From: a virus | Length of the DNA: 64,000 nucleotides | Virus record (IMG/VR): IMGVR_UViG_3300023198_000559 | Span: 1 to 64,000 of that record | Reading direction: 5' to 3' (one strand) | In this document: piece by piece, positions 1 to 64,000 of the stretch | Layout: each line of letters starts with the position of its first letter | Numbering within the stretch: position 1 is the stretch's first letter | Translations under genes and position numbers: made by a program | Notes under the pieces: generated by a model | The model's database searches: none | The model's input: the letters and a program-made list of their open reading frames with translations, nothing else | What the model was told of the DNA's origin: nothing

Positions 1-97
1 CCTTAATTTGCTGCTCTTGCCAATCTATATGCTTTTCAAGATTTAAAAGATACGTGGTCTTGTGTACTAGTTTTGGTCTGACTGGTCTTGCTGTCAT
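1..97 (-). CDS. QIKE-repeat coiled-coil protein, partial
   Basis: Only the first ~32 codons are inside the window; the gene continues beyond base 1. The ATG is at 95-97 and overlaps the stop of the upstream gene as ATGA. It starts MTARPVRPKLVHKTTYLL, then enters a helical stretch ending QEQQIK, the same unit that is repeated in the next two genes. This makes it a third member of a local coiled-coil family. Function unknown. Confidence 0.55.
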   Translation of the reverse strand, partial: MTARPVRPKLVHKTTYLLNLEKHIDWQEQQIK

Positions 98-375
98 TTT
101 AGTGCTTGTTTAATTCTAACAATAGATTGTAACCATTTAGGAACATAAAACTTAATAATCTCTTTCAGCTCCTTAATTTCAGCTTCTAATGATTTATTCC
201 TATTCTCAATTTCAGGTATATATCCATCAATCGTTTTATTAGCCACCTCATTCCATTCTTTCAGCTCCTTGATTTGCTGCTGCTGTGCTGCTATAAATTC
301 ACTGGCTTCTTTTGCCTTATAAACAACCTCGTCATTTAATAGGTGCTTTACAATATGTGCCTCTAATAGTTTCAT
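94..375 (-). CDS. Coiled-coil protein with QIKELKE units
   Basis: A 93-residue protein, almost entirely predicted helix, with heptad spacing of Leu/Ile and many Lys, Glu and Gln. QQQIKELKE and AEIKELKEIIKFY are visible, matching the repeat in the neighbouring genes. It ends in a basic segment (IVRIKQALK). It overlaps both flanking genes by 4 bases, so the three are probably translated together. No enzyme motif is seen; a structural or protein-binding role is an inference. Confidence 0.7.
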   Translation of the reverse strand: MKLLEAHIVKHLLNDEVVYKAKEASEFIAAQQQQIKELKEWNEVANKTIDGYIPEIENRNKSLEAEIKELKEIIKFYVPKWLQSIVRIKQALK

Positions 376-905
376 TTCTTTAGTGCTTGTATTTTTTCGT
401 GTAATTTACGTGGTAATTTTTCTATATATCTTTCAGATTCAAAGATAATTTCTTTCAGCTCCTTGATTTGTCGGCCTTTATTAGCGTTACCATCGGCCTG
501 GGTTTTATAACGTTTTTCTAATTTAGCATTCCTTGATGCCAGATGCTTAACCTTGCCTTCCAGTTCTGTGATTTGCTCCAGCTTTGCATGAAACCTGTCT
601 CTATACTTTAAGTGTAGATTTTCTTCAAGAGTAAGTCTATCTTCCAGCTCCTTGATTTGCCTCCTTAACGGAAGCCCCTCATCAATAAGATGCTGCTTAC
701 TTAATTTCAGCTCCTTGATTTCTTTATTTCTAATATTTCTAATTGTTGATAGTTTTGCATGTTTTCTTCTCAGCTCCTTGATTTGCTGCTCTTGCTTTTC
801 AAATAATTCCATAGCTGGCAAGCTAATAGGTAACCAATATTCCTTCCCTTTTATGTAGTATATAACTCCACAAGAACCTTTGTCTATTTCTGGTTTATAA
901 CTCAT
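372..905 (-). CDS. Coiled-coil protein with about seven QIKELK units
   Basis: A 177-residue protein. The first ~30 residues (MSYKPEIDKGSCGVIYYIKG) look globular; the remainder is a long coiled coil containing repeated Q/E-IKEL-K/E units. The DNA coding for these units is itself repeated (see the repeat entry). The gene overlaps the next one by 4 bases. No known family is recognised; a dimeric or multimeric rod is likely. Confidence 0.75.
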   Translation of the reverse strand: MSYKPEIDKGSCGVIYYIKGKEYWLPISLPAMELFEKQEQQIKELRRKHAKLSTIRNIRNKEIKELKLSKQHLIDEGLPLRRQIKELEDRLTLEENLHLKYRDRFHAKLEQITELEGKVKHLASRNAKLEKRYKTQADGNANKGRQIKELKEIIFESERYIEKLPRKLHEKIQALKK

Positions 906-917
906 TTCTTTAGTGCT

Positions 918-1208
918 TTATAAATAACTATCACAGTTTGGACAATAAGGTGGTGCATTATCGTGAAAATGGTATGAATCTGGATGTTTACAATCATTAA
1001 GTGTAGTATCAGATCCTAAGATATCAGTTATATGCTGTAATGTATGTTTTCTTTCTGTAGGGGTCATACCCCTAGTTAATTGTTTTTCTGTTACTTGTAA
1101 TATTTTGATAAGACTTTTAATATGGGCATACAGATCAGTAATTAAATTTTCTGTTCCCGGGCTTGCTTTGTATTCCCTATATTTAGGGTCATCTTTCATA
1201 GGTATCAT
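918..1208 (-). CDS. Small protein with C-terminal zinc-knuckle-like motif
   Basis: A 96-residue protein that begins two bases downstream of the tRNA-Asp 3' end (start at 1206-1208; an internal ATG four codons in is also possible). The C-terminus holds Cys and His (CKHPDSYHFHDNAPPYCPNC), resembling a single zinc-binding site. The middle is helical. Function unknown. Confidence 0.6.
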   Translation of the reverse strand: MIPMKDDPKYREYKASPGTENLITDLYAHIKSLIKILQVTEKQLTRGMTPTERKHTLQHITDILGSDTTLNDCKHPDSYHFHDNAPPYCPNCDSYL

Positions 1209-1210
1209 AG

Positions 1211-1283
1211 CAGTCCATACGAGAGTCGAACTCGCTCCATACTCATAGACAGTGAGATATCTTAACCATTTGACCTATGGACT
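1211..1283 (-). tRNA. tRNA-Asp (GUC)
   Basis: Seven-pair acceptor stem (AGTCCAT with ATGGACT), T arm GCGAG-TTCGACT-CTCGT and anticodon loop CTGTCTA giving GUC. The D stem is weak (three pairs) and the top pair of the anticodon stem is T-T. No CCA is encoded. Confidence 0.85.
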
Positions 1284-1287
1284 GTGT

Positions 1288-1322
1288 GAAAATAAAGGGA
1301 GACTCATCTAGAATAATCTCCC
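1288..1322 (-). terminator. Rho-independent terminator candidate
   Basis: On the minus strand GGGAGA and TCTCCC enclose a 14-base loop and are followed by TTTATTTTC. It lies between tRNA-Gly and tRNA-Asp. The region 1323-1447 between it and tRNA-Gly holds no convincing gene. Confidence 0.5.
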
Positions 1323-1447
1323 TGGGCTGTTTTTTAATGCTGAGCAACTTCAGGCTCTTTCATCTAGAATTCCCTTTGTGTAACCACCGTTACAACGGGT
1401 TGTGGAGTCGGGCCACACGATACAGTGGGGATCACCCCGACATATGG

Positions 1448-1522
1448 AGCGCAATGTGAGATTCGAACTCACGACCCTCTACTTGGAAGGAAGACGCTCT
1501 GACCGGACTGAGCTAATTACGC
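1448..1522 (-). tRNA. tRNA-Gly (UCC)
   Basis: Acceptor GCGTAAT with ATTGCGC (one T-G pair), D stem GCTC/GAGC, anticodon loop CTTCCAA giving UCC, and T arm GTGAG-TTCGAAT-CTCAC. The anticodon stem has one T-T mismatch. Confidence 0.9.
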
Positions 1523-1530
1523 TTGTATTG

Positions 1531-1605
1531 TACTCTCTGCTGGATTTGAACCAGCGACTTCCCACTTGTAAGGAGGGCACTCTTCCCGGGCTGAGTTAAG
1601 AGAGC
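1531..1605 (-). tRNA. tRNA-Val (UAC)
   Basis: Acceptor GCTCTCT with AGAGAGT, D stem ACTC/GAGT, anticodon loop CTTACAA giving UAC, and T arm GCTGG-TTCAAAT-CCAGC. The anticodon stem has one mismatch. Confidence 0.88.
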
Positions 1606-1639
1606 AGGAGCACTTTATTAAGGTCAAAGTGCGAAAACC

Positions 1640-1716
1640 TGGTGGCGGGGACGGGAATTGAACCCGCAATTAAGAGTTTATGAGACTCTCCTGTTACCAA
1701 TTACATGCACCCCGCG
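1640..1716 (-). tRNA. tRNA-Met (CAU), initiator-like acceptor end
   Basis: Acceptor CGCGGGG with CCCCGCC leaves C1 opposite C72, a mismatch position that is a hallmark of bacterial initiator tRNA. The anticodon loop is CTCATAA (CAU) and the T arm GCGGG-TTCAATT-CCCGT. A CCA end is encoded, unlike in its neighbours. The anticodon stem is AGAGT/ACTCT and lacks the three G-C pairs of a true initiator, so identity (initiator, elongator or Ile2) is open. Confidence 0.85.
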
Positions 1717-1732
1717 GTGTAAAGTTAATAAT

Positions 1733-2377
1733 TTATTTTAAATTACGATACATTTCTTCTACATTAAGGTGTAGATCATCTAATGAACCTGTATTCTCGA
1801 TTATATAATCGAATTTTTCGTAGTCATCTAAAGATATTTCAGAAGGATGCTGGTCTATTACTACAGTAGGACGATTGACACGAATGACAACGCCTCCTCT
1901 AGCTCTAATAGCATCTGCTTCATTAGGAAACCTTACATCTGTGATTATCCAGTTAGGATAAGCATCAGCTATAGTAGTTCCACCTTTGACATTTGGTACA
2001 CGTCGTAGTTTTAGTTCATATTCTGAAAATAAAGCGTTTACCCAGCACTGAGGATGTAACTGTCTCCCCATCTCTGTACCTATTTTCTGTAGCATTTCTC
2101 TACCGGTTAAAGTGTGTCCATCAAATTCCCAGAGATTACTTAAAGGATAAGCTTTAAACTCTTGATTTTCGAATTCTTCTACATCTATACCCGTAAGTAA
2201 GGAAGCTACTTGTTTAACCTTATATGCAAATTTTTTAATTGTATAGTAAGGTAATGTTATTCCATCTTGTCTGAGACCTTCTAGAACTTTTATGGGAGTG
2301 GCTAATTTTTGAATAGTTTCTCCAACTTCGTCTTTACCAGATCCCATTTTACCAGATATTCCTATTAGGTTTACCAT
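1733..2377 (-). CDS. Deoxynucleoside monophosphate kinase-like P-loop protein
   Basis: A 214-residue protein resembling phage deoxynucleotide monophosphate kinases (T4 gp1 type), which phosphorylate dNMPs to dNDPs. The N-terminus carries a P-loop (GISGKMGSGKD, residues 6-16). Typical later features are REMLQKIGTEMGR and the segment WIITDVRFPNEADAIRARGG, where DVRFPNE is characteristic of this family. The gene overlaps the downstream end of the HAD-type gene by one base (2377), suggesting joint translation and a shared role in supplying dNTPs along with the ribonucleotide reductase. Confidence 0.85.
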   Translation of the reverse strand: MVNLIGISGKMGSGKDEVGETIQKLATPIKVLEGLRQDGITLPYYTIKKFAYKVKQVASLLTGIDVEEFENQEFKAYPLSNLWEFDGHTLTGREMLQKIGTEMGRQLHPQCWVNALFSEYELKLRRVPNVKGGTTIADAYPNWIITDVRFPNEADAIRARGGVVIRVNRPTVVIDQHPSEISLDDYEKFDYIIENTGSLDDLHLNVEEMYRNLK

Positions 2378-2769
2378 TAATCATTGTTTTCAATCAGTTC
2401 GTTAAATGCGTCAAGCAAATCCATACTCTGTGTAAGACCTGCATTGTCATCTAATAATAAATTAAAGAAAGGTTTTCTAACTGTAGGGTCTTCATAGAGT
2501 GTTGATTTGTTTACTGCATCAAATTCTATTCCATATACCTCTTCAGCGATAGTAAGTTTATACTGGATACTCCAGTCATTTGCTACTGTCCATAAACATA
2601 AGTCTACTTTAGTCCTTACTTTATGTATTAATTCTCTTACACGCTCACATCTCTTAACGATGCGTGGGTCAGTGTTTAAGGGATAGATCGTATTATCAAA
2701 ATCTAAACCTACAACAATACCTCCGTGCGTTTTGTAAGTATTAACTAGTTTTTCAAGTTCACAATTCAT
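2377..2769 (-). CDS. HAD-superfamily hydrolase-like protein
   Basis: A 130-residue protein with HAD motif I at residues 23-27 (DFDNT) and a C-terminal motif LLLDDNAG that supplies the metal-binding aspartates. LCLWTVAND matches the motif II region. Family members are phosphatases or nucleotidases; some phage versions are 5'-nucleotidases or polynucleotide phosphatases. The coupling to the dNMP kinase gene suggests a nucleotide substrate, which is an inference. Confidence 0.75.
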   Translation of the reverse strand: MNCELEKLVNTYKTHGGIVVGLDFDNTIYPLNTDPRIVKRCERVRELIHKVRTKVDLCLWTVANDWSIQYKLTIAEEVYGIEFDAVNKSTLYEDPTVRKPFFNLLLDDNAGLTQSMDLLDAFNELIENND

Positions 2770-2790
2770 ATGCTTAGTTTAAAATATTAG

Positions 2791-2861
2791 TGGAATCAGA
2801 TAGAGTCGACCTATCGTCCCCGGGTCTTCAATCCGGTGCTAAACCCCTCAGCTACAATTCC
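2791..2861 (-). tRNA. tRNA-Phe (GAA)
   Basis: Acceptor GGAATTG with TGATTCC, anticodon loop TTGAAGA giving GAA, and T arm GATAG-GTCGACT-CTATC. The T loop starts G instead of T and the inner anticodon pair is mismatched, so the fold is slightly irregular. Its first ten bases also encode the end of the next gene. Confidence 0.75.
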
Positions 2862-2998
2862 ATTTGGTACCTTCTTATCCTAGGCGTAAGACTGGGGTGC
2901 TCCCAGGCGCCAGTGATGTTAGAAAAGCCAGACCCTCTATAGCTTCGTCTTCCTCTTACGTAGAAAACTTTACCAGATGCTGTCGATAGTGGTACCAT
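2852..2998 (-). CDS. Small basic protein ending inside tRNA-Phe
   Basis: A 48-residue reading frame beginning MVPLSTASGKVFYVRGRRS. It is Arg-rich, with no recognised family. Its last codons and TAG stop (2852-2854) lie in the first ten bases of tRNA-Phe: the stop is the T8-A9-G10 of the tRNA. The same arrangement occurs at 4389-4535. It fills otherwise empty sequence between two tRNAs, which supports reality, but it is short. Confidence 0.5.
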   Translation of the reverse strand: MVPLSTASGKVFYVRGRRSYRGSGFSNITGAWEHPSLTPRIRRYQMEL

Positions 2999-3002
2999 AC
3001 TG

Positions 3003-3076
3003 TAGTCTATGCAGGATTTGAACCTACGACATACTCCGTATCAGGGAGGCGCTCTACCAAGCTGAGCTAATAGACT
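3003..3076 (-). tRNA. tRNA-Ile (GAU)
   Basis: Acceptor AGTCTAT with ATAGACT, D stem GCTC/GAGC, anticodon loop CTGATAC giving GAU, T arm GTAGG-TTCAAAT-CCTGC. Confidence 0.88.
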
Positions 3077-3146
3077 ATAAAGCCCCGTTGTGTTCTTCCT
3101 TACTACACGAGGCGACATAATAACGTACGTCTGACGATTGTTTTTG

Positions 3147-3219
3147 TAGGACCGGAAGGACTTGCACCTTCTCCCTTCCGCTTAAAAGGCGGAAGCTCCC
3201 CTTGTTGAGCTACGATCCC
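3147..3219 (-). tRNA. tRNA-Lys (UUU)
   Basis: D stem GCTC/GAGC, anticodon stem TCCGC/GCGGA with loop CTTTTAA giving UUU, and T stem GAAGG/CCTTC with unusual loop TGCAAGT. The first base follows directly on the stop codon of the gene at 3220, with no spacer. Confidence 0.82.
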
Positions 3220-3477
3220 TTAAATCTTATCGGGGTCGTGTTTACTTTCTTGATTTTTCATGTTTTCTTCTATTAATTTTAAAGTTTCAATACTATTCAT
3301 TAGAGTTGTTGCATCTTTGATGTCCCAATAGTGGTCACAGTTAGCAGCCATACCATCTAAACTATCTGATGTAAAGGTGCTATATGATTGCCTCCAGGGG
3401 TTGGGAACTGCTCTGTATCTAAAGCAATTCATTCTTAACGTGCAGGTTTTATCTGCACACATTGATATATCAGGCAT
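3220..3477 (-). CDS. Small cysteine-cluster protein
   Basis: An 85-residue protein starting MPDISMCADKTCTLRMNCFRY: Cys at 7, 12 and 18, with a fourth further on at MAANCDHYW, which fits a zinc-binding or disulphide-poor knuckle. The second half is helical and charged. Its stop abuts the tRNA-Lys gene. Function unknown. Confidence 0.65.
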   Translation of the reverse strand: MPDISMCADKTCTLRMNCFRYRAVPNPWRQSYSTFTSDSLDGMAANCDHYWDIKDATTLMNSIETLKLIEENMKNQESKHDPDKI

Positions 3478-3480
3478 ATT

Positions 3481-3747
3481 TTAATGGCTAAAATGTTGTA
3501 CAATAAATTGAATTTTTCCATATACAGAGTGGGAATTATGATCCACTTCATACCAAGCTCTTATAAATTTAGCCCATAATGAACCTGGGTCATCAGCATA
3601 AATAAAATCACCACTCATGTTGGGTCGAGGGATCCGATACTTACCTAAACGTAGTTCATCGGGTTCCTCTTCCATATTTCTAGATTGGCTAACAAAGAAT
3701 TCCCAGGCTTCTGGATGTTTTTCTTTATTACTCTCTTTCTTATTCAT
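3481..3747 (-). CDS. Hypothetical protein, 88 residues
   Basis: A mostly hydrophilic protein with several Trp residues (HPEAWEFF, SLWAKFIRAWYEVD). It sits between tRNA-Met and the cysteine-cluster gene with 3 bases of spacing, so co-transcription is likely. No family recognised. Confidence 0.6.
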   Translation of the reverse strand: MNKKESNKEKHPEAWEFFVSQSRNMEEEPDELRLGKYRIPRPNMSGDFIYADDPGSLWAKFIRAWYEVDHNSHSVYGKIQFIVQHFSH

Positions 3748-3762
3748 TTTTTTGTTGTTTTG

Positions 3763-3836
3763 TGGGCCCTGCAGGGGATGATCCTGCGACCTTCTGGTTA
3801 TGAGCCAGCTGCTCCGACCAATTGAGCTAAAGGCCC
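3763..3836 (-). tRNA. tRNA-Met (CAU), elongator or Ile2 type
   Basis: Perfect acceptor GGGCCTT/AGGGCCC with G-U pairs, D stem GCTC/GAGC, anticodon stem GCTGG/CCAGA, loop CTCATAA giving CAU. The T loop reads ATCATCC, which lacks the usual TTC start. A lysidine-modified Ile2 tRNA cannot be excluded from sequence. Confidence 0.78.
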
Positions 3837-3837
3837 A

Positions 3838-4071
3838 TTAAATTTTATAAATGTCGTGAGAGTATCTATTTACTCCATTATTAGTAGTATAAGTTTTACC
3901 TGAGTAAGTATATGTATGAGTAGGTGGTTCACCTTTCTTTAAACATCTTACCATTTTAGGAGTAAAACCTGCTACTGTACCTCTCATTAAAGAGGAATTA
4001 GCTGAAGGATTATAAATTATCTCGTCGCCAATCTTTAAGTCGTTACCTTCAAAATCTACATGTATTCCCAT
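3838..4071 (-). CDS. Hypothetical protein, 77 residues
   Basis: Start chosen at the ATG overlapping the upstream stop as TAATG (4069-4073); it begins MGIHVDFEGNDLKIGDEIIY. Beta-rich, with Gly and Tyr, possibly an SH3-like barrel (GDEIIY then RGTVAGF is typical of such folds). It ends one base before tRNA-Met. Function unknown. Confidence 0.6.
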   Translation of the reverse strand: MGIHVDFEGNDLKIGDEIIYNPSANSSLMRGTVAGFTPKMVRCLKKGEPPTHTYTYSGKTYTTNNGVNRYSHDIYKI

Positions 4072-4310
4072 TATTCTACTGTTAAAACGTAAACTGAGTA
4101 TGTCGTTGTGACTACAGTTGATTTTTCGTTTAGAACTTGTAGTTTTGTTACTACAGATGTTGACCATAAACCTTTACCTTCTTCAACAACTGGAAAACGT
4201 TGCCTTAAAACAGGAAAGTCGCTAAATTCAATCTTGTGATCTTCACCTACAGTGTTATAATCACTAATTTCATCTATTACTTCTACTTTTGTTATTATTC
4301 CTTTTATCAT
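4071..4310 (-). CDS. Hypothetical protein, 79 residues
   Basis: Begins MIKGIITKVEVIDEISDYNT and ends in a beta-rich segment (YSVYVLTVE). It is translationally coupled to the next gene by a TAATG overlap. No family recognised. Confidence 0.6.
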   Translation of the reverse strand: MIKGIITKVEVIDEISDYNTVGEDHKIEFSDFPVLRQRFPVVEEGKGLWSTSVVTKLQVLNEKSTVVTTTYSVYVLTVE

Positions 4311-4325
4311 TTGTTTGTTGTTTAG

Positions 4326-4398
4326 AACATCCTATAGGATTCGAACCTATAACCATAGACTTAGAAGATCCACGCTCTTCCAATTGAGCTAAGGATGC
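4326..4398 (-). tRNA. tRNA-Arg (UCU)
   Basis: Acceptor GCATCCT with AGGATGT, D stem GCTC/GAGC, anticodon loop CTTCTAA giving UCU, T arm ATAGG-TTCGAAT-CCTAT. Its 5' end overlaps the preceding small gene by ten bases. Confidence 0.9.
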
Positions 4399-4535
4399 TT
4401 GTCATTTATTTGTCTTATAATTTCTCTTTTTTCTGCAGCTCTTTCTTTTCCCCAAAAGAACTTTCTACCTACTTTACGCATGTGTTTAGCCCATTCATTA
4501 GGCTTTGTTAAATTACCTTTCTTTACTGTTCCCAT
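4389..4535 (-). CDS. Small basic protein ending inside tRNA-Arg
   Basis: A 48-residue protein starting MGTVKKGNLTKPNEWAKHMR and continuing RKFFWGKERAAEKREI. Short basic proteins with a NEWAKH...FW.KERxAxK pattern are common in phages, though no function is known to me. It starts three bases after tRNA-Thr and its TAG stop (4389-4391) is bases 8-10 of tRNA-Arg. Confidence 0.7.
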   Translation of the reverse strand: MGTVKKGNLTKPNEWAKHMRKVGRKFFWGKERAAEKREIIRQINDKHP

Positions 4536-4537
4536 AG

Positions 4538-4609
4538 AGTCAAACCTAGGAATCGAACCCAGTTATCAGGTTTACAAAACCCGCGCATCGCCAGCAATGC
4601 TTGTAAGAC
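4538..4609 (-). tRNA. tRNA-Thr (UGU), imperfect acceptor
   Basis: D stem GCAT/ATGC, anticodon stem CGGGT/ACCTG with loop TTTGTAA giving UGU, and T arm CTGGG-TTCGATT-CCTAG. The acceptor GTCTTAC/GTTTGAC has two central T-T mismatches, so function may be reduced. Confidence 0.75.
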
Positions 4610-4614
4610 TTGTG

Positions 4615-4687
4615 CACACCCTGAAAGATTCGAACTCTCTACTACTGGGTTTGGAAGCCAGTATCCTACCCAGAGGATCTAAGATGC
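4615..4687 (-). tRNA. tRNA-Trp (CCA)
   Basis: Acceptor GCATCTT with AGGGTGT (three G-U pairs), D stem ATCC/GGAT, anticodon loop TTCCAAA giving CCA, T arm GAGAG-TTCGAAT-CTTTC. The innermost anticodon pair is C-C. Confidence 0.8.
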
Positions 4688-4695
4688 GTGTGTTG

Positions 4696-4768
4696 CTGAC
4701 CTTTATGGATTCGAACCAGAATCTACCCGATTAACAGTCGGGAGCTTTACCAATTAAGCTAAAAGTCA
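4696..4768 (-). tRNA. tRNA-Asn (GUU)
   Basis: Acceptor TGACTTT with AAGGTCA, D stem GCTT/AAGC, anticodon stem CCCGA/TCGGG with loop CTGTTAA giving GUU. The T stem TCTGG/CCATA has one mismatch. Confidence 0.85.
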
Positions 4769-4803
4769 GTGTTACTTCAATACGTCAATGTACTTATTAT
4801 TAG

Positions 4804-4870
4804 TTGGGACAACAGGGCTCGAACCTATGACCTCCCTCTTCAGGCGCTCTACCCACTGAGCTACATCCCG
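4804..4870 (-). pseudogene. Degenerate tRNA lacking a proper anticodon arm
   Basis: A 67-base element with intact D arm (GCTC-AGTGGGTA-GAGC) and T arm (ATAGG-TTCGAGC-CCTGT), but only 11 bases (CCTGAAGAGGG) where a 17-base anticodon arm should be. Pairing gives at best a 3-4 pair stem with no T33. C1 is opposite A72. Either a decayed tRNA or a tRNA mimic with another role. Confidence 0.6.
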
Positions 4871-4908
4871 AAGTACTAGTTTTATTACTCGAGTTTTTAC
4901 TAGTACTT
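4871..4908. repeat. Perfect 10-bp inverted repeat
   Basis: AAGTACTAGT and ACTAGTACTT are exact reverse complements separated by 18 bases. The hairpin begins at the base next to the 5' end of the degenerate tRNA, so in the transcript it would sit just upstream. A processing signal is an inference. Confidence 0.75.
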
Positions 4909-4931
4909 ACTATTACCTTGCGATAATAATG

Positions 4932-5006
4932 TGGAGAGTAAGGGAATTGAACCCTTGGACTCCTGGTTGCAAACCAGGTGCATTAGCCAACGCATGCTTA
5001 AACCCC
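4932..5006 (-). tRNA. tRNA-Ala (UGC)
   Basis: D stem GCAT/ATGC, perfect anticodon stem CCTGG/CCAGG with loop TTTGCAA giving UGC, T arm AAGGG-TTCAATT-CCCTT. The acceptor GGGGTTT/ACTCTCC has two mismatches. Confidence 0.82.
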
Positions 5007-5012
5007 ATTATT

Positions 5013-5225
5013 TTATTCTTGTTGTGACTGCTCGTATGCTAGTCTATCTTGTTCATACTGTTCTTCTCTTTCTTGTTGTCTTTCTTCTTCTCTTCTTGCT
5101 TCTGCGTATCTTTCTTCTCTTTCGTATCTTTCCGGGTCCTCATCATAATACTCCTGCTCTTGTCTGATTGAGCGAATCATATCTACAGGCATTATACAGC
5201 CTGTTGGGAATTCTGGTCTTGCCAT
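5013..5225 (-). CDS. Small Glu/Arg/Gln-rich protein
   Basis: A 70-residue protein. The first ~20 residues (MARPEFPTGCIMPVDMIRSI) look ordered; the remainder is a highly charged, Tyr-containing low-complexity helix with alternating E, R, Q and Y. Likely a single long helix or a disordered region. A terminator precedes it. Function unknown. Confidence 0.65.
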   Translation of the reverse strand: MARPEFPTGCIMPVDMIRSIRQEQEYYDEDPERYEREERYAEARREEERQQEREEQYEQDRLAYEQSQQE

Positions 5226-5238
5226 AGTTTTTAGTCAT

Positions 5239-5271
5239 TAAAAAACCCCTACTGAATTAACAGCAGGGGTT
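5239..5271 (-). terminator. Rho-independent terminator
   Basis: Minus-strand AACCCCTGCTG and CAGTAGGGGTT pair (one mismatch) around TTAATT and run into six T. It would end transcripts from tRNA-Glu before the gene at 5225. Bases 5272-5375 contain only a 20-codon frame that is not called. Confidence 0.8.
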
Positions 5272-5375
5272 ATACCAGGTTGGGTATAGTACTGCTGTTA
5301 AGTGGCCATATCTACGGCCCCCTTAAACGTTCTTGCAATATTTATACACCAATTTTTCATAATCTTATTATTTTG

Positions 5376-5450
5376 TACTCCCGACGAGACTTGAACTCGC
5401 AATCTCCAGGTTGAAAGCCTGACGGCCTACTCCAATTAGCCTACGGGAGC
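5376..5450 (-). tRNA. tRNA-Glu (UUC)
   Basis: Acceptor GCTCCCG with CGGGAGT, D stem GGCT/GGCC, anticodon stem TCAGG/CCTGG with loop CTTTCAA giving UUC, T arm GCGAG-TTCAAGT-CTCGT. Confidence 0.9.
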
Positions 5451-5522
5451 AGATCTCCTCTACAGGTTCATTTAAAGTACGGTTTGTGTCAGAATTTTTC
5501 ATAAGTTTCAAAGTTAATACAA

Positions 5523-5636
5523 TTATAGTTTAATCCAATAGAAGTGAGGACAATTTTTACATTTAAATTTATAGCCTTTATAAATATCAGAGGCTACGAG
5601 CTTAAATGTGTGTAATCGACACTGCTTGGTTTTCAT
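5523..5636 (-). CDS. 37-residue Cys-containing small protein
   Basis: Starts MKTKQCRLHTFKLVASDIYK and ends KFKCKNCPHFYWIKL. A CxxC pair with a Cys and a His near the N-terminus could bind one zinc. It overlaps the preceding gene by 35 bases. Short, so moderate confidence. Confidence 0.5.
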   Translation of the reverse strand: MKTKQCRLHTFKLVASDIYKGYKFKCKNCPHFYWIKL

Positions 5637-5754
5637 AAGTGTTTCGTATGTAGTCCTCAGATGCTCTTAAACTAAACCAGTTTTCGACACCTTTGGGCTT
5701 TAAAATTTTAAAGATCCACTCTTCTTCATCGTAAGAAGATTGAGTAATCGTCAT
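5602..5754 (-). CDS. Hypothetical protein, 50 residues
   Basis: Start placed at ATG 5752-5754 (MTITQSSYDEEEWIFKILK), which overlaps the zinc-knuckle gene upstream by 29 bases. The sequence is well balanced (Trp, Lys, Glu) and coding-like. No family recognised. Confidence 0.5.
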   Translation of the reverse strand: MTITQSSYDEEEWIFKILKPKGVENWFSLRASEDYIRNTYENQAVSITHI

Positions 5755-6274
5755 TTGGGTTGTAGTTATTCTTAACTGCATTATATTTTGGGTTAGGTGT
5801 AGAATATACAACTTTATTGGTTATTTCACAACAAGGATTTTTAACAATAGAAGTACCAGGTACAGCATGTCCATACCACATTCTATCTTCTATCTCCTGC
5901 AATACTTTCTTATCTTCTTTAGAATAAGGCTTAACATAGTGATTTTCTTTCGAATAACCTCTTACATGAGCTGCAAATGATTCATCTGGATAAGCATCTT
6001 CTGGAGTTACAGGATACTTCATTAAGTGTTCTGCATAATCTTCAACTGTATTTTCTGCTATAACAAAGTCAGCTAATTCTTTAATTAAAGCTGGATCGTA
6101 TACTCCTCTTCCATCTACATCTTCATATAAATATTGGTATAAAGAAGCTTTGATGCCTTTTACAATGCCATCTCCTTCACAGAAATAACAGTCATCAGCT
6201 GGGTCCATTTCTGGATCCTCTACACCTAACCCCTCACAATGTGGGCAGGTTACTTTTCCGGGGTCTTGTTCCAT
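5726..6274 (-). CDS. Protein with N-terminal DnaJ-type zinc knuckle
   Basis: A 182-residue protein. Residues 10-37 hold two CxxCxGxG-like halves (CPHCEGLGV and CYFCEGDGI), the zinc-binding repeat of DnaJ. The J domain is absent, so this is a free-standing zinc knuckle fused to an acidic unknown domain (residues 45-182). It overlaps the next gene, which has a similar knuckle, by 25 bases. Probably a protein- or nucleic-acid-binding adaptor; inference only. Confidence 0.7.
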   Translation of the reverse strand: MEQDPGKVTCPHCEGLGVEDPEMDPADDCYFCEGDGIVKGIKASLYQYLYEDVDGRGVYDPALIKELADFVIAENTVEDYAEHLMKYPVTPEDAYPDESFAAHVRGYSKENHYVKPYSKEDKKVLQEIEDRMWYGHAVPGTSIVKNPCCEITNKVVYSTPNPKYNAVKNNYNPNDDYSIFLR

Positions 6275-6528
6275 TTTTCTCTGCGTTTTCTAAATTCGTC
6301 TAACATATTTTCATGCCTTGCGGCCTCTGCAGCAACTTCTTCAGGAGTTTCAGGTTCCATTATAGAACCTTTACCTCCACAGTTATCACAATCAGACTTT
6401 TCGTATGCCCAGTGCTCACCACACGAAGGGCAAATACCTATATCGTTCATAGACATGTCATCTCCACAACAGGAGAACATACCTACATCTCCGGAGCCTT
6501 CGCACCAGTCACACTCTACTTTTTTCAT
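6250..6528 (-). CDS. Second zinc-knuckle protein
   Basis: A 92-residue protein. The start is placed at ATG 6526-6528, overlapping the upstream stop as ATGA. CDWCEGSG, a CCGD segment, CPSCGEHW and CDNCGGKG give eight Cys, enough for two zinc sites in a DnaJ-like arrangement. The C-terminus is a charged helix. Adjacent to another knuckle protein, which suggests duplication. Confidence 0.65.
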   Translation of the reverse strand: MKKVECDWCEGSGDVGMFSCCGDDMSMNDIGICPSCGEHWAYEKSDCDNCGGKGSIMEPETPEEVAAEAARHENMLDEFRKRREKWNKTPEK

Positions 6529-6710
6529 TTGCTTGCCCAGTGTATCATTAATCCCAGGACTACTATTACTAGAATAGCTGATATCCAAATTGGAGAAAAT
6601 ACCCACCACCAACTAATAGTGATGTAACCTAGGACTTTTAATATTAATAGTACTACAGTTAGTACTCCAGCGAAACCTATGCCGCTGCTACTTGAACTTG
6701 ATTTGCTCAT
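6525..6710 (-). CDS. Small two-helix membrane protein
   Basis: 61 residues starting MSKSSSSSSGIGFAGVLTVV. After a Ser-rich head there are two hydrophobic stretches (GVLTVVLLILKVLGYI and PIWISAILVIVVLGLMI), fitting two membrane spans. Overlaps both neighbours by 4 bases. A holin-like or envelope role is possible but unproven. Confidence 0.6.
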   Translation of the reverse strand: MSKSSSSSSGIGFAGVLTVVLLILKVLGYITISWWWVFSPIWISAILVIVVLGLMIHWASK

Positions 6711-6949
6711 CTTCCGTCTATTAAAATGTATTCCCATGGATAAAAAGTATAGAAATTAACTCCGTTCTCAGTACCCACAAATTGATTTGATAGAGCATTT
6801 TCTTCTTTTGCTGAGGCTATAAGAGGGAACGTACTGTTTAACAGTGAGTGGTTCCCTTTATAATGCCTAGCTAGCTCTTTAAATGTACTAGTGAGAGATA
6901 ACGATGTTTCCACCGTTAAGTTCTCTAAATCTAGCGTAACTCCTTCCAT
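6707..6949 (-). CDS. Hypothetical protein, 80 residues
   Basis: Starts MEGVTLDLENLTVETSLSLT. It overlaps the membrane-protein gene by 4 bases. No known motif. Confidence 0.6.
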   Translation of the reverse strand: MEGVTLDLENLTVETSLSLTSTFKELARHYKGNHSLLNSTFPLIASAKEENALSNQFVGTENGVNFYTFYPWEYILIDGR

Positions 6950-7191
6950 TAGTCATTCAAGAAGGACTTGATTTTCTCTGCAACTTTCTTATTAGCATCA
7001 AATTGTGTTTGTAATTCTATGCCTAATCTTTGTTCTTTCATAGCAGCTGCTTTAAAAGCAGCCTCTGCAATTCCTCTTGCAGTTTGTTCTTTGACAACCT
7101 CTTTATTAAGGGCTTCTAAATTAGTAACTGTCTTTGAAAATACAGACAGGATGTTAGCAGATTTCTGCTTAAGTTTTGTTACTTTACTCAT
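6949..7191 (-). CDS. Small helical protein, 80 residues
   Basis: Starts MSKVTKLKQKSANILSVFSK. It is almost entirely helical, Ala/Lys/Glu rich, with heptad-like Leu spacing, probably a coiled coil. It overlaps the next gene by one base. Function unknown. Confidence 0.65.
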   Translation of the reverse strand: MSKVTKLKQKSANILSVFSKTVTNLEALNKEVVKEQTARGIAEAAFKAAAMKEQRLGIELQTQFDANKKVAEKIKSFLND

Positions 7192-7201
7192 CTTTTTATT
7201 G

Positions 7202-8077
7202 TTATAAAGGCATTGGTAAATTAATTGGGATAGTTCCTTTTTCTAATACTACACCACAAGATACAATATACTTAGCTGGAAAGTTCCTAGCATAGGCCAT
7301 CGCGTACAGTCTATCGTCCACTCCACAGCCCGTAAGCATGCCAAAGACTCTATTGGTCTTGGTTACATGCCACTTGACAGAAGCTTCAGTGTGTACGTGT
7401 CCCATTACTACGGACTTACCTGCTTTCATTGCTCTTGTGTAAGCTGCATTAGCTCCAGTAGTACCGGTACCATGAAGGTATAGTACATCATAAAGGTCGT
7501 GCTCCATTCCCCATTTCCAGGTTGGAGTACCTAATACAGAATTCATTGACTTAAGCCACCTTGCTGATACACCATTAGAATATAATTGTCTCCTAATTAT
7601 GTCATCGTGATTTCCTATACAAACATTCGCACGAGGAAATAGGTAGTGCCATTGTTGAGTCTTCATTATCGCCATATCTAGTTCATCCCCTGCACCCATC
7701 CCGTCTGGATCTTGCTCGTGATATGAAGAATAATGGTTATCTACTGCGTCTCCTATATTAACTATAGTTCCACATTGGTATTTCTCTTGTTGTTCTCTAC
7801 ACCACTCCATGTATCCTTCTCTTGTGAAGGGCTCATGAGGGTCTCCTATTACTAGTACGTTACCTTTCTTACCTTTTGTATAGGGTTTAGGTAACTTAGA
7901 GAAGTCCATCTTCTTTGGTACTCTTTCAGCGATTCCTCTATAATTAGCAATCATTTTTCGCAAGGTTCTATGAGACTGTACTATTGTATGGTCTGCTTCT
8001 AAGATTTCTCTTGCTAACCTGCTGTGAGATTGTCCTAAATCAAATAGGTCAATAAGATCTCTTACTTTATTTGTCAT
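7202..8077 (-). CDS. Calcineurin-like metallophosphoesterase
   Basis: A 291-residue protein with the metallophosphoesterase motif series: GDPHEP (residues 78-83), GDAVDNH (109-115), GNHDD (155-159) and a late GHVH. These ligate two metal ions. An N-terminal ~45 residues (LFDLGQSHSRLAREI) resemble a helix-turn-helix. The family hydrolyses phosphodiesters or phosphomonoesters; the substrate cannot be told from sequence. Starts 11 bases inside the next gene upstream, so coupled. Confidence 0.85.
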   Translation of the reverse strand: MTNKVRDLIDLFDLGQSHSRLAREILEADHTIVQSHRTLRKMIANYRGIAERVPKKMDFSKLPKPYTKGKKGNVLVIGDPHEPFTREGYMEWCREQQEKYQCGTIVNIGDAVDNHYSSYHEQDPDGMGAGDELDMAIMKTQQWHYLFPRANVCIGNHDDIIRRQLYSNGVSARWLKSMNSVLGTPTWKWGMEHDLYDVLYLHGTGTTGANAAYTRAMKAGKSVVMGHVHTEASVKWHVTKTNRVFGMLTGCGVDDRLYAMAYARNFPAKYIVSCGVVLEKGTIPINLPMPL

Positions 8078-8429
8078 CTTCGAATACTTTTATAATGCCT
8101 TCCTCTAATTCTTTATAGTAGGCTAGTACTTCTTCAATCGTATAAAATACAGGTATTTGATTTTCCATTGCTAACGTCGTTTCATCATCAGCTCCAGTAC
8201 TTTCTCCGGGTAAACGAAGAACAGCGTCACAAACAAGAACCCATTCATTATCTAATTTTATCCAATCCTGATAAGGTCTTGGATGTGCCATATGTTGAAA
8301 ATGGCTATACAAAGGTACAAAAGGGGCAATACCTGCATTCATTAACAGGTCTGCTACATCCATTTGGTTCTTTACATTTACCGCTACGTCTCCTAAAGTG
8401 TAGGGACTTGCAATATAAACTTTAAACAT
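8067..8429 (-). CDS. DUF4406/nucleoside deoxyribosyltransferase-like protein
   Basis: A 120-residue protein beginning VYIASPYTLGD, the phosphate-binding loop of the nucleoside 2-deoxyribosyltransferase-like fold, followed by CDAVLRLPGESTGADDE, which matches the conserved central motif (C/D-xx-RLPG-S-GA--E). The family is often found in phage nucleotide-metabolism clusters. Its place between a phosphoesterase and ribonucleotide reductase fits. The exact reaction is unknown. Confidence 0.75.
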   Translation of the reverse strand: MFKVYIASPYTLGDVAVNVKNQMDVADLLMNAGIAPFVPLYSHFQHMAHPRPYQDWIKLDNEWVLVCDAVLRLPGESTGADDETTLAMENQIPVFYTIEEVLAYYKELEEGIIKVFEDDK

Positions 8430-8434
8430 ATTTT

Positions 8435-10369
8435 TTAAGTTATTTCACATGAGCCACCTGCACAAGCTAATTCACCAGTGAGGTTGGTATTATCTTCGAT
8501 TTCTTTTATTCCACTAAGGTCTATGCCTTGAATGAATTTTAGTTTCTCTTCATATTGAGCCCGGGTACATTCCTGGAAAGGAGCATCCACGTAGGATCCA
8601 CCATCATACGGAAGACAGGATAAGCCATTGAAGCTATTCCTATTATTCCACATCCAATTACCAACTGCTTGCCATTCAGTAAAATACTTTCGTCTTTTAC
8701 CTTTTTTGAATGCATCATCTATTTGGAAAAATGCAGTGCCCATTGTTGCGTATTCTTTGTCTTTATGGATATATACTGTTGCAGATACATTATTGGTATT
8801 ACTACCATTACGATGTCCTACAGCTACCCATTCATCATAAAATCTTTTTACTCTTTCTAACATCTCCAGGGCATTCTCGTCATCCCTAAGGATAGCATTT
8901 GAGGGTGCCTTTTGGGGAATACTTATGACAGCACTACTTGAATCTAAGTCCATCACTTTCACTAGCTCTGGATGCTTTTTCTTAAAGTAATTGTATAAAT
9001 CGTCGCCAACTGAACACTGGATAGTACGGAAATAGTACTTACTGTGCCAAGCATGAATACCTGAGGATACACCTAATACTAGACTAGTTGTCCCAGAAGG
9101 TTTAACTGTTGTAACGCGTGCTGCTTCGTTGATACCTATAATACCAGCTACTCTACTGTTCTCAGCGAGAACTGCACTAGCTGCTTCTTTTAAATTAAGT
9201 TTTAATATACCTCCATTACAAATACCTGTGATTCCTACACCTATTAAGGCGTCTTTCTCTGTAGTACGTTGCCATACAGGTCTTAAGTAGTGAAAGTCTG
9301 TTATACCTGCCTGAAGAGTACCAAAGAATGCAGCAATTTGTGCACGTCTGTTAAATTCTGTCTGACTTCTAAGGTCCCCTGCATTAATTTCTGTAAGATT
9401 ACAAAAGCTGTAGGGCCTTAAGGCTATTTCAGCACAAGGGTTGGTACCATAATCTCTATCATTAGAGAAGTATACACCAGGTTCTCCAGCGTTAGATTGT
9501 TCTACTTTTTTCCATAGGTTTAAGAAGAACTCTTCTGTAATCCTATGTCTTAATAGTACTGCACTGTTATTAGCTCTTCCTCTTTGTGGATTGGTCTCAT
9601 ACCATGTTCCCATCTTACATTCTAACATCTCAGTGTCATCTGCAGAGAACAGTGCTATTAAAGCTGCACGTCTAATACCACCTGCTAATACAGCATCTGC
9701 TATATAGCACATAATATCATGTACTTGTAGGGGAGTTAGTTGAGTACCTTCTTCTATACTGTCAAGAAGTAGTCTAATGTTAAATAAACATTTCTTTAAT
9801 GGTTCTGGACCTGGGGCCTTACCTCCAGCTGTTACCAGGCGCTCTCCTTTAGCTCTTATTGAGTCAAAGTCAAACCTGGGAGCTGTTTCTCTCATACCAA
9901 AGTATGCTTTCATAAGGTGTTTAACTGCATCAGCCCAACCTTCTATTGAATCTTCTATAACGAATTTTTGTGTCTTCTCGGGTTTACGAATTACCGGAAG
10001 TTTCTCTACATGTGATCTTTGCACTGAATATCCTAAACCTGTACCACCTAAAAGCAAAAACATTCCTTCTGAGAATGATTTATAGTTATCGATAGGCATG
10101 TAGGCACAGTTATATACTCTACTATTATTCTTTTCTATTGCAGGGCCAGCAAATTGCGCGGCACGCATAGACATTAATACTTTCTTTTGACGCAAGTCCT
10201 CCCCATATACACGAATTTCGTGCTCTAATTCTGGATACTTACGTACCATCATGAGTATATATCTGTTTACTATCTCATTCCAGGTCTCTCTTCTTTGTTC
10301 TTTTGGTAAGTATTTGGCGTATTTGTTATATATAACAATATTAGATAGGGTTTCTTGTGTTTGGTGCAT
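8435..10369 (-). CDS. nrdJ: Adenosylcobalamin-dependent ribonucleotide reductase (class II)
   Basis: A 644-residue protein with the hallmarks of monomeric class II ribonucleoside-triphosphate reductase. N310-P-C312-A-E314 and C323 match the radical cysteine, catalytic Glu and a partner of the redox pair (spacing 11, as in the Lactobacillus enzyme). C88 (YNCAYM) is the other pair partner. The C-terminus carries CAGGSC, the swinging cysteine pair. It reduces ribonucleotides using cobalamin and needs no oxygen, apt for an anaerobic gut host. Somewhat shorter than the ~740 residues usual for the family. A terminator follows the next upstream gene, so it may have its own promoter. Confidence 0.88.
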   Translation of the reverse strand: MHQTQETLSNIVIYNKYAKYLPKEQRRETWNEIVNRYILMMVRKYPELEHEIRVYGEDLRQKKVLMSMRAAQFAGPAIEKNNSRVYNCAYMPIDNYKSFSEGMFLLLGGTGLGYSVQRSHVEKLPVIRKPEKTQKFVIEDSIEGWADAVKHLMKAYFGMRETAPRFDFDSIRAKGERLVTAGGKAPGPEPLKKCLFNIRLLLDSIEEGTQLTPLQVHDIMCYIADAVLAGGIRRAALIALFSADDTEMLECKMGTWYETNPQRGRANNSAVLLRHRITEEFFLNLWKKVEQSNAGEPGVYFSNDRDYGTNPCAEIALRPYSFCNLTEINAGDLRSQTEFNRRAQIAAFFGTLQAGITDFHYLRPVWQRTTEKDALIGVGITGICNGGILKLNLKEAASAVLAENSRVAGIIGINEAARVTTVKPSGTTSLVLGVSSGIHAWHSKYYFRTIQCSVGDDLYNYFKKKHPELVKVMDLDSSSAVISIPQKAPSNAILRDDENALEMLERVKRFYDEWVAVGHRNGSNTNNVSATVYIHKDKEYATMGTAFFQIDDAFKKGKRRKYFTEWQAVGNWMWNNRNSFNGLSCLPYDGGSYVDAPFQECTRAQYEEKLKFIQGIDLSGIKEIEDNTNLTGELACAGGSCEIT

Positions 10370-10401
10370 TAGGTGAAGTTTTTAGTGAAATGTAAAGGTA
10401 C

Positions 10402-10427
10402 AAAAAAGGGAAGATTTCTCCTCCCTT
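10402..10427 (-). terminator. Rho-independent terminator
   Basis: Minus-strand AAGGGA and TCCCTT enclose a 10-base loop and run into TTTTTT. It lies downstream of the gene at 10451-10954 and upstream of the reductase gene. Confidence 0.75.
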
Positions 10428-10450
10428 TCTGTGCCAATTATTTGCACTAT

Positions 10451-10954
10451 TTAATTATTATCAAAAAAATTACATTTATGAGGCTTACTGGCTAATTCTG
10501 CATTAGCAGGTAAGGATTCCTCAAGTTGTTCTTCGAGAGAAGCTCTTAATTTATTTGACTTATCAAGGACATGAAACCATACGGATTTCTTTATCTTTCC
10601 ATCATATCCTGTGATGTAAGGTAATTTACTATATTTTCGTATAAAAGTTTTAGCTTCATCACTGAAGTGACTATACTTACCAGCTATAAACATTGCTACG
10701 TCTGTGTGAAATTGTTCTGGGATGTTATAGAAGATAAAAGATTTATACCCTTTATCAATCGAGAAAGAATAGTGAGCATATGTTTTATACACCTCTTGCA
10801 TCTCTTCAACTTCTACAACTATTTGAACTTCTTCCAGGTCAATATAGCTTTCTATGAACTTTCCTGCTTTAAAGTCATTTGATGACCTTTTAATAAAAGG
10901 AAGTATATAATAATTACATAAATTGTGAGTTTGCTGTACTATAAGTTCTGTCAT
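10451..10954 (-). CDS. Hypothetical protein, 167 residues
   Basis: Starts MTELIVQQTHNLCNYYILPF. It has an acidic central segment (DLEEVQIVVEVEEMQEVYKT) and a C-terminal basic tail with CNFFDNN. No family recognised. It shares a transcript with the nuclease gene upstream (9 bases apart) and is followed by a terminator. Confidence 0.65.
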   Translation of the reverse strand: MTELIVQQTHNLCNYYILPFIKRSSNDFKAGKFIESYIDLEEVQIVVEVEEMQEVYKTYAHYSFSIDKGYKSFIFYNIPEQFHTDVAMFIAGKYSHFSDEAKTFIRKYSKLPYITGYDGKIKKSVWFHVLDKSNKLRASLEEQLEESLPANAELASKPHKCNFFDNN

Positions 10955-10963
10955 TTGACAAAC

Positions 10964-11365
10964 TTAAGCAATTTTCTCCTTTAGTGCTTCGTTTTCCTTT
11001 ATTAAATCCATAAAATCATCCATATGCATGACAGCATATCGGCCTGTTTCTACAAATTTTCCTTTCTCCGACTTTTTAGTTTGCTTATGAAGGATAACCT
11101 TTATAGCTCCTTTTAAGCTTTTCATCTCTGTTAGTAATTTAGGATACGGAGCTGAAGTAGAAAGAGTTTTACACTGCACACTATAGCGCAGTAAACCATT
11201 CTCTATTTCATCCGTATTCATAAGATCTATTTTATCAGCATCACGTTTCTTATTCTCTGATCTACTAGTGACAACATGAGGGAAGCCTACTTCTCTAAAT
11301 ATTTTTACACATTCACGTTCCCAATTGTGTCCTGCTATACGATTACGTTTTCCAGGAGTGGACAT
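10964..11365 (-). CDS. PD-(D/E)xK nuclease, Holliday-junction-resolvase-like
   Basis: A 133-residue protein. E16 (NWERE), D47 (KIDLMN) and Q64-C-K66 (VQCKT) form an E...D...QxK active site, the variant seen in archaeal-type resolvases and Mrr-like nucleases. Size fits a single-domain resolvase. Likely cuts branched DNA during replication or packaging. The C-terminus is a short coiled coil. Confidence 0.7.
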   Translation of the reverse strand: MSTPGKRNRIAGHNWERECVKIFREVGFPHVVTSRSENKKRDADKIDLMNTDEIENGLLRYSVQCKTLSTSAPYPKLLTEMKSLKGAIKVILHKQTKKSEKGKFVETGRYAVMHMDDFMDLIKENEALKEKIA

Positions 11366-11395
11366 AAAGAAAAAGCCCAGGATTATTCCCGGGCT
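11366..11395 (-). terminator. Rho-independent terminator after rIIB
   Basis: Minus-strand AGCCCGGGA and TCCTGGGCT pair over nine positions (one G-U) around ATAA and run into TTTTTCTTT. It overlaps the start region of the nuclease gene. Confidence 0.85.
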
Positions 11396-11418
11396 CTAAA
11401 ACTAGGTAAATGAAACTC

Positions 11419-12579
11419 TTAAATATCAAGAGACGACAGTTGCTCACTAACGGCAGCTACATCTTCTGCTACCTTAGCTGCAAACTCAGCATTTGCTTGT
11501 ACTGCTTCCTGAAGCATGTCTTCCCACTGAAGGTCAGTTTTAGATGCATACTCAGAGGAGCGGTAAAGAGACTTAGTTGGACCAGCAAATGTATCATACA
11601 CCATGTACTCTTTACATCTGATTGCACCTGAAGAATCATCAGGAACTGCACCAACAAACATTGGATCCACAAACACGTTGTGAGTTACAGTACCAGCGTT
11701 CTGATAACCACGGATATAATCCAGGTTACCTACATGTAATCCTTTAACACAACCACGGTTGTCATCACAATTGACCATAGACCAATCAGCGAGACGATGA
11801 ATCTCACCTACTTTAATGATGTGACCTTCTGTATCTCCACAAGAGAACGCATCGCCTCCAGTACCTTGAACAGCTGGTTCGAACACTAAATCCTCAGCGA
11901 ATTCAGGCTTGTCATAAGACTTCAGACCAGTTTCCTCGTCGAAAGATACCTTATAACGAGAGATTTGGTCTCCAGTTTCTTTATCAAACTTCATAATCTT
12001 CTCTCTAGACACCTTGTATGTCTGTAGAAGTCCTTCTTGAGTGATAGGAACTTGGATACGTGTGGCACGTTCAACAGCTACTTCATAACTGATACCATGC
12101 TCATCCATTAACTTATTAGCATACTCCATATCTACATATGTAGCATTGATATAGTTAATAATCTTTCCAAGTTTCACTGGGTGCAACTTAGGGTTTCTTA
12201 AAGTTCTAATCCAGAACTTAATCATTGGGAGAATGTCAATGTTCTTCTCAATAGACTCGTTAAGTCTATCAACAAAGCCTTGAGGCATAGGAACATTAGA
12301 TACAACTTTGTTGTACTTGAGGAATGTTTCCCCTGTCTTTTCATTGTAGTGTAAATACTCGCTAGCTCCTTCAATAGTCGCTTTAAAGTCTTCCACTGCT
12401 AATGGCTTAAACTTCTCGATAATAGCTTTAAGATCTTCTACTGTGTCAGCAGCATTAGCTTCAGCTTGAAGTTTTATCATTTGATCATAGATATCTTGAT
12501 CAAAAGTGATACCAAAGTGCTCGCCTCCGAAAGACCCGGAAATAACGTCACCTACTACATTTAATGTTATCATACTCAC
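11419..12579 (-). CDS. rIIB: rIIB-like protein
   Basis: A 386-residue protein resembling T4 rIIB and its homologues in crAss-like phages: an N-terminal beta-rich domain (MITLNVVGDVISGSFGGEHF), a helical middle, and a C-terminal domain with PITQEGLLQTYKVSREK and DNRGCVKGLHVGN. In T4 rIIA and rIIB are membrane-associated and affect lysis and resistance to superinfection or prophage exclusion; the biochemical role is unknown. It lies next to rIIA with 45 bases between, has a candidate promoter of its own and a strong terminator after it. Confidence 0.8.
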   Translation of the reverse strand: MSMITLNVVGDVISGSFGGEHFGITFDQDIYDQMIKLQAEANAADTVEDLKAIIEKFKPLAVEDFKATIEGASEYLHYNEKTGETFLKYNKVVSNVPMPQGFVDRLNESIEKNIDILPMIKFWIRTLRNPKLHPVKLGKIINYINATYVDMEYANKLMDEHGISYEVAVERATRIQVPITQEGLLQTYKVSREKIMKFDKETGDQISRYKVSFDEETGLKSYDKPEFAEDLVFEPAVQGTGGDAFSCGDTEGHIIKVGEIHRLADWSMVNCDDNRGCVKGLHVGNLDYIRGYQNAGTVTHNVFVDPMFVGAVPDDSSGAIRCKEYMVYDTFAGPTKSLYRSSEYASKTDLQWEDMLQEAVQANAEFAAKVAEDVAAVSEQLSSLDI

Positions 12580-12602
12580 TTTTTTAAATTTATATTGTTA
12601 TA

Positions 12603-12634
12603 CAAATATACGAATTTTTGTGGATTATTCCAAG
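12603..12634 (-). promoter_or_regulatory. Candidate Bacteroidota-type promoter for rIIB
   Basis: Read on the minus strand: CTTG, 20 bases, TATATTTG. It fits TTTG-N19-21-TAnnTTTG with one mismatch. The -33 part lies in the end of rIIA. The same TATATTTG box occurs before right-arm genes. Confidence 0.5.
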
Positions 12635-15135
12635 TTTAACTTGTGTGCCACATAGTTTCTAATTTCTAATTCTAGTTCTTCATTTACGTTATTAGTTGAT
12701 TCTGTTAAGGGTTTAAGCTGATTTAGCATAGTAGATAGCGGTTCTGCATAGGACAATAACTCTGTGTAGAGTTTGTACATTTCCATGTCGACAACGTTAC
12801 TATCTTTGAAGGCATCAGAACCAAATAGTTCCCCAGACTTCTTACTTACCATCTTCTCATTACCTTCTACTTCCTGGACAAACAGTTGAAATTCTACTAA
12901 CTTGTCTAAGAACATGTCTAACTCATCTTCTATTTTGCTTGCATAAGGTGCTTGTCTATTAGTGATTGTGTAATGGTAGAGTTTGAGATACTTTTCAGAT
13001 ATATCGTCATCTATCATTGCGTAATTACTAAGAAACTTGAGTTTATCCATTTCCTTATTGATTAACCTGGTTGTGTTATAAGCTATTATTAGTGGATCCA
13101 CGGCTATAATTTTATTTTTAACATCAATTTGTTTGAATAGATCTTTAATATAGATCGACTTCTTTAGATCTTTATAGTATTTCTCGTTCTGAGTAGCGAT
13201 ACTAATGATAGTTACTTTACCCCAACTTTTTCTGTTGGCGCTAACAAAGTTAAAAATAAACTCGAGTCCATCTCTATCATTACCAAAACCGTAAATAAGC
13301 TTTTCAACAGCAGGATTCTCGTCAATTGACGCAATACTAGCTATTTTCCACTCTCCTTTACGGAAGGTAATATCATCATTATAATAATCCCTATCAGGAG
13401 ATTTATAAACTGTCTCTTTATTTATTTCTCGCTGCTCAGCGGGCGTCAGTTTAGGAGCATCATAAGATTCCCCTTTATCTTCAGCCTTTTCCATGTCATC
13501 TAGTTTATCTTTCCAATCTTCAGGAACTTCTACACCTTCGTAGTCCGTCATACCAGACTTTTGCAGCAATGCAAGTAGTTTACTTTGATATTTTAAGTAC
13601 TTTCCTTGCTGTTCTTCTGTAAGTTTAGTATCAGGTGGCAACTCTACTGGTTCAATTACCATTATAGTTTGCTTACTTGAGTAATGTCCTAGATCTGAAT
13701 TTGCTATACTATAAAGATATAGGTCTTTTTGATGTTTAGTGTCTCCTTGTTGAATGTACGCGTGATCTAGTTGTGCAGTACTCCAAGAAGTAACCTGGTC
13801 TCCTCTTTTAACTCTTTCCCTAGAAACTTTACTATCATATACCTTGTTAATAAGTCTAACCTTGAAGCCTTGAAAGAACTTCTCAAACCCTTTATACTTT
13901 ATATCCTTATCTAAAGGATACGCTGGGGTTATTTGCGATTTATCAATAAGGGTAGATAGTCTACCTAGAGTACTATTACGATTGGTATGTGTTAAAGTAG
14001 TTGTACAAGTCTTTATCCACTTAAGGAAGTCTACTTCTTTCAATTCAGCTTCTACAAATGCAGAGGCTATATCTACTACTTCTTTGAAACGATTTACCAC
14101 AGTATCCCGGGTCTTCTCATTCCAAATAACAGTCTCTCTAGACTGTGTAACATCTATTTCACTTGCTCCTACCTTAATTCCTACATTACCAACTTTGTTT
14201 TCTAGTTCTAATTCTAAGAAATCAATGTATCCATAAGTTACACCATCTATTACAATATGAGGTTTAGAGTACTGACGATTTTCTGCCAGGATAATCTTGT
14301 CATCTTCATACATAATATCACTAGTAACAGTTTGTTCACTATCCTCCCCCCAGCTGTTAATGTAAAATCTAATACCCTGTAGGTATAGAAGCTGGGATTT
14401 AATAGCATCAATATACTGTTGCTTATGGTGTTTCTTGGTCTCTACTCTAATTTCAGTAAAATTCTTCTCTGTAGTCTCTTCATAATAAGCTACGTAATCA
14501 TTTGCAAAAGTATAACTTTTGTTTTTTACACCTGTTTCCAAATTAATTTTTGGAGTAGCTGAGTCTACTTTGTGCGAGTAAATATCAAAGGTGAATTTCC
14601 TTCCATTATGAGATGTGATACATCTAAAAGAATCTACATAGGTAGATAGAGGGGCTTTAGCGCCAATACCAAATTTACCAATGTTGAGCTTAGAGTTTCT
14701 CTTAGTAGAGTATCCTAATCTCATGTATCCTTCTAAACGTTTCAACCCTAATCCTACACCTTGGTCCTTAAACGAGATATAGTCTTTACCCTTATCAGTC
14801 TCCTTAGAGAAATAGGTTATTACCATATCCGGGTCAGAACTTAACCAGGCAAGGTCATAATAATCTTTATTAAAATTACTATCCTTATACAATGGGTCAT
14901 CTCTACGAATAAAATAGTCTTCTTCCTTAGCTTTACCTTTTAATATTTCTACAACTGCATCGCGCTCTTTAATTGAGTCCAAGCCATTACAGGCTATCTC
15001 ACGTACAGTACTTTTAACTGGGTATTTATATTGACTGCTCTGGATATTATCAAAAATCATTGTTAACGCTGATTCTTCTATCTCCTTAGCAAACCCACTT
15101 GTCGATTCTATTACTTCATGTTCTAGTATTGCCAT
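12625..15135 (-). CDS. rIIA: rIIA-like GHKL ATPase
   Basis: An 836-residue protein with a GHKL (HSP90/MutL/histidine kinase) ATP-binding domain at the N-terminus: E46-x3-N50-x2-D53 (REIACNGLDS), KDQGVGLG near residue 122, and GKFGIGAKAPLS. This is the arrangement of T4 rIIA. The remaining ~550 residues show no recognised domain. It is paired with rIIB. The two together probably act at the membrane or on host defence during infection, by analogy with T4. Confidence 0.82.
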   Translation of the reverse strand: MAILEHEVIESTSGFAKEIEESALTMIFDNIQSSQYKYPVKSTVREIACNGLDSIKERDAVVEILKGKAKEEDYFIRRDDPLYKDSNFNKDYYDLAWLSSDPDMVITYFSKETDKGKDYISFKDQGVGLGLKRLEGYMRLGYSTKRNSKLNIGKFGIGAKAPLSTYVDSFRCITSHNGRKFTFDIYSHKVDSATPKINLETGVKNKSYTFANDYVAYYEETTEKNFTEIRVETKKHHKQQYIDAIKSQLLYLQGIRFYINSWGEDSEQTVTSDIMYEDDKIILAENRQYSKPHIVIDGVTYGYIDFLELELENKVGNVGIKVGASEIDVTQSRETVIWNEKTRDTVVNRFKEVVDIASAFVEAELKEVDFLKWIKTCTTTLTHTNRNSTLGRLSTLIDKSQITPAYPLDKDIKYKGFEKFFQGFKVRLINKVYDSKVSRERVKRGDQVTSWSTAQLDHAYIQQGDTKHQKDLYLYSIANSDLGHYSSKQTIMVIEPVELPPDTKLTEEQQGKYLKYQSKLLALLQKSGMTDYEGVEVPEDWKDKLDDMEKAEDKGESYDAPKLTPAEQREINKETVYKSPDRDYYNDDITFRKGEWKIASIASIDENPAVEKLIYGFGNDRDGLEFIFNFVSANRKSWGKVTIISIATQNEKYYKDLKKSIYIKDLFKQIDVKNKIIAVDPLIIAYNTTRLINKEMDKLKFLSNYAMIDDDISEKYLKLYHYTITNRQAPYASKIEDELDMFLDKLVEFQLFVQEVEGNEKMVSKKSGELFGSDAFKDSNVVDMEMYKLYTELLSYAEPLSTMLNQLKPLTESTNNVNEELELEIRNYVAHKLNLE

Positions 15136-15137
15136 TA

Positions 15138-15512
15138 TTAAAAACTAAAATAATCGTTATGAGCCTTAGGCTTTTTGGTTTTATCTTTTTCAATTTGAGC
15201 AATAGCAACAAGTTCCATTATATTATTATAATTAGATTGTCTATTCGCTTCCTTTAAAAATATTTCTTTATTTATCGGGATACTTCCAAACATAATAACA
15301 CTTTTCCACATCATATATTTCCAAGATTGTGCTGCATGATTAAATGTTTGGTCTGCTTTATAGTAAAGAGGAGTTGCTCTAGGATTACCTTTTTTAGTAA
15401 TAGCTATCACTACACCATAAGTCATTCCTATACAATTCATAAAATCTTTACCAAAACTTTTTCCCCATAAAGGGACTATATCTCCAATTTTAATATCTTT
15501 TTCATCATCCAT
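15138..15512 (-). CDS. Hypothetical protein, 124 residues
   Basis: Starts MDDEKDIKIGDIVPLWGKSF. It is beta-rich at the N-terminus and helical and basic at the C-terminus. It overlaps the primase gene by 37 bases and ends three bases before rIIA, so all are coupled. No family recognised. Confidence 0.65.
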   Translation of the reverse strand: MDDEKDIKIGDIVPLWGKSFGKDFMNCIGMTYGVVIAITKKGNPRATPLYYKADQTFNHAAQSWKYMMWKSVIMFGSIPINKEIFLKEANRQSNYNNIMELVAIAQIEKDKTKKPKAHNDYFSF

Positions 15513-16438
15513 TTTGTTTCTTCTTTTCCATATTCTTTAATAAAATCTGATACGTCTTTACACTCTGATTCTATTGGAATGTAAACTTTATCATAAGGGT
15601 ATTTATCACCATTATGTTTCATATCATTGTCAAATAGTATTTTAACATTCTTATAATGGGCATTTATCCATTTAAAGTATTGTTTAGGTAGTAGTGTTGT
15701 TTCTGATTTAGGACTGATTGCTTCATATCCTAGTTCATATAGCACCATTACATCCTTTAAAGATTTAGTAATGATAAGAGTATCAGATTTCTTCTTTAAT
15801 TGGAAGAAACCTTCAGCAAGTTTTATTGGGAAGTTATTGACGAATTTGAATTTAGAATTATAAGGACAGTATATCTTATACTTATCACCTATTCGATAAG
15901 CAAAAGCTAGCTCTTTGTAACCTACCTGGTTACCATTAATAGTAGCGCCATACAGCTCAGTAACATCAAAGAGACTTAGGGTCTCTTCAGTGATATGGAA
16001 GGACGTCCAGAAATCTAGACCTGCTTCAGTGAATTGGTTCTTACTATTAATTTCAATTGTTGCTTCCTCTTTTCTTTCAGGTTTCTTATATGTCAATACT
16101 TTCTTAGATGCTGTAAAATTTCCATCTGTAAATCCTAACTTAAAGTCAGAGTCTATCTTGTGCAGGGCATCTGTATGATTTAATCCATACATCTCCATTA
16201 CAAGTTGAACTATTGTTCCAGATTTATCTAATGCACCATCTTTCCATAAAAACTCTACTCCAGCATCTGGATAGGCATTATAAAAAGAAAAGGAAGGTGA
16301 ATCATCCACCTCCCTTATAGGGGATGAGTATGTCCCTCTGATATCCGGGTCGAACCCTAGATAATGACAGTACAGGCCATACTCATCTATCCTAGTTAAT
16401 ATACTTGACAACGACAAAGCGAAGTCACTTATATCCAT
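15476..16438 (-). CDS. DnaG-like primase
   Basis: A 320-residue protein. The N-terminus (YSSPIREVDDSPSFSFY) resembles the DnaG zinc-domain fold without the cysteines. The C-terminal half has a TOPRIM domain: LIITKSLKDVMVLYELGY and KILFDND. The usual TOPRIM Glu is replaced by Lys in ITKSLKD, while the DxD motif is kept. It lies in the replication cluster with helicase and polymerase and would make primers. Stop overlaps the following gene region by 37 bases. Confidence 0.75.
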   Translation of the reverse strand: MDISDFALSLSSILTRIDEYGLYCHYLGFDPDIRGTYSSPIREVDDSPSFSFYNAYPDAGVEFLWKDGALDKSGTIVQLVMEMYGLNHTDALHKIDSDFKLGFTDGNFTASKKVLTYKKPERKEEATIEINSKNQFTEAGLDFWTSFHITEETLSLFDVTELYGATINGNQVGYKELAFAYRIGDKYKIYCPYNSKFKFVNNFPIKLAEGFFQLKKKSDTLIITKSLKDVMVLYELGYEAISPKSETTLLPKQYFKWINAHYKNVKILFDNDMKHNGDKYPYDKVYIPIESECKDVSDFIKEYGKEETKWMMKKILKLEI

Positions 16439-17133
16439 TACTCTGCGCTTAAGTCGGCTGGAGCGTCATCCTCATCTGCATTGAATACTTCAGCAAGAGC
16501 TGAGTCGTTAAGACTTACAGCTTTCTTGGCTACTTTATCCTTTGCTGGAGTTGGGTCGTTTTTACCATTAGCAATTTCCCAATTAGACCACTTGATCTTA
16601 GAAGCGTCCACTGGAATATCCATTGACTCCACCCATGGTCCAAAATTTGGAAGGGAAGCAAATGAAGATTTCTTAGAACGTCGAGGAAGCTTAACCCTAA
16701 ATGGGTGCTTCTCGTCTGCTATAAATGGTTTCATCATTTCAAGAAATTGGCCTACAATGTTATTGTAAGCAAGGTCAACGTTAGCTTGATCTGTGAATAT
16801 GATCTTAGCATTCTCGTTAGTCACTGTGAGCCCCTTGGTAGGGTTAATCTCAGGCTTCTCAAGATATACTTTTAACAATTCTACTAGAACATTTCTAAAG
16901 TTGACGATAAGCTTTAACATAGTGCCACCATCTCTCTTTTCACCAAAGTAATCCACACTTTGACCATATACCCGGATATTAACATCTTGGTCAGACGTCA
17001 ATTCAGCTGTACCAGCTAATGCTGCCATAGCATCATCTTTGCCTTTCTTTAAGAATTCAATTTCCAAAGTACCTTGATCATTAAGGATTGCTTTGCTTAT
17101 TATCACGTTTTCATGTATTCCTACTTGTAACAT
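16438..17133 (-). CDS. Candidate single-stranded DNA-binding protein
   Basis: A 231-residue protein. The bulk is beta-rich and basic (FRVKLPRRSKKSSF) and the C-terminus is strongly acidic (FNADEDDAPADLSAE), the layout of phage SSBs whose acidic tail recruits partners. It overlaps the primase gene by one base. No family signature is certain; the SSB call rests on shape and neighbours. Confidence 0.45.
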   Translation of the reverse strand: MLQVGIHENVIISKAILNDQGTLEIEFLKKGKDDAMAALAGTAELTSDQDVNIRVYGQSVDYFGEKRDGGTMLKLIVNFRNVLVELLKVYLEKPEINPTKGLTVTNENAKIIFTDQANVDLAYNNIVGQFLEMMKPFIADEKHPFRVKLPRRSKKSSFASLPNFGPWVESMDIPVDASKIKWSNWEIANGKNDPTPAKDKVAKKAVSLNDSALAEVFNADEDDAPADLSAE

Positions 17134-17153
17134 ATATTAATTAATTTTAAAAA

Positions 17154-17933
17154 TTAGTCTAGTAATTCATTTTCGTCTGCGATGAAACTATCATCTGCTG
17201 CTTGAGGCTCTTTTACTGTATCTTCTGTGTTTTCTTCTGTAATCTCATCTTCACCAAGCTTAGATAGAAATTCAGCTGCACTGTCTTCCATACTTTCTTG
17301 CTGTTCTTCTTGTTCTACTACCTCAAGAATTTCTTCAGGTTGTACTAATAAAGTTAAAGGCCACATTTCAGTGTCAGTACGTCGTTGATACGTAACATCA
17401 CCTTTATGTTCTCCTCTGTTTACTCGCTTAGGGAAGTGATAGATATTGTTCTCAGTAGTTAAACCAAAATCACTATTAATCACTAAGTCTACGAAGCGGT
17501 TATCTACGAATAGATCAGCTATACCATAAACTTCTTGTAACAAGTCAATCAACCATTTACCAGTAGTACTAGAACCTTGTGTAAGAACACTGGTCTTAGG
17601 AGCACCACCTTCAGGGTTGTAACCAACACTACCAAATAAGTCTACCTTAGGCATATCCTTATCTACGAGAGCAACCATCACTAAACGTGGGTTATCTTGT
17701 GGATAATTAGGGAAATTAGCAGTATCGATGATATCAAAACCACGACCTACTTCTTCTCCTTTAGCTACATATTCTAAACTGTGGTCCTCGACCAACTGTG
17801 ATGCAGGGAATATTCTACCATCTGAAAATAATCTCAAATGGGCTCCTTCTGCAGGTGTAGTATCTACTGATGCACTACGTACTCTTGATTCAGTCTTAGT
17901 AAGGCTGATATCGTTTAAAAAATCTAAATTCAT
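17154..17933 (-). CDS. Replication-cluster protein with acidic tail
   Basis: 259 residues from ATG 17931-17933 (MNLDFLNDISLTKTESRVRS); a longer upstream frame exists but overlaps the ATPase gene heavily. Residues 150-190 are beta-rich; the last ~70 residues are very acidic. The pattern (basic/beta core, acidic tail) is shared with the 16438 and 24031 genes. Possibly an SSB-like or ATPase partner. Confidence 0.6.
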   Translation of the reverse strand: MNLDFLNDISLTKTESRVRSASVDTTPAEGAHLRLFSDGRIFPASQLVEDHSLEYVAKGEEVGRGFDIIDTANFPNYPQDNPRLVMVALVDKDMPKVDLFGSVGYNPEGGAPKTSVLTQGSSTTGKWLIDLLQEVYGIADLFVDNRFVDLVINSDFGLTTENNIYHFPKRVNRGEHKGDVTYQRRTDTEMWPLTLLVQPEEILEVVEQEEQQESMEDSAAEFLSKLGEDEITEENTEDTVKEPQAADDSFIADENELLD

Positions 17934-17943
17934 ATTTATAATT

Positions 17944-18687
17944 TTAATCAATGAAAATATTATTCCAAAATGCTTTAACAGACCCATCTTCTTTCGATTC
18001 ACCAAGAAGAATACTCTTTCCTCTAAGGTGAATAGGACGAGCACCACAAACGCGCTCATCAGATGAATTAAAATTAGCATATACCTTTTTGTCATCTCGT
18101 TGTATGTATGCAATAGCATCCATTTGGCTACATATTATAGACTTCAACTTCCCGGTTAATTGGATATCCTTAGAAGGTGTTTCTTTACCTCCTTTTTCAA
18201 TCATCTTATCCTGCAAGTGAGCTACAAGTATGAGTCTATCAGTTACTTTATATAAAGCATCTGTTAACTCGAGGAACGCTTGTCTCGCATACAGCCATCC
18301 TGCGCCATTAGGTAGTGTTCTTACATCAGTCCCATCAAAGTTAGCTCCCATGGGAGTTGCTTTATACAGTTGTAATGCGCGAACAAGACTTAAATCTTCA
18401 AGTACTGTAGTAGAGTCAATCGCTATATACTTATAAGGTACGTGTCCTAGTTCTTTCTTCTTCTTTTGTAACTCTACTATCAACTGAATGAGTTGTTTAT
18501 AGCTACCTACTTTTACCTTTAATGCTTCAATATGCCTGGCACCATCCTCTAAGTCTATAATTAAACAGTCCTCGAGTAGGGATAATAAGGTAGTTTTACC
18601 TGCCTTAGGTTCTGAATACATTAAAAACTTTGCTGGGGACTTTAACTCCACAGGGGTTTTCTCTGTTGGTAATATTAAATCTGGCAT
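17944..18687 (-). CDS. RecA-fold ATPase (Sak4/AAA_24 type)
   Basis: A 247-residue protein with Walker A at residues 25-33 (EPKAGKTTL) and a Walker B-like YIAIDSTT. The order and length match phage single-domain RecA-like proteins (Sak4 or AAA_24 family), which promote annealing or strand exchange of single-stranded DNA. Lies four bases from the helicase gene. The exact role (recombinase or helicase accessory) is inferred. Confidence 0.75.
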   Translation of the reverse strand: MPDLILPTEKTPVELKSPAKFLMYSEPKAGKTTLLSLLEDCLIIDLEDGARHIEALKVKVGSYKQLIQLIVELQKKKKELGHVPYKYIAIDSTTVLEDLSLVRALQLYKATPMGANFDGTDVRTLPNGAGWLYARQAFLELTDALYKVTDRLILVAHLQDKMIEKGGKETPSKDIQLTGKLKSIICSQMDAIAYIQRDDKKVYANFNSSDERVCGARPIHLRGKSILLGESKEDGSVKAFWNNIFID

Positions 18688-18690
18688 ATA

Positions 18691-19755
18691 TTATTGTTTA
18701 GTTAAACGGGCGTAGTCCTGGCTGGTCATTCTCTCTGGAAACTCTTCAAACATACTAGCACCTCCTATAAATCTAAGAGCTGCACGTTTATTTGTATTTC
18801 CATTTCTATTCTTAAGAATGTGCGCGGACACGAACCATGATTTTAATTGTGTTATATCATATACTGATGTACCTACATTTACTGTCTCTACTTGGTATCT
18901 TACTGGATCCCATAGACCAACAATTACATTTGCATCCTTCGTAGTACGTTTACTATCTTCAAAGTCTCTAAGCATGGGAGTTTTCTGTCCGTGCCTTTGT
19001 CTTTGAATATCGGAGTTATCTGCATTGAATTGCTGGATAATTATAGGAGTGTGTTGACATATATTTCTAAAGGTTAAGGATATCTTAGATATTCTATCAA
19101 TAGACTGCTTGTATGATTGACCTTGTTCTGTTTCAGCTAAGTTAATTGTGTCAACAATGCCTACAGTTAATAACTGTGGATTGTTTAGAGTATACTCTCC
19201 TAACCTAGAGACTGCCATCGAGCCATCATCTTTTGCAAATTTGCCAACCTTTCTATAATGAGTCAGTAAGACATCATGGTAGAAAGTAGGTGTTATCTGA
19301 TCTGCTACAACTATTAGTTTCTTTTCAAAATCTTCAAAATATTTTCTTTTACTCTCTACTAATTTCAGCTCCTCAGGTGTTAAGTAATAGCCTTTTCTAA
19401 AGCCCATTATCTTATCATATGGTATCATCCGTTTGTGATCTTTATAGATTTTCCGGATGATAGCATTAATCATATTCTCTGAGGAAGTAATCTCCATACT
19501 AAAATCTATAAATTGTACGTCTAAAACACTGTTATCATTAATCTTCTTATAATAATCGTAAACAGCATACATATGTTGGTCCCGGGCGTATTTAGTCTTA
19601 CCTACGCCAGTCTCCGCACCAATTAAATAGTACGTAGACCTTCGGGTTCCATATGTATACTCTGTAAGTTTAGGACAGTTCTCCATTGGAACACCAATAT
19701 TCTTTCCGGACATTCCCTCAGCAATGAGGTCTATCGCTCCATCAAATATTGACAT
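18691..19755 (-). CDS. DnaB-like replicative helicase
   Basis: 354 residues from ATG 19753-19755, which overlaps the upstream stop as TAATG. Walker A GAETGVGKT (46-54), a Walker B region (QLLTVGIVDTINL), and the C-terminal RecA core typical of DnaB family (QQFNADNSDIQRQ...DSKRTTKDANVIVGLWDP). No N-terminal DnaB domain is present. It unwinds DNA at the fork together with primase and polymerase. Confidence 0.82.
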   Translation of the reverse strand: MSIFDGAIDLIAEGMSGKNIGVPMENCPKLTEYTYGTRRSTYYLIGAETGVGKTKYARDQHMYAVYDYYKKINDNSVLDVQFIDFSMEITSSENMINAIIRKIYKDHKRMIPYDKIMGFRKGYYLTPEELKLVESKRKYFEDFEKKLIVVADQITPTFYHDVLLTHYRKVGKFAKDDGSMAVSRLGEYTLNNPQLLTVGIVDTINLAETEQGQSYKQSIDRISKISLTFRNICQHTPIIIQQFNADNSDIQRQRHGQKTPMLRDFEDSKRTTKDANVIVGLWDPVRYQVETVNVGTSVYDITQLKSWFVSAHILKNRNGNTNKRAALRFIGGASMFEEFPERMTSQDYARLTKQ

Positions 19756-20159
19756 TAATCTTCCCAAATAACTGGTTTAACTTCACGGTTTTCCAGGGCT
19801 GTTTCCCATACATTGTTCTCAAAGTAGTGTTTAATGGTTACGGGGTATTCTGTTTCTTTATAATACTTCTTAGTCACTTCGACTAATTCAGCTCTACTTA
19901 CTTTAGCAAGTACTCTTAAATACATCTTACCAATCTTGTCAGTAACATATTTTACAGTATACTTACCACCTGAAGGGGATATCACTTGAAATGGAATCTC
20001 TATATCTACACAGAATTCTTTCAGTGCAGCTTTGGGAGATCCCATGTCTTCAGCGACAGCCTTAAGCTTATCAGTTAAGTAAAATACCCCACTAATACTC
20101 TTTATAAGCTTATTTTTCTCCAGGTAATCTATTATTTGTATTTTACTTAATCCTTCCAT
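19755..20159 (-). CDS. Hypothetical protein, 134 residues
   Basis: Starts MEGLSKIQIIDYLEKNKLIK. The N-terminal part looks like a helical or winged domain; the remainder is beta/alpha with a basic character. It overlaps the helicase start, so it may be a helicase loader or accessory; inference from position only. Confidence 0.6.
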   Translation of the reverse strand: MEGLSKIQIIDYLEKNKLIKSISGVFYLTDKLKAVAEDMGSPKAALKEFCVDIEIPFQVISPSGGKYTVKYVTDKIGKMYLRVLAKVSRAELVEVTKKYYKETEYPVTIKHYFENNVWETALENREVKPVIWED

Positions 20160-20341
20160 TATAAAATTCTAAGAAATTGATTTTCAGATTTGAGCACGTA
20201 GTCATTGAAAGCATCTTGAAATTCTTGCTTTTTGTATACTACACTAAGCTCTTTAAATGTTTCATCTGATAAATCTATTACATCCTTTACTTTATTTCCA
20301 ACAGCTTTTGCTACTTCTGCATTTAATACATAATACTTCAT
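20159..20341 (-). CDS. Hypothetical protein, 60 residues
   Basis: Starts MKYYVLNAEVAKAVGNKVKD. Helical, no motif. Overlaps the next gene by one base. Confidence 0.6.
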   Translation of the reverse strand: MKYYVLNAEVAKAVGNKVKDVIDLSDETFKELSVVYKKQEFQDAFNDYVLKSENQFLRIL

Positions 20342-20348
20342 AATTCTA

Positions 20349-20849
20349 TTAATTTATAAAAGTTAATACTGTATGCAATAAAGTAATTAAAGAAATACTA
20401 AATGCATACACTTCATACCAGTAAACAGGATTAGGCATTGTTTTTCTATATTTAACTGCAATTGCTAATCCCGCAAAAGCTAATACAAGAAGTGCCCAAG
20501 TATAAATTAAGCCTATAAATACTATTACACCTATCAGCATTACTGCTGAGGATATATAGTGTACAATTCCAGTAATTTTATCAAGGTACATGGCTGCAGC
20601 TCCAGTTAATATGGCGCCTATTCCAGAAGTATATAAAGCCCAGGAATGCTCACTACCATAATAGGCAGCAATCAATATTAAAAGGAGTCCGGATGTAAAC
20701 ATAAGTATACGAAACCAGTATCCTTTTCCTAATTCTCGTAAGGTGTAAAAACTACGTGATATAGAGTGTAAAACCCCATATTTCCACGTTACAATTCCAA
20801 CATAGCCTACAAAGAGGACTATTAACGCTACTGTCAGGTATAGTATCAT
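20349..20849 (-). CDS. Multi-pass membrane protein
   Basis: A 166-residue protein with about five hydrophobic spans (ILYLTVALIVLFVGYVGIV near the start, then 45-65, 70-85, 95-130, 145-165). No enzymatic motif. Presence of an integral membrane protein inside a replication cluster is odd; it could anchor or change the host membrane. Confidence 0.65.
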   Translation of the reverse strand: MILYLTVALIVLFVGYVGIVTWKYGVLHSISRSFYTLRELGKGYWFRILMFTSGLLLILIAAYYGSEHSWALYTSGIGAILTGAAAMYLDKITGIVHYISSAVMLIGVIVFIGLIYTWALLVLAFAGLAIAVKYRKTMPNPVYWYEVYAFSISLITLLHTVLTFIN

Positions 20850-20859
20850 TTAAAAAAAT

Positions 20860-21243
20860 TTAGTCACTTGAGTCCCAATTATGGGATACCATTTCAACGG
20901 AGCCGTTCTCTAATTTCCAGAGACCTCCTCCCCAACTTGGGGCAAACATTTTATCTACTTCTCTTGCGTCACCTACCAATAATAGAGTATTTAAATCCTC
21001 TATATTAGAAGGTTGGTTTGCAAATTGAGATATAGCATAGTATCTGAGTGTGTGTAACTTCAGAGCCTTTTCGATTCTAATAGCAAATGGGAGCTTAAGT
21101 TGGAATATACTTTCACCATCTCCATCTGTTAGTTTAAAACTATAGAGGTGCTTAATAATATCCTTCAACTCGGCGTTCTCAGCCTTCAGAGCTACGTGCT
21201 CTTCTTCAGCGTCTAAATAGGTTTCATTTGGTGTTATTTCCAT
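20860..21243 (-). CDS. Hypothetical protein, 127 residues
   Basis: Starts MEITPNETYLDAEEEHVALK. Coiled-coil-like helical N-terminus, then a more globular part ending SHNWDSSD. It ends next to the polymerase start with no spacing. Function unknown. Confidence 0.6.
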   Translation of the reverse strand: MEITPNETYLDAEEEHVALKAENAELKDIIKHLYSFKLTDGDGESIFQLKLPFAIRIEKALKLHTLRYYAISQFANQPSNIEDLNTLLLVGDAREVDKMFAPSWGGGLWKLENGSVEMVSHNWDSSD

Positions 21244-23379
21244 TTATTTGGTCCATTTTTCTGTAATATTGGTCTCACTTGTGAGTAAACCAGAAGGAAT
21301 TACTATTTTTGCAGCGGCTTCCATGATACTTGTCATGTCTCTTTGCCATATACTGGCATAGTCTTTATGACATATAGTATCTATCTGATCATGTACTTGC
21401 ATAGATAGTTTAACAACATTAGTAAGTTTGTTATGGTTTATGTGCTTTCTTATTTTAACTAATGCTAATTTCGTCATATCTCCCGAACCACCTTGAATAG
21501 GCATGTTCTTTGATGCGCGTTCCATTATTCCTAGTTTAAATTTATAGTCACCATCCAAATGCTCTTGTACTAATGCTTTATTCTGTGGTCCTTCCTTGAA
21601 CCAGCGACGTCTAAAGTATGGAGAAGGAGTCATAATATACCCTTTAACCATTCCAAATGCACCTAATTGCGTTAATGTATGTTCTAATTTAGGAAATACT
21701 TCAAAGTAAGTCTTCACAATTGCTTCAGCTTCTTCAATAGATATCTGCATAACAGTAGCTATTTTATGAGCTGACGCACCATAAGCAAGACCAAAGTTAA
21801 TAGTCTTGATAGTAGTTCTCATGACACCATGGGCATCACACTTACATTTTTGCTTATTCTCCATATATTTACACCCGGGTTCAGCTGCATCCTTCCATTT
21901 ATCTGCAAATACTAAATCTGCACATATACTGTGAAGGTCTTCACCACGTTTCAATGCGTCTAACCATACTTTTTCTTTAGATATAGTAGCTATAACTACT
22001 AACTCTTGCGAGTTAAAGTCACTACTAACATATACCCAGTCTTTAGGTGCTATAAAACAATTACGATACCGGTTACCTACTAATTTGTAAGCTGGTATCT
22101 GTTGCATATTAGGACTGGCACTACTAACGCGTCCTGTGCTTACTATTTGATTGAAATTAGTACGTACATATCCATCACTATCCACTTTTGTTTCGATAAA
22201 CGCTTCACCAAACGATGTAGTAAGCTTTAGAACACGGATGTATTCTTTATATATATCCACAAGTGGGTGGTGTGCAGTAGTTAGCGCATCTTTAGATGTA
22301 CTCTCTAAGCCAGGTAATATAGTTCTAAATAGCTGTAATCGTTGAGCAGGTGAACCCCAATTAATTGTGAGCGTACCAGCTTCAATCAAGAAAGCATTAT
22401 CTATAAGGAATTGCCTATGGTTAATTAATAGGTCATCTTCAAGGAATTCATACTCTTGTTCTAAGTATTCCAAAAGATTCTCTATTTTATTCGCACTAGC
22501 ATACTTTTTAATGGTCACCTTGGTCACTCCTTCCATTTCTGGATATAAGTGTCCAAAGACTAGCTTGCGTTGCTTAGGGCTCCTCCAATTGATTGTAAGT
22601 TTGTCATCTGGACTATAGAAATTCAACCTGGTTACTTCAGCAACTAGGTGTTCTTTTATATAATTACTAAGCTTTATATACAAGGTATTTACAATATCCT
22701 GGGCCCATGTGTAATTAGCTCTCCATGCTTCTTGATCTAAGAGCATGCCATTGACACTAATATCACCAAAGGCTAATACTGCTTCATTTTCAAGGTCTGC
22801 AACCTTCATCAAGTTATACTTCTTAAGCTTAACACGTTGTACTGTGTTAATACTTTCGAGATATAGTACATCTTGAGCAGCATATTCTATTTGTTCATCG
22901 CTAAGATATGTTACATCAAAGGATTTCTGTAGTTCTTTACGGAGTTCTACACCTATATAGTCCTTAACCAAACGTGCAAGACCAAAGAAGCCTTTCATTT
23001 GTTCTAGACCAGTATATAGTATCTTTTCTTGTAACATGGTACATACTACGTTCTCGAGTGTGATACCAAACCACTTAAGTATAGTATACTCAAACATTGC
23101 GTTATGAATATACTTTACTTTAGTAGTATCTTCAAGCATAAATTTTATAACTCTTACTGCATCCTTAGTTAGGTAGTCCCATTGGATAACCCATTGTACT
23201 TCGCTATTGCCAAATTGAATTACCTTAAGTTTCCTTTCAGGTAGCTCATCTGTTACATTAGTCTCTATATCTAATTGATACTCTGTTTGCATGCGCTCCC
23301 AGGATATAAAATCACTAAAGTCAGCACACTCGTAGTTCGTACGGTCAGTATGACCTATAAAGTTTATGCTTTTAATCAT
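21244..23379 (-). CDS. polA: DNA polymerase, family A
   Basis: A 711-residue family A polymerase with proofreading domain and no 5' nuclease. Exo motifs: DIET (D37, E39), HNAMFEY, and a YAAQDV segment. Polymerase motif A SSDFNSQELVV, motif B (KTINFGLAYG with Lys and Tyr) and motif C VHDQ. In motif C the usual catalytic Glu after HD is Gln, and in exo II the Asp is replaced by Glu-Tyr. It copies the phage genome, with helicase and primase in the same cluster. A lipoprotein gene overlaps its start. Confidence 0.9.
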   Translation of the reverse strand: MIKSINFIGHTDRTNYECADFSDFISWERMQTEYQLDIETNVTDELPERKLKVIQFGNSEVQWVIQWDYLTKDAVRVIKFMLEDTTKVKYIHNAMFEYTILKWFGITLENVVCTMLQEKILYTGLEQMKGFFGLARLVKDYIGVELRKELQKSFDVTYLSDEQIEYAAQDVLYLESINTVQRVKLKKYNLMKVADLENEAVLAFGDISVNGMLLDQEAWRANYTWAQDIVNTLYIKLSNYIKEHLVAEVTRLNFYSPDDKLTINWRSPKQRKLVFGHLYPEMEGVTKVTIKKYASANKIENLLEYLEQEYEFLEDDLLINHRQFLIDNAFLIEAGTLTINWGSPAQRLQLFRTILPGLESTSKDALTTAHHPLVDIYKEYIRVLKLTTSFGEAFIETKVDSDGYVRTNFNQIVSTGRVSSASPNMQQIPAYKLVGNRYRNCFIAPKDWVYVSSDFNSQELVVIATISKEKVWLDALKRGEDLHSICADLVFADKWKDAAEPGCKYMENKQKCKCDAHGVMRTTIKTINFGLAYGASAHKIATVMQISIEEAEAIVKTYFEVFPKLEHTLTQLGAFGMVKGYIMTPSPYFRRRWFKEGPQNKALVQEHLDGDYKFKLGIMERASKNMPIQGGSGDMTKLALVKIRKHINHNKLTNVVKLSMQVHDQIDTICHKDYASIWQRDMTSIMEAAAKIVIPSGLLTSETNITEKWTK

Positions 23380-23486
23380 TTGCTTATTTCTTTTTTCTCT
23401 GGTTCAGGTGCATCACTTTCGCATGCAATTGACATAAGAGACATAACTATCAATGCTATACCAATATATTTAATTAAGTTTTTCAT
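23376..23486 (-). CDS. 36-residue lipoprotein
   Basis: Starts MKNLIKYIGIALIVMSLMSI and continues with a lipobox ending in Cys (MSIAC), then a short charged tail. Expected to be exported and lipid-anchored. Overlaps the polymerase start (ATGA) and the previous gene (ATGA). A superinfection-exclusion lipoprotein is a possibility, not shown. Confidence 0.6.
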   Translation of the reverse strand: MKNLIKYIGIALIVMSLMSIACESDAPEPEKKEISK

Positions 23487-23713
23487 GTTTTTAATTCTTT
23501 AACTATTCGTTCATTGGGGTGCCCCCAAGTATTAAATATAAATTCTTGTGCTTCATGTACTGAATTCCAGTATATTATATGATCGAGTTCTCCCCAACCA
23601 TCTATAGCTACATCAGGTTCTGTATAATCACTCCAGAAGATCCATAGTGCACGTAGCTGAATTTTAAAACGTATGTTATGTCCGTGTGTTACTTGTACTA
23701 TTCTAAAATTCAT
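23483..23713 (-). CDS. Hypothetical protein, 76 residues
   Basis: Starts MNFRIVQVTHGHNIRFKIQL. Trp-rich (ALWIFWSDYTEPD). ATGA overlaps on both sides. No family recognised. Confidence 0.6.
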   Translation of the reverse strand: MNFRIVQVTHGHNIRFKIQLRALWIFWSDYTEPDVAIDGWGELDHIIYWNSVHEAQEFIFNTWGHPNERIVKELKT

Positions 23714-23979
23714 TTGATTTCGTTTTCAATATGTAACTTAACAACATTACATTTATAGTAACGTTTTCTACCGGTGACATATTTAGTATTAGGGTGTACT
23801 TCATACTCCCAGGCTATACTATCTAGTTCTTGAAAGAGTTCGTGTCTTATACTTACTCTCAATGTCTTTAATCTTTCACTACTATCATGCAGCATATATG
23901 TTTGCATTATAACTGCTAGCATGAGTACTATAACTAGCTTTAATATAAAGCCAGGGTCTTGTGATATATACTTCTTCAT
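23710..23979 (-). CDS. Membrane-anchored small protein
   Basis: An 89-residue protein with one hydrophobic span (FILKLVIVLMLAVIMQTYML) near the start and a basic soluble tail. Likely a type II inner membrane protein. Function unknown. Confidence 0.6.
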   Translation of the reverse strand: MKKYISQDPGFILKLVIVLMLAVIMQTYMLHDSSERLKTLRVSIRHELFQELDSIAWEYEVHPNTKYVTGRKRYYKCNVVKLHIENEIK

Positions 23980-23992
23980 AGTTTCTAAGTTT

Positions 23993-24023
23993 AAATAAAT
24001 CCCCTGTCCTATACCAGGGGATT
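23993..24023 (-). terminator. Rho-independent terminator
   Basis: Minus-strand AATCCCCTG and CAGGGGATT pair perfectly around an 8-base loop and run into TATTT. It ends the transcript of the gene at 24031-24567. Confidence 0.8.
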
Positions 24024-24030
24024 AATATTA

Positions 24031-24567
24031 TTAAAGTACTTGTTCTACTTTCACTCCTTCTTCTTCTGCGCTTTCTTCTACTGTTTCAGTAGCTGCAACT
24101 TCACCAGTTTCAATGGTTTCAGCAGCATATCCCCAGTATGTGAAGTATTTCTCGTCAGCACCAGGTGCATCAGCTTTGAATTTACCACGACCTTCAAACT
24201 CACGTCTTGTAAGTTCTGCAAATGCATCAGTGTCATCAGTATTACCAATAACTACATGCGTTGCAGATGTCGCCATACGAGTTACAACACCCTTAGGGTC
24301 TGTAATAGGATATGGAAGTAAACCACCTTGGGTTACAATGTCACCAGCGATAAACTCACCAAGTTTTGCATCATGTGCAAATTCTGGTCGATTATCAGGT
24401 AAATAAGACTTAGGGTACTTAGTTACGTTCTGAACCTTAGGCTCAATACGTAATTTCTGACCACCTTGGTTGATAAAATTTGGAGTTGACAACTTAATTT
24501 TGTTGTATACGTTGTCACGCTTGTCTAAAAGACCAGCTTCGACTGCTATTACTTCTAATGTTCTCAT
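24031..24567 (-). CDS. Acidic-tailed protein, 178 residues
   Basis: Starts MRTLEVIAVEAGLLDKRDNV. The core is beta-rich (RPEFAHDAKLGEFIAGDIV) and the last 30 residues are acidic. Shape matches two proteins in the replication cluster. A terminator follows it, so it may be made in large amount. Possibly DNA-binding; not shown. Confidence 0.6.
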   Translation of the reverse strand: MRTLEVIAVEAGLLDKRDNVYNKIKLSTPNFINQGGQKLRIEPKVQNVTKYPKSYLPDNRPEFAHDAKLGEFIAGDIVTQGGLLPYPITDPKGVVTRMATSATHVVIGNTDDTDAFAELTRREFEGRGKFKADAPGADEKYFTYWGYAAETIETGEVAATETVEESAEEEGVKVEQVL

Positions 24568-24597
24568 AATATTACTATTATTTTTGTGTTTAAATGT

Positions 24598-24768
24598 TTA
24601 TTTTACTATTACTGGAGTCAAGGAACCTTCCTTGCAGATATTCTCTCGTAGATATTCTATCCACTTCTCAGTCACATCTATAGGTCTGGGATTGGTAGCG
24701 TTAAATATATTTACGAGTTCATCATTTATTCTCCACTCTATTTTATAGAGCTTACTTAGGGTCAACAT
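24598..24768 (-). CDS. Hypothetical protein, 56 residues
   Basis: Starts MLTLSKLYKIEWRINDELVN. The frame overlaps the end of the upstream gene by 17 bases. Composition is typical of coding sequence (WRINDELVN, VTEKWIEYLREN). No family recognised. Confidence 0.55.
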   Translation of the reverse strand: MLTLSKLYKIEWRINDELVNIFNATNPRPIDVTEKWIEYLRENICKEGSLTPVIVK

Positions 24769-25003
24769 ATAATGTGACCTTATCTAAATTACCTTCATAA
24801 CATCGAGGTAAAGGTTTATCAGCGACAAAGAATACTTTCCTGTCTCTTCTGAATAATATTTTACCTTCTTCAGTTAATAACTCCATGGTTAAACCATCAA
24901 GTTTGGTAGTTTTCTTTATTGGATCAATTAACTTTCTCCAAGCTTGTACTACTCTCGCTTTACCATAGCGACGATGTATTACTAATCTTCCTATACCACT
25001 CAT
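24752..25003 (-). CDS. Hypothetical protein, 83 residues
   Basis: Starts MSGIGRLVIHRRYGKARVVQ. Basic, with a beta-rich C-terminus. Overlaps the upstream gene by 4 bases. No family recognised. Confidence 0.6.
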   Translation of the reverse strand: MSGIGRLVIHRRYGKARVVQAWRKLIDPIKKTTKLDGLTMELLTEEGKILFRRDRKVFFVADKPLPRCYEGNLDKVTLYVDPK

Positions 25004-25266
25004 ATAACTCTGATATACAGTATTTGATTCTTTAAATCTGAATCAGGACGCTCTCCCCTAGCAACTGCAGCTAAGGCATCTTGATTGGGCGGAATAGGGC
25101 CACAAACCTCTTGTATCATCTTACGGTCTGTTTGATTTCCTTCACGAGTACGTAAGCATTTACTATAAATAGCTTTTACTTTCTGTACTTCTCCTTTAAA
25201 AGCACCTACAAAAAAATTCTTCTCTTTCGGCGTATAGATGCTTTTCTTGTTTACTTTACCTATCAT
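25000..25266 (-). CDS. Hypothetical protein, 88 residues
   Basis: Start taken at ATG 25264-25266, overlapping the membrane protein stop as ATGA; a longer frame exists. Starts MIGKVNKKSIYTPKEKNFFV. Basic, with RTREGNQTDRKMIQEVCGPI. No known function. Confidence 0.6.
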   Translation of the reverse strand: MIGKVNKKSIYTPKEKNFFVGAFKGEVQKVKAIYSKCLRTREGNQTDRKMIQEVCGPIPPNQDALAAVARGERPDSDLKNQILYIRVI

Positions 25267-25412
25267 TGTTTCCAAATATAAACAGATGCTGGTAGGGTTA
25301 AACCTACAAATAATCCAAAACCTAACAACATAGTTGGTCCTGGTGCTTGTACGTATGAGATAAGACACAAGGCATAAAATATTATTAAACACACTTTAGC
25401 TGCTAATTTCAT
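25263..25412 (-). CDS. 49-residue membrane protein
   Basis: Starts MKLAAKVCLIIFYALCLISY; two hydrophobic spans separated by a short PGP turn. ATGA overlaps both neighbours, so it is in a small membrane-protein operon. Function unknown. Confidence 0.6.
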   Translation of the reverse strand: MKLAAKVCLIIFYALCLISYVQAPGPTMLLGFGLFVGLTLPASVYIWKQ

Positions 25413-25516
25413 AGTATTTGGGTTAAGGTAAATATAAAGGCTAAAACTGTAGCGATTGGCCACCAAAGTGGCATTGTAGGTTGAATTATACGATCTAATA
25501 AGGGTAACTTATTCAT
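25409..25516 (-). CDS. 35-residue membrane protein
   Basis: Starts MNKLPLLDRIIQPTMPLWWP with one hydrophobic span (IATVLAFIFTLTQIL). ATGA overlaps at both ends support reality despite its size. Confidence 0.5.
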   Translation of the reverse strand: MNKLPLLDRIIQPTMPLWWPIATVLAFIFTLTQIL

Positions 25517-25650
25517 ATCAATATATAATTTACTCTGTAAAATGCTAGTATTAATAATGAAATAGCAATGACCAGCATAAGCACGGCTATCCATATAAGG
25601 GTATTAAACTTATAATTCTTTATTTTGAAGGTTTTCGTAATATTTTTCAT
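25513..25650 (-). CDS. 45-residue membrane protein
   Basis: Starts MKNITKTFKIKNYKFNTLIW, followed by a strong membrane span of ~20 residues (IAVLMLVIAISLLILAFY). Overlaps the next gene by ATGA and the upstream gene by 41 bases. Confidence 0.5.
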   Translation of the reverse strand: MKNITKTFKIKNYKFNTLIWIAVLMLVIAISLLILAFYRVNYILI

Positions 25651-25774
25651 ATCTCTTTTCAAATTCTAGTTCTGAATCAAAATCCATTTCACGGTCTGCA
25701 CCGGATTCAGCTAACTCAATGTTAATTTCATCCTCATACATACCATACCAGTCTTCAAATGATAATATCCTCAT
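25610..25774 (-). CDS. Acidic small protein, 54 residues
   Basis: Starts MRILSFEDWYGMYEDEINIE. Highly acidic, Tyr-rich, helical. First gene of the small-protein run after a structured element. No family recognised. Confidence 0.55.
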   Translation of the reverse strand: MRILSFEDWYGMYEDEINIELAESGADREMDFDSELEFEKRYEKYYENLQNKEL

Positions 25775-25801
25775 ACTTGTCGGTTTAGTAATAATAATAA
25801 A

Positions 25802-25859
25802 CTACGGCTTACCCCTTGTGTAAATGGTTCAAACCAATTACCTTTGAGGCAAGTCGTAG
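25802..25859 (-). terminator. Imperfect hairpin with T-rich tail
   Basis: Minus-strand CTACGACTTGCC and GGTAAGCCGTAG pair (two mismatches), with a nested TGGTT/AACCA hairpin. The tail is TTTATTATTATTATT. It lies after the gene ending at 25907 and before the small-protein run, so a terminator or leader element is possible. Confidence 0.45.
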
Positions 25860-25906
25860 ACTTAAAAAACAAGGAGCTATCTTTCGCTTTATACTAGTCG
25901 CTCAGC

Positions 25907-26173
25907 TTAGTATCTTCTATGCATAATTACCTTTACTTTAACCTTGTTCTCAGGTATAAAAGGTATTGCATCCGGGTTTAATCTATAACGGTTCTTCGGT
26001 GCACTCTGTGCAATCTCTTTATCCGTTAACTTCTTTCTCCTACTAAATTTCTTCTTAAACTCTAATGCACGCTTTGTGAAATAGAGTTCAACAAATAGTT
26101 TAGTGGGTGCTGTCATCACAATCTGCTTTCTTAAAAGAGGCTTGCGTGATTTTCTTAGTTTACTCTTAGGCAT
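25907..26173 (-). CDS. Basic protein, 88 residues
   Basis: Start placed at ATG 26171-26173 (MPKSKLRKSRKPLLRKQIVM), overlapping the upstream stop. Very Lys/Arg rich throughout (KKKFSRRKKLT), suggesting nucleic-acid binding. No family recognised. Confidence 0.6.
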   Translation of the reverse strand: MPKSKLRKSRKPLLRKQIVMTAPTKLFVELYFTKRALEFKKKFSRRKKLTDKEIAQSAPKNRYRLNPDAIPFIPENKVKVKVIMHRRY

Positions 26174-26711
26174 TATGATTAATTTTATGTAAAACAAATG
26201 TACACATGGGTGTCCCTTTTTCTCCTTTATATTCAATTCTATCAGCTATAACATAACCATGAGTATTAAATATACGTACATAATATGCACCTCTACCCAA
26301 TTCTTTAAGTAGATGTAGAGAATAATGGTCTCTCCTCATTACTAGAGTAATACCTATGACCTGAGCCCTGGTGTTTACTAATGTAGTAATGATATCAGCA
26401 GATAATGCTGAACAAAAATCTAAGTATGCAAAATTTACATACTTGCGATAACCTCTGAAATAGTCAACAGTGGAACCATAAAAGTTATTGAGGCCTTTGA
26501 TGTCTTTACAGATCTTCTTCTGTTCATCATAAACACTCTTGATACACTCTATGGTCTTAACATTCCAATCTTTCTTTAATAAAGCATATTCTAATTCAAA
26601 GTTTAAGCAGGGTAATGTTACTGCTTTACCTGGAATTTTAGGAATATGTTTTAATAACATACTTCTCACTCGGCCCTTGGCTTCATGATTAGAATATTTA
26701 GGGTCATACAT
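26166..26711 (-). CDS. Methyltransferase-fold-like protein
   Basis: 181 residues from ATG 26709-26711 (MYDPKYSNHEAKGRVRS), overlapping the upstream gene. The layout LPCLNFELEYALLKKDWNVKT, then ECIKSVYDEQK, then FAYLDFCSALSADII resembles the Rossmann core of class I SAM-dependent methyltransferase-like phage proteins (ECI as motif II, LDFC as motif IV). Motif I glycines are not clear, so this may be an inactive relative. Confidence 0.45.
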   Translation of the reverse strand: MYDPKYSNHEAKGRVRSMLLKHIPKIPGKAVTLPCLNFELEYALLKKDWNVKTIECIKSVYDEQKKICKDIKGLNNFYGSTVDYFRGYRKYVNFAYLDFCSALSADIITTLVNTRAQVIGITLVMRRDHYSLHLLKELGRGAYYVRIFNTHGYVIADRIEYKGEKGTPMCTFVLHKINHNA

Positions 26712-26970
26712 TGTTTTCAGGGGGCTTCTTATAAGGAATACGATTACTTCTTCGAGCAATAGCAGCTGCATTTATGGCTGCATATTCTTTCTGAATCTCT
26801 ACATTAGCAAGAGCTAATTCTTTAACCCAGTCCGTCTTAGGATGTGAGTTTAAGTGTATTAATTCCCCGGATTCATCAATTACTTGAACACCACCAATCG
26901 GATGGTTTTCAAATGTACTGTCTGCCCACGCTTGTAGTTTACAAACTTTGGCTCTTTTTCTCCAATTCAT
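26704..26970 (-). CDS. Hypothetical protein, 88 residues
   Basis: Starts MNWRKRAKVCKLQAWADSTF. Basic, helical C-terminal half (ANVEIQKEYAAINAAAIARR). No family recognised. It is the first gene downstream of the tmRNA. Confidence 0.6.
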   Translation of the reverse strand: MNWRKRAKVCKLQAWADSTFENHPIGGVQVIDESGELIHLNSHPKTDWVKELALANVEIQKEYAAINAAAIARRSNRIPYKKPPENNV

Positions 26971-27003
26971 TGGATATAATTTAAGTGAAACATTTATTTA
27001 GTA

Positions 27004-27123
27004 AAAGAATCAGATAGAGGCTATTGGGGCCTACTTCCGGAGCCAATATTCACTGTTTTATCTCTCAGTTCCCAATCTTATGGCATTCCATCAACAGAGG
27101 CTTTTGCGCGTGTCTGATTCTTT
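27004..27123 (-). ncRNA. Structured RNA domain directly after tmRNA
   Basis: Minus-strand AAAGAATCAGA at 27113-27123 and TCTGATTCTTT at 27004-27014 are exact reverse complements (11 bp) and enclose a ~98-base multibranch region with ATTGGG/CCCAAT and ATGG/CCAT pairings. It begins two bases after the tmRNA 3' end and runs into TTTTAC. It could be a terminator-like 3' element of the tmRNA precursor or a separate small RNA. Confidence 0.55.
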
Positions 27124-27125
27124 AG

Positions 27126-27514
27126 TGGAGATGCAGGGAGTCGAACCCTGGTCCACAATGTATTAAATACACATGATATACAAGTTTGTAGGGCCAGCTC
27201 AACTGCTGACGGTCCACCACTTAGTCTTTTTATGAACTAAGAAACACTCTCTAGTTGTTATCGTATATAAATATACAGTGAGATGCAGAGTATTCTCGTA
27301 CACGCTATTCTGTTTCTAGGTTAACGTAGAACCCAAGCACTCATGAAACCTAATTACTATTAAGCTGCAATACGCATCTCATACTGAGCTACAGGTGCAA
27401 TAGAAATAACTTTCGTTTCTCCATTTATTAAAGTGATACGTTTTTAATGTGTCTCATATCATCACATACTTGCATGTAGTACTGAATATCATCATGTCAA
27501 ATCCAGTCATCCCC
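27126..27514 (-). ncRNA. ssrA: Transfer-messenger RNA (tmRNA)
   Basis: A 389-base one-piece tmRNA. The 5' end GGGGATGACTGGATTTGAC and 3' end with T arm CAGGG-TTCGACT-CCCTG followed by CATCTCC-A form the tRNA-like domain (acceptor GGGGATG/CATCTCC, one G-U). Helix P2 is supported by 5' ACATGAT(GAT)AT with 3' ATATCATGT. The tag frame starts GGA GAA, as in host Bacteroidota tmRNAs, and ends GCT TAA followed by TAG TAA. CCA is not encoded. tmRNA with SmpB rescues stalled ribosomes and tags the product; no smpB is visible here, so host SmpB is needed. Confidence 0.9.
27360..27422 (-). other. tmRNA tag reading frame (20 residues)
   Basis: Decodes to GETKVISIAPVAQYEMRIAA followed by TAA TAG TAA. The GE start agrees with Bacteroidota tags, which are about 9-10 residues ending ALAA; this one is twice as long and ends RIAA. 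Confidence 0.8.
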
Positions 27515-27521
27515 AAAAGGT

Positions 27522-27860
27522 TTACAAAGATACTACTTTAGTCTTTGTATAAACACCTTTCGTGTTAATTAAATGACCCTTCTTAACCCAACTAGCTAAT
27601 GACCCAGCTATTTGCATTGTTGTAAGGCCTAATCTATTCTTTGCAGCAAGAGCTACTAAGAATGGTTTATCAAATTTATCTGGTAACCACTCAAATGGTA
27701 ATGTATCAGGTGAACCAGGTGCTTTAAAAGCTTGAGCTTCAATTGATGTTACTTCTCTTGTATTTGCATCAACTACCTTTACTTGTTTACCAGTGATAAC
27801 TACTTTAAATCTATCAGCTTTGATAGTAATCGGTTGTGAATTAATTTCTAATTGTAACAT
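27522..27860 (-). CDS. Hypothetical protein with C-terminal winged-helix look
   Basis: 112 residues from ATG 27858-27860 (MLQLEINSQPITIKADRFKV). The N-terminal half is beta-rich; the C-terminal half (ALAAKNRLGLTTMQIAGSLA) resembles a helix-turn-helix. It ends eight bases before the tmRNA 5' end, so the two share a transcript or control region. Confidence 0.6.
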   Translation of the reverse strand: MLQLEINSQPITIKADRFKVVITGKQVKVVDANTREVTSIEAQAFKAPGSPDTLPFEWLPDKFDKPFLVALAAKNRLGLTTMQIAGSLASWVKKGHLINTKGVYTKTKVVSL

Positions 27861-27884
27861 AAGGTTTAAGTTTAAATAATAAAT

Positions 27885-28124
27885 GTAGGAGCCCAACAGC
27901 TGTTCCTACTCACCCAGTTCTCAACTGTACCATAAGCAACTCTAGTCCTCACGGACATTGCAAGACGGTTGGGTTTATATGAAGAGTAGCGCACTGCTAC
28001 ATTAAGTCGGCCCTGCCTCATGTTATGTGCTTAAACATCGAGAGACCTCATCACTATATCTTCATTTTAGGGTGCTGTAGGACATTATTTGCATGAGAAT
28101 GTCAATTCTCCCGCACTTGTACGG
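27885..28124 (-). other. Intergenic structured region
   Basis: 240 bases without a gene. On the minus strand there is GAGAAT-TGAC-ATTCTC competing with GACATT/AATGTC, and at the 3' end a stem GTAGGA/TCCTAC (27885-27909) whose 13-base loop contains the palindrome ACAGCTGT, followed by ATTTATTATTT. This looks like a leader or small RNA with an end hairpin. Confidence 0.4.
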
Positions 28125-28283
28125 TTATTTATTTTCTACAGCATTTCTTACGGGCTCATGTCGAGTCCTAGAGGTTCTTTTACCTCCTTGTGTCTCAATG
28201 TACACAACTTGATTCATCTTCTTCCCGTGTTGCTTACGTTTCCAGGGAGTGATTACTTGTCTCTCTAATACTACCTTAGTCAT
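28125..28283 (-). CDS. Small basic protein, 52 residues
   Basis: Start placed at ATG 28281-28283 (MTKVVLERQVITPWKRKQHG), a longer frame from 28304 being possible. Lys/Arg rich (GGKRTSRTRHEPVR), likely nucleic-acid binding. No family recognised. Confidence 0.45.
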   Translation of the reverse strand: MTKVVLERQVITPWKRKQHGKKMNQVVYIETQGGKRTSRTRHEPVRNAVENK

Positions 28284-28392
28284 TTCTAAAGCATTTAAGA
28301 CCATTCTTAATCTTACGAACCCTTGTACGTGGTATATTATTACCAACGTGATGAGGATTCTTACGACGTTTACTAGTTTTCTTAGTTTTCAC
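28276..28392 (-). CDS. Very basic 38-residue protein with GTG start
   Basis: From GTG 28390-28392 reads MKTKKTSKRRKNPHHVGNNI and on to a TAA at 28276. It overlaps the next gene by 8 bases. Extremely Lys/Arg rich. Short and with an alternative start, so tentative. Confidence 0.35.
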   Translation of the reverse strand: MKTKKTSKRRKNPHHVGNNIPRTRVRKIKNGLKCFRND

Positions 28393-28419
28393 TGTATTAC
28401 AATTTAAGTTGAACAAATA

Positions 28420-28791
28420 TTAATATCCTGTATACTGATTAGTATACTGTTTAATTAATTTCTTAAGCCATCTAACTCGAGGCTTAATAAGATATGGTTT
28501 GTAAAGAAATACACCAGTTGTAGTGATGTTCATCTCAATGTCACCATCAAAACTCTTGGGTGAATAGGTTATAAACTTATTATTAAGTCTATTTTGAATA
28601 AGAGTAAATAACATACTAGCTTGCATATCATTAATCTTACCTTCCCTTTTCATAGCATACACAGCAGTACATAGACCATCATATTTAGTTGGTCGTATAC
28701 TAGGATGTGTAAACTCTTGTAATAGTAATTCTAGTAATCTTCTCATGGTCATATTAGCTTGATTTAGTTTGTACATTGATTTAAATGACAT
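28420..28791 (-). CDS. Hypothetical protein, 123 residues
   Basis: Starts MSFKSMYKLNQANMTMRRLL (internal ATGs could also serve). Helical N-terminal two thirds (MRRLLELLLQEF, KINDMQASMLFTLIQNRLN) with a basic C-terminus. Lies at the 3' side of the large gene-free region. No family recognised. Confidence 0.6.
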   Translation of the reverse strand: MSFKSMYKLNQANMTMRRLLELLLQEFTHPSIRPTKYDGLCTAVYAMKREGKINDMQASMLFTLIQNRLNNKFITYSPKSFDGDIEMNITTTGVFLYKPYLIKPRVRWLKKLIKQYTNQYTGY

Positions 28792-28797
28792 CCCCAA

Positions 28798-30264
28798 GTA
28801 TTTTTACTCGGCTGTCCAAGTGCACTTGCGCTAAGACTGTGTTCTACTTGAGGATATTGTGCTGTATGGAGAGTCGAACTCCTAATATAGTATTCTAACT
28901 ACATTATGCCCAAATTACAGCGGTGATTAAGTTACAAGCTGAGAATGTGACTTGTATGTTATGATTATCTACCTTTTCAAGTATAATTCACACTTAGGTT
29001 TAACTAAGTACATAACATAGAGAGTTGATTACAACCATTTACTACTACTATTCATATAAACTTCAATTTCTGCAACCATCCTTGGAAGGACTCGCAGTGT
29101 TCCCACACTACTAGGTTAAACATACTTTATTCATTTCATCAAAGCTCCTTGCGGGTGCTAAGACAACTGTATCTTACAACAGTATAACTCTATTGTTGAA
29201 TAATAGTCTACAGGCGTTGGGCTTTTCGAGTTTAAGATGAGCTTATTCAGCTTCTTTCTTTTAGCGAAATATAGTGAGATACAAGACGTCGACTGTAGTC
29301 TACATGCATGCTACTCTTGCGAGCAGTTTAGCTTGTTACGCCTTGTTGTAAGTTATCAGCTTACGGTGGATTAAGATGCTACTACAAGAGCACACCCTAA
29401 TTACTGACCACAACACTAATAGATTGATATTCTATTTTGCATCGTACCCTACACAGTTCCCTATTGCTATTTCTAGCTCAACTCCAGTCACCACTGGAAT
29501 ATACTCTCAGGTATTAACCCATTGAATATGTTATATGCATGCTTACATGGATTGGTATCAGTCCTGACACCAACGCTCGTCACCTTATTTCGAAGAATGA
29601 CTTACTTTATACTCATCACTGAGTTTATCCTAAGGCTATAAGCAACCTTTTCTTAAATGCTTGGGAGCATAGTGTACACTACCTCCCTCGACCCTCCAGC
29701 GTAACCTGTACAAGCTATCTAGATAGGATTTCGGTCTTAAATATCTTAAGTTAATATATCTTACAGACAATTTGAGTTCTTGCCTATTATACTTTCAGTT
29801 ACAGGTGAAACCCTGCATCTCAATACTTTCCATAGCTACATACTATCCAACATGTATCGCCACCTATAGCAGGTAGACGTAGGTTTCGAACCTATACGTA
29901 GAAGATATATTAACTCTCAATTACTCTTAGTGAGTAATGAGTTTAATGCTTAGGTAAGTATCTGGTGCGCTAGATGTCTTAGTAGGGCGTATTCCCATAC
30001 CTTATACTTACCATTGTTACTCTTTAGTTGTACATAAGTCGTAACATCTTACGTTAGCACATTGCTTTTGTGTCCGGGTCTAGTGCTATCACAGGACTGC
30101 AGTTTTTAATCTCACGGCCAGAAATAGAGGCACGTTACCTCTACCAACAGACAATGGTGCTCCACAACCTAATCAACACTCTTCAGTGTCTTTTGAATGC
30201 TTCTATGCTACCAATGAATATTCCTACTGCTCGTACAGAGCGTTCCGTAGGTCCAACCTAGTAT
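28798..30264 (-). ncRNA. Candidate large structured noncoding RNA region (~1.47 kb)
   Basis: No convincing gene on either strand. The minus strand is packed with local hairpins: 29311-29326 (CTGCTC-GCAA-GAGTAG), 29466-29477 (GCTA-GAAA-TAGC), 29483-29498 (TCCAGT-GGTG-ACTGGA), 29554-29571 (GGTGTCA-GGAC-TGATACC), 30040-30053, 30124-30144, 29920-29938 and 29348-29364. Two are GNRA tetraloops in minus-strand sense only. It is flanked by minus-strand genes, so it would be transcribed in that direction. The scale and density recall large ornate phage RNAs (GOLLD, ROOL), but I cannot match a family. Confidence 0.55.
28861..28921 (-). other. tRNA-like element without a D arm (61 bases)
   Basis: GCTGTAA and ATACAGC pair as an acceptor (one mismatch), GGAG-TTCGACT-CTCC is a T arm with the canonical loop, and AATGTAGT/ACTATATT gives an 8-bp middle stem with a 6-base loop. 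No D arm fits in the remaining bases. Could be a decayed tRNA or a tRNA mimic at the 3' end of the large RNA region. Confidence 0.45.
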
Positions 30265-30471
30265 CTATACAAAATGAGGGACTGAACCATGTTCTTCCAG
30301 GTAGTCACTTATCATCTTGTCGGCTCTCTCTTGTAGTATGATGTCTACATCCTTTACTACTTTGAGTATCACACGATCCATAACCTTATCAGGACACTTA
30401 CCACTATTTATGGTAGCTGTCCTAATATGGTCAAGTTCGGAATTAGTAAATTGTTCTAAGAATCTCTTCAC
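30265..30471 (-). CDS. Hypothetical protein, 68 residues
   Basis: Starts MKRFLEQFTNSELDHIRTAT. Helical throughout. It overlaps the lipoprotein gene by 4 bases and ends in TAG; reading through the TAG gives non-protein-like sequence, so TAG is a true stop. No family recognised. Confidence 0.6.
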   Translation of the reverse strand: MKRFLEQFTNSELDHIRTATINSGKCPDKVMDRVILKVVKDVDIILQERADKMISDYLEEHGSVPHFV

Positions 30472-30740
30472 CTTCTTGTTCTTCTAAAGGTGCTTATTCT
30501 TGTAATTAATACAGAGTCTTGTACAAGTTTCATATTACCAGCTAAGGTAATAAGTGTTGTATCTGACTCATAGTACTGTAATATGCCTAAACGTTGTTCA
30601 TAGTCTATTACAGTATGAAATGCTACTTTAAGTAGCACTACGGGTTCTTTGGCTTTATATTTAGCCACTCTCTCACTCTTGGATGTACAAGCAGATGCTA
30701 ATGCAAGAGTAAGGATTAATATTACTAAAGTATTTCTCAT
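30468..30740 (-). CDS. Lipoprotein, 90 residues
   Basis: Signal peptide MRNTLVILILTLALASAC ends in a clear lipobox (LASAC), with Cys18 as the lipidated residue. The mature part is charged and beta-rich. Expected in the host envelope. Function unknown; receptor masking or exclusion is possible. Confidence 0.7.
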   Translation of the reverse strand: MRNTLVILILTLALASACTSKSERVAKYKAKEPVVLLKVAFHTVIDYEQRLGILQYYESDTTLITLAGNMKLVQDSVLITRISTFRRTRR

Positions 30741-30743
30741 AGT

Positions 30744-30869
30744 TTACTTTATAAACACTATCCAACATGAAAGTAATATAGATGTAACAGTAATACTAAT
30801 GAAGACTGTTTGTACTAACCACAATAATGCAGGTGTATTAATAATATGTTCAAGGATTCTATCTATCAT
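30744..30869 (-). CDS. 41-residue membrane protein
   Basis: Starts MIDRILEHIINTPALLWLVQ, then a ~20-residue hydrophobic span (TVFISITVTSILLSCWIVF). ATGA overlap with the upstream gene. Could accompany the lipoprotein. Confidence 0.55.
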   Translation of the reverse strand: MIDRILEHIINTPALLWLVQTVFISITVTSILLSCWIVFIK

Positions 30870-31066
30870 AATAGTTGTGGTGTAATTACTTTATCAAATT
30901 GTTCTTGAAGAGTTATATGAGTTACCTCATAAGCTGTCTCCTTGTAATGCTCTTTAATTAGCATGTCTAACTGACCAAGTGTATAGGCCAATAATAGTAG
31001 ATGCTCAGTTGTTATACTACGTTCTACTGTTACGAAGTATATCTTTATTTTAGTATTCTTATTCAT
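30866..31066 (-). CDS. Hypothetical protein, 66 residues
   Basis: Starts MNKNTKIKIYFVTVERSITT. Mixed alpha/beta, helical C-terminus. Overlaps the next gene as ATGA. Follows the second structured region. No family recognised. Confidence 0.55.
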   Translation of the reverse strand: MNKNTKIKIYFVTVERSITTEHLLLLAYTLGQLDMLIKEHYKETAYEVTHITLQEQFDKVITPQLL

Positions 31067-31623
31067 CTTTACGAAGTACTATTTGATTAAATAACTACTC
31101 AGACTTTCTGAATAGTAAATGTCTTTTGAGGCTATAGTATACTTACTACTTATAAGTAGTATAATAGAGAAAGTAGAGAAAGTATATAGTTTTACTGTGA
31201 GTCCTTCTCTCTCTCTAAGAGTTTATAGTCAAATAGTAAGTGTAAAGCTATGATGCCTCGCTATCACCTGAGAGGATATACCTGCTGCAACCATTAGCTT
31301 TACTTCTTCTTACTATTAATACCTATAGTCGTTACTCATACGCCATAGGTTATATATCTTGAGTTCTCTTCTGTCGTACTGTATTGGCATAGGACTTAGA
31401 AAAGAATTGAAATTCGCTATATACGAACATGGACAGTTCTAACAAGTGGCACACGAAGTCCACTTGCGTCTGAGACTGTAGAGGTTAGTCCACAATCATG
31501 AGCCCAGTTCGTGCATCGAACCATCGCCCATCGATTAATACCTTTCTCATAGTGATGAGGTTAGGGTGAAGAGGTGCACACTACTTCATCTGGTGAGTGT
31601 GCTTAACCAGTTGGTACATCAGG
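31067..31623 (-). ncRNA. Second gene-free structured region (~0.56 kb)
   Basis: No gene on either strand. Hairpins include 31094-31116 (10-bp stem), an 18-bp perfect palindrome at 31144-31161 (TACTACTTATAAGTAGTA), the closed domain at 31233-31316, CAAGTGG/CCACTTG near 31444, GTTCG-ATGCA-CGAAC near 31505 and GCACACT/AGTGTGC near 31575-31600. Read as a leader or as noncoding RNA on the minus strand. Confidence 0.45.
31233..31316 (-). other. 84-base closed RNA domain
   Basis: Outer stem ATAGTAAG/CTTACTAT (8 bp) and inner stem GTAAAGCTA/TAGCTTTAC (9 bp) enclose a ~44-base core that contains CCTC/GAGG. The coaxial two-stem closure resembles a riboswitch or small RNA domain, but no known class is recognised. 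Strand is uncertain; minus fits the flanking genes. Confidence 0.45.
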
Positions 31624-31869
31624 CTACAGAGTGAACTGTAGTGTAGCGCCTGTACCAGCGTTACAAAGGACTGCAGTACCGTCTTCGAAGACAGCAAACT
31701 GGGCCTCCTTAGTCTTATCGTAAGACTTGGAAACAGGTCCTTGCTCAGCACCACAGCTCCAGAAATCTCCTTTGCCTGCGTTGAGTACTCTTATTTCGTC
31801 AGAGTCAGCACGTCCCTTTAATTCACTTACTGTAAGCGAATAAGAAATCTTAGACTTTGTGTCTGCCAT
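31624..31869 (-). CDS. Hypothetical protein, 81 residues
   Basis: Starts MADTKSKISYSLTVSELKGR. Beta-rich with Gly-containing turns (FWSCGAEQGPVSK). First minus-strand gene after the divergent control region, so it may be an early gene. No family recognised. Confidence 0.6.
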   Translation of the reverse strand: MADTKSKISYSLTVSELKGRADSDEIRVLNAGKGDFWSCGAEQGPVSKSYDKTKEAQFAVFEDGTAVLCNAGTGATLQFTL

Positions 31870-31999
31870 TCTTAGGATTGCAGTTGGATTAACCCGACGG
31901 GGGTACCCAAGACTGCGAAATTAAGAGGGGGAGATTCGCTATATCACACCTACGCTTATACTCAGACAAACAATTTTCTAAAAATATTTTAAAAATTTT

Positions 32000-32046
32000 A
32001 CACGGTAGACTAATAAGGGTACAACACGGTAGACTAATTATGGTAC
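32000..32046. repeat. Tandem 24-bp direct repeat
   Basis: ACACGGTAGACTAATAAGG with TAC at the end, at 32000-32022, recurs at 32024-32046 with two changes (AATTATGG). Two adjacent copies could be protein-binding iterons. Confidence 0.75.
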
Positions 32047-32254
32047 GTAGTAAGGAAGTCAGGTTAAACCTGATCTACCTACTAAGAAACGCCAGGGGGT
32101 ACTGGCTTTAGGGTGTAGGAGATATCATGCATAAGGTATGAATCCGGGACTGTTTTGTATGATGTAGACGACATTCATGTCGCACATATTGTAATAATTT
32201 GAGCACAATACCGGTACAAGGTACTAATCTCTAAAAAGTACTAATAGAAATAAA

Positions 32255-32334
32255 TGTCACAAATCCAGGTGTTAATAGAAGAAATTCCCTTTAACTGTCA
32301 CAAATCTACTAGTTAGTAGAAGATTTTGTCACAA
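32255..32334. promoter_or_regulatory. Three TGTCACAA boxes
   Basis: TGTCACAAATC at 32255-32265 and 32296-32306, and TGTCACAA at 32327-32334. The middle copy includes CAAATCTA, the reverse of a TAnnTTTG box, so a regulator bound here could control leftward transcription. A related inverted repeat is at 42192-42212. Confidence 0.5.
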
Positions 32335-32349
32335 CTTGGACAGTAACTA

Positions 32350-32440
32350 GGACACAGTGTCCAAGTACTTTATACATATATGTATATAAAAAATGTACTA
32401 AAGTATACATTTATGTATAATAAGTACGTACGTGTATAAA
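32350..32440. repeat. AT-rich palindrome cluster
   Basis: GGACAC-A-GTGTCC at 32350-32362, TATACATATATGTATA at 32371-32386, then further imperfect copies of TATACAT/ATGTATA and ACGTACGT up to about 32440. The stretch is AT-rich and could melt or cruciform, as expected near an origin. Confidence 0.6.
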
Positions 32441-32649
32441 GTCAACCTATATAGATACTAATTTCTAAAAGTCAACCTATGTGCTGACAAAAGCCCGGGA
32501 GTTGTCAGGGTAAGGCCTGCCTACTAAGTTTCAAGCAAATTGCGAGCGGTCCCATTCAATTACAAAGGACTCTAACCTCAACCGGGCATGCAAAGTTACT
32601 ACACCTTAAAGGATAAATATACGATTAAGTGAAAATAATTTAACAATAG

Positions 32650-32680
32650 TTTGGTAAGTTAATATAATGTATTAACTTTG
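32650..32680 (+). promoter_or_regulatory. Bacteroidota-type promoter for the right arm
   Basis: TTTG at 32650-32653, a 19-base spacer and TAACTTTG at 32673-32680, an exact match to TTTG-N19-TAnnTTTG. Transcription would start shortly after, about 35 bases before the first plus-strand gene. Confidence 0.75.
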
Positions 32681-32722
32681 TAGTACAATATATTATACTT
32701 CAACTAATAACAACAACAAAAG

Positions 32723-33055
32723 ATGGAAATTACAATTAAAACAAAAGTTGGGACTGTAGTATTTGACAATCTCGAACCCGGGATGTCAATGGATATCAGC
32801 ATAAACCCTGGGCATCCTGTTAAGAAGGCTCGAGTTTCTGTGAGTCTTTATGGCTTCAGGTCTATTCAAGATGATCATTTTAGTGGAGGTACCGTTTCAG
32901 GTCACCGTTCTTTAGTAGATGATATGGTAAGAGTAGGCGTAGATATTGAGTATGAAACCTCTAAAGATCATGTTTACCTGTCAGACCAGGAGGTGCCTAT
33001 TAAGACTAAGAAGACTAAGTTCATAGACCTATCAACTTACAAAGTAAGCAAATGA
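32723..33055 (+). CDS. Hypothetical protein, 110 residues
   Basis: Starts MEITIKTKVGTVVFDNLEPG. Beta-rich, ends with a basic helix. First gene after the rightward promoter, therefore likely expressed early in the block. Overlaps the next gene by 4 bases. No family recognised. Confidence 0.65.
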   Translation: MEITIKTKVGTVVFDNLEPGMSMDISINPGHPVKKARVSVSLYGFRSIQDDHFSGGTVSGHRSLVDDMVRVGVDIEYETSKDHVYLSDQEVPIKTKKTKFIDLSTYKVSK

Positions 33056-33276
33056 TCCAGAGCTTCAACATTGACGGGAAACAGCATTACTCTGTAGAGT
33101 CCGTTGCCAAAATGATTCAAGAATACATATATCGCCTTAAGGGGGTGGTAGTTACTATTAGGTTAAAGAGAGAACCTAAGGGATACAGTGTTTTTCCTGG
33201 AGATGTTGAGCTCTTTAACTTAGCAGCTACCTACGCTATAGCAGCGTGGGAAGGAGGCTACAAACGGAAGAGATAA
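33052..33276 (+). CDS. Hypothetical protein, 74 residues
   Basis: Starts MIQSFNIDGKQHYSVESVAK, looks alpha/beta, with VTIRLKREPKG in the middle. Its stop overlaps the next start (TAATG). No family recognised. Confidence 0.6.
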   Translation: MIQSFNIDGKQHYSVESVAKMIQEYIYRLKGVVVTIRLKREPKGYSVFPGDVELFNLAATYAIAAWEGGYKRKR

Positions 33277-33677
33277 TGGTATTTAGACAACAAAGAAACT
33301 TTCAATTCGAAATTCAGAATGTACCTATCTATGATAATAGTGTAACACTGTATACTAATCATATTGTAGAGTCTTTACCAGAACCGCATATAGGTACTGG
33401 AGACTTCAAGTTCTACTACACCTTTACAGCTGACGTTAATGGAGAGTTAAATATTCCTTTTGGTTCTAGAGATGAAGGGCATCTGTTTCTATTAGATGTT
33501 AGAGCTAGGGACTATGATCCGTATAAGTATGAGCATACTTTCATAAATATGAATATGAGAACATTCCTGGATATGAAGTTATCTACTAGTACTGATAAGG
33601 ATCTTGAGCAGTTAGAGCATGTAGAGGATACCGGGATGACCTGGGTAGAAGAAATAGAAAAAGAATTAGTATTATGA
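33276..33677 (+). CDS. Hypothetical protein, 133 residues
   Basis: Start at ATG 33276-33278, coupled to the upstream stop as TAATG (MVFRQQRNFQFEIQNVPIYD). Beta-rich sandwich-like sequence with a C-terminal acidic helix. No family recognised. Confidence 0.6.
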   Translation: MVFRQQRNFQFEIQNVPIYDNSVTLYTNHIVESLPEPHIGTGDFKFYYTFTADVNGELNIPFGSRDEGHLFLLDVRARDYDPYKYEHTFINMNMRTFLDMKLSTSTDKDLEQLEHVEDTGMTWVEEIEKELVL

Positions 33678-33934
33678 GTAAGTTAATCAATTGGGACAAA
33701 ACGTTCCCTGAGTTAGATAAGATGTCAGTGATGAAAGTATTCATAGCTATAGTAGCTTCCTGTACTGATGAGTATCTTTGGTATTCTAATAAAGAAACTA
33801 TTGCTTCTATAGCCTGGAGGTGGCAGATAGCTGTATCCACAGTTAAAGCAGCCCTTGCCATACTTGAAGAGAAATTATTTTTAACCCGAAAGTCAAGAGG
33901 GGTTTACACAGTTAATAAAGAATACTTAGTATGA
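33674..33934 (+). CDS. Winged-helix DNA-binding protein
   Basis: An 86-residue protein. LWYSNKETIASIAWRWQIAV followed by STVKAALAILEEKLFLTRKS and RGVYTVNKEYL is the helix-turn-helix plus wing layout of a winged-helix regulator, including the beta-hairpin wing. Likely a transcriptional regulator of phage genes. Overlaps the nuclease gene by 4 bases. Confidence 0.7.
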   Translation: MSKLINWDKTFPELDKMSVMKVFIAIVASCTDEYLWYSNKETIASIAWRWQIAVSTVKAALAILEEKLFLTRKSRGVYTVNKEYLV

Positions 33935-34650
33935 TTAAGTTTACAGTAGACGACCATAAGTATACTAATAAGGAAGGTAGCATCTATACCTCTGTTACTA
34001 CCGTTATTAAAGAGTATAAGTCTTTCGATAAGGTTGCAGTGGCAAAGAAGTATGCAGTTAAGCATCCTGAGAAGTCAGCCGCAGGTTGGATTAAGGAGTG
34101 GGAGAGAATTGGACAGGAGGCTGCAGAGTATGGAACTAAGGTTCATAAGGAGGAAGAGGATAAGCTGAGAGCTAACCCTATGTTTCAAGAGGGTAGTTAT
34201 CAGGTAGACGTTAATACTATTAGGTCATTGGACAGTATAAGTAAGCTACCGAACGGAGAGTACCCCGAGTTACTCATATGGAGTAACAAGTATATGATAG
34301 CAGGCCAGGTAGATAAAGTGACTATAACCGATGGAACCGTTGACATCACTGATTATAAAACGTATAAGAAAGGTGTTGATCTTAAATCATTCTACAACCC
34401 ACGCAAAGGTGGCTGGCAGATGATGAAGAGTCCATTGCACAGTCTACAGGATTGTAACTACAACCACGCAGGAATACAACTAGGTCTTTATGCTTTAATG
34501 CTGGAAGAACTAGGTTATACTATAGGAACCTTAACTATGGTTCACATAGATAGAGAAGGTGTCAAAGTACCATATAATGTACCTTACACTAAGTTTAAAA
34601 TGTTTGTTAATTTTATGTTACTTAACTTTATGAAAGATGGAAAAGTATAG
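33931..34650 (+). CDS. RecB/Cas4-type PD-(D/E)xK nuclease
   Basis: A 239-residue protein with the RecB-family motif series: GTKVHKEEE (His72), GQVDK (Asp128), DYKT (Asp141, Lys143), and a later Q-x-GLY (HAGIQLGLYALML). This is the PDDEXK_1 arrangement found in Cas4 and AddB/RecB, with no iron-sulphur cysteines. Likely an exonuclease in recombination or packaging. Confidence 0.82.
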   Translation: MIKFTVDDHKYTNKEGSIYTSVTTVIKEYKSFDKVAVAKKYAVKHPEKSAAGWIKEWERIGQEAAEYGTKVHKEEEDKLRANPMFQEGSYQVDVNTIRSLDSISKLPNGEYPELLIWSNKYMIAGQVDKVTITDGTVDITDYKTYKKGVDLKSFYNPRKGGWQMMKSPLHSLQDCNYNHAGIQLGLYALMLEELGYTIGTLTMVHIDREGVKVPYNVPYTKFKMFVNFMLLNFMKDGKV

Positions 34651-34861
34651 ATTTGTTTACATTACCGGTACAGCCCTTAAGTTTAAAATGGGGAAAGAGA
34701 ATACTGGTACAAGAGAGATACACGCAGTGAACGTGATATTCGATCCTAACGCTAATTACGAATACGATGAGCGTCTAGATTGTCAAATAGAGTCTCAAGA
34801 AGAGATGGACAATATTAAAAGTTTTGTTGCACATACTGGACAATTTACAAGATGGGAGTAA
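34637..34861 (+). CDS. Hypothetical protein, 74 residues
   Basis: Starts MEKYRFVYITGTALKFKMGK. Overlaps the nuclease end by 14 bases and the next start by 10. Acidic C-terminal half. No family recognised. Confidence 0.6.
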   Translation: MEKYRFVYITGTALKFKMGKENTGTREIHAVNVIFDPNANYEYDERLDCQIESQEEMDNIKSFVAHTGQFTRWE

Positions 34862-35136
34862 GTATTAGAATATGTTCTGAGAACAAAGTCGAAATGAGAG
34901 CCTTGAAAGCGAAGGCTAAACGAATATTAAAGTTTCATGAGCAGTTTCCTGACATGAGTGCTGAAAGAAGAATGCTCTTTACCGTTCGTTTGAACGAAAT
35001 GATGGAGAGAGTTGAAATGCTCAAAAGAGATAAAAACGCCAATGTGCGTACTAAAACATTTGAAAAGGATAGGGATGCTGATTATCAGTTCACCTATGTA
35101 CTAAAAAAGAAAAACGTTAAAAATAGAAAATTATGA
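34852..35136 (+). CDS. Hypothetical basic helical protein, 94 residues
   Basis: Starts MGVSIRICSENKVEMRALKA. Helical and Lys/Arg rich (KAKRILKFHEQF). No family recognised. Coupled on both sides by overlaps. Confidence 0.6.
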   Translation: MGVSIRICSENKVEMRALKAKAKRILKFHEQFPDMSAERRMLFTVRLNEMMERVEMLKRDKNANVRTKTFEKDRDADYQFTYVLKKKNVKNRKL

Positions 35137-35483
35137 TAACAAAAGAAGAGTTAGATCAAACCATTGAGAGTTTATCTAAAGTTGAAACTATGGAATACTT
35201 CATTCTTGTATTAGCTCCTATACCTTCTGAGACAACAGAATCTGGTATTATTAAAGGGGATGCTGTTATGGAAGATGAAAAAGATAAATTAGAATCTTTC
35301 ATGTATGTAGTTAAAGTAGGTTTAAAAGATGGTCCTATACAACCTCGTGATAAAGTATTCACACAAGGAGAAGTGTTAACCTTTACGGATAAAAGTAATG
35401 TAGAGGAACTTGATATTGCTCCGGAAGGGTATGGTATTGGGTTAATTGCAGTACCTTCTGTAAAATTATATATCAAAGCGTAA
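35133..35483 (+). CDS. GroES/gp31-like co-chaperonin candidate
   Basis: A 116-residue protein. After a helical N-terminus come YFILVLAPIPSETTESGIIK and then YVVKVG, QPRDKVF and GIGLIAV. These match the order in GroES and T4 gp31: a conserved first strand, a mobile loop with T-x-S/G-G-I, a V-x-x-V-G strand and a [G/R]DKV turn. It would cap the host GroEL and help fold the capsid protein. The terminase, portal and capsid genes follow. Overlap with the next gene is one base. Confidence 0.6.
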   Translation: MITKEELDQTIESLSKVETMEYFILVLAPIPSETTESGIIKGDAVMEDEKDKLESFMYVVKVGLKDGPIQPRDKVFTQGEVLTFTDKSNVEELDIAPEGYGIGLIAVPSVKLYIKA

Positions 35484-35680
35484 TGGAAGATTTAATATTC
35501 ACATGTATCGAAATAAAGCAAGGAATGGCTGGTACTAAAGTTATTTTTTCTTTAGAGAGATTTGAAAATAAAAAGAACCCAGCCTTTGCAGGAGGATTAC
35601 CTTTTGGACAATTAGAAATTGCTTATGTACCTAGTATGAAGTACGAGATAGGAAAAAAATATAAAGTAAACATAAAATAA
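35483..35680 (+). CDS. Hypothetical protein, 65 residues
   Basis: Starts MEDLIFTCIEIKQGMAGTKV. Beta-rich, basic end. Coupled to both neighbours by one-base overlaps. No family recognised. Confidence 0.6.
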   Translation: MEDLIFTCIEIKQGMAGTKVIFSLERFENKKNPAFAGGLPFGQLEIAYVPSMKYEIGKKYKVNIK

Positions 35681-36033
35681 TGGAAATAGTAAAAGTAAAT
35701 ACAGCCAAGCTAGGACTTAGTAGGGCCTACCTAATCCTCTTTAATGGAAGCTTGAAGCTCACAGAAAGAGAACTGGATTTACTTTCTTTGCTACTTGATA
35801 GGTACACACAGTTTAAAAAGGAGGGGTTAATCGAACCTTTCCTTTCTAAATTTGTATTTTCAACAGAGACTAAAAAGGATGTTCAGAAAAGTATGGACAT
35901 TAATGCACAATACTTTCAGAATATCATTTCTGGTTTAGTGAAGAAAGGATGTCTTAAATCTCTAGGTAGTGGTTTGTACTTAATCAATGCCAGTTTAATA
36001 CCTAGAAAACAAATAGGTTTCAGCTTTGGATAA
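35680..36033 (+). CDS. Winged-helix-like protein, 117 residues
   Basis: Starts MEIVKVNTAKLGLSRAYLIL. LTERELDLLSLLLDRYTQ, ETKKDVQKSMDINAQYFQN and a small basic hairpin look like a helix-turn-helix with wing, of MarR-like proportions. Likely DNA-binding. Overlaps the IHF-like gene by 8 bases. Confidence 0.55.
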   Translation: MEIVKVNTAKLGLSRAYLILFNGSLKLTERELDLLSLLLDRYTQFKKEGLIEPFLSKFVFSTETKKDVQKSMDINAQYFQNIISGLVKKGCLKSLGSGLYLINASLIPRKQIGFSFG

Positions 36034-36274
36034 TCTAGAAAAAATATACCAGGAGGTCGCAACAGAAATGGGGCTTAGTAAGAAGGACGTACGTTCTATC
36101 GCTGAGTCCCAATTTGTGTTTGTGGCTGACACGATGCGAGAAAAGGAATTAAAAGATGTACGTCTGCAATTCTTTGGTTTATTTAAAGTTAAACCCGGGA
36201 GATTACAGCACCTCTCTAAGAACAGTAAAGAAATAATTAAAAGTAAAACAAATGAGTTTGATAAAATCCTTTGA
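36026..36274 (+). CDS. IHF/HU-like DNA-bending protein
   Basis: An 82-residue protein that starts with TTG (36026-36028). VRLQFFGLFKVKPGR corresponds to the beta-arm-flanking signature of HU/IHF proteins, and the length fits one subunit. IHF-like proteins next to terminase genes are typical of crAss-like phages; they probably bend DNA in packaging or transcription. Confidence 0.72.
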   Translation: MDNLEKIYQEVATEMGLSKKDVRSIAESQFVFVADTMREKELKDVRLQFFGLFKVKPGRLQHLSKNSKEIIKSKTNEFDKIL

Positions 36275-36842
36275 TACAGATGAGAACTTTTGGGTAGCTA
36301 ATCCACAGTTCAAGAACATTCAGCCTTTCAAGGGGCTACATAATTCTGATAAGTCACGAAACAAGGCTACTTCATCTAAGACAATGTGGTATGTGGCCCA
36401 GGTAGTTGATACCAGTAAAGACAACATATTTCGTAACGTTCCGTATGATGAAAGGATATCTTTGTTGTCTATAGATTTCATGAATGACGCTGATTTCTAT
36501 GATAAGAATGAGGACTTACTAGAGAAACTAATTAAAACATATCACCTATTACATACTACACCTGCATTAAAAGCAATGGAAGAATGGGATGAAAAAATGG
36601 TTCAAAGAGCTAAATTCATTAAGACTACTGCTTATACAATGGATAAATATGAAATGGATCCTGCTAAAGGAACCATGGTGAAGATACCCGGGAATGCCAA
36701 AGTCTTGGATGATATGATGAAAAATACCGCAGCAATCTATAATATGTATCACCAGATTATGAAGTCTCTTGCAGAAGAGGATGAAGATCAACAAGTTAAA
36801 GGTGGACAAACACTAAGCTTATCTGACCAAGGAGATATTTAA
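36252..36842 (+). CDS. Candidate terminase small subunit
   Basis: A 196-residue protein. Acidic, helical, without a recognised motif, starting MSLIKSFDTDENFWVANPQF. It overlaps the large terminase gene by one base, which is the usual place of a small terminase. The call is from position; it could also be another packaging accessory protein. Confidence 0.45.
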   Translation: MSLIKSFDTDENFWVANPQFKNIQPFKGLHNSDKSRNKATSSKTMWYVAQVVDTSKDNIFRNVPYDERISLLSIDFMNDADFYDKNEDLLEKLIKTYHLLHTTPALKAMEEWDEKMVQRAKFIKTTAYTMDKYEMDPAKGTMVKIPGNAKVLDDMMKNTAAIYNMYHQIMKSLAEEDEDQQVKGGQTLSLSDQGDI

Positions 36843-39064
36843 TGGTAGGCTACGGAACTTATAAGAAAACAATAATACCATCTATGAACCCTTATTCAAG
36901 GGAGTATAAAGAATTCTGGAAAGGTGAGAAGAAGAAATGTGTTGATGGAGTTTGGATGGAAGGTAAATACATGCCTGGTATCTTATACTTTTTCGTAAAT
37001 TTTTGGACTATAGAATTAAATAAGAATCCTACATCTAAGGTGAAGACCTTAGGACAACCTTTCTTGAGAGATTTGGAGTGGGAACGTGCTTACTATACAA
37101 TTGAAGCTAGGGGATTCTCTGGCTTTATGGATGATCCTGATGTGACTTGTCATAGAGGAGCAACCGCAGACTACAGCGAAGATGAATGGAATGTCTTACC
37201 AAAATCTTGTTATAAGGAGGATGGTAAGACACTCAAGCGTTTCGTAGAACCTCGAGAATATTTATTTACAATACATACTAAGAATCTAGGAGATCCATTA
37301 TTCGAAAACGAGGCCATGAATGTTATTGACATTGAGGCTCGTGGTGGTGGTAAATCTTTCTGGATGAGTGTAACTGTAGCTCATAATTTCCTTATGGATG
37401 GAGCTACTAATTATGATGAGTATTTAGAGGGCAAAGAAAAGGAAGAACCCTTCACTTCTGAGACCTTAGTAGGTGCGATTGATAGTTTCTATTCAAATAC
37501 TTTATTGCACAAGGTACGCCTCGGCTTAAACAACCTGAGAGGCAGTATGACGTATGCGAGAAAGAATCATCCGTCACCTTTATCTAAGGCTTTCTCTGGG
37601 TCCTGGACTTCAGGTAAATTTGTTGAGGCTATGGTTGATGTAAAGACCGGTGGTAACTGGGAGAGGAAAGGATCTGGATCTAAGATACAACACAGATCAT
37701 TCAAAGATAATCCTTACGCTGGTAATGGTACTCGCCCGGGATGGTCATGTTTTGAGGAGATTGGTTTCTTTGATAACCTTATTGAGGCGCTAGGTCAGAT
37801 GAAGGAAGCGACAGCTGATGGAGCAGTTAAGTTTGGGTCCATTTGGATGTCAGGTACAGGTGGTGACATGGTTGGTGGAGCTACAGAAGCTGCAAAAGAA
37901 GTGTTCTATAATCCTGAAAAATACGATTGTATTGCCTTCGATGACGAATATGAGAACAATCCTTTTAAGATTGGAATGTTTATGCCGGCCTGGAAAACAC
38001 TTAACCAATTTAAGGATGATAAAGGTTATACAGTAAGGGAACCTGCTGTGAAATTCCTAGAGAAGGCCAGGGATAAGGCCGCTCAGGGTAAGGATAAACA
38101 ATCACATAATGACGAACTTCAACAGCGTCCTATTGTACCTAGTGAAGCATTCTTGCTAACAACTGGAAACATCTTCCCTATTGGAGATCTAATCGATCAT
38201 TTAGCTTGGTTAGAAACTTGTACAGATGGAGATGTTATAGGTCAAGCTGGTAGAATGGTAGTTGTACGAGAAGAGGTGGTCGAAGGTGAAGAACCTAAAG
38301 AAGAGAAGTTCGAGTTTAAGCCTTACTTAAAGAAAACTGATCCTGTTCCTTGCGACTATCCTGTTAAGAAAGGTACTGTATCTACTGGAGCTATCCAGAT
38401 CTGGGAGCATCCAGACCCTAATGCAGCCTATGGTTGGTACATTGCTGGTAATGACCCTTACGATTTAGATGAAGCTCCCAACAGTTCTTCACTAGGTTCT
38501 CTTATTTTAATGAAGAGAGCTACTGTAGGTTCTGGTAATCACGACAAAATAGTTGCTGAATATACAGCTAGACCTGATTCTGCTAAGGAATATTATGAGC
38601 AAGCCAGGAGACTTCTTATATACTATGGAGCTCTTTGTTTGTATGAAAATGAAAAAATTGGGATCAAGACTTACTTTGAACAAAAACATTCACTATATTT
38701 GCTAGCTTATACACCTACTGTTCTTAAGTCTAACCAGTCTTCTAAAGTTAGTAGGGTATATGGGCAGAACATGCATAAGACTATTTCAAAAGATGGTAAG
38801 AGCAAGGGCCCTAAAGCTGAACTTGAAGTTTACTTACGAGATTGGTTACAGGAAAGTGTTGGAGACGGGAAGATGCAACTACATTATATCTACTCTAAAC
38901 CAATTGTTAAGGAGCTTATCTCTTATAATGATGTAGGTAACTACGATAGAATTATAGCTTTAATGCTAGCAGTAGCACAAAGAGAACAAATGTACAATGT
39001 AGCAATTGAAAAGAAAGTAGAAATAGAAAGAGACCCTTACTTTGATAGAGGATTTTTCCAATAA
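36842..39064 (+). CDS. terL: Terminase large subunit
   Basis: A 740-residue protein with a Walker A motif EARGGGKSF (residues 165-173) and a Walker B candidate WSCFEEIGFF. The C-terminal half carries acidic residues (GNDPYDLDEA) fitting the RNase H-like nuclease. Powers DNA packaging into the head and cuts the concatemer. Length agrees with crAss-like terminases. A 13-base gap separates it from the portal gene. Confidence 0.85.
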   Translation: MVGYGTYKKTIIPSMNPYSREYKEFWKGEKKKCVDGVWMEGKYMPGILYFFVNFWTIELNKNPTSKVKTLGQPFLRDLEWERAYYTIEARGFSGFMDDPDVTCHRGATADYSEDEWNVLPKSCYKEDGKTLKRFVEPREYLFTIHTKNLGDPLFENEAMNVIDIEARGGGKSFWMSVTVAHNFLMDGATNYDEYLEGKEKEEPFTSETLVGAIDSFYSNTLLHKVRLGLNNLRGSMTYARKNHPSPLSKAFSGSWTSGKFVEAMVDVKTGGNWERKGSGSKIQHRSFKDNPYAGNGTRPGWSCFEEIGFFDNLIEALGQMKEATADGAVKFGSIWMSGTGGDMVGGATEAAKEVFYNPEKYDCIAFDDEYENNPFKIGMFMPAWKTLNQFKDDKGYTVREPAVKFLEKARDKAAQGKDKQSHNDELQQRPIVPSEAFLLTTGNIFPIGDLIDHLAWLETCTDGDVIGQAGRMVVVREEVVEGEEPKEEKFEFKPYLKKTDPVPCDYPVKKGTVSTGAIQIWEHPDPNAAYGWYIAGNDPYDLDEAPNSSSLGSLILMKRATVGSGNHDKIVAEYTARPDSAKEYYEQARRLLIYYGALCLYENEKIGIKTYFEQKHSLYLLAYTPTVLKSNQSSKVSRVYGQNMHKTISKDGKSKGPKAELEVYLRDWLQESVGDGKMQLHYIYSKPIVKELISYNDVGNYDRIIALMLAVAQREQMYNVAIEKKVEIERDPYFDRGFFQ

Positions 39065-39077
39065 CAAATATAACTAA

Positions 39078-41549
39078 ATGGCATACTCCGTAACAGACAA
39101 CCCTTACAGTCACAGTCTTCCACCACAGAAACTCGCAACCGCACGCAAAGGAGAGAAGTGGAAAAAAGATTCTGTAGACGCTATAGTTAACTTATCTTCA
39201 CAGACCACTAATAACAACAGGTCTAGTAAGTTTAACAAGCAAACTAACTACAACCTTTACAACTCTATCTTCAATGAGAGTGACTTCAATTACATACTAA
39301 ACCCTATGGGTCTTAAAGGTAACTTTGCTAAAGTTGCTACTAAAATGAAGGCCTATAATATCATTAGACCTAAAATAGAATTACTTAAAGGAGAGGAAAT
39401 GCAAAGACCATTTTCTTTTCGCGTTAGGGCTACTAGTGGTGAGGTAGTATCACAAAAGCAAGACGAGAAGCGTAAAGCTATCCTGGAACATTTACAAGCT
39501 AGGTTAATTCAGAATCAAGGACAAGAAGGTGAAGAAGCACAGCCTTTGGATAGTATCCAGAAATACTTTAAATCACAATACATTCATCCTAGAGAAGTAA
39601 CTGCTAATCAGATTCTACAATATGGAATCGAGGCAGAAGAACTTAAGCGTAAATTTAATGCGGGATGGGAACATGCTTTAATCTCTTCAGAAGAAGTCTA
39701 TTATGTTGGTACTCATAATAATGAACCAAAAGTACGAGTAGTAAATCCTTTAAACTTTGATTATGATAAATCACTCGAGCTTCGTAGTATAGAAGATGCC
39801 CAGTGGGCCAAAGAAGAACGTTGGTTATCGATAGGAGAAGTTATTGACCTTTATGGTGAAGGATTAACTGATACAGAAATTGATCGCCTGGATAAAGGTG
39901 AAGTGGGGTATCCCATGAATAAGATGACATATTACCCTGGTTTCGCTTATCAAATGAGTGAAATGGAGGGTAATCCAATTAATGCGAATACAGGTATAGG
40001 TAATCAACAAAGTACTTCTGGTTCGCATGTGTACGTGGTAAACGTAGTTTGGAAGAGCCTGAGAAAGATAGGCTTCCTGACTTACGTTGATCCGCGTACC
40101 GGGAAAGAAAATGAAACTATAGTATCAGAAGATTTTGAGATGACTCAAGATATTAAGGATGCTGGAGGTACTCTGCGTTGGCGCTGGATTAATGAGGTTT
40201 GGGAAGGTACTAGAATTGGTGATGATATGTATGTAAACGTAAGACCTTTACACAACCAGTTCAAAGACATGAATAACCCTGGTGAGTGCAAACTCCCTTA
40301 TATTGGGTATGTATTCAACTCAGTTAACTCTATGGCTACTTCTCTAGTAGACTTAGTTAAGCCTCATCAATACACTTATATGGTAATCTGGTGGAGGTTA
40401 GAGCAAGAACTTGCTAAGGCTAAAGGTAGAAAACTTGTAATGGACTATGCTAAGATGCCTAAATCTATGGGTCTTACCATGGACGAATGGATCTACCATT
40501 TTGATAATACAGGTATTATATGGGTGAATTCTATGGAAGAGGGTAAGAAAGGTGACCCTAATAGTATCTCACAATTGAACCAAATGGCCGGTGTTGATTT
40601 ATCCCTATCTAAAGTAGTAGGACAATACCTTGAGGTATTAAGAGAATTAGAAGATCAAGTAGATAGAATTACTGGTATCTCTCGTCAACGCGAGGCTGAT
40701 ATTAAAGCTTCTGAAACTGTGGGTGGAGTAGAAAGAGCTGTTCAGCAGTCTACTAGCATTACAGAACCTTGGTTCTTCTACCATAACCAGGTTAAACAAA
40801 AAGTACTTAACGCGTACATTCATACATTTAGAGCTTCGGCTTATGGTAATAAGAAACTTCAATACATTGTAAACGACGTCGAGACTGCTATTCTAGAAGT
40901 AGATGGTACTGAATTCGATGATACTAACTACAACGTATTTGTAACTGATAGTATTAAAGACGCTAGAATCAAGCATAAGCTTGAAGGTCTTGTACAGGTT
41001 GCGTTACAACAAGAGAAGGTTAAATTATCTGATATCATTAAGATTTACAAATCTGAGAGTATCTCTGAGATTGAAGGTGAGATTGTTTCTTCAGAACAAG
41101 AGTTTGAGCAGAATCAACAGGCTTCTATTGAACAAGCACAAGAAGCTGAGGCTAACGCTAAAGCAGAAGAACAAGCTTGGGAGAGAGAAAAACATGATGA
41201 TGAAATGTTGGATAAGCAACTTGATCGAGAAAATAAGCTTGAAGTAGAGACTGTTAAGGCCATGGGCTTTGCTGAGAATACTGATGTTAATGAAAACCAG
41301 GTTCCGGATGTGTTAGAGTATAGTAAAATACATCTAGAACAAGGTCGAGATGCTTTTAACCAGGCGCTCGAAAAAGGTAAACTAGGAGCTCAAATATCGA
41401 AAGATCAAGCAGATATCAAAATCAAATCTCGAGAATTAGATATTAAAGAGAAAGACATATCATCTAAAGAAAGGATGAACACAGCAAACAATAAAACCGC
41501 CCTTAAAAACAAAGTAGTTGGTGAGGGTAAATCAAAATCTAAGAAATAA
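39078..41549 (+). CDS. Portal protein
   Basis: An 823-residue protein in the portal position after terminase, starting MAYSVTDNPYSHSLPPQKLA. The N-terminal half contains the Arg-rich and Trp-rich portal-like core, residues 640-823 become a long coiled coil (EQAQEAEANAKAEEQAWERE). It forms the dodecameric ring through which DNA enters. The very long helical C-terminus fits a barrel in the crAss-like portal. Confidence 0.8.
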   Translation: MAYSVTDNPYSHSLPPQKLATARKGEKWKKDSVDAIVNLSSQTTNNNRSSKFNKQTNYNLYNSIFNESDFNYILNPMGLKGNFAKVATKMKAYNIIRPKIELLKGEEMQRPFSFRVRATSGEVVSQKQDEKRKAILEHLQARLIQNQGQEGEEAQPLDSIQKYFKSQYIHPREVTANQILQYGIEAEELKRKFNAGWEHALISSEEVYYVGTHNNEPKVRVVNPLNFDYDKSLELRSIEDAQWAKEERWLSIGEVIDLYGEGLTDTEIDRLDKGEVGYPMNKMTYYPGFAYQMSEMEGNPINANTGIGNQQSTSGSHVYVVNVVWKSLRKIGFLTYVDPRTGKENETIVSEDFEMTQDIKDAGGTLRWRWINEVWEGTRIGDDMYVNVRPLHNQFKDMNNPGECKLPYIGYVFNSVNSMATSLVDLVKPHQYTYMVIWWRLEQELAKAKGRKLVMDYAKMPKSMGLTMDEWIYHFDNTGIIWVNSMEEGKKGDPNSISQLNQMAGVDLSLSKVVGQYLEVLRELEDQVDRITGISRQREADIKASETVGGVERAVQQSTSITEPWFFYHNQVKQKVLNAYIHTFRASAYGNKKLQYIVNDVETAILEVDGTEFDDTNYNVFVTDSIKDARIKHKLEGLVQVALQQEKVKLSDIIKIYKSESISEIEGEIVSSEQEFEQNQQASIEQAQEAEANAKAEEQAWEREKHDDEMLDKQLDRENKLEVETVKAMGFAENTDVNENQVPDVLEYSKIHLEQGRDAFNQALEKGKLGAQISKDQADIKIKSRELDIKEKDISSKERMNTANNKTALKNKVVGEGKSKSKK

Positions 41550-41866
41550 TGAGTGAAGTAAAATCAGCAACACGTACTAAAAAGGAACGCAAAATAGGAA
41601 GCGTGAACCTAAGTAGTAATGAATTACCCGAAATTAAAGAATGGGGAATCAAAGGCGAGTATGAAATAACAATGAAGGTGAAGATGACCTCTATCTCAGA
41701 AGTAGATAATTGGGATCTAGAACAATACTCAAACCTCTCAAAGAATGACGTTATGGCACGATTTGATATCGTGAAGGTAGTTAGTCCTAAAAAGGAAGCT
41801 GCTAAAAAACAACGTGCAGAAGAGAATAGAGGTAGATTACATAATCCAGTAACTTATACAAAATAA
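41549..41866 (+). CDS. Hypothetical structural protein, 105 residues
   Basis: Starts MSEVKSATRTKKERKIGSVN. Mixed charge, with a KMTSISEVDNWDLEQY core and a basic C-terminus. Overlaps the portal stop by one base. No family recognised; probable virion or assembly protein by position. Confidence 0.55.
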   Translation: MSEVKSATRTKKERKIGSVNLSSNELPEIKEWGIKGEYEITMKVKMTSISEVDNWDLEQYSNLSKNDVMARFDIVKVVSPKKEAAKKQRAEENRGRLHNPVTYTK

Positions 41867-41867
41867 C

Positions 41868-42155
41868 ATGGCAAACACAGAACCCGGTAAACGAAAAAGC
41901 GGTAAGAAAGCTGCAGTAGCTTTTAATAATCCCTTTAGATTCAAGAGTACATTACCTACAATTAAACCTTTAGCAACTCCAAAAGCACCGGTAGTAGCTG
42001 ATGATGGTACGTATACTGTTTTTAATAGTGGAACTAAGAAAACAATTAGATATAATGCTGATGGTACTCCTTTTAGAAAGGCTAGACCAAAGGGAAGAAG
42101 ACTTGTACCAGCGGGTGCAGGAGGTAGAGGCTTTAGAGTAAAGCAAGCAAAGTAG
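41868..42155 (+). CDS. Small basic protein, 95 residues
   Basis: Starts MANTEPGKRKSGKKAAVAFN. Lys, Pro and Gly rich, ends GRGFRVKQAK. Likely disordered and DNA- or protein-binding in the head. No family recognised. Confidence 0.6.
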   Translation: MANTEPGKRKSGKKAAVAFNNPFRFKSTLPTIKPLATPKAPVVADDGTYTVFNSGTKKTIRYNADGTPFRKARPKGRRLVPAGAGGRGFRVKQAK

Positions 42156-42191
42156 CTTTAGGGCCAGGAAAACAGAAAGTATTTTAGAAAA

Positions 42192-42236
42192 GTGTCACAA
42201 AAGTTGTGATACTTTATAATAGATATTCTATATTTG
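42192..42236 (+). promoter_or_regulatory. Candidate promoter with inverted repeat for scaffold/capsid genes
   Basis: TATATTTG at 42229-42236 is a TAnnTTTG box; a weak -33 GTTG sits 22 bases upstream. GTGTCACAA/TTGTGATAC form an inverted repeat (42193-42212) just upstream of it, sharing the TGTCACAA word with the divergent region. Confidence 0.45.
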
Positions 42237-42256
42237 AACTTTATAACAACAAAACA

Positions 42257-43501
42257 ATGGCAAAAGATAAAGATGGTAAGGAAATTGAGGATGAAAATTT
42301 CTCAACTGACTTAAAAGGAACGTTCTTTGATACCTTTCAATTTAGTGAAGAAGATGCTCCCTTAAAGGAGAAGACAGAAGTCGCTAAGGAAGAAACCAAG
42401 GAAGAACCTGAGAAAAAGGAGACTGAAGAGGCTCCTGAGAAAAAAGAAACTGAGGAAGAGACTAAGGAGGAACAAACTCCTGAGGAACTCCAAGTAGAAA
42501 TCGAAACTATCGCTACTGCTCTTAAGGAGAAGAACGCAGATGAACTCGATGATGACGAGAAACAGTTTCTAGAGGATTACGAGAAAGGTGATCTTAAGGA
42601 ATACACTCCGGGAAAGAAAGAGGAAAAGGAAGAGGAAGAAGGAGAGAAGGCAGGTTACGATGTATTAGCTAAAACCTTGATAGACAAGGGAGTATTAGAA
42701 AATGATGACGACCTAGAAGACACAGAAGAAAGCTTCTCGTCTGTAATTACTAAAACTGTAGACAAAAAAGTAGATGATTACCTGGCAGAGATTCCAGAAG
42801 AATATAAGAACATCATAGACTTTATGCGTACAGGAGGTAATGCTCAAGAGTATTTACAGTCTAAGGCCCGTATCGATTATGATAACCTTGACCTAAAGAA
42901 ACCTGAGATACAAGATGCTCTAATTCGTGAAGATTTACGTCTCCAGGGATATGACCAAAACGATATCGATGAGAAGGTTCAGGACTACAGAGACTTAGAG
43001 AAATCTGAGAAAGAAGCTACTAAAGCTTCTAAAGGATTTTCAAAGCAGCAGGACGATAGAATCGCTGCTTATGATAAGTCAATTGCAGATGGGATTAAAG
43101 CTCAAGATGCAGCAGAAGAAGCAGAGGTAGAGGAATTGAGTGCCGCTATTGATAAGTTAACTGAGATAGCAGGATTTAAGCTCACTAAGAAACGAAGAGA
43201 AGCTTTTAAGAAGTATTTATTTGAAACAGACGCAGAAGGCGAAACTGCAGCAAGTAAAGCTTCAAAAGGTATTGACAATAGAATCAATCTGTACTTTATG
43301 GATTTTGTTGGTTACAATTTTGACGACCTAGAAAGGTCAGTAACTACCAAGAAAACTAAAGATTTCAGTAAACTTCTAAGTAGATATAAAGATAAATCTA
43401 CGAAAGTAACAGGTGTTGTGGTTGAAGAAAAGAACCCGAATCCTGAAGAACAAGAACTTAAGATTCCTAGCATGTTTAGCAAGGGTCCTGAGGACGATTA
43501 A
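42257..43501 (+). CDS. Scaffold-like acidic protein
   Basis: 414 residues from ATG 42257-42259 (MAKDKDGKEIEDENFSTDLK), downstream of the TATATTTG box; a frame 17 codons longer overlaps the promoter. Residues ~30-180 are extremely acidic with Glu/Lys repeats (EEPEKKETEEAPEKKET), the remainder is helical. This composition and the place before the capsid gene fit an internal scaffold of head assembly. Confidence 0.65.
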   Translation: MAKDKDGKEIEDENFSTDLKGTFFDTFQFSEEDAPLKEKTEVAKEETKEEPEKKETEEAPEKKETEEETKEEQTPEELQVEIETIATALKEKNADELDDDEKQFLEDYEKGDLKEYTPGKKEEKEEEEGEKAGYDVLAKTLIDKGVLENDDDLEDTEESFSSVITKTVDKKVDDYLAEIPEEYKNIIDFMRTGGNAQEYLQSKARIDYDNLDLKKPEIQDALIREDLRLQGYDQNDIDEKVQDYRDLEKSEKEATKASKGFSKQQDDRIAAYDKSIADGIKAQDAAEEAEVEELSAAIDKLTEIAGFKLTKKRREAFKKYLFETDAEGETAASKASKGIDNRINLYFMDFVGYNFDDLERSVTTKKTKDFSKLLSRYKDKSTKVTGVVVEEKNPNPEEQELKIPSMFSKGPEDD

Positions 43502-43506
43502 ATTTG
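43475..43506 (+). promoter_or_regulatory. Candidate promoter for the capsid gene
   Basis: TTTA at 43475-43478, 20 bases, TAAATTTG at 43499-43506, overlapping the scaffold stop codon. One mismatch from the consensus. Transcription would begin within ~10 bases, leaving an AT-rich leader to ATG 43531. Confidence 0.5.
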
Positions 43507-43530
43507 TAACTTTTTAAATTAATATATATT

Positions 43531-44994
43531 ATGGCAATGGAACAAGCAGCAGTATCCCCCTTACAGTTACTACAACTACGTAGATTACCTGTGGGTATGA
43601 CTGAGAGTTCACACTTATCAAATGCATATCTTACAGAACCTGAGAAAATGGACTCTGTTCTAGCTTATGCCTTTGGTACACAGAACAAGACGGTACTTTC
43701 GATGTTAACAGGCGGAATTGGAAACACTAAGACTATCTCTAATAGAGAGTATAAGTGGGACCTACATGGTATGAACGAGCAATCGATTCCTATCTCTTCA
43801 GCTCCTGGTACATCAAGTGTTACACCTGGTTTAGGTGGTGCACCTTTCAAAGTAAAATTTGGCGACAAGTTTTTTGCAGTAACTGATAACTTGGTATCTG
43901 ATTTAGGTACACAGGTTAGAGTACAAGCAGAACCTCAACCAGAAGGTAGCGACTGGGTTTATACATTAGTATTAACTGACCCAGATGGCTCTAAATTTAT
44001 TGACCCTGCAGATATAGCAGTAGGCGCTAGGTTTAGTAAAGACTTCTCTTCTGTTGGAGAATTCTCTGCGAAAGGTGGAGGAACCAACTTCACAGCTCCA
44101 ATGACATTAACTAACCAGTTAACAACATTACGTAAAGAGTACACAGTTACTCGTAGTGCTGCTACTGATGTTATGATCATTGAGATGACTGCAGATGATG
44201 GTCAGAAAACACGTCTTTGGACTAAGCTAGCAGAGTGGACTGCTCTTGCTCAGTGGTACAAAGAAGTGGATAGAGCTATGCTCTATACGATTTATAATAA
44301 AAATCCTCAAGGACATGTAACTCTTCAAGGAGAGAATAAGCGTCCTGTTTATCATGGTGCGGGATTACGTCAGCAGATTTCACCTGCTAACATCCGTTAC
44401 TACTCAAAACTTACTTATGAAATCCTAGACAACTTCCTATTGGATCTGTCTTACTCAGCTAGTCGTTGGGGCGGGGATCATAAATTTGTTGCGCTTACCG
44501 GTAAGATGGGAATGCGTGAATTCCACAGAGCTATTGTTGCAGAACAAAACGCACTTGGAATTACAGTAACAGATCATGGTACATTCATTAGTGGTTCTGG
44601 TCAGGAATTAACATTCCAGGGACAATTCACAACTGTTAAATTCCTTAATGGAATTGAGTTGACAGTGAAGGAATTCCCTGAGTATGACGACATTGTAAGA
44701 AATCGTCAGTTACATCCTGTATCTAAGAAGCCTATTGAGTCATATAGATTTACAATCCTAAACTTTGGTCGTAAGAATGGAAAATCTAACATCCGTAAGG
44801 TTGTTAAGAAGAACAGTGATAATGCCATGTGGCACGTTGCAGGTTCTACAACTCCATTTGGTGATGTAGCTAAGTCTATGTCAACGATGAGAAGTTCAGG
44901 AATTGACGGATATCAAGTACATATGCTTACTGAGGGTGGTGTTCAGTTGGAAGACCCAACATCATCAGGCGAGCTTATTATGCGCTTGAACTAG
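43531..44994 (+). CDS. Major capsid protein
   Basis: A 487-residue protein, starting MAMEQAAVSPLQLLQLRRLP. Position after scaffold, length and sequence character (Gly-rich, beta-heavy, with REYKWDLHGMNEQSIPISSA) fit the HK97-fold capsid protein of crAss-like phages. Forms the icosahedral shell. The gene ends in TAG and is followed by a long hairpin. Confidence 0.85.
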   Translation: MAMEQAAVSPLQLLQLRRLPVGMTESSHLSNAYLTEPEKMDSVLAYAFGTQNKTVLSMLTGGIGNTKTISNREYKWDLHGMNEQSIPISSAPGTSSVTPGLGGAPFKVKFGDKFFAVTDNLVSDLGTQVRVQAEPQPEGSDWVYTLVLTDPDGSKFIDPADIAVGARFSKDFSSVGEFSAKGGGTNFTAPMTLTNQLTTLRKEYTVTRSAATDVMIIEMTADDGQKTRLWTKLAEWTALAQWYKEVDRAMLYTIYNKNPQGHVTLQGENKRPVYHGAGLRQQISPANIRYYSKLTYEILDNFLLDLSYSASRWGGDHKFVALTGKMGMREFHRAIVAEQNALGITVTDHGTFISGSGQELTFQGQFTTVKFLNGIELTVKEFPEYDDIVRNRQLHPVSKKPIESYRFTILNFGRKNGKSNIRKVVKKNSDNAMWHVAGSTTPFGDVAKSMSTMRSSGIDGYQVHMLTEGGVQLEDPTSSGELIMRLN

Positions 44995-45012
44995 GAAGAT
45001 TCATCTTTTGTT

Positions 45013-45069
45013 GTTAGTTGAAGTATAGGGGTTTCGGCTCCTGTACTTCTAACTTAACAGCAGATTTTT
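45013..45069 (+). terminator. Long hairpin after the capsid gene
   Basis: GTT-AGTT-GAAGTA-TAGG pairs with CCTG-TACTTC-(T)-AACT-(T)AAC around GGTTTCGGCT. A TTTTTA run follows 6-10 bases later. It may end or stabilise the capsid message. Confidence 0.5.
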
Positions 45070-45096
45070 ATTACTAACAAACAAAACAACAACAAA

Positions 45097-45855
45097 ATGA
45101 TACTAAAATTAGAAAAGGCGAGAATTGACAATTGGACAAAACGTAAATTCTTTGAAGGCACAGCAGCCAAAATTGGTCCAAGTCTAGACAAGATGGGGCA
45201 ACCTGTCACTGGTCTAAAAGACTTAAAAGAAGAGCAAAAGTTTGAAAAGCTTTTAGGGTTACCTGCAGGAACACTTGCTAAGAACTCTAACTACTGGAAT
45301 GAGATTATGATTATAGTAGATGCTGAAGGTACTTTATTTGACGATACAGTAGCAGAACATCAACTATTACTCAAGTTTCTTAGAGCACAATCGCTTGTAG
45401 CTGAAGGAACTAAAGAACTTCTAACTAATGCCAGAGCAGAATATGTTCTAGTAAATGAGGAAGAAGAAAAGGTAGAGAAGAACAAAGGACGTAGATTGAA
45501 GAATGAGGCACTTAAGAAAGTGGCGAAATTGGATCCTGCAGAGCTTAAAGGTTTAGTATTTATGTATGGACATAATCCTACAAGTATGACTCCTGATGGC
45601 GTTGAAGACTTTATCTTCGAAAAGGTTGAACAAGATCCTGCTACATTCAATTTGATTGTAGAAGATCCAGCCAGGGAAGCAAAAGTCTTTGTTCACAATC
45701 TGCATAAGGCAGAATTGCTAGAGGTACGAGGAGGAGCGTATATGTACAATGGTGAGGTACTTGCCTATGGACTAGATGCTACTGCACACTTACTTCAAAA
45801 GAAAGATAAGCAGGAGTTAAGAATTGCTCTTGAGAAACAACTAATAGAGAAATAA
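45097..45855 (+). CDS. Conserved head-region protein, 252 residues
   Basis: Starts MILKLEKARIDNWTKRKFFE. It lies directly after the capsid gene, where crAss-like phages carry a conserved virion protein (head auxiliary or vertex). Helical and charged (KKVAKLDPAELKGLVFMYG). No enzymatic motif; the call is by position and character. Confidence 0.6.
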   Translation: MILKLEKARIDNWTKRKFFEGTAAKIGPSLDKMGQPVTGLKDLKEEQKFEKLLGLPAGTLAKNSNYWNEIMIIVDAEGTLFDDTVAEHQLLLKFLRAQSLVAEGTKELLTNARAEYVLVNEEEEKVEKNKGRRLKNEALKKVAKLDPAELKGLVFMYGHNPTSMTPDGVEDFIFEKVEQDPATFNLIVEDPAREAKVFVHNLHKAELLEVRGGAYMYNGEVLAYGLDATAHLLQKKDKQELRIALEKQLIEK

Positions 45856-45856
45856 T

Positions 45857-46507
45857 ATGACTGAAATAGAAGCAGCACAAAAATTTAAAGTAGAGTTAAA
45901 CAAACTAGATAGGTCTTCAGCTATAGACGTCCGTATCGAAAAGGTACTACACTATCTAAATAAAGCTGCACTATTTCTAGTTAAAAGGAAGTATAAAGGA
46001 GATGATCCAGGGCCAGGTCGATTAGAGGTTAATCACCCGGTACTGGATGATCTTAAGGTTCTTATCACGGAGGTGACTCCTGATTTTACTAGTGAGGATT
46101 CAGAAACAAGTATTGATTTTGAAGACGATCATTTATATTTCTTATCATGTAGAATTAGTACTAGTAACGAACTAAATACTACTCCTGCGTGGCGTGAAGG
46201 AAGGTATGTGAAACCTGAAAGAGTTTATAAGGAATTAGAAGATCCTTTCAATACCTCACATTTAGATGATCCTATGGTAAGCCTTATTGGGAATGCCCTG
46301 GTTGTTTATAATACAGATTTCACAATTAACAACATTAAGATAAAGTATTTAAAGACTCCTATAACGATTACCGGATCGGCTAGTATAATGGAGTTACCTT
46401 TTGCTGATGAGATTATTGATGTGGCCACTACAATGGCTCTTGAAAACTTTGAAAGTGAAAGAATTAAGTCACAGCCCGGAATTAGTGTGGTGACTGCTAG
46501 TGAGTAA
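45857..46507 (+). CDS. Head or neck protein, 216 residues
   Basis: Starts MTEIEAAQKFKVELNKLDRS. Beta-rich C-terminal half. One base after the previous stop. Likely a head completion or ring protein by position; no signature recognised. Confidence 0.55.
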   Translation: MTEIEAAQKFKVELNKLDRSSAIDVRIEKVLHYLNKAALFLVKRKYKGDDPGPGRLEVNHPVLDDLKVLITEVTPDFTSEDSETSIDFEDDHLYFLSCRISTSNELNTTPAWREGRYVKPERVYKELEDPFNTSHLDDPMVSLIGNALVVYNTDFTINNIKIKYLKTPITITGSASIMELPFADEIIDVATTMALENFESERIKSQPGISVVTASE

Positions 46508-46520
46508 TCAATAAATTGAT

Positions 46521-46528
46521 TATATTTG
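46521..46528 (+). promoter_or_regulatory. Candidate -7 box TATATTTG
   Basis: TATATTTG identical to the box at 42229 lies ~38 bases before the next gene. No matching -33 is visible, so it may depend on a phage factor. Confidence 0.35.
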
Positions 46529-46566
46529 AATAAATTATTATTATTAACTTTTAAACATTAAGAAAA

Positions 46567-47772
46567 ATGTTAAATTACGTAAACAGAGTAATCGTAGGTA
46601 AGTCGACTGGTGGAGCAAATACTGGAGCAACACTTGCTACTATTACAAGAGGAGACATCCTTATCCTAAGTGAAGACATGGCAGTTTTAGCGAATGGCGC
46701 TGCTAAACAGCCTACCTATGTTGCTGTTGGAACAGGGGTCACAGATAATCCTTTTATTTTGAGTTCTTTAATTCACCCAATTGATAGCATGAAGGTGAAT
46801 CAGAAAACAACTCGAGCTGCAGCAAACCAGGTAACTTATGTTGGGTGGAACGGTACTGTTGGAGATATAGGAGCTGTAGTAGACGAAGCAGTCTATGAAG
46901 TTATCCTTGCTTTCAAGGACCGTCAACGTTTAATCGCAAACCGTCAAACTCGTATGGTACTTAATGCAGCTGCAGATGGTACAGACAAGTATGACTTGTG
47001 TGCACAATTAGAAAAGCAATCACGCTTTGATTCACCTTATTCTGATCCTTATGGGGTTCAGGTAGACATTTTAGCTGTTGGTACAACTACAGTATCTGAT
47101 AACACTGTTCGTGTTACTAAGAATAGTAGAAGTATTACTTATGCTACTGCTGCTACTCACAATGTTGGTACTGCTATCATAGTTGGTGATGTTATCGCTT
47201 TTGATAATATTGACTATAAAGTAACTGCAGTAGACGCACTTGAACTTACATTAGACAGACCTTTCAAAGCTGCTTCTGAAGCTGCTTTTACAGCTGCTGA
47301 CATTGATATTAAGAAATCTATCACTGCTGCTGGTCTTAAGATTACTGGTCTTGCTTCTCCTTTCAATAACCCAGATGTAGATATCTACGAGAAGGTTGTA
47401 TTTGAAGTAGGTGTTAGTGCATCTTTTGCTTCAGCTCCTGTTGATTATTCAGTTGCTGCTGATCTTGGACAAGGTATCTATGAGCAAGTTAAGAAAATGG
47501 AATTTGACGTACAAGGTTACTTAGGTAATACTAACTTGCGCGACTGGCCTATCCATTCTTTTGATTATCACGCTGTTAGTGGTACCGCTTATGATGTTGT
47601 GAATATCAATTCTTTTGACCAACATGAAGGAGATCTTCAAAGTCAAATGAATTCACCTGTAGGGTTAACTCTTGCTTTCTCTGCAACTGCTGCAACTCAA
47701 AGAAACGCTGTTCTTACAATTTTGGAAGACGCGTTAGGCTTAGGTGCTGCATATTTTAGTGGTAAGTGGTAA
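46567..47772 (+). CDS. Virion protein, 401 residues
   Basis: Starts MLNYVNRVIVGKSTGGANTG. Ala, Gly and Thr rich, beta-heavy, with SFDYHAVSGTAYDVVNINSF near the C-terminus. Resembles an abundant structural protein, perhaps a head decoration or fiber-like protein. Preceded by a TATATTTG box and followed by a terminator, which suggests high, separate expression. Confidence 0.6.
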   Translation: MLNYVNRVIVGKSTGGANTGATLATITRGDILILSEDMAVLANGAAKQPTYVAVGTGVTDNPFILSSLIHPIDSMKVNQKTTRAAANQVTYVGWNGTVGDIGAVVDEAVYEVILAFKDRQRLIANRQTRMVLNAAADGTDKYDLCAQLEKQSRFDSPYSDPYGVQVDILAVGTTTVSDNTVRVTKNSRSITYATAATHNVGTAIIVGDVIAFDNIDYKVTAVDALELTLDRPFKAASEAAFTAADIDIKKSITAAGLKITGLASPFNNPDVDIYEKVVFEVGVSASFASAPVDYSVAADLGQGIYEQVKKMEFDVQGYLGNTNLRDWPIHSFDYHAVSGTAYDVVNINSFDQHEGDLQSQMNSPVGLTLAFSATAATQRNAVLTILEDALGLGAAYFSGKW

Positions 47773-47800
47773 GAGAGTCTAGTACAATTAATTAACAAAG

Positions 47801-47833
47801 TAGGTGGAATATTGATTTATTTCACCTATTTTT
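47801..47833 (+). terminator. Rho-independent terminator
   Basis: TAGGTG-G-AATA and TATT-T-CACCTA pair around TTGATT and run into TTTTTG. It ends the message of the 401-residue gene just before the next ATG. Confidence 0.75.
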
Positions 47834-47841
47834 GTTTAATT

Positions 47842-48495
47842 ATGACTCTACAAGAAATTATATATACTATAAAAAATTCCTTGGGCACTGATGCTGAGGA
47901 ACTAACAAACAGACAGTACAAGTTTATTATAGATTACTATAGAGCTAAGTTACTGAGACAGAGACTTAAAGCAGGCGAATTAGTATCCCCAGCCTTTTCT
48001 CCTGTTATTCACAAAATACAGTTAAAAGCCCTTGAAGATTCAGACCCTGGAAGTTTGGATACTGATGGTGGTACCCTTAAAACTGTAAAGAGTATTCCAG
48101 TCATTATCCCTCACACTAAAGAATCCACTCTAATGTACTTAGGTGCTACGGATGGATTTCTTCCTTTTCAGGAAACTGCTTTCCAGGCACTGGATCTAGA
48201 GCAACACGCTAAGTATATTAAAAAGCAACCTAAATGGTACTTACTCGGGAGTAAGATTTATATTACTAATCCTCCAGATGAGCAAGTAGAATATATATCA
48301 TTACAAGGTATCTTCGAAGACCCAGCAGCAGCCGCTGCTTTGAGTGCTGATTTTGATACTGATAGTTTACGAAACTATAGTTTTGAATATGCTATGGCTG
48401 GTGATATGGTAGATACAATTGTAAAATTAATCCGTGATAACGAGATGGCACCCCTTTTAAAAGAACTAGATGAAGATGACAATTCTCAACGATGA
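47842..48495 (+). CDS. Ring/adaptor-like protein, 217 residues
   Basis: Start at ATG 47842-47844 (MTLQEIIYTIKNSLGTDAEE), since the upstream extension lies in the terminator hairpin. Helical N-terminus and beta core (QPKWYLLGSKIYITNPPDEQ), like head-tail connector or ring proteins of podoviruses. Overlaps the next gene by 20 bases. Confidence 0.6.
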   Translation: MTLQEIIYTIKNSLGTDAEELTNRQYKFIIDYYRAKLLRQRLKAGELVSPAFSPVIHKIQLKALEDSDPGSLDTDGGTLKTVKSIPVIIPHTKESTLMYLGATDGFLPFQETAFQALDLEQHAKYIKKQPKWYLLGSKIYITNPPDEQVEYISLQGIFEDPAAAAALSADFDTDSLRNYSFEYAMAGDMVDTIVKLIRDNEMAPLLKELDEDDNSQR

Positions 48496-48916
48496 GTTAG
48501 GAATTAAACAAATATATAAGTTTTATCGTTCTAAGGATTATACAACAAAAGATGAAAAAGTGCTGTATGATAAGTTTAGAAAGGTCTGTTATGCAGTAAA
48601 CAAGAAGATAGCTGAGAAAATGCTTGAAGGGAAATATATAAGACTTCCATTTAACCTGGGAAAGTTTTATATTAGGAAGAGAAAGAATAACTACAAAAGT
48701 TTAAAGATTGATTTCAACTACTATAATACTACCGGTAAGGTGGCATACCATTTAAATGAGCATTCGAATAAGTTTCACGCTAAGTGGTTTTGGGAAAAGA
48801 TTAGTTGCAGAATACCCGGGAATAAGATTTACAGTTTTATTCCTTCTAGGAAAAACAAACGAGACCTAGCGAAAATAATGAAACAACCTGGTGGTTATAT
48901 AAACTATTTAGAATAA
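48476..48916 (+). CDS. Conserved crAss-like protein, 146 residues
   Basis: From ATG 48476-48478 (MTILNDELGIKQIYKFYRSK). Highly basic, Tyr and Lys rich, with GKYIRLPFNLGKFYIRKRKN in the middle. Located between ring protein genes; proteins like this recur in crAss-like phages at this site, though the function is not known to me. Overlaps the next gene by one base. Confidence 0.55.
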   Translation: MTILNDELGIKQIYKFYRSKDYTTKDEKVLYDKFRKVCYAVNKKIAEKMLEGKYIRLPFNLGKFYIRKRKNNYKSLKIDFNYYNTTGKVAYHLNEHSNKFHAKWFWEKISCRIPGNKIYSFIPSRKNKRDLAKIMKQPGGYINYLE

Positions 48917-49662
48917 TGGCAGTATTTAAACAAGTAAGTATTAAAGTGGCTCTCCGTAAGATATCTTCCGGCCTGGGCTATACAAAAGCAACAGCAAGTG
49001 AATTTCCATGGCAAGATGCAGTGGAATGGATTGGTGAGGCCCTAAATCAAATAGGAGCCTATACTCAATATGATGCAAAAGAAGTTACCTTAACGGTGGA
49101 GGATTATAAAGCGAAATTGCCTTGTGACTTCATTCACCTGAAGCGTATGTTAAACATGTCAACTTATCCTAGAGGAGAACGCGATGTTGGTAACGCTAAT
49201 TTAATAGATAATGAAGTAGATACAGATGAAGAACAAGCTGCGAGACTTCTAGCAAGCTCCAATACAGATTATGACTTTAATATCATACTAGACAACATTA
49301 TTACCTCATATAAAGATGGTACGCTAACTTTACAATACTTAGCTATGCCTATTGATGAGGAAGGATTCCCCTATATTCCAGATAACGAATCTTATAAAGA
49401 AGCTTTCTTCTGGTATATAGCAAATAGACTAGCTATTCGTGGAGAACATAAAAATAAAGAACTCAGCATAGGTTACTGTGACGCACAATGGCAATGGTAT
49501 TGTGGACAAGCTAGAGCAGAAGGAAATGCTTTAACACACGCACAATTAGACTGGTTTGCATTAGATAATTCATCTATGGTACCTTTGGCTCTCGTTAATA
49601 CTTTTACAGATGCAGTTACTGCTAGAGGTACTGATAGTTCATTTGATATCCCGGTTGTATAA
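48916..49662 (+). CDS. Ring or tail tubular protein, 248 residues
   Basis: Starts MAVFKQVSIKVALRKISSGL. Helical N-terminal part followed by a beta domain (KEVTLTVEDYKAKLPCDFIH) and a C-terminal helical region. Fits a ring protein connecting portal to tail in short-tailed phages. Overlaps the muzzle-like gene by one base. Confidence 0.6.
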   Translation: MAVFKQVSIKVALRKISSGLGYTKATASEFPWQDAVEWIGEALNQIGAYTQYDAKEVTLTVEDYKAKLPCDFIHLKRMLNMSTYPRGERDVGNANLIDNEVDTDEEQAARLLASSNTDYDFNIILDNIITSYKDGTLTLQYLAMPIDEEGFPYIPDNESYKEAFFWYIANRLAIRGEHKNKELSIGYCDAQWQWYCGQARAEGNALTHAQLDWFALDNSSMVPLALVNTFTDAVTARGTDSSFDIPVV

Positions 49663-52600
49663 TGGAAATAGTAAACAATTCATTTGAAAAAGGCCTCAGC
49701 AAAGATTTCTCTCCTGGTAAACAACCAATAGGGACATACCTTCATGCTGAAAATATTGTAAGAGATATACAAGGAACTGTTAAATCTGAACGAGGTACTA
49801 TTCTATTAGCACAAGTTACTAATCTTACTAACCCTAAGATTATTGGTGAAACTGTTATTGGAGAAGAGATTATTTTCTTTGTAGTAGCTACTGAAGGTTC
49901 TTTAATTACTAAACTTAAAGCAGACAACACACTTGAGAATATTCTATTCACAGGAGATGGTACTGCTGGTACTGGTAGTGAAACTACATTAGTAGAAAAG
50001 TCTATAGGTGGTACATCTATTGATGGGTATGATGAGGCTTACTTAGAAGTCGCTAAAACTGCTGACACTAATTTATTAGTAGTAGGAGATTCTTTAACTT
50101 TATCTGGTTTTGGAGATAATGGTGTTTTTGAAATTAAAAGTATACACAGTGTTAGCGGGAACAAGTGGCAGTTTATTTTTACTACTTTGTGGCACCCTCC
50201 TTTTGACCAAACTGGAACTGTAACCTGGTATGTAGAAGAAACTGTAGAGGTTGATTCTTCAGAAACTTTTGTTATTTCTCCAGTAGGAAGCTCTAATCCT
50301 GAGGAAATGAGTTTTGCTAAAAGTACTAGTGCTTTATATGATTTAGTATTTACACTTGTAGGTGCTACTGTTAGTGTTGAAATGGTGTATCGTTCTGGAG
50401 GTTCGGGTATTGGAGATCCTATTCAAGTTGATGGAATTATTGAATACTCTAGATCTTCTAAAGTATTACCAGAATCTTTTCGTCCAACACAAGCCGGTGG
50501 AGTTGAATTATATAGTGATGGGGCAGTAAGTAGTGGTTATGGTTTTAGTATAAGTTCAACCGGTGTTGTTGCTTTTACTCTATTAGATAGCGAATTTGAC
50601 ACACCTCGACAAGTACTATTTACGGGTATTAAAACTTATACATCATCTGGACAAGCTACTTCTACTATACCTCCGTCAGCTGAACACCCTTATCTGAATT
50701 TTAGTTACGCCTATCCTATAGATGTAGTAAGTAGAAAGAACCATAAAGGTGAGATAATTATATATTTTACTGACAATAATAACATTCCACGTCGTATAAA
50801 TACATCAACATTTATAGATGCATCTAATTTTGATAATGAAACTAAGTTGTTTCTTAATCCCAATCTACCAAGAATTACCGGTTTAGAGGTAGTAGACGGT
50901 GGAGGAGTAACAACCGGGCTATATAATTTTGCAGCTAGGTTAGGTACAATTACCGGGAATACAACTTCCTTTAGTCAAATAAGTAATGGTATACCAGTAG
51001 TTAATGAGTCTCAAGCAGTTGGAGAATTACAATATGATGGAGCGCCACCACAAACTGTAGGCGGTAAAACTATAAAAATTAGTATTGATAATATTGATAC
51101 TACATATCAGTTTATAGAAATTGCAGCTGTTACGTATACAGGAGAAGATAATGTATTAACTGCAAACATTATAGCCAAGCTTCCAATTACTACTACTAGT
51201 ATTGTTTTTGAATATTATTCAGATGAACAAATTGTAGAAGCAGTATTAGTAGAAGAATTAGCAGCAGAAGCAATAGAGTATATTAAGGCTAAAAATTTAG
51301 TGCAGAAAGATAACTTTTTATTTTTAGCTAACTTACAAAGTAATTCTTTTGCTGGGTACGATAATTTATTACAAGGCGTAGCAGATGACATTGAAGTCTA
51401 TTATGAAGAAAAACCAGATATTCAGTCTGCTACCAGTTTAATATATTCTGCAACAGCAACACCAGATCCTGTTTATGGATCAACTTTAGTAGATATAAAA
51501 CTAGATGAACTTATTGATACTACGTTTAAAAATTACAAGAACCCTGAGTATACAGATAAGTATAAAACTTATCAAAGAGATGAGGTTTACAGTTTTGCTT
51601 TAGTTCCTATCTTTACAGGAGGAATACATGGCAGCGCTTACCATATTCCAGGCTGGGCTGCTAACCCTACTTTTGACGGGGCGCCAGGAAATGAAGATAC
51701 TTTACGTTTAAGAGGATGGAAAAATGCAGATGATACATATCATCATAGAATGCCTTCTGTAGAAAAATCACCTCCTTTTACAAGTGATGGTATTAAACAA
51801 ACATTTATTCCAATTGGAATAACTTTTAAAGAAATAAACTTTCCAGAATCCTTATTAGCTATTTTAGAGGGGTTTACAATTGTACGCCAAAGACGCGATA
51901 GACCTAATAATGGTATTATTATTGCACAAGGTTTAGCACATAACTTTTATAATGGCCCTAATGATGCTTTAATACCTATACCTGATAATGGTAAATGTGA
52001 TCTTAAGTATCTCGCGAACGGATCTCAGATTGATTATGACTTTTATGCTCAACAAGATACATGGGATAATCCTTATTTTGCTTTTTATAGTCCAGATATT
52101 ATACATGGTCTACTTGATAGTAGCTTTTTTGGAAATGTAAGTTCTTTAAAACAAGTTAGCATTAAAAATTTAAAAGAGGTTGCTTCTAATAATATAGGAA
52201 CTACACACTTAAGGCATAAGACATATGGAGTATACTACTGTGACTTTGAAGATATTAGTGTAAATCCTCCTACTACAGGAGGCCTCGATCCTACTGATAG
52301 AAGTAAACTTCATGTATCACAAGATCTAGTTACTTCTTTCTTTTATAATATAGTTCCTTTTCAAAGAGACTTAGCAGAATCAATAACATTACCAGATGGT
52401 AAAATTATACGTGCCTCTGGAATGAGCGGGAAACCTGTAGTATTTAAATTATCCTCTGGTAAACTAATAAGGGACACACAAACATTTAGAGGGAATATGA
52501 GTTCTTTTGTTTTAACTGGTACTGATATCATGGTGGCCCCTCCTACTGGAGTAAGTTGGTCTACTTATACTTGGCAGACAACTGAAATAAATAATGTTTA

Positions 52601-54155
52601 TGCTATGTCCTCTAATGTATATGGAGACTTATCTTTAGCAGAATATATTAAAGTAGAAGAGTTTTACTTTGATAATAGTCCGGGGACAGAAGTTACAGTA
52701 TATGGTGGAGACACTTTCTTAACCAGATATGACTTTAATATAGGTGTGGGATTAGATGCTATAGATGGTAAAGTCCATGGTAATATAAGTACCTATCTAG
52801 AAACTAGAGGAAATTATGCTTATAGACATTATGAAGCTCCTATAGTAGAAGGAGACACTACTACTGAAGGTACAATGCCTTATGCTCCTAAATTTAAACA
52901 TTTACTAGCTGGAGAATTGGTTCCTACTTCATTAGGAATATGGAATTATGAATTATCTAAAGGGCCAGGTGAAGCTTATAATAAACAATATAATTTTGAG
53001 AATACAATAAATAAGTATTATCCAGTAGATGTTTTATTTGATGCAGTAGATATGTTTCCAAATAGAATTACCTATTCTGTTCAGTCGTTTGAGAATGAAA
53101 AGTTTGATGCTTATAGAACTTTCTTAACTAATAATTTCCATGATATCCCAAAAGAAACAGGTGAGATTACTAATCTATTTGAGTATAATAGTATATTGTA
53201 CGCTCATACTCCTCACTCTTTATGGCATACTTTCGTGAATGAAAAAACTTTTGTAAACAGTAGTTCTGGTGAAATTGTATTAGGTAATGGTGGTTTATTC
53301 CCTATACCTTCAAAACAACTCTACACAGAAGAAGGAGGATTCGCTGGAACTTCTGCTAAATGGGGAGCAGCTAATACTCCATATGGTAGAATGTTTATAG
53401 ATAATCATCAAAGGAAAGTATTTATTTTAGCAGATAAAGGAGTTAAAGAACTATCAGATCCACACCTATTTGTGTACTTTACTACTCTATTAGATTCATC
53501 AGGGCCAGAAAACTATAAGATAGGATACGACCCACTAAATAAAAGGGCTATTCTTTCAATAGTCCCAACAACTACTTCAGTAGTAGGTACGTCGTTATCT
53601 TATGCTTTCGAATTACAATCTTGGTCTTCTATACATACTTATAGTGTGGATAGGTTTGCGACTAGGGATAATAAATTGATAGGTACTTCCGGAGGAGGTA
53701 TTTATGAAATGGCCACAGGCCCATATAATAGTTACTTTGGTGAACTGTCTCCAAGTAAACTACAGTTTGTTATGAACGCATACCCAAGTACAACTAAAGA
53801 TTTCTTAAATCTTAAGTGGATACAACGATATAAACAAGCTATATTTAGTGAAGTAACTGTTAAGACTGAAGACTTTACAACTGGTTTAGTGACACCAATA
53901 CTTGTTACTTCTTTTGCAGAAGAACAAAAATTCTTATCTTTGGGGGCACAACATGTTAATAAAGTAGGAGGAGAATATAGAATGACAATACCACCTGATA
54001 ATAATCCAGACGTTATATACGTGGATGAGTTTTTCAGGCCTACAATTAAAGGAAAGTATGGAATAGTAGAATTAACTTATTTCCCTGATTTAGCTTTAAA
54101 CTCTCCTTTAGAGTTAGAGTATATTGGAACAGAATTTTTAAAAATAGCAGAATAA
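49662..54155 (+). CDS. Large tail stabilisation/muzzle-like protein
   Basis: A 1,497-residue protein starting MEIVNNSFEKGLSKDFSPGK, then HAENIVRDIQGTVKSERGT. This N-terminal pattern is typical of phage stabilisation proteins (P22 gp10-like) and of the large tail 'muzzle' protein of crAss-like phages, which caps the tail tube. Mostly beta-strand with repeated Gly/Thr/Ser turns. No catalytic motif. Confidence 0.72.
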   Translation: MEIVNNSFEKGLSKDFSPGKQPIGTYLHAENIVRDIQGTVKSERGTILLAQVTNLTNPKIIGETVIGEEIIFFVVATEGSLITKLKADNTLENILFTGDGTAGTGSETTLVEKSIGGTSIDGYDEAYLEVAKTADTNLLVVGDSLTLSGFGDNGVFEIKSIHSVSGNKWQFIFTTLWHPPFDQTGTVTWYVEETVEVDSSETFVISPVGSSNPEEMSFAKSTSALYDLVFTLVGATVSVEMVYRSGGSGIGDPIQVDGIIEYSRSSKVLPESFRPTQAGGVELYSDGAVSSGYGFSISSTGVVAFTLLDSEFDTPRQVLFTGIKTYTSSGQATSTIPPSAEHPYLNFSYAYPIDVVSRKNHKGEIIIYFTDNNNIPRRINTSTFIDASNFDNETKLFLNPNLPRITGLEVVDGGGVTTGLYNFAARLGTITGNTTSFSQISNGIPVVNESQAVGELQYDGAPPQTVGGKTIKISIDNIDTTYQFIEIAAVTYTGEDNVLTANIIAKLPITTTSIVFEYYSDEQIVEAVLVEELAAEAIEYIKAKNLVQKDNFLFLANLQSNSFAGYDNLLQGVADDIEVYYEEKPDIQSATSLIYSATATPDPVYGSTLVDIKLDELIDTTFKNYKNPEYTDKYKTYQRDEVYSFALVPIFTGGIHGSAYHIPGWAANPTFDGAPGNEDTLRLRGWKNADDTYHHRMPSVEKSPPFTSDGIKQTFIPIGITFKEINFPESLLAILEGFTIVRQRRDRPNNGIIIAQGLAHNFYNGPNDALIPIPDNGKCDLKYLANGSQIDYDFYAQQDTWDNPYFAFYSPDIIHGLLDSSFFGNVSSLKQVSIKNLKEVASNNIGTTHLRHKTYGVYYCDFEDISVNPPTTGGLDPTDRSKLHVSQDLVTSFFYNIVPFQRDLAESITLPDGKIIRASGMSGKPVVFKLSSGKLIRDTQTFRGNMSSFVLTGTDIMVAPPTGVSWSTYTWQTTEINNVYAMSSNVYGDLSLAEYIKVEEFYFDNSPGTEVTVYGGDTFLTRYDFNIGVGLDAIDGKVHGNISTYLETRGNYAYRHYEAPIVEGDTTTEGTMPYAPKFKHLLAGELVPTSLGIWNYELSKGPGEAYNKQYNFENTINKYYPVDVLFDAVDMFPNRITYSVQSFENEKFDAYRTFLTNNFHDIPKETGEITNLFEYNSILYAHTPHSLWHTFVNEKTFVNSSSGEIVLGNGGLFPIPSKQLYTEEGGFAGTSAKWGAANTPYGRMFIDNHQRKVFILADKGVKELSDPHLFVYFTTLLDSSGPENYKIGYDPLNKRAILSIVPTTTSVVGTSLSYAFELQSWSSIHTYSVDRFATRDNKLIGTSGGGIYEMATGPYNSYFGELSPSKLQFVMNAYPSTTKDFLNLKWIQRYKQAIFSEVTVKTEDFTTGLVTPILVTSFAEEQKFLSLGAQHVNKVGGEYRMTIPPDNNPDVIYVDEFFRPTIKGKYGIVELTYFPDLALNSPLELEYIGTEFLKIAE

Positions 54156-55981
54156 TGAAAAGAAAATACCATGTTATTAATGGAACATTAGAAAAAAGGT
54201 TTAAACCTCGTAAATTTCAAAGCGGAGTACAAATGGTAGGCGCTCGTCCTACTCCTCCTAAGAATGATGTATGGGCAGACATTGGTGAGATTGGTTTATC
54301 TGCTGGTGCTGGAGTAGCAGGAGGTGCAGCCGCAGGACCTGCTGGTATGATTGGTGGTGGTATCGCTGGTTTCGCTACTGGTTTAGCGAGTGTACTCTCT
54401 GGTAACAAAGCAGAACAAGAACAGTATGATGCTGAGTTTGATTTATGGACAGGACAACGAGGAGATATGTTACAAGGACAAATTGCAGACTCTAACCAGA
54501 TTGCACAACAACTCAATCAAAGTGCAAAGAAAGGGGTATACGCAACCGGTACGGAAGCAATTGAGGTAGAGAAGGATGAGCTTATATTTACTAAAACTGA
54601 AACTGGTAAGTATGTTCTCAAAGCAGATTATCAAGGAGGTAAGACTCATAATAAAGGTGGAGAAGACTACCAGGCTGCAGATGGTGATATCATATTCCCA
54701 GGTAAAGATCGTAAGAAAGTAATGAAGGCTTATAAGTCTCAAGACTTTCCTAAACTCGAATCTATGAGAATGAGTTTACCTAAAGATACTCAAGGTGGAA
54801 AAGCTAGGAATGGTTTAGATACAGACCCTAAACAACAGTATGCGGATATACAAGCACAAGTAAAAGCAGGTAAATTACCTCAGTCTTTTGCAGATAATTT
54901 TTATGCTCAGAATGCTAATCAATTACAAGATACAAAGTATGATGTAAGTGGTGTTGATTTTGGAGACCAACGAAAAGGTTTTAATGTAGATACTGACCCT
55001 GGTTTTAGAATGCGATTACAGCCTGATGGTTCATATAAACGAACATCTAGTGGATTAACTAGTAATCAAATGATTGAGGATTTAGAGGCAGCTACGTTTA
55101 ATGCTAGACGAGATAATCCTTTAATTGAATCTCCAGATCGAAGACCTTTCATTGGTGGTGATGATAGTACAGTACAACAAGGCGAAGGTGCTAAGGTAAT
55201 TACGCCAGAAACTCCTGCAGGAGGAGGTGGAAAAGGTGTTAATCCTAATGCAAACATGCCTTCAGCAGCTATGATATTACAGACTGTACCAACGAGAGTA
55301 GGTTTAGGAGAAATAGCTCCAATGAGTAACTTTAAACCTGGAGGTATAGATGTACAAAGCGCTAACCAGATTGGAGCAAGTACACAACAACTAGGGGCTA
55401 CTGCTGGCGACCCAGGTGGAGGCGGAGGCGGAGGTCTTGCAGCTGGATTGGGATATGCAGCTCAAGGATTATCCGCATTAACTAATTTATTCCCTGGAGA
55501 AGCTGAGGTACAGAGGTCACCAGAAGTACGATTAGATAGACTTAAGTATAAAGATACTTCTGCTCTTCTAAGACAACAATCTAAAGTAAATGAACGTTTG
55601 CAAGCTTCTAATGCTAGAAACGTATCTGGAGGCAATGTTCAGAACTACTTAGCAAATAGACGTCAAGCAGGTATCTCTAATCTACGAACACAACAAGCTA
55701 TTGATACTCAAGAGTATCAACGTAGATTAGGCATAACTGGTCAGAATGTACAAATTGCAAATCAAGAAGCATTATATAATAATCAATTATTACAACAAGA
55801 TCAACAAGTTAACGCAGCTAATAGATCAGCTCGTCAAAATATAATTAGACAAGGTATTGGACAACTAGGACAACTTGGTGGACAAATAGGGCAAGATGCT
55901 ATGGCACGAGAGAATCAAGCGTTGCTAGCTGAGGCAATAGGGTCTGGTCAGTATAGTGCATATGGAAAATTTAAAGGATAA
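54155..55981 (+). CDS. Glycine-rich virion protein, 608 residues
   Basis: Starts MKRKYHVINGTLEKRFKPRK. Residues ~45-85 are a Gly/Ala-rich membrane-like segment (GAGVAGGAAAGPAGMIGGGI). Later parts are Gln/Asn/Arg rich (QQSKVNERLQASNARNVSGG) and helical at the end. Probably an internal or ejected virion protein that inserts into the host envelope, by composition and place. Confidence 0.6.
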   Translation: MKRKYHVINGTLEKRFKPRKFQSGVQMVGARPTPPKNDVWADIGEIGLSAGAGVAGGAAAGPAGMIGGGIAGFATGLASVLSGNKAEQEQYDAEFDLWTGQRGDMLQGQIADSNQIAQQLNQSAKKGVYATGTEAIEVEKDELIFTKTETGKYVLKADYQGGKTHNKGGEDYQAADGDIIFPGKDRKKVMKAYKSQDFPKLESMRMSLPKDTQGGKARNGLDTDPKQQYADIQAQVKAGKLPQSFADNFYAQNANQLQDTKYDVSGVDFGDQRKGFNVDTDPGFRMRLQPDGSYKRTSSGLTSNQMIEDLEAATFNARRDNPLIESPDRRPFIGGDDSTVQQGEGAKVITPETPAGGGGKGVNPNANMPSAAMILQTVPTRVGLGEIAPMSNFKPGGIDVQSANQIGASTQQLGATAGDPGGGGGGGLAAGLGYAAQGLSALTNLFPGEAEVQRSPEVRLDRLKYKDTSALLRQQSKVNERLQASNARNVSGGNVQNYLANRRQAGISNLRTQQAIDTQEYQRRLGITGQNVQIANQEALYNNQLLQQDQQVNAANRSARQNIIRQGIGQLGQLGGQIGQDAMARENQALLAEAIGSGQYSAYGKFKG

Positions 55982-55986
55982 TAAAG

Positions 55987-57606
55987 ATGACAGTAAATAG
56001 ATTTAGTAAACCAGTAAACAATAGAGTAATATCACAGTTCGTACCTCAGGATATGAGACTACTAGCGTCTATGGTTCAACAAAAACAACAACGTTATGAT
56101 ATAGCATCTCAACGTCAAGAGGCTATCCAGGATAAGTTAAGTACTTTATCCGGGGTAGGAAATTCAGATTTAGGTATTCTTAATGAGGCTGGTACGGCCA
56201 TGGATGAGTTATCGAAAGAGTACGCAGGCAAAGACTTAGCAGATCCAAGGATAGCTAAAGAATTTATGTCTCGTTCTAAAGGAATAATTAATAATCCGTT
56301 AATCAGAGCTACTCAACAAACAGCTGCATCTGTAGCTAAGCACAAAGAAGATCAACAAAAGGCAATGCTGGCCGGAACGTATAGAGAAGAGAATGATCCA
56401 TTTGCTCAACAACTACAGGCCTATGAAGAGGCAGGTGGTGCAAAAGGCGGTGCATTAGGTTATGGTGGTATAATGAAAGGAGTTGATGAGGATGCAGAGA
56501 TGTCGAAACTCTTTAATAATATGCCTAAGTCTGGATGGAAGAACTATGCAATGATAGGTGATAAGATTAAACAAGTAGGGTATGAAGGTATTAGTAATCA
56601 ACGTATGTTTGGAGACCCTAATAATCCTAACAGTAGTGGTATGGTAGGTACTCAATTTGGTGCTCATTGGAATAGCGCAGCCGGGCAACAGCAACGACGT
56701 CGTTTCCAAATGCTTGAAAGTAGAGGTCAAATTCCTGAGGGAATGACAGCTGAGGAATATGTATTAGGTCACTTAACTTCTAAAGCTCAAGAGTTTGTAG
56801 GAGGTATAACTACCGGTGGTGGTATAGGTGCTCTTGCAGGAGGCGGAGCAACAACTGGTGGTACTAAAGCTAGTCCTAAGTTTGTAGGTCCTATGGCAAA
56901 GAAAATGGCAGATCTAGATTTAGATTTTGATGACGAAGGTAATGCTACAGGATCTGGAAGTACAACCTGGAAAGACTGGATGTCTGGTAAAACAGACAAG
57001 AGTTGGTGGGAGATTCTTACAGCTGATGATATGACTGAAGAAGAAAAGGAAGCAGCTCAACCTGTATTTATAGCATCTAAGATGTATGGTATAAATAATG
57101 AGGATGCTGCTAGGGAGTTAGATATTACTGTATCTCCTAAGTATACGCCTTATAAAAAGCAAGCAGACAAAGCTTTAGCACAAAAAGAATTCGAACAAAA
57201 AGGTTCAGGACATTATAGTGCAATGACTGTATATAGCCAGGATGGCGTAAAGACAGGAACAGGGCAAGAGGTATTTAAGGCTGCAGGTCTTGTAGATGCC
57301 GATGGTTTGTATGACCCAGATAGAGCTAAAAAAGTAGGTGTAAACGTACTTGGAGCGCATGATCCAAATACAGGACTAACTCCTGCAGGATTACATGTGG
57401 TAATTGGCGGAGAAACCTTTATATTTGCAGAGACAACTTTTTCACCAGAAGAACAGAAGGCTGCATGGAACGCAGACTTACGTAGTGGAGGAGTGAATCA
57501 AGCTGATGACGGTACTTATTATGTGTATAATAAAAATAAACCTCAAGGACAACGCTATGGGGTTTGGGATACAGAGACCCAAGATATTAACTATTTCGAA
57601 AAATAA
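55987..57606 (+). CDS. Virion protein, 539 residues
   Basis: Starts MTVNRFSKPVNNRVISQFVP. An N-terminal helical region (MRLLASMVQQKQQRYDIAS) is followed by Gly-rich, flexible segments (GGITTGGGIGALAGGGATTG) and an alpha/beta C-terminus. Likely an internal cargo or ejection protein. Six bases from the previous stop and three from the next start. Confidence 0.6.
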   Translation: MTVNRFSKPVNNRVISQFVPQDMRLLASMVQQKQQRYDIASQRQEAIQDKLSTLSGVGNSDLGILNEAGTAMDELSKEYAGKDLADPRIAKEFMSRSKGIINNPLIRATQQTAASVAKHKEDQQKAMLAGTYREENDPFAQQLQAYEEAGGAKGGALGYGGIMKGVDEDAEMSKLFNNMPKSGWKNYAMIGDKIKQVGYEGISNQRMFGDPNNPNSSGMVGTQFGAHWNSAAGQQQRRRFQMLESRGQIPEGMTAEEYVLGHLTSKAQEFVGGITTGGGIGALAGGGATTGGTKASPKFVGPMAKKMADLDLDFDDEGNATGSGSTTWKDWMSGKTDKSWWEILTADDMTEEEKEAAQPVFIASKMYGINNEDAARELDITVSPKYTPYKKQADKALAQKEFEQKGSGHYSAMTVYSQDGVKTGTGQEVFKAAGLVDADGLYDPDRAKKVGVNVLGAHDPNTGLTPAGLHVVIGGETFIFAETTFSPEEQKAAWNADLRSGGVNQADDGTYYVYNKNKPQGQRYGVWDTETQDINYFEK

Positions 57607-57609
57607 AAG

Positions 57610-60600
57610 ATGACAAACCCTAAAGACCTTGTTAAAAGTTTAAACGCTGCTGATACTTTACCTGATCCAAAAACACAAACGCCGGAACAGGTTGTAAAAG
57701 AGTTGAATGCTCTTCCGGACTATGGTCCAGGACGAGTATCTCAAGGTAGTGCTATTATAGATTCTACAAAAGGAATTGATCATAGCTTTCTTGATGTAGA
57801 GACTCCATTTGGTATTTCTTTACCTGAACAACGAGCTAAGAACCAAACTACTACAGATAAATGGTTATCTGGTGGTATTAAAGGTTTAAGTACGTTTGTT
57901 ACTGCTACTGGTCAAACAGCAGGAGCTGTAGGTGGTGGTATTGCTGCAACTGCAATGATGGCTTTAGGAAATGATTTTGATTCTGACTTAATGTTTAAGA
58001 ACCCTGTTCTTGACTTTTTTGCTAAGTGGAATGAAACAGTAAAAGAGCGTAACCCTAATTATTACTCTGAAGCAGAAGTGAATGCTTCTGTTATAGCAGG
58101 TATGGGTACAGCTAACTTCTGGTCTGATAAATTTCTAGATGGTGTAGGTTTTATGGCCTCTGCTATTATGACTGGTTATGGGGCTGCTAAGTTTGGAGCA
58201 CAACTAGGTATTAATGTAGCTGGTAAAATAGGTTCCGGGTTTAATACTCTACAAGCTGCATTGGTAGGTAGAACAGGTGAGTCTGCTATTGAAGCTAATG
58301 ATGCGTACGAACAAACACTAGAGAAACTAAAAGCTTCTAGACTCCTAGGAGAACATAATCTTACAGATGAGGAAATAGAAGACAGAGCTAAAGACGCTAG
58401 AGCTGCTACGTTTGGATTTAACATGGCGATAGCAGTAACTGACGCGTATCAATTTGGTAAGATCTTCAAGACTATCGAGGGTCAAGCAGTTAAGAGAAGT
58501 CTGTTTGGTGGTTCTAGAGTAGGACATGCTGCAGAACAAGTACTTATAGAATCTCAAGAAGAGAACTATCAGTTGGCTGTAGCTGACATGGCTATTAATA
58601 TGGCTAATAATGTAACTGCTAAAGGTACGAATGCTAACGCACGAGACTACTTTAATAATGTAGTTGGTGGTATGATGGATAACTTCAGTACTAAAGAAGG
58701 ACAAGAATCAATGTTACTTGGTGGTCTTCTTGGTGGAGGTATGGGTCTAGCAATGCATTCAAATGATCGTACTAAGCAAATGAATAGGAACGTTCCTGAG
58801 GAAATCAAGAAACGTAATAATAAATTAATGTCCGTATTCAATAAGGATGTGGATGCAAATTACTTAGAAAGGCTCGCCGCTACTCAAAATGATGGTATCG
58901 TAGAAGGCCTGGCTAAGAATCTACAGTTAATAAACCTTACTCTATCTAAGATATCAGAAGGTACTTACGACGAGTTCATCACAGAATTAGATGAGATGGC
59001 TAAGCAAACTCCGGAGCAGTTCAAGGAGATTGGTGTTACAGTAACTGCGAAAGATATTAAACAACAACATTCAGATGCTAAAAATCTAATAGAGAACTAC
59101 AAAGCATTATATGACGCTATGGATCCTAAGGTCTTTGACTTGAAACAAGATAACGCGTATGAAGCTATTAAGGCTAATCTATTCTATGTTACTGCTGCAC
59201 GTAATGACATCAGAACACAGTTACAACAAGTAGGCCCTTATGTAGCTGCTGTAAATGTAGCTTTAAAAGTTGAGCCTGAATTAGCCATGGACGAACCTTT
59301 TCAAGTAGGTAAAGACCAGGTAATCCCACAGAAGGTAATAGAAGCTCAAGAGAAATTAGTAGAGAACAGAGATGCTCTTACTAAATATATTAATAGAGTT
59401 AAGACCGGTAAGAAATTACAGAAAGAAATAGTTGATGCGTATAACCAAGCACAAGAGGTTCCAACTCCTGTTCCTACGCCAAAGCCTAAAGCAGACCCTG
59501 AAATAGGGAGTATCCAAAAAGTTGGTAAAGAAGGAGTTCCTTCTAAGAATATCCCTTTCACAAAAGCTGTTCAGCTTGAGGATGGTTCTACTAATTATAC
59601 TATAACTGACACTGAAGGTTTAGAGACTATTATCAATGACCAAAAAGATAGCTACACCTTAGTTGGTTACAAAGGAGAATTCAGAGGTGAACGCCAGGAG
59701 TTAAACAATAACGAAAGGTATAACTTCCTGCAAGTATTCGAAAACTTTGTCTCAGAAGAAGATCTTAGTAGACTCCAAGAAATTCTATCTTTCCCTAACT
59801 GGAAAGAGAATATTCGTATTACCGCGAATAAGCAAAATACAGGTAACGTTCTAGAAAGGATTAAAAACTTCATTGCCCAAAAAGGCACAACTACAGATAT
59901 AGACAATGTTTATAGAACTGCAGTAGTAGGAGATAATCCCATGTACTTAGTTCCTTCATCTTTCATTCAAATTGAAATGCAGATTAAAGATAAGGATGGC
60001 AACTGGACTCGCATGGGACACCCTGGAGCAGACCCTTTCAAGTGGAGAGATAAAAATGGTGTTGCATTGAACTTCTCTAGTATGACACTAGAAGAATTTA
60101 AAGACAAATTTGTATTCAAACAAGGTACAGCCACTGCAGGAGTTTTAATAGAGCCTACACAAGCTAGTCTTGAACAACTTCAGAGAGAGCAAAAGGAATC
60201 TATTAAGGTTTATAATGCTATTAATGACTGGTACGAAAAGAATGGTTTCTCAGATTTACGAGAGATTCCAGAAGGTTTCGTAAAAATGTTTACACGCAAG
60301 ATGGGATTTGCTTTCACCAAAGTAGGTGAATGGACTAAGGCTAAAGACTTTGAGTTAGACGAAGGTATTACTAGTATTCTAAGAGATAATAATGAGAATT
60401 ATGTTATCATTGATATGAATACCGGTAGAAGTATTGTAGATGGTAAGAAGTATGACGTACCTGCTCACATTAGAAAAGAGCTGGGTAATACTCGTTACAT
60501 TACTAAAGTAAACCATCCAACAATCGATGACCTTTATATCAAAGCAGCACCTGGACAATTAGATGGCCAGGACGCTCGAGACTTCATTGAGCAACTTACT

Positions 60601-63600
60601 AAAGTAAGAGAGAATCCTACACAGGATGGTGCTGACGCATTAAACGAAATTCTATATGTAGCTTATCAAGGCAACTGGAACTTTAAGTTTGATGTGCATA
60701 CAATCAAAGGAACGAAGACTCCTAAGTTAGTGGTGGACGTATTTAATGACCAGTTAGGAGAATCCTATAAGAATATTGCCCTTCCTATTAATATAAGTTC
60801 TCTTGGAACACTTCAAAGTCTTATTGAAGATGGAACGGATGGAGCTATTACTTTAGGGCGATTCGCTTTCAAGAAGCATATTGCGAAAGATAAACTTACC
60901 AACGAAGAGGTTGAGAGGAAATTCACATTTAATACTACACCGGAAATTGTTAACGGGATTAATATTCAGTTTAAATTCAATGAACAAGCTCCAGTAGAAT
61001 CTGTAACTAAAACTCCTGCAAAGGATGTTTATGATGATACAGAGAGAGGTGACTTTGTACGTGCAAAAGCTAAAGTAGAAACAGAAGATAAAGCTAAAGC
61101 TCAAACTGCTGTTGGAAAGAAAGGTAATAATGGTCCAGTCTTCAAACAATCTACAGAAAAAGCTAGTGAGGTAATTCATTACAACCAGGCTTTAAAATGG
61201 TTAGAAAAGATTCTACCTAAAGGTATCTCAGTAGCAGATATGGCTACAGTTACAGAGAACTTAGAGACTCAAGGATATACCTGGGGAATGTTCGCTAACA
61301 AAGTTATTTATCTATCTACACAGGCACAGCAAGGAACTGAAGCTCACGAGGCTTTCCACGCTATCTTTAGAATAATGCTTACAGAAGGCGAACGTGCTAA
61401 GTTATATACTATAGCTCAAGCTAAGTGGGGGAAAGGAAAAACTCCTCTTTTCTACGAAGAGAAAATGGCTGACGAATTCATGGCCTGGAAGAATGCTAGG
61501 AATCGTAGAGTATCAGGTGTATTACAGTCCTTCTTTAATAAAATTACACAGTTTGCTAAGTTCATTACCGGTAGAGAATCTGAACTAGAAAGACTCTTCA
61601 GAAAGATTGATACTGGAGCCTTTACTAATAAGGAACTCCTTAATCATCAAACACATGTATACGATGCTCCGGTATACAAATTACTTAACGGAGGAGATCA
61701 CTATAAGATGAGTGTAGTAAAGAGTGAGAACATTCTTTACAGTACAGCTGCTTATGTACTTGAGCAACTAAACAACAAGATGGAATATACCAACATCCCT
61801 AATGCAGTTAAGAAACTCACTACAGACTATATGTTTGCACAGAGTACTAACTATGACATTGACATGGATGTTAATAAAGAAATTATCGCCGCTTCTGATG
61901 ATAAGTACATCAAAGAGAAAATGGCGGAACTAGAAGCTATCTATCAGAATCAAGAAAACATTGACTTGGTTGTAGCTGAAGTACTTAAACTTGTACGTAC
62001 ATATGAAATTCGTTCTATCGATACTATCATAGACGAACAAGATGACACTGAAGAATCCTTCAAAGCTTTTGATATCCATCAAGGTGAGCACGGAGGTTGG
62101 GCCAATGTAGCTAAAGAGATTAAGCAGTTTATTGCTTTGACTACCTACAATACCCTGGATGAGTTTAATAAACACATTACTAAGTCAATTGATTTTGTTT
62201 TAGTCTATGGTGCACTTCAAAGAAGACTTGCTGGTAAGAGTAGAGCTCAACAATTATTATCCTTCGAGTCATTCGCTCGTACAGACCAGCAGGTCAATGC
62301 ACTATGGAATAAGTTCTTAGTTGAAACCGGGTATGACCCAACAACTGGAACTAAGACTAATGAGATGATGTTCAACAGATTCTTGAACACCTTTGAATTA
62401 GAGAGTATGGACTACATGCAGTCTCTAAGAGTAAAGGACAAGGATGGTAGTCTTAAGCTGATTAATATGTCAGCTAATAGAGCTAACGCTGAAGTTATTC
62501 ATTTCGAGAATTGGGAAAGAAAAGCTAGTGAATACAATATCTTTGCAGACCAAAGTAAGAAAGACGATTTAGCAGAAGAATTAATCTTTGACGCAGCTGT
62601 TGGATTTGGAGTAGATACTTCAGGTGTAAACAAGCAAAACTCAATGGAGTTCTTTGAAGAGCACATACGTCAAATTATAAGTACGTTTGGAAAACTGGGT
62701 ATTGACTTATCTGAAGGTTATGTTTTAGAGTCTCTTGAAGAGGTTCATAATATTGGAACTAAACTCGAAGGAGTTGACTCTGATAGACAATACAGAATGT
62801 TAGAAGAGCAAGACCTTCTTGAAATTGCAAATCTTCTTAAAAAGGGAGACAATATCTTTGCTCAAAAAATAGATAAGGATGGAAACATACTTGAGAAGAC
62901 AGGTGCTCGTGGTCGATTAATAGCTATGGCCTCTGGAGATATTCACTATCGTACAGATATCTATGATGCTAACTTCCAGGATGCTGAGAACAAGTCACGT
63001 TACGCATTCGTATATCCTTCTTATATTCTAACTAAGATTAGAGACAAACACAATATTACTGAAGCGGAACTTCAAGAATTAAAAGAAGATCCATATTTCA
63101 AATACAATCCTTTAGTACAGTCTGCTAAATCTGCGGATTGGTTCCTAAACCTTAAAGCAGCATTCACTGGAGATTACAGGGATACTGTCGAAGATAAGGA
63201 TGGAAAGACTTTCAAAAGTACCACTCCGAAAGACTTGCTATTATCGTGGTATGGGTTGTACAATAAGAATAAAGAGTATTCATATTATACTCCAATGATT
63301 TATGAAGCCAAGTCAACTTCTATTTCTGTCAATCTACCTAATAATGTAAATGATGGCAAAAGTTGGGTGGACAAGAAAGGTGAGGTAACTAATGAGACAA
63401 TCAAGTATTTCATTAATACAATGTTCATGCAGGAGCATGCTCGTATTAAGGGCGATACCGGGATTACATTCATTGAACGTAAGAAGAACCCATGGGTAAC
63501 TCTTCCGTATTTTAATGGCCTAAAGAACAAGGGAAACTATATTACTGAATACTCTCAACAAGACATCATCGATAATAAAGATGGTGTAAGAATAACTATT

Positions 63601-64000
63601 GGTAATGCAATCAAAGAAAACCTTAATACTGAAATCACAGCTCACCAAACTGAGTTGATGAAGTATGGTATCATTACTAATGATAAGGAGAATAAACTTT
63701 TAGACTCTGACATAGAGAACATAACTGAGTACACAGCTGATTACTATATCAACGACTTAGTTAACTCAACTGCTATCTCACAAATTATCCAGGGAGACCT
63801 GGCCAAGGCTAAGAATCCTTTCGATAGGGTTAAGCGTAATGGTGGTGAACTAGCATATGGTACTCACTTTGGTGAAGGTACTTATAAGGTTGTATACAAG
63901 ACTGAGGATAAGAGAAAGTCCGATGGCATAGACAGAGACGACGCTCAGGTGTACGTAAGTATGAAGAGACGTATAGAGCAACTTGACAGACTTGGACGTC
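57610..64000 (+). CDS. Giant virion protein with HEAFH metallopeptidase motif, partial
   Basis: The first ~2,130 codons of a gene that continues past the window. It starts MTNPKDLVKSLNAADTLPDP, and residues ~85-210 contain Gly/Ala-rich hydrophobic segments (GQTAGAVGGGIAATAMMALG). At residues 1246-1250 HEAFH gives the zinc metallopeptidase HExxH motif, with MADEF downstream (Glu as a possible third ligand). The remainder is alpha/beta without known repeats. Large multi-domain proteins in this position in crAss-like phages are packaged and ejected into the host. A role in cleaving host or virion proteins is an inference. Confidence 0.7.
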   Translation, partial: MTNPKDLVKSLNAADTLPDPKTQTPEQVVKELNALPDYGPGRVSQGSAIIDSTKGIDHSFLDVETPFGISLPEQRAKNQTTTDKWLSGGIKGLSTFVTATGQTAGAVGGGIAATAMMALGNDFDSDLMFKNPVLDFFAKWNETVKERNPNYYSEAEVNASVIAGMGTANFWSDKFLDGVGFMASAIMTGYGAAKFGAQLGINVAGKIGSGFNTLQAALVGRTGESAIEANDAYEQTLEKLKASRLLGEHNLTDEEIEDRAKDARAATFGFNMAIAVTDAYQFGKIFKTIEGQAVKRSLFGGSRVGHAAEQVLIESQEENYQLAVADMAINMANNVTAKGTNANARDYFNNVVGGMMDNFSTKEGQESMLLGGLLGGGMGLAMHSNDRTKQMNRNVPEEIKKRNNKLMSVFNKDVDANYLERLAATQNDGIVEGLAKNLQLINLTLSKISEGTYDEFITELDEMAKQTPEQFKEIGVTVTAKDIKQQHSDAKNLIENYKALYDAMDPKVFDLKQDNAYEAIKANLFYVTAARNDIRTQLQQVGPYVAAVNVALKVEPELAMDEPFQVGKDQVIPQKVIEAQEKLVENRDALTKYINRVKTGKKLQKEIVDAYNQAQEVPTPVPTPKPKADPEIGSIQKVGKEGVPSKNIPFTKAVQLEDGSTNYTITDTEGLETIINDQKDSYTLVGYKGEFRGERQELNNNERYNFLQVFENFVSEEDLSRLQEILSFPNWKENIRITANKQNTGNVLERIKNFIAQKGTTTDIDNVYRTAVVGDNPMYLVPSSFIQIEMQIKDKDGNWTRMGHPGADPFKWRDKNGVALNFSSMTLEEFKDKFVFKQGTATAGVLIEPTQASLEQLQREQKESIKVYNAINDWYEKNGFSDLREIPEGFVKMFTRKMGFAFTKVGEWTKAKDFELDEGITSILRDNNENYVIIDMNTGRSIVDGKKYDVPAHIRKELGNTRYITKVNHPTIDDLYIKAAPGQLDGQDARDFIEQLTKVRENPTQDGADALNEILYVAYQGNWNFKFDVHTIKGTKTPKLVVDVFNDQLGESYKNIALPINISSLGTLQSLIEDGTDGAITLGRFAFKKHIAKDKLTNEEVERKFTFNTTPEIVNGINIQFKFNEQAPVESVTKTPAKDVYDDTERGDFVRAKAKVETEDKAKAQTAVGKKGNNGPVFKQSTEKASEVIHYNQALKWLEKILPKGISVADMATVTENLETQGYTWGMFANKVIYLSTQAQQGTEAHEAFHAIFRIMLTEGERAKLYTIAQAKWGKGKTPLFYEEKMADEFMAWKNARNRRVSGVLQSFFNKITQFAKFITGRESELERLFRKIDTGAFTNKELLNHQTHVYDAPVYKLLNGGDHYKMSVVKSENILYSTAAYVLEQLNNKMEYTNIPNAVKKLTTDYMFAQSTNYDIDMDVNKEIIAASDDKYIKEKMAELEAIYQNQENIDLVVAEVLKLVRTYEIRSIDTIIDEQDDTEESFKAFDIHQGEHGGWANVAKEIKQFIALTTYNTLDEFNKHITKSIDFVLVYGALQRRLAGKSRAQQLLSFESFARTDQQVNALWNKFLVETGYDPTTGTKTNEMMFNRFLNTFELESMDYMQSLRVKDKDGSLKLINMSANRANAEVIHFENWERKASEYNIFADQSKKDDLAEELIFDAAVGFGVDTSGVNKQNSMEFFEEHIRQIISTFGKLGIDLSEGYVLESLEEVHNIGTKLEGVDSDRQYRMLEEQDLLEIANLLKKGDNIFAQKIDKDGNILEKTGARGRLIAMASGDIHYRTDIYDANFQDAENKSRYAFVYPSYILTKIRDKHNITEAELQELKEDPYFKYNPLVQSAKSADWFLNLKAAFTGDYRDTVEDKDGKTFKSTTPKDLLLSWYGLYNKNKEYSYYTPMIYEAKSTSISVNLPNNVNDGKSWVDKKGEVTNETIKYFINTMFMQEHARIKGDTGITFIERKKNPWVTLPYFNGLKNKGNYITEYSQQDIIDNKDGVRITIGNAIKENLNTEITAHQTELMKYGIITNDKENKLLDSDIENITEYTADYYINDLVNSTAISQIIQGDLAKAKNPFDRVKRNGGELAYGTHFGEGTYKVVYKTEDKRKSDGIDRDDAQVYVSMKRRIEQLDRLGR

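Follow-up and report, generated by a model that had tools for sequence, protein, structure and literature searches.

Genomic Setting and Coding Content

The window analyzed here, 64 kb out of the 80-kb IMG/VR virus record IMGVR_UViG_3300023198_000559, has matches to the PHROG families of the terminase, portal and major head protein, and by terminase its closest isolate is Cellulophaga phage phi14:2 (Crassvirales, Steigviridae), at 32% identity. On the basis of these matches, we assign the source virus to the crAss-like phages. The window includes a tRNA cluster (1210-5450) and an intact tmRNA (27123-27514), both on the minus strand and both called by ARAGORN and Rfam; one minus-strand tRNA, at 4804-4870, is called by Rfam (41.7 bits) and not reported by ARAGORN. 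The region of interest, 28798-30264, belongs to the leftward portion of the genome, with small genes on both sides and the tmRNA approximately 1.3 kb downstream. An earlier note on this DNA had described a setting with many tRNAs and a tmRNA; since the tRNA cluster is 23 kb away, the tmRNA alone counts as a neighbour. The same note described a genome in which genes otherwise overlap, and this is mostly so, except for two further gene-free gaps nearby (31067-31623 and 31870-32722), which are close to a divergent junction and have no GNRA excess.

No ORF of note is present in 28798-30264 on either strand under genetic codes 11, 15 and 4, and a periodic Markov model detects no coding signal in the six frames. 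The best-frame coding scores of the region (approximately -0.06 to -0.11) resemble those of the tmRNA, while the genes of this phage average +0.10, and a lone 63-aa ORF (30070-30261, plus strand) sits where the model shows no coding signal. Codes 15 and 4, together with coding potential, rule out a recoded or overlooked gene, and the ORF scan and Markov scores confirm the earlier reading that neither strand carries a gene.

The region was also described as dense in hairpins, with at least eight, and indeed 17 Watson-Crick hairpins of at least 5 bp are present vs. a shuffle mean of 8.4. Approximately 5% of other genome segments match this count, and hairpin density alone is unconvincing. The folding energy is average for the phage: a z of -4.9 for 1000 nt seems striking when seen by itself, but the MFE z-scores of -3.15 and -2.75 for 1000-nt pieces of the region are ordinary next to sense-coding controls from the same phage (+0.7 to -8.4, n = 20). 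Because coding RNA of this phage is equally structured, folding z-scores were dropped as evidence. The adjoining small-ORF stretch (30266-30856, minus strand) has a folding z of -7.5 vs. shuffles, stronger than that of the region itself.

GNRA Hairpins on the Minus Strand

The minus strand of the region carries nine GNRA-capped hairpins under a generic definition (stems of 4 bp or more, with GU pairs permitted). Shuffled sequences average 1.15, with a maximum of 5 and none of 300 reaching nine, and the plus strand of the region has none. Among 474 other 1467-nt windows from this and other phages, the highest count is 6, short of nine, and eight other tetraloop classes in the region are at shuffle background. 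With stricter 5-bp stems, four GNRA hairpins remain vs. 0.46 expected. This count was made after the earlier note had flagged two such loops, in minus-strand sense only; the restriction to one strand stands, and the number is raised to nine.

These hairpins, all identified from sequence on the minus strand, include CUGCUC-GCAA-GAGUAG (29311-29326; pairing probability 1.00), GCUA-GAAA-UAGC (29466-29477; 0.73), UACUU-GAAA-AGGUA (28970-28983; 0.69), ACUCA-GUGA-UGAGU (29611-29624; 0.60), GUAGUGU-GGGA-ACACUGC (29094-29111) and AUAG-GGAA-CUGU (29453-29464), as well as three more with 4-bp stems (29170-29181, 29989-30000, and 30217-30228). Seven of the nine fall within a segment of the minus strand that we refer to as the body (28925-29741), where 0.68 are expected (0/500 shuffles). 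The six noncoding frames and the nine GNRA hairpins define a candidate long noncoding RNA on the minus strand, with outer limits of 28790-30264. Strand-wise counting of GNRA hairpins can thus expose RNA that free-energy scores miss where phage coding RNA folds strongly.

A Related Phage With the Same Locus

Flanking proteins, terminase and DNA patterns served as queries in scans that identified a single close relative carrying this locus, contig IMGVR_UViG_3300023198_000904 (L002, L007). Its terminase is 89% identical, its genes share approximately 80% nucleotide identity with those of the window phage, its tmRNA is in the same place and the same two genes flank the gap. In both phages the gap is noncoding and at least 590 nt long; it measures 590 nt in L002 vs. 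1467 nt in the window phage, where it is 2.5 times longer. In the nearby gene-free gap 31870-32722, a block of 32 nt (32170-32201) shares 97% identity with L002:4945-4976 and is perhaps a control site.

IMG/VR and GTDB genomes were scanned by exact, gapped and protein-based searches, and these returned only contig 000904, with other pattern matches failing the model. Searches by blastn against phages and plasmids gave no match above chance, and two neighbouring proteins had no tblastn match among phages. A homology to phi14:2 via AAGGCGTTAACAAGCTAA was rejected as not significant (18/100 shuffles), and model R2 has no match in 28798-30264.

Two features of the isolates were recorded along the way. 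An unannotated element of approximately 100 nt (CCCUACUCUUAUUAG ... CUAAUAAGAAAGAGGG, then GCUAAUAA) is present in phi14:2 (L018:3240-3375), phi4:1 (L019:6475-6590) and phi17:2 (L020:5953-6068), with approximately 75% identity between one crAss-like phage and two Lightbulbvirus phages; it lies just 3' of genes with matching 3' ends and has no Rfam match. Additionally, ARAGORN calls a tmRNA in phi14:2 (NC_021806; L018:4031-4500), for which cmscan gives 46.0 vs. the Rfam cut-off of 47 bits, and the RefSeq record lists no tmRNA at 4031-4500.

A Conserved 3' Module With a tRNA-Like Domain

The strongest evidence for a structured RNA comes from the 3' edge of the candidate, a 135-nt module (28790-28924, minus strand) common to the window phage and L002. 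The next gene begins 38-44 nt downstream, with its ATG at 28752 or 28746. The 5' portion of the module is a putative tRNA-like domain of 61 nt (28861-28921, minus strand), identified through compensatory changes relative to L002, an ARAGORN mitochondrial drawing and a descriptor match. It has a 6-bp acceptor-type stem (28921-28916/28866-28861), a D-region with GGGCA, a stem-loop (28906-28883) and a T-arm (28882-28868) with the loop UUCGACU. The domain is not a canonical tRNA: it has no D-stem, no encoded CCA and no 7-nt anticodon loop, and the loop of the stem-loop, whose length is 6 nt here and 8 nt in L002, is therefore not an anticodon loop. Neither the bacterial mode of ARAGORN nor the Rfam tRNA model calls a tRNA here, and the mitochondrial mode of ARAGORN draws a D-armless fold on the window copy, not on that of L002. 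A tRNA-like descriptor, made afterwards, matches at this position in the window phage and in L002 alike (1/300 and 0/300 shuffles), and phi14:2 is without such a domain. Between the window phage and L002, the domain shows four compensatory and two one-sided changes and no disruptive ones.

The 3' portion is a hairpin domain of 66 nt (28790-28855, minus strand) with approximately 90% identity to L002 and one compensatory pair, and fourfold sites of well-aligned neighbouring genes are approximately 59% identical. Its long stem (28855-28846/28799-28790) encloses a helix (28837-28831/28820-28814) and is mutually exclusive with an alternative hairpin (28811-28805/28800-28794). Both of the exclusive helices are kept in the two phages, which leaves room for a switch.

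Across the module, 33 of 33 standard pairs are kept in L002 despite 12 substitutions in paired columns, with five pairs changed on both sides, a comparison that rests on these two genomes. When the same number of changes was placed randomly, all pairs were kept in 0 of 200000 simulated trials, and the covariation signal was lost when partner columns were shifted by 1-3. For model R1, the alignment of one stem was first adjusted by cutting three bases of linker out of the window's copy; the resulting model realigns the unmodified copy with the same pairs recovered. The five compensatory pairs with none disrupted, set against 59% identity at fourfold sites, indicate that the fold of the module is under selection. 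The same evidence bears on the suggestion that a former tRNA gene, with decaying sequence next to it, left the tRNA-like domain behind as a remnant that no longer functions. The missing D-stem, anticodon loop and CCA are what such a remnant might look like, but compensation of this kind largely refutes the idea, to which we attach very little probability.

A separate observation concerns an 11-bp long-range complement to the T-arm, in which 29688-29698 pairs with 28867-28877 (minus strand) at a mean probability of 0.82. This pairing would unfold the T-arm and has no counterpart in L002; it may be due to chance or represent a switch.

A Variable Body and a Predicted 5' Domain

The body lies between the tRNA-like domain and a conserved anchor of 35 nt (UUUAAGACCGAAAUCCU...CUUGUACA; 29707-29741, minus strand), which was found by local alignment with L002:2132-2164 (score 32). 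This score was reached in 0/100 shuffles in one test, and in the other the shuffles had a 95th percentile of 28 and a maximum of 36, corresponding to a significance of roughly p = 0.01. The anchor is not repeated, which rules out a repeated promoter motif. The distance from anchor to module is 782 nt in the window and approximately 350 nt in L002. Beyond the anchor, nothing in the body is alignable with L002 (global similarity z = 1.46), RNAalifold on a MAFFT alignment of the two gives z = 0.06, a weak test at approximately 50% identity, and the corresponding strand of the L002 gap contains no GNRA hairpins. From these comparisons, the body appears to be either a structured RNA that changes fast by whole domains or a feature specific to the window phage.

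Upstream, a partition-function fold predicts a 5' domain of 533 nt (29706-30238, minus strand), most of which is missing in L002. Its 10-bp closing helix (30238-30229/29715-29706) has a probability of 0.90, by partition-function prediction only. The predicted domain encloses a subdomain of 167 nt (29749-29915, minus strand) closed by a perfect 14-bp helix (29915-29902/29762-29749), and an inverted repeat as long as this occurs in 2/300 shuffles.

The earlier note had proposed a large structured RNA, and named a lack of covariation among relatives, or a region of variable filler, as what would speak against it. The proposal is partly supported, on the minus strand, by the GNRA excess, the 14-bp long-range helix and the 3' module. 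Covariation is present in the last 135 nt and absent elsewhere, and the region is variable in part, with a body that is very different in length and unalignable in the sole relative.

In the main rival explanation, function resides in the last 135 nt alone, which would act in cis on the next gene as its leader or as an intercistronic processing element, with the mutually exclusive helices and the tRNA-like domain switching or processing its mRNA. The kilobase upstream would be no more than variable filler. Conservation limited to the module and the 35-nt anchor, the retention of two mutually exclusive helices and the presence in both phages of one and the same gene directly downstream of the module are all consistent with such a role, and the filler reading of the body is favoured by its lack of conservation. 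However, filler would not be expected to show a GNRA excess that is both strong and strand-specific, and the gap is long and noncoding in both phages. We consider this explanation possible, though somewhat unlikely.

A Putative Processed Scaffold RNA

The noncoding sequence, the strand-specific GNRA excess and the conserved 3' module with its compensatory changes are established. Our preferred explanation, to which we assign a probability of about 0.5, is that the minus strand of the region encodes a long noncoding RNA that acts as an RNase P-processed scaffold. Its GNRA-rich body, approximately 0.8-1.35 kb in length, would evolve fast; the conserved tRNA-like domain would come next, with the hairpin domain at the end. 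The RNA would probably be transcribed together with the leftward operon that carries the tmRNA and the DNA polymerase, and we infer that it is then released by processing of the leftward transcript. RNase P recognises stacked acceptor and T stems, as in the maturation of tRNA and tmRNA, so that a cut just before G28921 would be the simplest use of such a stack in a polycistronic transcript. Host RNase P may therefore cleave on the 5' side of the tRNA-like domain, as it does in the precursors of tRNA and tmRNA, and the cut would separate the structured RNA from the mRNAs on either side, with the tRNA-like domain potentially serving as a handle for processing and stability. The body, in turn, may be a scaffold in which docked GNRA loops hold the structure together; it would work in the manner of GOLLD and ROOL but belong to neither family.

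In favour of the processed scaffold, both phages hold a noncoding gap between the same flanking genes with a tmRNA near. Against it are the unalignable body, the 2.5-fold difference in length, the L002 gap without GNRA hairpins, the ordinary folding energy, a module found in two genomes only and the pairing that would unfold the T-arm.

More tentatively, the candidate may be the first of a separate class of long noncoding RNAs in phages. Such an RNA would fold by itself into a GNRA-docked scaffold of approximately 1-1.4 kb, the D-armless tRNA mimic at its conserved end serving for maturation by host RNase P and/or for holding the RNA at the translation machinery, while related phages would differ by the replacement of large pieces of the body. 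GOLLD and ROOL belong to a small set of large structured phage RNAs with functions that are not known. The present candidate adds one from a crAss-like phage that is matched by no Rfam family, and its tRNA-like handle provides a concrete, testable hypothesis on how such RNAs are released from phage transcripts.

Comparison With Known RNAs

The likeness to GOLLD or ROOL proposed in the earlier note, which had suggested checking Rfam models, was not borne out. A scan of the region with all Rfam families at E up to 10 gave no convincing match, and neither the GOLLD model (E up to 10) nor the HEARO, ROOL and OLE models matched anywhere in the record; the ROOL and OLE negatives are weaker, because neither model rang in any control genome. 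A literature search with subscription journals largely outside its coverage returned no description of such an element.

GOLLD and ROOL form RNA cages, and GOLLD combines a conserved 3' part with a variable 5' part (PMC12286853). The candidate resembles GOLLD in this respect and as a long phage noncoding RNA, and it resembles ROOL as a long phage RNA with an elaborate predicted fold and a function that is not known. A highly diverged member of either family would account for the size, the phage setting and the conserved 3' end, yet the candidate is matched by neither model and lies outside the tRNA island, 23 kb from the cluster, and its 3' part consists of a tRNA-like domain and a hairpin, which differs from GOLLD. 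We regard such a relationship as improbable.

In gut phages of Bacteroidota, theta ribozymes directly follow tRNAs on the 3' side (PMC10879173), which is the position that the structured 3' hairpin domain occupies relative to a tRNA-type fold, and an HDV-like fold was therefore looked for here. A descriptor of the HDV-like double pseudoknot, the fold with a catalytic C in its J4/2 junction, finds nothing in the region, at the module or in L002, and the record contains nothing that the Rfam HDV model matches. With the motif absent by both approaches, an HDV-like or theta ribozyme was rejected, and we give this reading next to no weight.

Bacterial Y RNAs of the YrlA type are noncoding RNAs that include a tRNA mimic. 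The tRNA-like domain of the candidate differs in having its own acceptor-type stem. The phage record, which may be incomplete, shows no TROVE domain of the partner Ro protein, and this speaks tentatively against a Y RNA.

With tmRNA, the candidate shares an acceptor-type stem and a D-region without a D-stem, and its T-arm loop, UUCGACU, is identical to the loop in the phage's own tmRNA. It differs from tmRNA in having no tag reading frame or pseudoknot ring, and Rfam and ARAGORN searches for tmRNA return only the separate one at 27123-27514. We place it as a candidate of a known kind, a large structured phage RNA, outside any known family.
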